In this document: positions 1 to 19,986 of the stretch, piece after piece
How positions within the stretch are numbered: the stretch's first letter is position 1
Layout: each line of letters starts with the position of its first letter
NCBI GenBank assembly: GCA_938045315.1
Contig: CALINM010000133.1
Span: forward strand, 1-19,986
DNA length: 19,986 nucleotides
Source: an uncultured bacterium
Lineage (GTDB): Bacteria; CALINM01
Direction: 5' to 3'
Made by a program: the position numbers and the translations under genes
The notes under the pieces: model-generated
What the model saw: the letters and a program-made list of their open reading frames with translations, nothing else
What the model was told of the DNA's origin: nothing
Database searches by the model: none

Positions 1-62
1 GAAATTATTGCTCTTTGCACAAACCCATATTTTAAAAGCTCTAATATATCAATATTTTCCAT
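1..62 (-). CDS. ABC-3 family metal permease, N-terminal fragment (ZnuB-like), cut by window edge
   Basis: An ATG at 62-60 on the minus strand opens a frame that runs off the left edge. The readable residues begin MENIDILELLKYGFVQRAII, which resembles the start of ZnuB/MntB-type ABC-3 permeases, where a short amphipathic segment precedes a 'F-QRA' motif and the first membrane helix. An AGGA-type ribosome binding site lies about 8 bases upstream. It follows the ATPase gene by 57 bp on the same strand, where the permease is expected in a znuA-znuC-znuB operon. Only about 20 residues are visible, so the family call rests mostly on position. Confidence 0.65.
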   Translation of the reverse strand, partial: MENIDILELLKYGFVQRAII

Positions 63-119
63 TTTTATATTCCTTGCTCTAATTTTAGTGTTTAAGTTTA
101 ATTTTAAAGTTCCTAGTTT

Positions 120-863
120 CTAATGTCTGTGACATATAATATGTTGCGCGTTATAACCAAAATAATGTTCCATTTTCTCTGATTTGCAAAATTCATCAAA
201 GGTACCAAAAAAAATAATCTTTCTATCAAAATACATCAGTTTTTTAGCATAACTACCTACATTTCCAGTATCATGAGTAACAAGTATAATAGTAACCCTT
301 TTATTTACATTAAGATTTTTCAAAATCTCAAAAAAATTCTCTCTCATTTCAGGATCAAGTGCTGTTGTGGGCTCATCGAGAATGAGTAGTTCTGGATCAC
401 TAATGAGTGCACGAGCAATAATAACCCTCTGCAACTGTCCACCTGAAACTATTGATATATTTTTATTTTTAATTTCTGAAAGTCCTAACGATGCAAGTAG
501 GGAATCAACTTTTTTATAATAAATGGCATTTAACTTTCCAAATTTGTTTAGCTTACTAACCAAACCTAAGGCCACAATTTCTTGAACTGTGGCTGGGAAA
601 AAGGGAGCTAAACTTAGTCTTTGGGGCACATAACCAATCCTGTCCCATTTAGTGAAAGACTCAATAGGTGTGTCAAATAAACGTATCTCACCTCTCTCTC
701 TTTTTACTAAATTTAAAATTGTTTTCAGTAGTGTACTTTTTCCTGATCCATTTGGTCCAGTTAAAGCTACATAATCTCCTTTTTGTAAGGTAAAATTAAT
801 ATCTTTGAAAACTTCTCTATCCTCATACTTTACAGCTAAGTTTTTTACATCAACTACTGACAT
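120..863 (-). CDS. znuC: Zinc/manganese-type ABC transporter ATP-binding protein
   Basis: This 247-residue protein is the cytoplasmic ATPase that should power the ABC-3 metal importer with the neighbouring lipoprotein and permease. All nucleotide-binding motifs are present: Walker A GPNGSGKST (residues 36-44), Q-loop Gln81, signature VSGGQLQ (139-145), Walker B LLILDEP (159-165) and the switch His197. The 'YVPQR' stretch at 78-82 is typical of the ZnuC/MntB branch. Length is normal. It starts at ATG 863 and overlaps the end of the substrate-binding protein gene by 10 bp, so translation is probably coupled. The C-terminus ends in a short His/Cys tail (HHIICHRH-like) that could touch metal, but this is speculative. 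Zinc is favoured over manganese because of the His-rich partner and the Fur/Zur regulator. The sequence alone does not settle the metal. Confidence 0.9.
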   Translation of the reverse strand: MSVVDVKNLAVKYEDREVFKDINFTLQKGDYVALTGPNGSGKSTLLKTILNLVKRERGEIRLFDTPIESFTKWDRIGYVPQRLSLAPFFPATVQEIVALGLVSKLNKFGKLNAIYYKKVDSLLASLGLSEIKNKNISIVSGGQLQRVIIARALISDPELLILDEPTTALDPEMRENFFEILKNLNVNKRVTIILVTHDTGNVGSYAKKLMYFDRKIIFFGTFDEFCKSEKMEHYFGYNAQHIICHRH

Positions 864-1798
864 TCAAGGCCTATCCTTAATTGATTAAGATTATATTTCA
901 TCACATCAATAAAAGATATTCCCCTTTCCATATCTTCTTTGCTTAAATTATGAGCGGGATTGATTTTTAAAAGGGTTACCCCCGCCTCTTTTGATAGTAC
1001 TTCTCCTATCCTCGGCGATATTAGTTCTTCAAAAAAAACATATCTTACATTATGTTTTTTTATCCCTTTGATCATCTCACTAATTCTTTTGACTGTAGGT
1101 TCTTCCTCGGCTGATGAGCCTTTGTAAGCTGAATAATATTTTAAATTATACCTTTTCGCCAAATAATTAAAAGCAAAGTGACCAGCATGAAAGAGATATC
1201 TTTTTTTGCACTTACTTAATACTTTTTCAAATTCTTTATCAAGCTCTGTTAAAGCATCTTTCAAAACCTGCGCATTTTTTGTATAAAAATCACTGTTTCT
1301 CTCATCTGCAAGCACAAGACTGGTAAGTATATTATCCACAATAACCTTTGCATTATCAAAATCTAACCAAACATGAGGATCATTAATACTTAAATTCATC
1401 TTGCCATGTCCATGTTCATTTTCATGTTCATGTTCATGTTCTTCGGGATACTCTTTTACCCCTTTGCTTGCTTCCACAATTATTATTTTATCACTGTCAA
1501 TACTCTTTATTATCTTTTCAACCCATCGTTCCATGTTCTTCCCCAAATAAACAAAAACTTTTGACTTATTTATTTTTATAATATCTTCAGGTTTAGGTTC
1601 AAAACTATGTGCTTCAACCCCCGGGGGAAGTAAGAGATGTGCCTCTATTTTATCCTTTCCTATTGCTTTTACAAAATCATATAGAGGAAATAGTGTGGTT
1701 ACAACTGTTATTTTTCCCTTTCCATTATTGGTTTTAGAGGTATGGCAGGAAGAAAAAGCAATTAAAAGCAAAAGGAGAAATATAAAACTATATCTCAT
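854..1798 (-). CDS. znuA: ZnuA-like zinc ABC transporter substrate-binding lipoprotein
   Basis: This 314-residue cluster A-I solute-binding protein captures metal outside the cytoplasmic membrane and delivers it to the ABC-3 permease. The N-terminus is a lipoprotein signal: hydrophobic core at 4-15 and lipobox ending in Cys18 (AFSSC). Probable metal ligands are His64 (VEAHSFEP), His142 (DPHVWLD) and His207 (HAGHFAF), as in ZnuA-type proteins. A His/Glu-rich loop at 119-132 (EEHEHEHENEHGHG), encoded by a repeated GAACAT hexamer at 1403-1438, sits just before the second ligand. Such loops are a hallmark of zinc-specific members and argue against manganese. The start at ATG 1798 overlaps the stop of the upstream regulator (ATGA), and the end overlaps the ATPase gene by 10 bp. 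This places it second in a regulator-binding protein-ATPase-permease operon. Confidence 0.92.
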   Translation of the reverse strand: MRYSFIFLLLLLIAFSSCHTSKTNNGKGKITVVTTLFPLYDFVKAIGKDKIEAHLLLPPGVEAHSFEPKPEDIIKINKSKVFVYLGKNMERWVEKIIKSIDSDKIIIVEASKGVKEYPEEHEHEHENEHGHGKMNLSINDPHVWLDFDNAKVIVDNILTSLVLADERNSDFYTKNAQVLKDALTELDKEFEKVLSKCKKRYLFHAGHFAFNYLAKRYNLKYYSAYKGSSAEEEPTVKRISEMIKGIKKHNVRYVFFEELISPRIGEVLSKEAGVTLLKINPAHNLSKEDMERGISFIDVMKYNLNQLRIGLECQ

Positions 1799-2241
1799 TT
1801 TGTACCTCCTAAACTACTTTCTATATTCATACAAACATTACAAATTCCATTTATTTGAAAAATGTGAGAAATTATTTTCCCCTTTATCCTTTTACTCACA
1901 TAATTAATCACTTCTTTTTCAGGGCAATAATCAACATCAGATACCCTTTTGCAGGATATACAAACAAAATGGTGATGATGATCCTTATTATTGCAAAAAT
2001 AATAGTAAAGTTGCCTATCAGGATGAATTATTCTGAATATAACCCCACCTTCTGCAAGATCTTCTAAATTTCTATAAACTGTGGGAAGTCCAATTTTTTT
2101 AAATCTTTTTTTCATCAGTTGCCATATTTCTTCAGGGCTTTTGAAATAGTTTTCCCTATCAAGGATACTTAAAATTTCTATTCTTTTGGGAGTAATCTTA
2201 AGTTTAAGTTTTTTTAAAATATCAGAGTATTTATTTTTCAT
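1795..2241 (-). CDS. Fur-family metal-responsive repressor, probably Zur
   Basis: This 148-residue protein has the Fur fold. An N-terminal winged helix carries the recognition segment LPTVYRNLEDL (52-62). The C-terminal dimerisation/metal domain has a His cluster at 88-91, His126 and two CxxC pairs (Cys94/Cys97 and Cys134/Cys137) that form the structural zinc site of Fur/Zur/PerR proteins. Being first in an operon with a zinc-type importer makes a zinc-sensing (Zur) role most likely. Fur (iron) or PerR (peroxide) cannot be excluded from residues alone. Its ATG lies about 10 bp downstream of a Fur-type palindrome and a strong promoter, which suggests it represses its own operon. Its stop overlaps the next gene by ATGA. 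The ribosome binding site is weak. Confidence 0.88.
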   Translation of the reverse strand: MKNKYSDILKKLKLKITPKRIEILSILDRENYFKSPEEIWQLMKKRFKKIGLPTVYRNLEDLAEGGVIFRIIHPDRQLYYYFCNNKDHHHHFVCISCKRVSDVDYCPEKEVINYVSKRIKGKIISHIFQINGICNVCMNIESSLGGTK

Positions 2242-2250
2242 AAAAATACC

Positions 2251-2265
2251 AAATGAAAATCATTT
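2251..2265 (-). promoter_or_regulatory. Fur/Zur-box-like palindrome
   Basis: AAATGAAAATCATTT is a perfect 6-3-6 inverted repeat. Its core AATGAAAATCATT differs at one position from the canonical Fur-box core AATGATAATCATT. It lies between the predicted -10 box and the repressor start codon, over the expected transcription start, a good position for repression. Binding by the adjacent regulator is inferred. Confidence 0.6.
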
Positions 2266-2268
2266 CTA

Positions 2269-2296
2269 TTTATAACATAACATTTTGAAATGTCAA
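2269..2296 (-). promoter_or_regulatory. Sigma-70-type promoter of the metal-uptake operon
   Basis: Reading leftwards on the minus strand, TTGACA (2296-2291, a perfect -35) is followed after 16 bp by TATAAA (2274-2269). The predicted start falls near 2262, inside the Fur-type palindrome. The spacer contains a second inverted repeat, ACATTT-TG-AAATGT (2280-2293), overlapping the -35 box, which could be a second operator half or chance. Confidence 0.65.
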
Positions 2297-2319
2297 GATT
2301 TTTTAAAGGTTATCCAATT

Positions 2320-3838
2320 TTAAACCTTAAAATTGTCAAGTTCCTCCAAGAGGGTTTTCATGCTATTTTCGAGGGAGTTTATAGATTCTGTCATTTTTTC
2401 TGATAGCACAAAGGTATCTTTTGATATGTTGTTTATGGAATCAAAGATAATTACCATTTTCTGAGTATTTTCTTTTTGCACAGAGGTTATTTTTGCAATT
2501 TCAGCAGCTTTTTCTGCCACATTTACTATTAATTCCTGTATCTGATTATTGCCAGCCCTTTGTTCCTCCGTCGCAGTCTTTAATTGCTCACTCAAATTTT
2601 TTATTAATTCCCCAGTTTCTATTATATTTTTACTGCCCACAGTCTGTGCTTTTATTGCCTTTGAAATTGTTTCTATTTGAGTTTTGATTACATTTACAGT
2701 ATCAGTAAATTGCTTTATGGCATTTGCTTGTTCATCCGTTGCTTTTCTTATAACCTTTGTTTTTTCTGCTGACAATTCAGAACTTTCTTTGATTTTTAAT
2801 AGTGCTTCATTAACCATATTAACTAATTTTACCCCCTCATCAACCTTTTCGAGACCTATCTTTACCATTTTTACAGAGGCTATCGTATCTTCTTTGACAG
2901 ATTCAACAATTTCCACTATTTCCCTCGTTGACTTAGCGATTTTTTTGCTAGATCTTTTATATTATCCGCTACTATACTAAAACCCTTTCCGCTATCTCCT
3001 GATTGGGCTGACAAAATAGCAGCATTTAACATTAACATGCCAGTCTGCTCAGCAATTTCGTCTATAACACTAATAATTTTACCTATATTCTCAGATCTTT
3101 TTCGCAGTCTTTCTATGGTTTGGGACAATGATAATACAGAATCTCATATATGTTCCATTCCTTTTATTGCCTTTATTGACGCATTTAGTCCCTTCTCTTC
3201 GGCCTCCTTTGCCACCTTTTCAGCTATAGACGCTGACTCTTGAGTAGAATGTTGCACTTCTATCAATGACATATTTATTTCAGTAATGCTTGATGCAGCA
3301 TCTTCCACTGAACTTGTTAGTTTATCTATACTAATTGATATATCAGAAATTGATTTAACTAATCCTTCCACTGATGATGCAGACTCTTTTGCAGAATTAC
3401 TAAAATGCCCCGCATTTTCCGCAATTTGGTTCATAGACCGGGTTAACTCAACAACTGCCGATGAAGCAGTTTCTGAAGAATCTACCAGTTTATCAATTTC
3501 GAAAAAATATTGTTTGCACCCTTATCAATATTTTCTGCCATATGTTTTGCTTCCGTTATTGAAACTTGCTGTTCTTTGGACCCTTTTTCTACGTTTTTAG
3601 AAGAATAAACAACACTTTCAAGGATACCAAATGCATTTTTCGCTAATTCCTTTACATCTACTACAATAGCCTTTAGTCCACTAATTAGGTTATTTAGATT
3701 TTTTGCAAGTAATCCAATCTCATCTTCATTACTTAATTCAATTTTTACTGTCCAATCGCCTTTAGAAACCTTATCTGTTTCATTTTTAAAGATGAAAGAT
3801 TGGTTAATTTTCGCAAAAGATGTCTTTTCAACTACTTT
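2320..3838 (-). pseudogene. Degraded methyl-accepting chemotaxis protein (HAMP plus signalling domain only)
   Basis: Reading three frames in turn on the minus strand gives one continuous chemoreceptor C-terminus. It starts with a HAMP domain (…TDKVSKGDWTVKI…LSNEDEIGLL…, about 3680-3800), then a long methyl-accepting coiled coil, the hairpin tip IDEIAEQTGMLMLNAAI and the return helix, ending LEELDNFKV at 2320. Lesions are: no sensor or transmembrane part, because the frame is closed near 3866 inside the upstream gene; a one-base frameshift near 3500 (…NNIFS | EIDKLV…); an in-frame TGA at 3144-3146 (…GMEHI*DSVLSLSQT…); and a one-base deletion in an A7 run at 2940-2946 (…LAKK | IAKSTREI…). The receptor is therefore not functional as written. 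The tip motif differs from the usual 'EAARAGE' form (it has 'LSAQSGD'), which also occurs in some intact subfamilies. Its family identity is secure, but the ligand is unknown. Confidence 0.88.
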
Positions 3839-5474
3839 TATTCTTTGAAAGGAAACTACTTTTTTTTAAAAACCAGGGCATTATCATAATTATTGATACT
3901 AACAATACACCGACTATCAGGGGGGTAAAATTTCTCTTTGTTATAAGTTCAAAAATACTGCTACCAAAATATACATATGCAATACAGGCGGGTAGCATAG
4001 AGAAGAATGAAGCAACAAGATAAGGCAAAAATTTTATGGGTGTAATGCCAAAAAGATAATTTAAAACAGGAAATGGGAATATGGGCACAATCCTGGTAAA
4101 GGCTACAACTTTCCAACCATTCTTTTCTACAAGACTTTTTAGCCTCTCCCACTTTCTTATACCAAACATTCTTTTTACACTATCATGAAATATGTACCTG
4201 GAGAGTAAAAAGGGAAGAGAACTTCCCATAGTGGCACCTGTAATTGCAAAAACTACCCCCCAAAAGGGGCCCCATAGCATTCCTGATACAATTGTCAAAA
4301 TAAGGCTGGGGAAAAAAATAGAAGGTCCAATAGTATAAATAAGCAAATATATTAGAGGTGCCAAAAATTTTGATGTTTTTACAAAGTTAACCAGTTTATC
4401 TATGGTTATTAACTGGTTTTTATGCAAATTTTGCACAATAAAGATACCAATCATTATCAGTAAAAACAGAAAAATTTTTGTAAAATTTATCTTTGTTCTC
4501 AATGATATGTAGAAGCGATTAAACCATTTGTCTTTTTCTTCCAGGGGCTTATTAATATTTACACCACTAATCACTTCAAAAATATGTTTTGCCTCAATAT
4601 TATACTTCATAAATCTATTTTTGCAACCCATGCATGAAGTTAGAACCCTTCGACTTTTCGCTAAATTCTTTATTTTCTCAAGAAACTCTTTAGACACATC
4701 TTTATCTAACTTACTGGCAGAGCCACCAAGCCCACAACAGTATGGATTTTTTATGCTTTCCATGTTCTTATAAACAAAATTTCTCTCCATGTAATTTATT
4801 ATCTCTCTATTTTTAAAGTTAGGACAGGGATGATGGAGAATAAAATCATTTATGGGTTCTTTTATGTCCTCTTTACTTAATAATTGAGAAACATGAATTA
4901 ATTCAAAGTCATTCATATATTTCCTGAAAATCTTATAACAATTCCCACAGGCAAAAACAATTTTTGATGTCCCGGTTCTTTTAAGTTTTTCTTTCAGATT
5001 TTTTAAAAAGTTTGATAAAGTAGATACGTCACCATTCTGAAATAAGGGATCACCACAACAGTGAATCGTTATACCTATCTTTTCATTCATTTTTACTTCT
5101 AAGCACTTTTTAATTCCATATACAATCTTACTCCCCATTGATAACAGGGAACAACCGGGGAATAAAATTGTCTCTCTATAATCAACATGAGATATAGGAA
5201 ATCTACTCATGATATTTGTAAAATTTCTTGCTGATTGAATGGCCTGTATTACTTCCTTTGAAAGGCTTCCTTCTTTTATCATCAATGTTTTTAAGCTATA
5301 AAGCGCCCTCGAAGGTTCAAGATCTAAGGGACATAATATATCGCATGCTCCACAATTTGTGCAGATAAATACAGACTGATCTTTTTTATTATAAATATCC
5401 CTCGGATATCCATATTTACTGAGATAGGGACAAATAAGGCAATTACCACAAAAGCTACAATCCTGTATTTTCAA
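3828..5474 (-). CDS. Fusion of CCG-type Fe-S oxidoreductase and TVP38/TMEM64 (DedA-like) membrane domain
   Basis: The 548-residue protein has two unlike halves. Residues 1-300 resemble GlcF/HdrB-type iron-sulfur proteins: Cys cluster C6-C9-C12-C15 followed by Pro, a second CxxCxxCxxxCP at 38-49, then CCG-type motifs (Cys108, CC139-140 with GDP, C176/C179, C217, CC246-247 with GLGG, C281/C284). Residues 330-535 hold about five to six hydrophobic segments with the TVP38/TMEM64 motifs (GPSIFFPS, 'GMLWGPFWG', a GATMGSSLPF stretch, FTRIVPIFPFPVLNY). The Fe-S half would face the cytoplasm, tethered to the membrane. It is the last gene of the ArsS-type operon and probably supplies or removes electrons or moves a product, but this is inferred. 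The start must be TTG 5474, since a TAG lies directly upstream in frame; the TTG overlaps the previous TGA stop. Its 3' end abuts the decayed chemoreceptor. Confidence 0.85.
   Translation of the reverse strand: MKIQDCSFCGNCLICPYLSKYGYPRDIYNKKDQSVFICTNCGACDILCPLDLEPSRALYSLKTLMIKEGSLSKEVIQAIQSARNFTNIMSRFPISHVDYRETILFPGCSLLSMGSKIVYGIKKCLEVKMNEKIGITIHCCGDPLFQNGDVSTLSNFLKNLKEKLKRTGTSKIVFACGNCYKIFRKYMNDFELIHVSQLLSKEDIKEPINDFILHHPCPNFKNREIINYMERNFVYKNMESIKNPYCCGLGGSASKLDKDVSKEFLEKIKNLAKSRRVLTSCMGCKNRFMKYNIEAKHIFEVISGVNINKPLEEKDKWFNRFYISLRTKINFTKIFLFLLIMIGIFIVQNLHKNQLITIDKLVNFVKTSKFLAPLIYLLIYTIGPSIFFPSLILTIVSGMLWGPFWGVVFAITGATMGSSLPFLLSRYIFHDSVKRMFGIRKWERLKSLVEKNGWKVVAFTRIVPIFPFPVLNYLFGITPIKFLPYLVASFFSMLPACIAYVYFGSSIFELITKRNFTPLIVGVLLVSIIMIMPWFLKKSSFLSKNKSS
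3830..3863. repeat. 10-bp direct repeat at gene/pseudogene junction
   Basis: AACTACTTTT occurs at 3830-3839 and again at 3854-3863. The first copy covers the last codons of the Fe-S/TVP38 fusion gene at the point where the chemoreceptor remnant begins. Such short repeats can mark deletion junctions, but a 10-mer of low complexity may be chance. Confidence 0.35.
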
Positions 5475-7267
5475 CTACTTATACTCCCGAAGCATGATGA
5501 ACCCTTCTTTGCTGTACAGCCATAGCAATGATTATCAACTCTTACTATTATGCCCTTCAACTCATCAAAAGATTTAATATGAAAAATATCTCCTCTTTGA
5601 AGCCCAAGAGCGTTATTAAAATCGCAATCATATATCTTTCCGTCATAACCAATGTTGATTAAGCTTTTACACATAAGGTTATCGATATTTGTGATGTTAA
5701 AATTGAGATGTAACAGGGACATATAATTATCCAATAAACCAGCATTTTTAAGATACTTTTCGAACCTTCCCACAGGTATGTTAGTTAAAATGGCAAGGTT
5801 GTTAAACTTAATCCCAAAAGCATCTTGAAGCATTCTTCTATAAATTTCGCCAACCCCATCAGAGGGTAGCTCTAAATTGACAGGATTGTACACTATAGTG
5901 AGCTCTTTTTCTTTACCAAAACCAAACTCATTTAGTTTTTTAAGCATATCAATTGATTTTTTAAAAACTCCTTCTCCTCTCTGAGCATCAAGCTCCTTTT
6001 CATCTAAAGAAGGTAAAGAGGCAAAAAGTGAAACACCATTATCTACTAACAGCTTTAAAAGGTCTTTTTTATTTTCTAAAGCTGTTAAATTTGTCCGAAA
6101 TATAATTTTGGGTACAATTTTTTTTACAGTGGACACAAAAAAGCCTATGTGCGTATTTAATTCAGGAGCTCCCCCTGTTATGTCAACAACATCTACCTCT
6201 GAGTTCTGAAGAAGTGCTATAATTCTTTCCATAACATCTTTTCTCATAACTTTATCATTCTTTGGACCCGCCGATATATGACAGTGTTTACAAATTTGAT
6301 TACAAAGGTCACCTACATTTACCTGTACTATACTCACCTTTTCTTTTTTTATTTTTTGCCCCAGTCTATCGATTTTATCTTTAAAACTAATGAATATAGT
6401 TTCTTTACCACAACAATTAACATACTTTACCTTTTTCTCACCCTTATATGCTGCAATAGTTAGGGAATAAAAATTAATACCATCAACAATGCGCCAGGGA
6501 TTTTCATCTTTTTTAATTACTTCAATATTTTTAAAGCCAGCCTCCCTAAAAGCATTAATAAACATATCTTCTCTCATTGCTCCTGAAATGCATCCAGACC
6601 ATAAATCAGGATCTTCCTTCATATACTGGGGAACAGCCCTATGGGACACAATATCACTGATAATTGCCCTGCCATCTTTTTTAAGCACCCTATAAATTTC
6701 ACTGAAAAGCTTTTTTTTCTCCTCATCCCTTACAAGATTAAGCACACAATTAGAAACGACAACATCTATGCTATTATCGCCAATCATAGTTTCGTATTTC
6801 TCAAGTTCCTTTATCTTAAACTCAAGATTTAAATAGTCATCTATACTTTTAATGGCGTTTTCTTTTATAAAAGCATCTAATTTCTCCAGATCCAGTTTTA
6901 AATTTTGAATTCTTCCCCTTCTAAATTCAAAATTTTTGTATCCCAGCTTTTTCGCGACTTCATCCTCATACTTTCTTGCAAGGTTTAGCATTTCACTGTT
7001 CATGTCTACACCAATAACCCTGCCCCTTTCGCCAACCACCTGAGAAATTATATAAACAAGTTTACCGCCCCCTGACCCCAAGTCAAGAACTGTCTCACCT
7101 TCAAGAATATATTTAGAAGGATCTCCACAACCGTAATCTTTTTCTAAAATTTCTTTAGGTATTATTTCAAGATATTTAGGGTCGTAAGATATAGGACAAC
7201 AAAGAGTTCCTTCCCAATCCTTAGATGCTCTTTTGTATCTTTCATATACCATCCTTTCTTGATCCAC
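5471..7267 (-). CDS. arsS: ArsM-like methyltransferase fused to ArsS-type radical SAM/Cys-rich protein
   Basis: The 598-residue protein joins two arsenic-associated families. Residues 1-280 are an S-adenosylmethionine methyltransferase like arsenite methyltransferase ArsM: CC23-24, DYGCGDP (Cys47), SAM motif VLDLGSGGG (60-68), GVDM (86-89), SNCVLNL (Cys174) and SGCISGA (Cys226). These match the conserved cysteines that bind As(III). Residues 310-598 are a radical SAM domain with C322-x3-C326-x2-C329 and ITGGAPE (363-369), plus a Cys-rich tail (Cys548, HCYGC 580-584, GSSC 589-592) as in the ArsS/TIGR04167 family, some members of which are selenoproteins. Known biochemistry: ArsM methylates arsenite; ArsS is thought to transfer the 5'-deoxyadenosyl group of SAM to methylated arsenic on the way to arsenosugars. 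The GTG start has AGGAG 8 bases upstream. A stop-start overlap couples it to the next gene. The fusion suggests channelling. Substrate is inferred from family. Confidence 0.88.
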   Translation of the reverse strand: MDQERMVYERYKRASKDWEGTLCCPISYDPKYLEIIPKEILEKDYGCGDPSKYILEGETVLDLGSGGGKLVYIISQVVGERGRVIGVDMNSEMLNLARKYEDEVAKKLGYKNFEFRRGRIQNLKLDLEKLDAFIKENAIKSIDDYLNLEFKIKELEKYETMIGDNSIDVVVSNCVLNLVRDEEKKKLFSEIYRVLKKDGRAIISDIVSHRAVPQYMKEDPDLWSGCISGAMREDMFINAFREAGFKNIEVIKKDENPWRIVDGINFYSLTIAAYKGEKKVKYVNCCGKETIFISFKDKIDRLGQKIKKEKVSIVQVNVGDLCNQICKHCHISAGPKNDKVMRKDVMERIIALLQNSEVDVVDITGGAPELNTHIGFFVSTVKKIVPKIIFRTNLTALENKKDLLKLLVDNGVSLFASLPSLDEKELDAQRGEGVFKKSIDMLKKLNEFGFGKEKELTIVYNPVNLELPSDGVGEIYRRMLQDAFGIKFNNLAILTNIPVGRFEKYLKNAGLLDNYMSLLHLNFNITNIDNLMCKSLINIGYDGKIYDCDFNNALGLQRGDIFHIKSFDELKGIIVRVDNHCYGCTAKKGSSCFGSISS

Positions 7268-7278
7268 TTTCTTATCTC

Positions 7279-7950
7279 CTATTTGTAAAACTTGATTAAC
7301 GTTTCAGGCTTAAAACCTAAAAAGAATAGAAGAACGATTATAACATTTTTCATGCTATGTAGTATGGGATACATTATACTTCCTCTCTCAAGCTTCCTTG
7401 CTGAAACTATAATATTTTTTTTAACTTTCTTTATTTTACCCCTTTTTCTTAACCTTATGATAAAATCAAGATCTTCTAAAAATGGATAGTTTTTAAAACT
7501 ACCTATCTTACTGCATAACACTTTTCTAAAAAAAATGCCCTGATCCCCATAGGGTAAATGGAAAATCATTGATCTCAAATTCGCAAAAAATTCTACAAGT
7601 TTTACTGCTGTCCTTTCAGAATCAAATTTTAGCCTAAAAAAGCCCCCAACTTCATCTTCCTTTAACGAAAAATCATCTATAACAACATCTTCAGCCAATA
7701 AAGTATCTGCATGCATAACAAGTATTGTATCTCCCCTGCTTATATCAATCCCTTTGCTAATCTGAGCTCCTCTGCTTTTTGTAGTTTTGAGTATTTTACA
7801 GTTGTAAGTTTCTGCTATCTTTATTGTATTATCTTGACTCCCCCCATCAACAATAATTATCTCAAAGGGATTTAGTTTACTAAGTCTAATAAGTGTTTTT
7901 TCAAGATAACAGCCTTCATTTATTACGGGAATTACAACTGACAACTTCAA
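7279..7950 (-). CDS. GT2 glycosyltransferase, TIGR04283-like (rSAM/selenodomain-associated, arsenosugar type)
   Basis: This 223-residue family-2 glycosyltransferase has the landmarks of the TIGR04283 group: SVVIPVINE at the N-terminus, the nucleotide-binding IIIVDGGSQDNT (31-42), SRGAQ (59-63), the metal-binding HADT (80-83), NLRS (124-127), GDQGIFFR (135-142), the acidic LEDLDF (158-163) and SARKLERGS (183-191). One hydrophobic segment near 203-212 could associate with membrane. The family is named for its co-occurrence with the ArsS-type radical SAM protein and is annotated as an arsenosugar biosynthesis glycosyltransferase. Here it is directly upstream of the ArsM-ArsS fusion, with an 11 bp gap. 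The sugar donor and acceptor are unknown. The start is TTG 7950: an in-frame TGA lies nine bases upstream, and the TTG overlaps the TGA of the rhodanese gene. Confidence 0.88.
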   Translation of the reverse strand: MKLSVVIPVINEGCYLEKTLIRLSKLNPFEIIIVDGGSQDNTIKIAETYNCKILKTTKSRGAQISKGIDISRGDTILVMHADTLLAEDVVIDDFSLKEDEVGGFFRLKFDSERTAVKLVEFFANLRSMIFHLPYGDQGIFFRKVLCSKIGSFKNYPFLEDLDFIIRLRKRGKIKKVKKNIIVSARKLERGSIMYPILHSMKNVIIVLLFFLGFKPETLIKFYK

Positions 7951-8360
7951 TTTATCTCACAAAGCCCCGTATGGGGGAACCCCTGAATTCCCCCTTCCAA
8001 AATGAATAGTCTTTTTTCACTAATGCCCATGCTCTTAATATAATCGTATGTATTTTTTGCAGCTCCAGCACCCCTTGGACAAATAATCACAATGTCTAAC
8101 TCATCTTTTTTTATTTTTTCTATAAGGGCATCTAACTTTTTTCTATCTTCTTCTGTTTTAACTGGATAGGCCCCCGTTCCAAAAGAACCTTTAATATGTT
8201 TTTTCTGAAAATCTTCTGGTTTTTGAACATCTAAAATATGCATTTTTTTTCCGCTCTCAACCCATTTTTTAAACTCGTTAGCATTAATAAAATTATAGTT
8301 TTGGGCTTCTACAGACCTTGCAAGAACAACAAAAAATAAAAATAAAAGTACTTTCTTAAT
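7947..8360 (-). CDS. Exported single-domain rhodanese-like protein with apparent ATT start
   Basis: The protein is 137 residues if translation begins at ATT 8360. The N-terminus (Met/Ile-KKVLLFLFFVVLARSVEA, cleavage likely after Ala19) is a clear Sec signal peptide, followed by the rhodanese start 'INANEFKKWVESGKK', the core HILDVQ, the substrate-region AYPVKT and the active-site loop ICPRGAGAA with catalytic Cys94. Rhodaneses carry persulfide sulfur; single-domain exported forms serve periplasmic sulfur or metalloid chemistry. A perfect AGGAGG (8372-8367) lies six bases before the ATT. An in-frame TAA lies just before the AGGAGG, and no ATG, GTG or TTG occurs between that TAA and the ATT. 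The first internal ATG (8243, residue 40) would remove the signal peptide and the first strand and has no clear ribosome site. The gene sits 10 bp after the YdjY-domain gene and overlaps the glycosyltransferase start. Confidence 0.83.
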   Translation of the reverse strand: MKKVLLFLFFVVLARSVEAQNYNFINANEFKKWVESGKKMHILDVQKPEDFQKKHIKGSFGTGAYPVKTEEDRKKLDALIEKIKKDELDIVIICPRGAGAAKNTYDYIKSMGISEKRLFILEGGIQGFPHTGLCEIN

Positions 8361-8370
8361 ATTTTTCCTC

Positions 8371-9015
8371 CTACTTTAGTTTATAAATTAAAATTATGGG
8401 ATAACCATCTTTAGTAGGTAAAATTTCTTTATTACCCTTAAAGTGTGAATTAGGTAATATGAACCTTTGTATAGAATTAGTCATAGGATAAACAGCATTA
8501 CTTGTAATAGAAATCCAGCAACTTTCCAAGCATGTAATACAACCTGTTTTTTGTTCTTCTGAAGCCCTTCTGTTGCCCCCAAACCTTATTTTAAACCCCT
8601 TACCTGTAGAATCCTCGAATATTTGTTTCAGAGAATACTCTTTACCATCAACTAAAGCTGTTACTTCAAGTTCATCTCCTTCTACATATTTGCCCACACT
8701 ATCTTTATTCAAGTTGTTGCCCGGTATTGCACCTATTTTAATAAGGGCATCATAAAAATCAAGTTGGTTAACATATGCCTTTAGAATTGCCCTATCTCCA
8801 AATCTACCATCTTTAAAAACTACTCCCCAGTGAACAGTGGGCTGATAAAGATGCATCACATTAAGCTCAGTATAAATAAGAACTTTCTTATCCTTCTCAT
8901 CGATAAGAAGGGGTGTTTCTTTATTGGGTAAAAAATCCTTCTTCAATGAATATGCTTCAAATAAGGTAAATAACATAGCTCCCATCACAATACAGAGCTG
9001 AATTAACCTTTTCAT
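8371..9015 (-). CDS. YdjY-domain exported protein with CxxCxxxC motif
   Basis: This 214-residue protein is first in the ArsS-type operon. A signal peptide or anchor covers residues 1-22. The body matches the YdjY domain pattern: TPLLIDEKDKKVLIYTELN, YQPTVHWGVVFKDGRFGD, a 'YDALIKIGAIPGNNL' segment and, near the C-terminus, TGCITCLESCWISITSNAV with Cys159, Cys162 and Cys166. Proteins with this domain are found in anaerobes but I know of no established reaction. The cysteine motif suggests Fe-S binding or thiol/metalloid chemistry outside the cytoplasm. It has ATG start 9015 with no Shine-Dalgarno sequence; a -10-like hexamer six bases upstream suggests a leaderless message. Its stop codon lies in the ribosome-binding region of the rhodanese gene, so the two exported proteins are probably made together. 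Confidence 0.78.
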   Translation of the reverse strand: MKRLIQLCIVMGAMLFTLFEAYSLKKDFLPNKETPLLIDEKDKKVLIYTELNVMHLYQPTVHWGVVFKDGRFGDRAILKAYVNQLDFYDALIKIGAIPGNNLNKDSVGKYVEGDELEVTALVDGKEYSLKQIFEDSTGKGFKIRFGGNRRASEEQKTGCITCLESCWISITSNAVYPMTNSIQRFILPNSHFKGNKEILPTKDGYPIILIYKLK

Positions 9016-9021
9016 GTTTTT

Positions 9022-9050
9022 ATTTTACTGATTTGGAAAACTATCGTCTA
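9022..9050 (-). promoter_or_regulatory. Candidate promoter of the ArsS-type operon (leaderless)
   Basis: On the minus strand TAGACG (9050-9045, four of six -35 matches) is followed after 17 bp by TAAAAT (9027-9022, five of six -10 matches). The ATG begins six bases beyond the -10, where the transcript would be expected to start. No Shine-Dalgarno sequence precedes the ATG, which agrees with a leaderless message. AT-richness makes chance matches likely. Confidence 0.4.
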
Positions 9051-9080
9051 ATTGGTAATATAAATTGATCAAACTAATTT

Positions 9081-9097
9081 AATAGAAACTATCTATT
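9081..9097. promoter_or_regulatory. Inverted repeat in divergent intergenic spacer, possible operator
   Basis: AATAGA-AACTA-TCTATT is a 6-5-6 inverted repeat, extending imperfectly to TTTAATAGA/TCTATTTAAA. It lies mid-way between two divergent genes; an 8-bp palindrome TTGATCAA (9065-9072) is nearby. A shared regulator could bind here, but in such AT-rich DNA both could be chance. Confidence 0.25.
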
Positions 9098-9142
9098 TAA
9101 AATATTTCAATCTTTTGATAAATCATTGAAATCACTTTTTTA

Positions 9143-9172
9143 TATACAAAAATCAATTTTACAAATTATAAT
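9143..9172 (+). promoter_or_regulatory. Candidate promoter of the B12/radical SAM-kinase operon (leaderless)
   Basis: A perfect TATAAT (9167-9172) is preceded after 18 bp by TATACA (9143-9148, four of six). The GTG start at 9179 is six bases beyond the -10, at the expected transcription start, and no Shine-Dalgarno sequence is visible. This mirrors the arrangement on the other side of the spacer. Confidence 0.45.
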
Positions 9173-9178
9173 AGTTTT

Positions 9179-10420
9179 GTGAAAATCAAGGTTTTTTTTG
9201 TAAAAAAAAGAGATAATTTTTATAGTTTGGCCACTTTATATGCTGCTATTGAAAAAATTGAAAATATTTATCCAGAAATAATTCCCTATCCCTGCTTGTT
9301 AGAATTAAACATAAAAAATATGCCCTATGACAAAATCCTTTTTTGTTTTTCCTATAATACAATTTCCTTTTACAACGAACTTGAAGAGTCAGAAAGATAT
9401 TTAAAAAAATTCAAATACGATAACACTTTGTTTATAGCTGGAGGTCCTCATCCCTCTGCAAAACCTGAAGAAGTTATAAACATAGGTTTTGATACAGTAA
9501 TAGTTGGGGAGGGGGAGCAAGCTTTAATAGATTTAATTGAAATGTTAAAACAAAATATATTACCTCCAAAGATTATCAGAAAATCCATTGATAATTTGGA
9601 TAAATTCTCATCATTCCCCTCGAAATCTTCCCTATATAAACCCATAGAAATTACTCGCGGTTGCCCGTACGGTTGCTATTTTTGTCAAACTAGCTATCTT
9701 TTTTCAAAAAAATTGAAACATAGAAGCATTGAAGATATTAAAAATCATGTGAGTTTAGCATTCGAAAGAGGGATCAGAGATTTTAGATTTATAACACCAA
9801 ACGCATTAGCTTATTTAAGTAATACAAATAAAACTCACTTAACTGCTATAAAAGATTTACTTTCTTCCATTAGAAGCATTATTAAAGACAAAGGAAGAAT
9901 TTTTTTTGGCACTTTTCCTTCAGAAATAAGACCTGAATTTGTAAATGAAGAAGTAATAAAAATTTTAAAAGATTATGTAGATAATAAAACACTTCACATA
10001 GGTCTTCAATCGGGTAGTGAAGCAATGCTTAAAAAGGCTCACAGAGGACACACTGTTAAAGATGTAATTAATGCAATGGATGTTTCACTAAAAGGAGGAT
10101 TTAAAGTAGATATTGACATTATTTTAGGCATGCCGAATGAAACTCATGAGGATATGCAAAAAACAATAAACTTTATAAAAAATTACTCTAACGAAAAAGT
10201 CAATTTTCATGTTCATTACTATATACCATTACCCGGTACTCCATGGGCTAATTTTCCACCTACACCATTGCCAGAAAATGTAAAGAAAGAATTAGAAATA
10301 CTGGTAGGAAAAGGGAGGTTATGGGGGGCATGGAAACGCCAGATGGAGTTTTTTAGACTCATTGAAACAAAAAAAAATTTAAATAATAAAACTTTAGATT
10401 TAAAATTAACCACATGTTAG
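9179..10420 (+). CDS. B12-binding-domain/radical SAM protein, MJ_1487-like (TIGR04013 type)
   Basis: This 413-residue protein has a degenerate cobalamin-binding-like N-terminal domain ending in FIAGGPHPSAKPEE (85-98) and VIVGEGEQAL (107-116). A radical SAM core follows, with C162-x3-C166-x2-C169 in the motif ITRGCPYGCYFCQTS. Other core elements are HIGLQSGSE, DIDIILGMPNET and the late YYIPLPGTPW. The layout and motifs fit the MJ_1487 group of cobalamin-type radical SAM proteins, whose reaction is not established as far as I know. A DXHH cobalamin ligand is not evident, so B12 may not bind by the classic base-off mode. The start is GTG 9179, directly after a TATAAT box, with no ribosome binding site. 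The gene overlaps the downstream kinase start by 7 bp (ATGTTAG), implying coupled expression with a signalling protein. Confidence 0.82.
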   Translation: MKIKVFFVKKRDNFYSLATLYAAIEKIENIYPEIIPYPCLLELNIKNMPYDKILFCFSYNTISFYNELEESERYLKKFKYDNTLFIAGGPHPSAKPEEVINIGFDTVIVGEGEQALIDLIEMLKQNILPPKIIRKSIDNLDKFSSFPSKSSLYKPIEITRGCPYGCYFCQTSYLFSKKLKHRSIEDIKNHVSLAFERGIRDFRFITPNALAYLSNTNKTHLTAIKDLLSSIRSIIKDKGRIFFGTFPSEIRPEFVNEEVIKILKDYVDNKTLHIGLQSGSEAMLKKAHRGHTVKDVINAMDVSLKGGFKVDIDIILGMPNETHEDMQKTINFIKNYSNEKVNFHVHYYIPLPGTPWANFPPTPLPENVKKELEILVGKGRLWGAWKRQMEFFRLIETKKNLNNKTLDLKLTTC

Positions 10421-12423
10421 AAAAAACTAAAGTTAAAAAACCAATTTTACAAATTTCTTTATACATTCTTTGTATAGCAATGTTTGCTCAATTTTCTTTA
10501 AGTCTTGTTCTTAATATTGTAGGCTACTATTTAGATATGAAAGAGACCCTTCGAAAAACTGGTGAATCCAAAATCGATAAAATTAACCATTTTATTGAAA
10601 GAATTGTATCCTTAGGAGTACCTATTAGTGAGATACCTCAGCTAAATCAAGAATTAGAAAAAGAAGTAAAGGACGATATTTTTCAATTCTTTACTGTTAT
10701 TGATGAAAATAATAATATTTTATACCATAGCGATCCCATAGTAGTGGGCACAAAATTTCCAGTGGAACAAAGCAAATTGGTGTCAAAAAAAGAACTTAAA
10801 GCAGAAATATTCCCTTACAATGACGTTTTTTTAATCGCTAAACCAATTTATGATTATAAAAAAACAAAAATAGGATTTATTATAGCAGCATATTCGCCAG
10901 TAGTAATTTATAAAAAAGTACTCTGGGTTTTTCTAAGAGCTTCGTTAGCTTTCTTCATAACAGGCATGTTAGGCATCGCTCTAATTGTTTATTTTTATAG
11001 ACGTAAGATACAAAAGCCATTAACAAAACTTCTTGAAGGGCTTGAGAAATTTAAAGCAGGACAATTTGAAGAATTAGAAACAATAGATGAAGATTCTGAA
11101 ATTGGTGCAGTTATAACATCTATTAACAGCATGGTTACAACTCTTAAAAATACCTTTATTGAGAAAGAAACATTACTGAATAAACTAAAAAATGAAGAAG
11201 AGAAACTAAGAAAGATAATAGAAAAAACTGAGATGGGTATCGCAGTAATAAAAAATGATAAATTTGTTTTTGTAAACCCCGGATTTATGAAAATATTAAA
11301 GATTGACTACGCCTATCATTTGATTGGAAAAAGTATATATGATTTCTTTTCACCCAGTGAAAGATTTTATTATCGCGAGGCATTCAATGAAGTTTTGGAA
11401 AAAGGTGAAAGAAAAACTTTTGATAGTGTCAAAATGTATGATGCTAATAATAACGAAATATATTGCACTCTTGAAGCTTCCCTTCTTGAAACTTCTGAAT
11501 GGGGCAAAAAACTTTTGAACTTGACTTTCCAGAATATAACCGAAAAAGTATTTTATATGGAAGAGTTGAAAGCAAAAAATAAAGAATTGGAACAAATGAT
11601 CGAGAAGTATAAATCAACACAACTGGCTTTACAAGTTGCCAATGAAAAGTTAGAAAATGCACTTAGTGCTGTTGAAAAAGCTAATGAAGAATTGAAAAAG
11701 ATTGATAATATGAAAGATATTTTCTTCTCTACAATTACTCATGAACTTAAAACACCTCTTTCTTTAATTCATGGATATATCAGTATTTTAAAATCTGATA
11801 ATAATATAAAGTCATCCAGCATGACTATGGATATTGTAAATGCTATTGAAAGAGGTGCAAAGAGGCTCACAAGTTTAACAGAAGAGATAATGGAACTTAT
11901 GAAAATTCGTTCAGGCAAGTTGGTTCTTAATCCCACCCTTACTTACTTAAAGTTTATTTTAACACCCCTTATAAGTGAGTTAGAGCCTCTTTTAAAATCA
12001 AAAAACTTAAAAGTTGAACTTGTTAATATAGAACAAATGCCCCTATTAAACTTAGACATAAAAAAGTTTGAAACTGCATTAAGAAATATTCTCGTAAATA
12101 GTGTTAAGTATTGCAAAGAAAATGGAAAAATAACAATCAGTAGCTCCATTGAAGCGGAAGGAGAAAATAAGTATGTTAAAATTGCTATAAACGATGAAGG
12201 ATGCGGGATTTCGTCATTTAACATTGAAAAAATTTTTACTGAATTTTTCACTCTTCCGCCACCTCAAGCTGGTAAAGAGTTACCAATCAGAGGAACTGGG
12301 TTGGGGTTATCAATTGCAAAAGGTATTATTGAAGCCCATGGTGGAAAAATATGGGCAGAAAGCCCTGGATATGATCCTGAAAAAAATCCTGGTACTACTT
12401 TTTATGTAAAAATACCTATTTAA
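10414..12423 (+). CDS. Membrane sensor histidine kinase with extracytoplasmic, HAMP and PAS domains
   Basis: The 669-residue protein has TM1 at about 10-38, an extracytoplasmic sensor region (40-165, with the dCache/sCache-like pattern FTVIDENNNILYHSDP) and TM2 at about 168-195. A HAMP linker follows (200-250), then a PAS domain (265-375, MGIAVIKNDKFVFVNPGF), a coiled coil (383-432) and HisKA with phospho-acceptor His443 (STITHELKTPLS). The HATPase domain carries N-box Asn562, DEGCG (594-598) and GTGLGLS (627-633). It should autophosphorylate His443 on sensing an external or PAS-borne signal. No response regulator is encoded in the window, so it is an orphan here. ATG 10414 lies within the end of the radical SAM gene, and the kinase's stop overlaps the end of convergent selA by 8 bp. 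The ligand is unknown. Confidence 0.93.
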   Translation: MLEKTKVKKPILQISLYILCIAMFAQFSLSLVLNIVGYYLDMKETLRKTGESKIDKINHFIERIVSLGVPISEIPQLNQELEKEVKDDIFQFFTVIDENNNILYHSDPIVVGTKFPVEQSKLVSKKELKAEIFPYNDVFLIAKPIYDYKKTKIGFIIAAYSPVVIYKKVLWVFLRASLAFFITGMLGIALIVYFYRRKIQKPLTKLLEGLEKFKAGQFEELETIDEDSEIGAVITSINSMVTTLKNTFIEKETLLNKLKNEEEKLRKIIEKTEMGIAVIKNDKFVFVNPGFMKILKIDYAYHLIGKSIYDFFSPSERFYYREAFNEVLEKGERKTFDSVKMYDANNNEIYCTLEASLLETSEWGKKLLNLTFQNITEKVFYMEELKAKNKELEQMIEKYKSTQLALQVANEKLENALSAVEKANEELKKIDNMKDIFFSTITHELKTPLSLIHGYISILKSDNNIKSSSMTMDIVNAIERGAKRLTSLTEEIMELMKIRSGKLVLNPTLTYLKFILTPLISELEPLLKSKNLKVELVNIEQMPLLNLDIKKFETALRNILVNSVKYCKENGKITISSSIEAEGENKYVKIAINDEGCGISSFNIEKIFTEFFTLPPPQAGKELPIRGTGLGLSIAKGIIEAHGGKIWAESPGYDPEKNPGTTFYVKIPI

Positions 12424-13792
12424 GAGTAAAAATACTAGTTAAAATTTCTCCAAGAATTGGTATTTCTTCATCTTTAACAGTTCTTAGATCAATTAAACAA
12501 GCGTTTTCCTTTCTTCTTACAACCACAGGTGGTGTTGTATTTAAAAGCTTTTTTGCCAGATCTTCTTCTGTCATTGCAGGATGGTTAATTTTTAAAACCC
12601 ATGTTTTTAATTCTACATCAGGAAGGCTACCACCTCCTGGCGTTGAATAATCAGTTGTTAATTTTAAAAACTGCCTATCAATTTTATTTTTTAATATTTT
12701 TAAAAGCTTCCTTCCCCTTTTTTCTATTTTATCAATAGGTTCAAGCAACATATTTAGAGCAGGAGAATACTCATATAAACCCAGTGTTAAATAATAAAAT
12801 AATCTTTCAAGATAATAAATGGTAAATTTATCAGACCTCAAGGCTCTATAAAGGGGGTTTTTCTTCATTTTTTCTATGAGATCTTTTTTCCCTACAATTA
12901 TTCCTGCCTGTATTCCACCTAAGAGTTTATCTCCACTAAAAGATACGATATCAACCCCCTTACTTATTTCTTCATTTATTATTGGTTCCTCTTTACTAAT
13001 ATTTTTTACAGCATAAATTGCACCACTTCCTATATCAAAATAAAAGGGTATGTTATATTTTTTTGACAACTCCACTAATTTTAATGATGGTACCTCTTCT
13101 GTAAAACCCTTTAATACAAAATTACTGCGATGTACTTTTAATATTAGCCCCGTATCATTATTTATAGCTTTTTCATAATCAATAACTTTAGTCTTATTTG
13201 TAGTTCCTACTTCTTTAAGTATTGCACCTGAAGCTCTCATAATTTCTGGCACTCTAAAAGAACCACCTATTTCAACAAGCTCTCCCCTTGAAACTATAAC
13301 TTCTTTGCCTTCTGATATTGTATTTAAAATTAGCAAGCATGCTGATGCATTATTGTTAACAACCAGGATATCCTCTGCATCAAATAAATCAGCCTTTAAA
13401 TGTTTTAGTCGTGAGCCCCTTTTACCTTCCTTTAGTTCGAACTCTAAATCAGAATAATTACAAATTAATGGTTTTATTTCATCAACTATTCTCTCTGAAA
13501 GGGGAGCTCTTCCCAGATTGGTATGAATTATTGTACCTGTAGCATTAATAACCCTACTTATTTTTGAGGAAGTTATTTTTTTTATGAAAATTTTTAAATT
13601 TTTCTCAAAGTTTTCCTCTGAAAACAGATCATCTTTTTCATTAAATGTCCCATTTCTAATAGATGATCTTTGTTCATTTAGCATAAGGTTGATTGCTTTT
13701 TTTACAATTTCTTTAGGATAATCAAAAACCTTGACCTCTTCTCTTTCTAATAGGACATCAACTTTGGGCAGGTAATCTCTAAATTTGTTCAT
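12416..13792 (-). CDS. selA: L-seryl-tRNA(Sec) selenium transferase SelA
   Basis: This 458-residue PLP enzyme converts seryl-tRNA(Sec) to selenocysteinyl-tRNA(Sec) using selenophosphate. Motifs are typical: RVINATGTIIHTNLGRAPLS (80-99), YSDLEFELKEGKRGSR (113-128), NNNASACLLIL (146-156), SRGELVEIGGSFRVPEIM (168-185), VGTTNKT (195-201), HRSNF (221-225), FDIGSGA (252-258) and the PLP-binding Lys289 in SFSGDKLLGG. Length is normal for bacterial SelA. It shows that the organism probably makes selenoproteins. selB, selD and tRNA-Sec are not in the window. ATG 13792 overlaps the upstream stop (ATGA), making it the last gene of the dprA-to-selA run. Its stop overlaps the convergent histidine kinase by 8 bp, leaving no room for a conventional terminator between them. 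Confidence 0.96.
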   Translation of the reverse strand: MNKFRDYLPKVDVLLEREEVKVFDYPKEIVKKAINLMLNEQRSSIRNGTFNEKDDLFSEENFEKNLKIFIKKITSSKISRVINATGTIIHTNLGRAPLSERIVDEIKPLICNYSDLEFELKEGKRGSRLKHLKADLFDAEDILVVNNNASACLLILNTISEGKEVIVSRGELVEIGGSFRVPEIMRASGAILKEVGTTNKTKVIDYEKAINNDTGLILKVHRSNFVLKGFTEEVPSLKLVELSKKYNIPFYFDIGSGAIYAVKNISKEEPIINEEISKGVDIVSFSGDKLLGGIQAGIIVGKKDLIEKMKKNPLYRALRSDKFTIYYLERLFYYLTLGLYEYSPALNMLLEPIDKIEKRGRKLLKILKNKIDRQFLKLTTDYSTPGGGSLPDVELKTWVLKINHPAMTEEDLAKKLLNTTPPVVVRRKENACLIDLRTVKDEEIPILGEILTSIFTLK

Positions 13793-14958
13793 ATTTCAAT
13801 TTTTTCCATTTGATTTAAAACATATTCTCTAATCACATTCTCTTCAGGCACTTTTTCTATAATTTCTCCATTATCAATATAAACTTTAAGTAAACTAAAA
13901 GTTTGACCACCACAATGACAGTTTTTTTTAGTTCCCAGAGGTACAATAAAATCTCTTTGGCAATCATTACATCTCAATATATCCTTTCTGCCCGAATGTT
14001 TGCCCCGCTTAGCGCAAAACTTACCTTCCACTTCCACAATATCCATTGAAAAATCTATTGTAGAAGCAGAACTTATTGCTGTTCCAACCCCATAACCATC
14101 GCAATATTCATTAAGATTTTTTATTTTATCCTCATCTATACCACCCGATACCATTATTTTAACCCTTTCAAAGCCCCTAATATTTAGCTCCCATCTCACC
14201 TCATCAAGCAACCTCCTGAAGTCTCCCCTTCGAGAGCCCGGTGTATCTAACCTTATACCAAAAAGTTTATCTCTTAAAGCACTTGCTACCCTTATAGCCT
14301 CAAACTTTTCATCTAAAAATGTGTCAATAAGTACAATTCTTGGTACTTCTTCAGGAATTACTGCATCAAAAGCTTTTGCTGCCTCAACAGTGTCTCCTAA
14401 AATAAGTATCAACGCATGTGGCATAGTCCCTGTAGGATTTATACCAAGAAATTTTGAAGAAATGATTGTTGACACACCATCACATCCTCCTATATAAGCA
14501 CTTCTCTCAATCATAGGTGCTATACAGGGATGCATCCTCCTTGTCCCAAAACTAATAACAGGTCTTCCCTGAGCAGCTTTTTTACATCTTGCTGATTTTG
14601 TAGCAATTCCAGAAGACTGACATATAAACCCTAACATGGCAGTTTCATATACACCAAATTCTAAATAATCACCTACTATTTCCATAACAGGCATCCATGT
14701 TTTGAATATTGTTCCTTCAGGTAAAGCTCTTAACGTTACTTTCTTGCCCTTTAAAAGACTTATAACTTCTTTAAGGCCCGTAAAAACTCCAAAATCATTT
14801 CCCTCAGGTAATCCTTTAACAATAAACTCCGCTGAAACTACTTTATGCAGATTGTAGGCTTCAAGAACCTGTCTTGTTCTTTCAAAATAAATATCTGTTA
14901 CAAGACCATCTTTTATTTCCTTTTCAGTGGCAATATAGAAATCTCTATCGTCTTTCAT
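13789..14958 (-). CDS. pncB: Nicotinate phosphoribosyltransferase, short archaeal/thermophile-type with C-terminal zinc-ribbon-like segment
   Basis: This 389-residue enzyme joins nicotinate to PRPP to give nicotinate mononucleotide for NAD. Supporting motifs are the substrate-handling SFGTRRMHP (136-144), GGCDGVSTI (157-165), NPTGTMPHAL (174-183), DTFLDEKFEA (212-221), GIRLDTPGSRRGD (234-246), MVSGGIDEDKI (269-279) and GVGTAISS (290-297). The short form carries a C-terminal domain with Cys330-x2-Cys333 and Cys347-x-Cys349 (CNDC…CHCGG), probably a zinc site seen in related family members. It starts at ATG 14958, overlapping the nicotinamidase stop, so the deamidase and transferase form a two-step nicotinamide salvage unit. 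selA follows with a 4 bp overlap. Confidence 0.93.
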   Translation of the reverse strand: MKDDRDFYIATEKEIKDGLVTDIYFERTRQVLEAYNLHKVVSAEFIVKGLPEGNDFGVFTGLKEVISLLKGKKVTLRALPEGTIFKTWMPVMEIVGDYLEFGVYETAMLGFICQSSGIATKSARCKKAAQGRPVISFGTRRMHPCIAPMIERSAYIGGCDGVSTIISSKFLGINPTGTMPHALILILGDTVEAAKAFDAVIPEEVPRIVLIDTFLDEKFEAIRVASALRDKLFGIRLDTPGSRRGDFRRLLDEVRWELNIRGFERVKIMVSGGIDEDKIKNLNEYCDGYGVGTAISSASTIDFSMDIVEVEGKFCAKRGKHSGRKDILRCNDCQRDFIVPLGTKKNCHCGGQTFSLLKVYIDNGEIIEKVPEENVIREYVLNQMEKIEI

Positions 14959-15479
14959 ATTAGATTTACCCCCAGCACACCCTTCATATCCTTAAACACA
15001 TAATCCTTATCTTTCTCATCTAAGGCTGAAACACCATCTTTAATTACATGAACTCTAAATCCCCTGAGTGTTGCTTCCATAGCGCAAAAATATACACATA
15101 TGTTAATCACACATCCCATCAAATATAAATCTGTTATTTCTAACTTTATCAAAAGTTCTTCAAGTTCTGTTTTGTAAAAGCTTGAATAAGTTGTCTTTTT
15201 TACGATAAATTCTTTACCCCTATTAATATCAGGCTTTAATTCTTCCACAATTTCAGAACCCCAACTACCAGATATTGCATGAGGTGGCCATTTTCTAAAT
15301 TCTTCATCATTGATACTGTGATTATCACATATGTAAATTATATAATCGTCGTTTTTTCTAAAATTTTCGATCCACTCCCTTATGACAGGAATAATACTTT
15401 CATTTTCAGGTACAAAAAGAGTACCCTCTTTTTTAGAAAAATCATTTAACATATCAATTACTAGAAGTGCTTTTTTCAT
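14955..15479 (-). CDS. pncA: Nicotinamidase-type isochorismatase-family hydrolase
   Basis: The 174-residue cysteine hydrolase has the catalytic triad Asp9 (LLVIDMLNDF), Lys95 (KTTYSSF, aligning with the K-x-x-Y-S-x-F motif of PncA) and Cys127 (INICVYFCAMEA). It also has metal-ligand candidates Asp52/His54 (ICDNHS) and His67 (WPPH), the last two being typical of nicotinamidases rather than general isochorismatases. It would turn nicotinamide into nicotinate, feeding the phosphoribosyltransferase encoded next. The usual cis-peptide region reads MGCVINIC, with an extra Cys123 close to the active site, which is a small oddity. ATG 15479 overlaps the stop of the preceding 58-residue gene (TAATG), and the stop overlaps pncB (ATGA). 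Confidence 0.86.
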   Translation of the reverse strand: MKKALLVIDMLNDFSKKEGTLFVPENESIIPVIREWIENFRKNDDYIIYICDNHSINDEEFRKWPPHAISGSWGSEIVEELKPDINRGKEFIVKKTTYSSFYKTELEELLIKLEITDLYLMGCVINICVYFCAMEATLRGFRVHVIKDGVSALDEKDKDYVFKDMKGVLGVNLI

Positions 15480-15655
15480 TATTTAAAACATCCCAGCTGA
15501 CACTCAATTATTTTTATCCCCAGTTCATTTGCCATGTTACCAATATCTTTTAAAGCCACACTATGTTCCTCTGAGATTTTAAATGCAACTTTACATGGCA
15601 ATTTTTTATCCTTTGCCTTTTCTAACAATAAATTTTTTAAATTTTCTTTATCCAT
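15479..15655 (-). CDS. Small conserved-looking protein, 58 residues, LPC…CQLGCF motif
   Basis: This short gene lies between rsmI and the nicotinamidase gene. The product begins MDKENLKNLL, has a central LPCKVAFKISEE and IGNMANELGIKI, and ends IIECQLGCFK. The pattern Cys21 … C52-QLG-C56 and the predicted helix-turn-helix-like run (AFKISEEHSVALKDIGNMANELG) recall short proteins of deltaproteobacteria and related anaerobes, and segments in ModE-like regulators, but I cannot confirm a family. Evidence that it is real: ATG at 15655 overlaps the rsmI stop by 8 bp, its TAA overlaps the next ATG (TAATG), and it fills the only gap in an otherwise continuous operon. A metal- or thiol-linked DNA-binding role is possible; function is unknown. 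Confidence 0.75.
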   Translation of the reverse strand: MDKENLKNLLLEKAKDKKLPCKVAFKISEEHSVALKDIGNMANELGIKIIECQLGCFK

Positions 15656-16487
15656 TGTGTTTTACCTCCTGCCAGATTTTATATAATTGATTTCTTTTTA
15701 CATTTGCAATCTCTTCGAGGTTTACTATATCTTTAAAGCTGTAACCCTCTTGCATCTTTTTTTTCACAAAATTTTTAATAAAACTCTCATCCCCCTGATT
15801 TTTAACATCCTTTTGCAAAGTTCCTTCTACAACAAGGGTAATTTCTCCTTTTACATCTCCTATTTTTTCTAAAATTTCCTCTATATACCCAATTTTTATC
15901 TCTTCGTAATACTTTGTCAACTCCCTAACTACACAAATTTTTCTATTTCCTAAGTGCTTTAAAATATATTGAAGGATTTTTTTAAGATCTCTTCCAGGAA
16001 CAAAAAAAATAAGGGTATGGGGGAGAGACTTTATCAAAGAAAGCCTTTTTTCGAGCTCTCCATTTTTCTTTGGTAAAAAACCTTCAAAGATAAATTTATC
16101 ACCTGAAAAACCAGAAATAGAAAGAGCTGCAGTAACAGAAGATGGTCCTGGTATGGAGACTACCTTTATGCCCCTTTTATGTGCTTCACTAACTATTATA
16201 CTACCTGGATCAGAAATCAAGGGAGTCCCGGCATCTGTAATCAAAGCCAAATTTCTCCCCTCTTCAAGCATTTCTAAAATTCTTTGTGACCTAATTCTCT
16301 CCTTGGGCTTATAATAAGAAAATAGCGGTTTTTTTATGCCGTATTTTTCAAGAATTATTAGAGATTTTTTTGTATCTTCACATATTATTTCGTCCACATC
16401 TTTTAATACTTTTAATGCTCTTAAAGTTATGTCCTCTAAATTACCAATGGGCGTTCCCACTACATATAGTATACCTTTTTTGTTCAT
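15648..16487 (-). CDS. rsmI: 16S rRNA 2'-O-ribose C1402 methyltransferase RsmI
   Basis: The 279-residue protein is a tetrapyrrole-methylase-fold enzyme that methylates the ribose of C1402 in 16S rRNA, in the decoding centre. Diagnostic motifs are YVVGTPIGNLEDITLRAL (8-25), CEDTKKS (36-42), LITDAGTPLISDPG (82-95), SIPGPSSVTAALSISGF (111-127) and FEGFLPKK (134-141). Length is normal. It starts at ATG 16487, overlapping the topA stop (ATGA), and its own end overlaps the following 58-residue gene by 8 bp. Its place after topA suggests simple co-transcription within a housekeeping operon rather than a shared pathway. Confidence 0.95.
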   Translation of the reverse strand: MNKKGILYVVGTPIGNLEDITLRALKVLKDVDEIICEDTKKSLIILEKYGIKKPLFSYYKPKERIRSQRILEMLEEGRNLALITDAGTPLISDPGSIIVSEAHKRGIKVVSIPGPSSVTAALSISGFSGDKFIFEGFLPKKNGELEKRLSLIKSLPHTLIFFVPGRDLKKILQYILKHLGNRKICVVRELTKYYEEIKIGYIEEILEKIGDVKGEITLVVEGTLQKDVKNQGDESFIKNFVKKKMQEGYSFKDIVNLEEIANVKRNQLYKIWQEVKHNG

Positions 16488-18730
16488 CTTGTTTTTTTGA
16501 ATTTACAACCCCTTTTGGGACATTTATAAAATGGCATTTTTTTTTCTGTTGACTCTACCAAATAGGGATTACCACATTCTGGGCATGGTTCATTATAAGG
16601 CTTTAGATTGCTGATAAATTTACATTCTGGATAAGAACTACATCCATAAAAAGTTCTTCCCCTTTTGCTTTTTCTTTCAACAAGTGGTGATTTACAAAGG
16701 GGACATATAATTTCTAACTTTATTGATTCTGTATATTTGCACTCCGGATATCTCTCACAGGCTAAGAAATTACTAAATTTTCCCCTTTTGATTATTAGCT
16801 CAGCACCACATTCCGGGCACTTTTTCCCTGATTTTTCATTCTGCTTAACAATTACTATTTTGCCTTCCCTATCCTTCTCGAAATTCTTTATATTTTTACA
16901 TTCCGGGTACCCACTGCAGGCGAGAAACTCTTTACCTTTTTTGTATTTTATTACCATTTGTCTTCCACATAATTCACATACCACATCTGTTACAATGCCT
17001 GTTTTTTTTAAATTTGCCATGGTTTTCTGAGCATTCTCAAGGGCTATAACAAACTTATCATAAAAGTCTTCAACAATTTTATTCCATTTTACCTTTCCCT
17101 CTTCTACCTCGTCTAACTTCTGTTCCATCTTAGCTGTAAAATCAACATTTATAACCTCAGGGAACCCCTGAACAAGAAGGTCTGAAACAGTGCATCCCAA
17201 CTCAGTAGGGTAAAATTTACCATCAGAAATTTTTACATACTCCTTTTCAAGTAAAGTAGAAATAATAGTTGCATAAGTGCTGGGTCTACCAATGCCATCT
17301 TCTTCAAGTTCCTTTACAAGTGTTGCTTCCGTAAACCTTGGTGGAGGTGATGTAAAATTCTGTTCAGGCAAAATATCTGTTAAAATTAACTGGGTATTTT
17401 CATCCATATTTGGTAATTTTTCCCCGGTTTCTTCATTACTTTCATTTTTTTCATCCATATCCATATAAACTGCTAAAAACCCTGGAAATTTTAATGTAAG
17501 CCCCTTCGCTCTGAATAAAAACTGTTCTTTCTCTCTGTTTACAATTTCATAAATTGATTGATTATACTCCGCATCCTTCATTTGGCATGCAACAAACCTA
17601 TCATAAATCATCTTATATAATGCATAAAGATCTTTTGTTAGGTAAGGTTTTACCTTTTCTGGTTCCAGTTCCATCGAGGTGGGTCTTATACATTCATGGG
17701 CTTCTTGAGCAGTTTTTTTACCTTCGAACTGCCTTGGTTTTTCTGACAAATACTCGTTACCGTATTTTTCTTTAATATAATTCCTAACTGATTCTATGGC
17801 TTCTTCAGAAATTCTTGGTGAATCAGTCCTCATGTATGTTATAAGACCCTGCCTACCCATATCACCAAGATCTATACCTTCGTATAGCATCTGTGCCAAT
17901 GTCATGGTTTTCTTTGTAGAAAATGATAGTTTTTTTACACCCTCCTGCTGTAATGTACTGGTTATGAAGGGAGCTGGTGCAGTTTTTTTTCTAGGTTTTT
18001 CAATTTTATTTTTTAAGTAAAAACTACATTTTTTTAGTTCTTCAACGACAGTTTCTGTAACTTCTCTATTCTCCAGATTTACTTTCTTACCTTCAATCTC
18101 TTCTAATTTAGCTTTTAAAATGTTATTTTTATCATCAACAAAAGTACCCTTAATAGTCCAGTATTCTTTGGGTACAAAATTTCTAATTTCCTTTTCTCTT
18201 TCGCAGATTATTCTTAATGCAACTGATTGTACCCTTCCTGCAGATAGACCAGTTTTTACTTTTTTCCAGAGAAGAGGACTAATTTTATATCCCACTAATC
18301 TATCAAGCACTCTTCTTGATTTCTGAGCATCATACTTATTTTGATCAAGGTTAGTGGGATTTTGAAACGCTTTTTTGATAGCTTCTTTAGTTACTTCAAA
18401 AAAAAGAACTCTCTTGATATCTTTTTTTAATTCTTCAAGTTCCTCAGCAACATGAAAGGCAATCGCTTCACCCTCTCTATCTGGGTCAGAAGCTATAAAA
18501 ACTTCCTTTGCAGATTTTGCATATTTTTTAAGTTCAGCAATTACCTTTTTTGCCTTTGGTAGACATATATAAGTGGGGGTAAACCCTTTTTCAATATCAA
18601 CACCTAAAGTTTTTTCAGGTAAATCTTTTATGTGTCCATAGGTTGCCACAACCTTACAGTTATTACCCAAATACCTTTCTATAGTCTTAGCCTTAGCGGG
18701 AGACTCCACCACTACAAGGCTCTTTTCCAT
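16484..18730 (-). CDS. topA: DNA topoisomerase I
   Basis: This type IA topoisomerase (748 residues) relaxes negative supercoils. The Toprim domain shows VVVESPAKAKTIERYLG near the start, YGHIKDLP and the metal-binding DPDREGE (82-88). The active-site tyrosine is Tyr299 in GLITYMRTDSPR. SAGRVQSVALR is also present. The C-terminus holds four zinc-ribbon repeats, three of them ending in a 'C…YPECK' pattern (starting CELCGRQ, CPECGAE, CPLCKSP, CPECGNP). The last is less regular (CPKRGCKF). A TTG at 18739 is a possible earlier start, but the ATG at 18730 has AAGGA nine bases upstream, whereas the TTG directly abuts it, so the ATG is chosen. The gene begins two bases after the smg stop, in the conserved dprA-smg-topA order. 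Confidence 0.97.
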   Translation of the reverse strand: MEKSLVVVESPAKAKTIERYLGNNCKVVATYGHIKDLPEKTLGVDIEKGFTPTYICLPKAKKVIAELKKYAKSAKEVFIASDPDREGEAIAFHVAEELEELKKDIKRVLFFEVTKEAIKKAFQNPTNLDQNKYDAQKSRRVLDRLVGYKISPLLWKKVKTGLSAGRVQSVALRIICEREKEIRNFVPKEYWTIKGTFVDDKNNILKAKLEEIEGKKVNLENREVTETVVEELKKCSFYLKNKIEKPRKKTAPAPFITSTLQQEGVKKLSFSTKKTMTLAQMLYEGIDLGDMGRQGLITYMRTDSPRISEEAIESVRNYIKEKYGNEYLSEKPRQFEGKKTAQEAHECIRPTSMELEPEKVKPYLTKDLYALYKMIYDRFVACQMKDAEYNQSIYEIVNREKEQFLFRAKGLTLKFPGFLAVYMDMDEKNESNEETGEKLPNMDENTQLILTDILPEQNFTSPPPRFTEATLVKELEEDGIGRPSTYATIISTLLEKEYVKISDGKFYPTELGCTVSDLLVQGFPEVINVDFTAKMEQKLDEVEEGKVKWNKIVEDFYDKFVIALENAQKTMANLKKTGIVTDVVCELCGRQMVIKYKKGKEFLACSGYPECKNIKNFEKDREGKIVIVKQNEKSGKKCPECGAELIIKRGKFSNFLACERYPECKYTESIKLEIICPLCKSPLVERKSKRGRTFYGCSSYPECKFISNLKPYNEPCPECGNPYLVESTEKKMPFYKCPKRGCKFKKTR

Positions 18731-18732
18731 CC

Positions 18733-19173
18733 TCAACAATCCTTTTTTAGATTAAAAGCTTTATAATTTGCGAGGGCTTCTTCTGCCCATTCTTTACTAT
18801 AAAAACGAAGAATATTATCGCTTGCTATCATATCCCATATAGTTAACTTTACTCTATCATGGCTAAAAAGAATAAACTTAAAAAGGTCATGAGCATAATT
18901 TTCTGTTATTATACCCCTTTTTAACAGCGAAGTTGCATAATTATACGCCTCGTTACTGCATAAAATTTCTCTGCAGGATTCCTTTGAATCCAGATAAGTT
19001 TCAAAATAGATATTTTTCTGGTATGCCTCTATCCAGGTAATAGCTTCTTCTATCTCATCATGATTATAACCTTCCATAATTAATTCATCAAAAATATCTT
19101 CAGTGATGATCATACTTTCTTCCATTACTCTCTGGGATATAAATCTTATAATCTCAAAAATTCTGTAATTCAC
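18733..19173 (-). CDS. smg: Smg/DUF494 family protein
   Basis: This 146-residue, largely helical, acidic protein contains the pattern EEAITWIEAY and a C-terminal WDMIASDN segment, consistent with the DUF494 (Smg) family. Its position between dprA and topA is the classic place for smg in proteobacteria and relatives, which is the strongest support. The molecular function is not established. The GTG start at 19173 overlaps the dprA stop by one base (TAGTG) and has a strong AAGGAG six bases upstream, located inside the end of dprA, so translation initiation looks efficient and coupled. No catalytic motif is visible. Confidence 0.82.
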   Translation of the reverse strand: MNYRIFEIIRFISQRVMEESMIITEDIFDELIMEGYNHDEIEEAITWIEAYQKNIYFETYLDSKESCREILCSNEAYNYATSLLKRGIITENYAHDLFKFILFSHDRVKLTIWDMIASDNILRFYSKEWAEEALANYKAFNLKKDC

Positions 19174-19986
19174 TATAAACTCCTTACTTTAATATAACTT
19201 TTTCCCGGTAAAGCTTTTATTATACCCTTTAATTCTAATTGAAGCAAAAAGTTTGCCAGTGTTGAAGGTCCTTTGTCAAGTAAAAAACACAGGGTATCAA
19301 AATTTATCGGTTCTTCCCCCATTTTGGATAGGATCTCTTCTTCGTCTATCGTTAACTTTATAGCTTTTTGTTCTATCTTTTTATTTTCTAAAAAGTGCGG
19401 GAATAAATCCTCAAGAACATCTTTACCCGAAATAGCAATCTTTGCGCCATTTTTAATAAGCATATTATTGCCTTGAGAGTTTTTATCTAAAGGCGTTCTT
19501 GGTATAACAAATAATTCTCTACACTGCTCAACAGCAAACTTTGCCGTTATAAGAGAACCACTTCTTTCACCAGACTCAATTACAACAACTGCTTTAGAAA
19601 GACCACTTATAATCCTATTTCTTCTAGGGAAATTTTGAGGCAAAGGTGGTGTTCCTATGGGAAACTCTGAGAAAATACAACCATGATTGACTATTTCCTT
19701 ATATAAGTGCCTATTTGAAGCGGGATAAATAATGTCTATACCACAGCCGAGAACACCAATTGTCCTTAAATTATACTTCAAAGCCCCATTATGAGCACAC
19801 GTATCAATCCCTCTAGCAAGTCCGCTAACAATAGTTATCGGAAGCCCTTCAAAATCTTTTATAAAATATTCTGTTAAATCAATGCCTTTAAAAGATGGGT
19901 CCCTTGAACCGATAATAGCTATAGCATTTTTATCTACTTCTTTATACTCACCTTTATAAAATAATATGGGCGGTGGATAATCAATA
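19173..19986 (-). CDS. dprA: DNA-processing protein DprA (Smf), N-terminus beyond the window
   Basis: DprA binds single-stranded DNA and loads RecA during natural transformation; many non-competent bacteria also keep it. The frame is open to the right edge, so about 271 residues are visible. They begin in the Rossmann-like domain: YPPPILFYKG, IAIIGSRDPS, ITIVSGLARGIDTCAHNGAL, TIGVLGCGIDIIYPASNRHL, SEFPIGTPPLPQNFPRRNRI and VVVIESGERSGSLITAKFA. A short C-terminal winged-helix-like domain (about 70 residues, ILSKMGEEPINFDTL…) follows, as in longer DprA forms. The N-terminal SAM-like domain lies outside the window. It heads the visible part of the dprA-smg-topA operon and its promoter is not included. 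Confidence 0.95.
   Translation of the reverse strand, partial: IDYPPPILFYKGEYKEVDKNAIAIIGSRDPSFKGIDLTEYFIKDFEGLPITIVSGLARGIDTCAHNGALKYNLRTIGVLGCGIDIIYPASNRHLYKEIVNHGCIFSEFPIGTPPLPQNFPRRNRIISGLSKAVVVIESGERSGSLITAKFAVEQCRELFVIPRTPLDKNSQGNNMLIKNGAKIAISGKDVLEDLFPHFLENKKIEQKAIKLTIDEEEILSKMGEEPINFDTLCFLLDKGPSTLANFLLQLELKGIIKALPGKSYIKVRSL

Follow-up and report, generated by a model that had tools for sequence, protein, structure and literature searches.

An operon of five near-contiguous genes (3828-9015), centred on a protein that is a true two-domain ArsM-ArsS fusion, was found in a bacterium of a barely sampled phylum. We consider that the operon probably encodes an organoarsenical pathway that is of the arsenosugar type and coupled to the membrane. 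Its partner families recur with arsenosugar genes elsewhere. Clustering of ArsS with TVP38, CCG and rhodanese genes extends over several phyla, and a new observation is that clostridial genomes have most families of the E. coli ydjXYZ-ynjABCDE operon alongside arsenosugar glycosyltransferases.

The same-strand genes with small gaps or overlaps described in the first-pass annotation were all recovered (Table 1), and the spacings in gene order are a 10 nt gap, a 4-nt overlap, an 11 nt gap and a 4-nt overlap. Locus L003 carries the same five genes, and the genes that border them on either side are the same too, so the arrangement is no assembly accident. A second genome of the genus has the same fusion and gene order, and the fusion of L003 shares 63% identity with the one described here. 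The intergenic region gave no Rfam match, riboswitches included, no operator was identified in it, and promoter matches were no denser than in shuffled sequences. Its DNA has a mild fold signal (z -2.5). The gene selA is present in the same window as the operon, the window being the whole stretch of 19,986 nucleotides analysed.

Table 1. Features of the operon and the adjoining intergenic DNA. Cut-offs are given in brackets after each profile score.
Feature	Position	Strand	Basis
YdjY-domain protein, 214 aa	8371..9015	-	NF040466 98.7 bits (curated cut-off 50); alignment with E. coli YdjY and clostridial relatives
Exported single-domain rhodanese	7947..8360 (about)	-	PF00581 45.7 bits (gathering score 22.2); sequence and frame; homologues in L003, L004, L007
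TIGR04283 arsenosugar-associated glycosyltransferase, GT2 fold	7279..7950	-	191.1 bits (curated cut-off 182)
ArsM-ArsS fusion, 598 aa	5471..7267	-	TIGR04167 333.6 bits (curated cut-off 300), residues 306-596; methyltransferase matches
CCG-VTT fusion, 548 aa	3828..5474	-	PF02754 27.6 bits (gathering score 20.6); PF09335 90.7 bits (gathering score 33.9)
AT-rich intergenic region, presumed promoter region	9016..9178		between the operon and a divergent TIGR04013 radical SAM gene

The ArsS domain spans about residues 296-598 of the fusion. Its radical SAM motif CX3CX2C (C322/C326/C329) aligned with the TIGR04167 family, the C-terminal cysteines C533, C548, C581, C584 and C592 are retained in alignment with ArsS, and it agrees with the family at 66 of 75 near-invariant positions. 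The domain is predicted to catalyse 5'-deoxyadenosylation of a trivalent methylarsenical. In the ArsS tree, the protein groups with those of L003, L007, L016 and L027 in a deep clade, where the near-invariant Tyr of SLPxY is replaced by L, F, T, I and L, respectively. The Gly at 587 is also not retained in this operon's domain. Because the clade is divergent and lacks the SLPxY Tyr, its substrate could differ from that of cyanobacterial ArsS.

The methyltransferase domain occupies about residues 1-276, with SAM methyltransferase and arsenite-methyltransferase matches at about 21-276. It has the cysteines C23, C24, C47, C174 and C226, common to separate ArsM proteins. In an alignment with the solved CmArsM, C47 and C174 fall directly on its C72 and C174 and C226 takes the position of C224, and the closest proteins of known structure are arsenic methyltransferases. 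All curated scores fell under their cut-offs (NF008823, 198 of 263 bits; NF040538, 300.6 of 500; NF038099, 110.7 of 400), and the best curated match, also below cut-off, was arsinothricin ArsM. We therefore call it an ArsM-type domain, with a probable ArsM-like function, and not a filed member of that family. A flexible linker of about residues 277-295, carrying C285-C286, joins the two domains. The structure model of the fusion was good per domain (pLDDT 89.6) but does not fix how the domains are oriented, since its pTM was 0.62 and the linker is disordered at 282-288, so channelling between the domains stays a proposal. A separate ArsS/ArsM fusion was found in five Omnitrophota-type loci (L019, L023, L034, L066 and L070); in the ArsS tree it branches far from ours. 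Since it is separate, and in the one that was read (L019) has the order ArsS-ArsM opposite to ours, the two domains have been joined at least twice.

The arsenosugar route proposed in the first-pass annotation stands as far as the family links go, and is qualified by the divergent ArsS clade and by an ArsM domain below every curated ArsM cut-off. The redox, sulfur and transport functions that the annotation gave to the partners are likewise candidate ones. A divergent ArsS might transfer another group or use another acceptor, just as arsinothricin synthesis differs from arsenosugar synthesis, and the product would then be some other organoarsenical. The lost Tyr and Gly, the arsinothricin ArsM match and the new partners YdjY and rhodanese are consistent with this, but TIGR04167 scored over its cut-off, all family cysteines are kept and TIGR04283 is present, so we regard such a product as unlikely. 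Selenium or another metalloid as substrate is less likely still. The family was first named rSAM_SeCys, and some relatives are selenoproteins (L016, L027 and L057 have an in-frame TGA at the position of Cys592). In addition, selA lies in the window, rhodanese and Fe-S partners would suit chalcogen chemistry, and PMC10127716 cites a DedA-selenite report. However, selenocysteine in relatives concerns the make-up of the protein and not its substrate, the fused methyltransferase retains every arsenite-binding cysteine, its nearest solved relatives act on arsenic, and relatives cluster with acr3 and arsR.

The glycosyltransferase gene has a TTG start that overlaps the rhodanese stop. In each of the phylum's three genomes the operon includes a TIGR04283 match over the cut-off. 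TIGR04282 was found in the same genome only as a contig-edge fragment, which scored 106.4 bits (below cut-off) over profile positions 4-145 of 189 before the contig ended. None of these three genomes gave a match to the AhpD-like partner TIGR04169, which is common without being universal among the 71 ArsS loci, 32 of which have it nearby.

A biosynthetic role had at first been argued from the lack of arsR, arsB and arsC nearby. None lies in the window, but contig C48 of the same genome carries an arsP-like permease, arsR, LMW-type arsC and acr3, and with a complete ars locus elsewhere this argument is weak. The separate locus suggests a division of labour with the operon. It would also suit a role in detoxification only, where the fusion makes less toxic methylated or adenosylated arsenic, TVP38/CCG and the exported proteins expel it, and no dedicated sugar product exists. 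Acr3 genes lie within 4 kb of ArsS in five loci (four of them Dyadobacter), and TVP38 proteins are putative transporters (PMC7818093). Against this, the operon stands apart from the ars locus and has TIGR04283 over cut-off in 3/3 genomes of the phylum, which makes detoxification alone quite improbable.

The YdjY protein has an N-terminal signal/anchor, an invariant TGCxxCLxSC motif (C159, C162, C166) and His62. Its AlphaFold model was built on 4 sequences only (pLDDT 73.6), and fold searches were uninformative (Foldseek, nothing below E 1.4; VIA-align, best Z 6.1 to MTH639). The rhodanese has an active-site loop, CPRGAGA, with its Cys. The mechanical ORF (7947-8243) begins inside the gene, while the signal-peptide form begins at an ATT, the probable start codon, 6 nt past AGGAGG and 10 nt past the ydjY stop. 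The CCG-VTT chain joins a heterodisulfide-reductase-like Fe-S/CCG domain to a VTT/TVP38 membrane domain, and its best E. coli match is YdjX. Fer4_10 scored 19.4 bits, under the cut-off of 25.5, though the Cys motif is visible. The literature searched, with few subscription papers, contained no paper tying TVP38 to arsenosugar genes.

Genes around 71 ArsS anchors were counted within 4 kb and at 4-8 kb. VTT genes were found at 28 (28/28 on the same strand) versus 1, TIGR04283-like genes at 31 versus 3, ArsM at 21 versus 1 and CCG at 6 versus 0. Among relatives, YdjY lies within 4 kb of ArsS only in L003 (slightly farther in L020) and rhodanese only in L003 and L007; beyond those loci their links to ArsS are looser or genome-wide only. 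This scarcity would suit chance or transient neighbours around an isolated ArsM-ArsS enzyme. However, the order is the same in L003 and partial in two other loci, L004 (rhodanese-GT-ArsM at a contig end) and L007 (rhodanese-GT-ArsS-CCG/TVP38, in another phylum). Partners are also fused to one another, as in the TVP38-rhodanese adjoining ArsS in L040 and the TIGR04282-CCG of L020. Together with the co-occurrence described below, these make chance neighbours extremely improbable.

Among 291 Clostridia genomes, YdjY was present in 6, ArsS in 7 and TIGR04283 in 11. YdjY and ArsS occurred together in 5 (5/6 of the YdjY genomes, p 7e-9), all 6 YdjY genomes had TIGR04283 (p 6e-10), as did all 7 ArsS genomes (p 1e-11); these values ignore kinship, and the genomes are not phylogenetically independent, the neighbourhoods of G215, G236 and G330 being very similar. 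Without the genome used as centre, they were 3e-7, 2e-8 and 3e-10. The co-occurrence held genome-wide even where the genes are unlinked. The first-pass annotation had staked its reading on co-occurrence beyond chance, and here it is far beyond chance. Its gene identities and fusion were upheld by the profile scores, and co-occurrence and clustering in other phyla support these and the placing of YdjY, rhodanese and CCG/TVP38 with the arsenosugar families. ArsS was absent from 4 of the 11 TIGR04283 genomes, and therefore the membrane part may act without ArsS.

For this organism we infer every chemical step, and the roles of YdjY, rhodanese and CCG-TVP38, as follows. As(III) would be bound by C47, C174 and C226 of the ArsM-type domain and methylated from SAM to dimethylarsenite. 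ArsS is known to adenosylate arsenic in arsenosugar synthesis (PMC12159101), and SsArsS works with SsArsM (PMC8552651). Here the ArsS domain of the same chain would add a 5'-deoxyadenosyl radical to arsenic, giving dimethylarsinoyl-deoxyadenosine. Because both proposed steps occur in one chain, the protein would not have to release the toxic intermediate. Adenine would then be lost, through an enzyme not in the operon, and the glycosyltransferase would take the arsenoriboside as its substrate, probably together with a TIGR04282-type enzyme whose gene lies elsewhere. CCG-TVP38 might couple its Fe-S disulfide-reductase-like domain to the DedA-type membrane domain and reduce and move the product or a carrier. 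Exported YdjY, with three invariant Cys, and the exported rhodanese may act on the arsenical at the outer face, handling or thiolating it. If true, this would give a genetic and mechanistic frame for how toxic methylarsenite is channelled from one C-As bond-forming enzyme to another, and would assign a function to the conserved YdjY, CCG-TVP38 and exported rhodanese families. It would also suggest that many anaerobes, and not just algae and cyanobacteria, carry out arsenosugar-type chemistry.

Like the SsArsM/SsArsS arsenosugar pathway of Synechocystis, the operon uses the same two catalytic families, presumed to act on arsenic in sequence (PMC8552651, PMC12159101), and in cyanobacterial loci L043, L046 and L061 TVP38 genes also directly follow ArsS. 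Unlike the cyanobacterial enzymes, ours form one chain, with an ArsS of a distant clade and with YdjY, exported rhodanese and CCG as extra members. Of the NCBIfam arsenosugar biosynthesis set (TIGR04167, TIGR04283, TIGR04282, TIGR04169), the first two are in the operon over cut-off, the third is the distant contig-edge fragment and the fourth is absent; that set excludes YdjY, rhodanese and CCG-TVP38. The arsinothricin arsQML cluster likewise makes an organoarsenical with a radical SAM enzyme and ArsM (PMC8552651), but its ArsL transfers a 3-amino-3-carboxypropyl group, and it has no fusion, glycosyltransferase, YdjY or CCG-TVP38.

The E. coli ydjXYZ-ynjABCDE operon is an FNR-activated orphan (PMC3688515), and in the literature searched, with few subscription papers, ydjXYZ received passing mentions only and no assigned function. 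YdjY was found in none of 369 sampled gammaproteobacterial genomes. YdjY, a YdjX-like TVP38 domain and an exported rhodanese are common to both operons. In contrast to ours, E. coli has neither ArsS nor a close TIGR04283 (controls), and its YnjE is a larger rhodanese without phmmer-detectable similarity to this one, so of the full set YdjX, YdjY, YdjZ, YnjA, YnjBCD and YnjE, ours has only YdjY, the YdjX-like domain and a different rhodanese. The two are bridged by clostridial loci L112, L114 and L124, in which YdjX/Y/Z, YnjB-D and YnjE are combined with TIGR04282/TIGR04283 and CCG. L124 has the run YnjB/C/C/D-YnjE-TIGR04283-TIGR04282-YdjZ-YdjX-kinase-CCG, followed directly by arsR-acr3. We tentatively suggest, as a possibility that may well prove wrong, that ydjXYZ-ynjABCDE forms the membrane half, lacking ArsS, of an ancient anaerobic organoarsenical pathway, and that the operon described here is a compact, complete version with both C-As bond-forming enzymes fused. 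If true, this would give the eight-gene E. coli operon a testable role.

The five-gene operon built around an ArsM-ArsS fusion, as described in the first-pass annotation, was confirmed: all genes were found, co-directional on the minus strand and nearly contiguous. From ydjY to the CCG-TVP38 gene the spacing is a 10-nt gap, a 4-nt overlap, an 11-nt gap and a 4-nt overlap.

Genes of the window operon, with their coordinates and strand
Gene	Position	Strand	Remark
ydjY	8371-9015	minus	
rhodanese	about 7947-8360	minus	ATT start assumed
TIGR04283 glycosyltransferase	7279-7950	minus	
ArsM-ArsS fusion	5471-7267	minus	
CCG-TVP38 fusion	3828-5474	minus	

The phylum is sampled by three genomes, the window's own being a 1.86 Mb draft. 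The same-genus locus L003 has the identical five-gene set with matching flanks on both sides, and L004 has rhodanese, glycosyltransferase and ArsM up to its contig end. A mechanically called rhodanese ORF (7947-8243) was rejected because it is too short and its frame continues upstream to an ATT. This codon (8358-8360) sits 6 nt downstream of AGGAGG, and the longer form gains a signal peptide that has its homologue in L004, where the gene starts with GTG. The ATT is probably the start codon; it could also be a sequencing error.

Adjoining the operon, and also in L003, is a divergent gene for a TIGR04013 B12-binding radical SAM protein (9179-10420, 408.5 bits), a possible functional neighbour. 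Between the operon and a fur-like gene lies an apparently broken chemotaxis-receptor-like coiled-coil gene (2320-3434), with pieces in separate frames, which is missing in L003. A co-directional block kept in L003 (12416-15479) brings selenium and NAD salvage together, as selA with nicotinate-phosphoribosyltransferase-like and nicotinamidase-like isochorismatase genes.

Residues 306-596 of the fusion score 333.6 bits as ArsS, above the cut-off of 300; at the N-terminus is an arsenite-methyltransferase-type domain that scores under every curated ArsM cut-off. In an alignment with the solved CmArsM (4fr0), C47 and C174 pair with its C72 and C174 and C226 falls at the third arsenic-ligand position; C23, C24, C47, C174 and C226 are common to the fusion and separate ArsM proteins of other phyla. 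The ArsS domain retains the radical SAM cysteines, C533, C548, C581, C584 and C592, and matches 66 of 75 near-invariant positions; the Tyr of SLPxY is missing in it and its clade (window, L003, L007, L016, L027), which is far from cyanobacterial ArsS in the tree. At the position of C592, L016 (2049-2051), L027 (8922-8924) and L057 (8892-8894) have an in-frame TGA where the window has Cys; these are probably selenoprotein forms, which fits the listing of TIGR04167 with a GxxU selenoprotein form (PMC13188914). The AlphaFold model shows two domains at high confidence with a disordered linker between them; the C285-C286 pair of this linker occurs in the window and L003 only.

ArsS and ArsM also share one ORF in five Omnitrophota or unnamed loci (L019, L023, L034, L066, L070), ArsS coming first in L019, where the order was read. 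With the unfused L038 these form a separate, supported ArsS clade. The domains were fused at least twice independently, which argues that they act in sequence.

Around 71 ArsS anchors, genes within 4 kb were compared with those at 4-8 kb, the surveyed lengths being similar (482 and 368 kb). Counts were 40 versus 0 for TIGR04282, 31 versus 3 for TIGR04283-like genes, 28 versus 1 for VTT/TVP38 (the near ones all same-strand), 21 versus 1 for ArsM and 6 versus 0 for CCG. The order rhodanese-glycosyltransferase-ArsS-CCG/TVP38 is repeated in L007 (Thermodesulfovibrionales). Other fusions are TIGR04282-CCG (L020), a TVP38 protein with a rhodanese-like C-terminal part (L040) and a TVP38 member joined to a pyridine-nucleotide disulfide oxidoreductase (L013), a frequent fusion among COG0398 members (PMC10127716). 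An APH/choline-kinase-type phosphotransferase recurs beside TIGR04282/TIGR04283 in L122, L123, L124, L133, L134 and L135 (profile-checked in L122 and L124), and could phosphorylate arsenoribose ahead of nucleotide activation. A PiT-type phosphate permease gene, its family assigned by sequence only, adjoins ArsM, ArsS or TIGR04283 in three lineages (L005, L006, L023), as if importing arsenate or phosphate for the pathway.

Among 291 Clostridia, NF040466 (YdjY) occurs in 6 genomes, TIGR04167 (ArsS) in 7 and TIGR04283 in 11. TIGR04283 is present in every one of the 6 YdjY genomes and ArsS in 5 of them, so that co-occurrence is beyond chance: hypergeometric p is 6e-10 for TIGR04283 and 7e-9 for ArsS (2e-8 and 3e-7 once the centre genome is left out), with kinship ignored. 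In several of the genomes the families lie unlinked, so the signal does not come from linkage alone. YdjY is found in 6 of 44 ArsS-bearing genomes and is thus an optional partner.

Another contig of the window's own genome, C48, carries an arsP-like permease, a small thioredoxin-fold-like protein, arsR, LMW-type arsC, acr3 and DUF2703. Efflux resistance is covered there, consistent with a distinct metabolic role of the window operon. Five relatives, including four closely related Dyadobacter, have ACR3 no more than 4 kb from ArsS.

In other organisms ArsM and ArsS begin arsenosugar synthesis, ArsS adenosylating arsenic (PMC12159101, PMC8552651). Here a single chain would take As(III) to dimethylarsenite and on to dimethylarsinoyl-deoxyadenosine; a riboside would then form, and TIGR04283 would carry out a glycosyl transfer. 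CCG-TVP38 may provide a redox-coupled step at the membrane; for TVP38/DedA proteins a transport function has been proposed (PMC7818093). The exported rhodanese and YdjY, which carries a His and three invariant Cys, are predicted to work on the outer side of the membrane, where they may hold arsenic trivalent or form thio-arsenicals. The earlier reading is supported in part and has been widened: clustering and the Clostridia co-occurrence back the partner association, and the arsenosugar chemistry stays putative. What is new is a novel fusion of known catalytic families with a novel, statistically supported partner set.

The E. coli order is ydjX-ydjY-ydjZ-ynjA-ynjB-ynjC-ynjD-ynjE, and clostridial counterparts of these genes adjoin arsenosugar glycosyltransferases and CCG. 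L112 has YdjX/Y/Z-like genes, YnjB/C/C/D, TIGR04282/04283 and CCG; L114 (Catonella) has YnjB, TIGR04282/04283, CCG, YdjX, YnjE, YdjY and YdjZ; L124 has YnjB/C/C/D, YnjE, TIGR04283, TIGR04282, YdjZ, YdjX, the APH-type kinase and CCG, then ArsR and ACR3; and in L123 the set adjoins an ArsR-type regulator. Clusters of TIGR04282/TIGR04283, CCG and TVP38 with YnjBCD-type ABC transporters or YnjE-type rhodanese occur in L112, L122, L123 and L124, from Clostridia with no ArsS detected in the genome. FNR activates both the E. coli operon and ynjE directly, i.e. under anaerobic conditions (PMC3688515). Together with the clostridial clusters, this makes an arsenic-related role of the E. coli ydjX-ynjE operon a concrete hypothesis.
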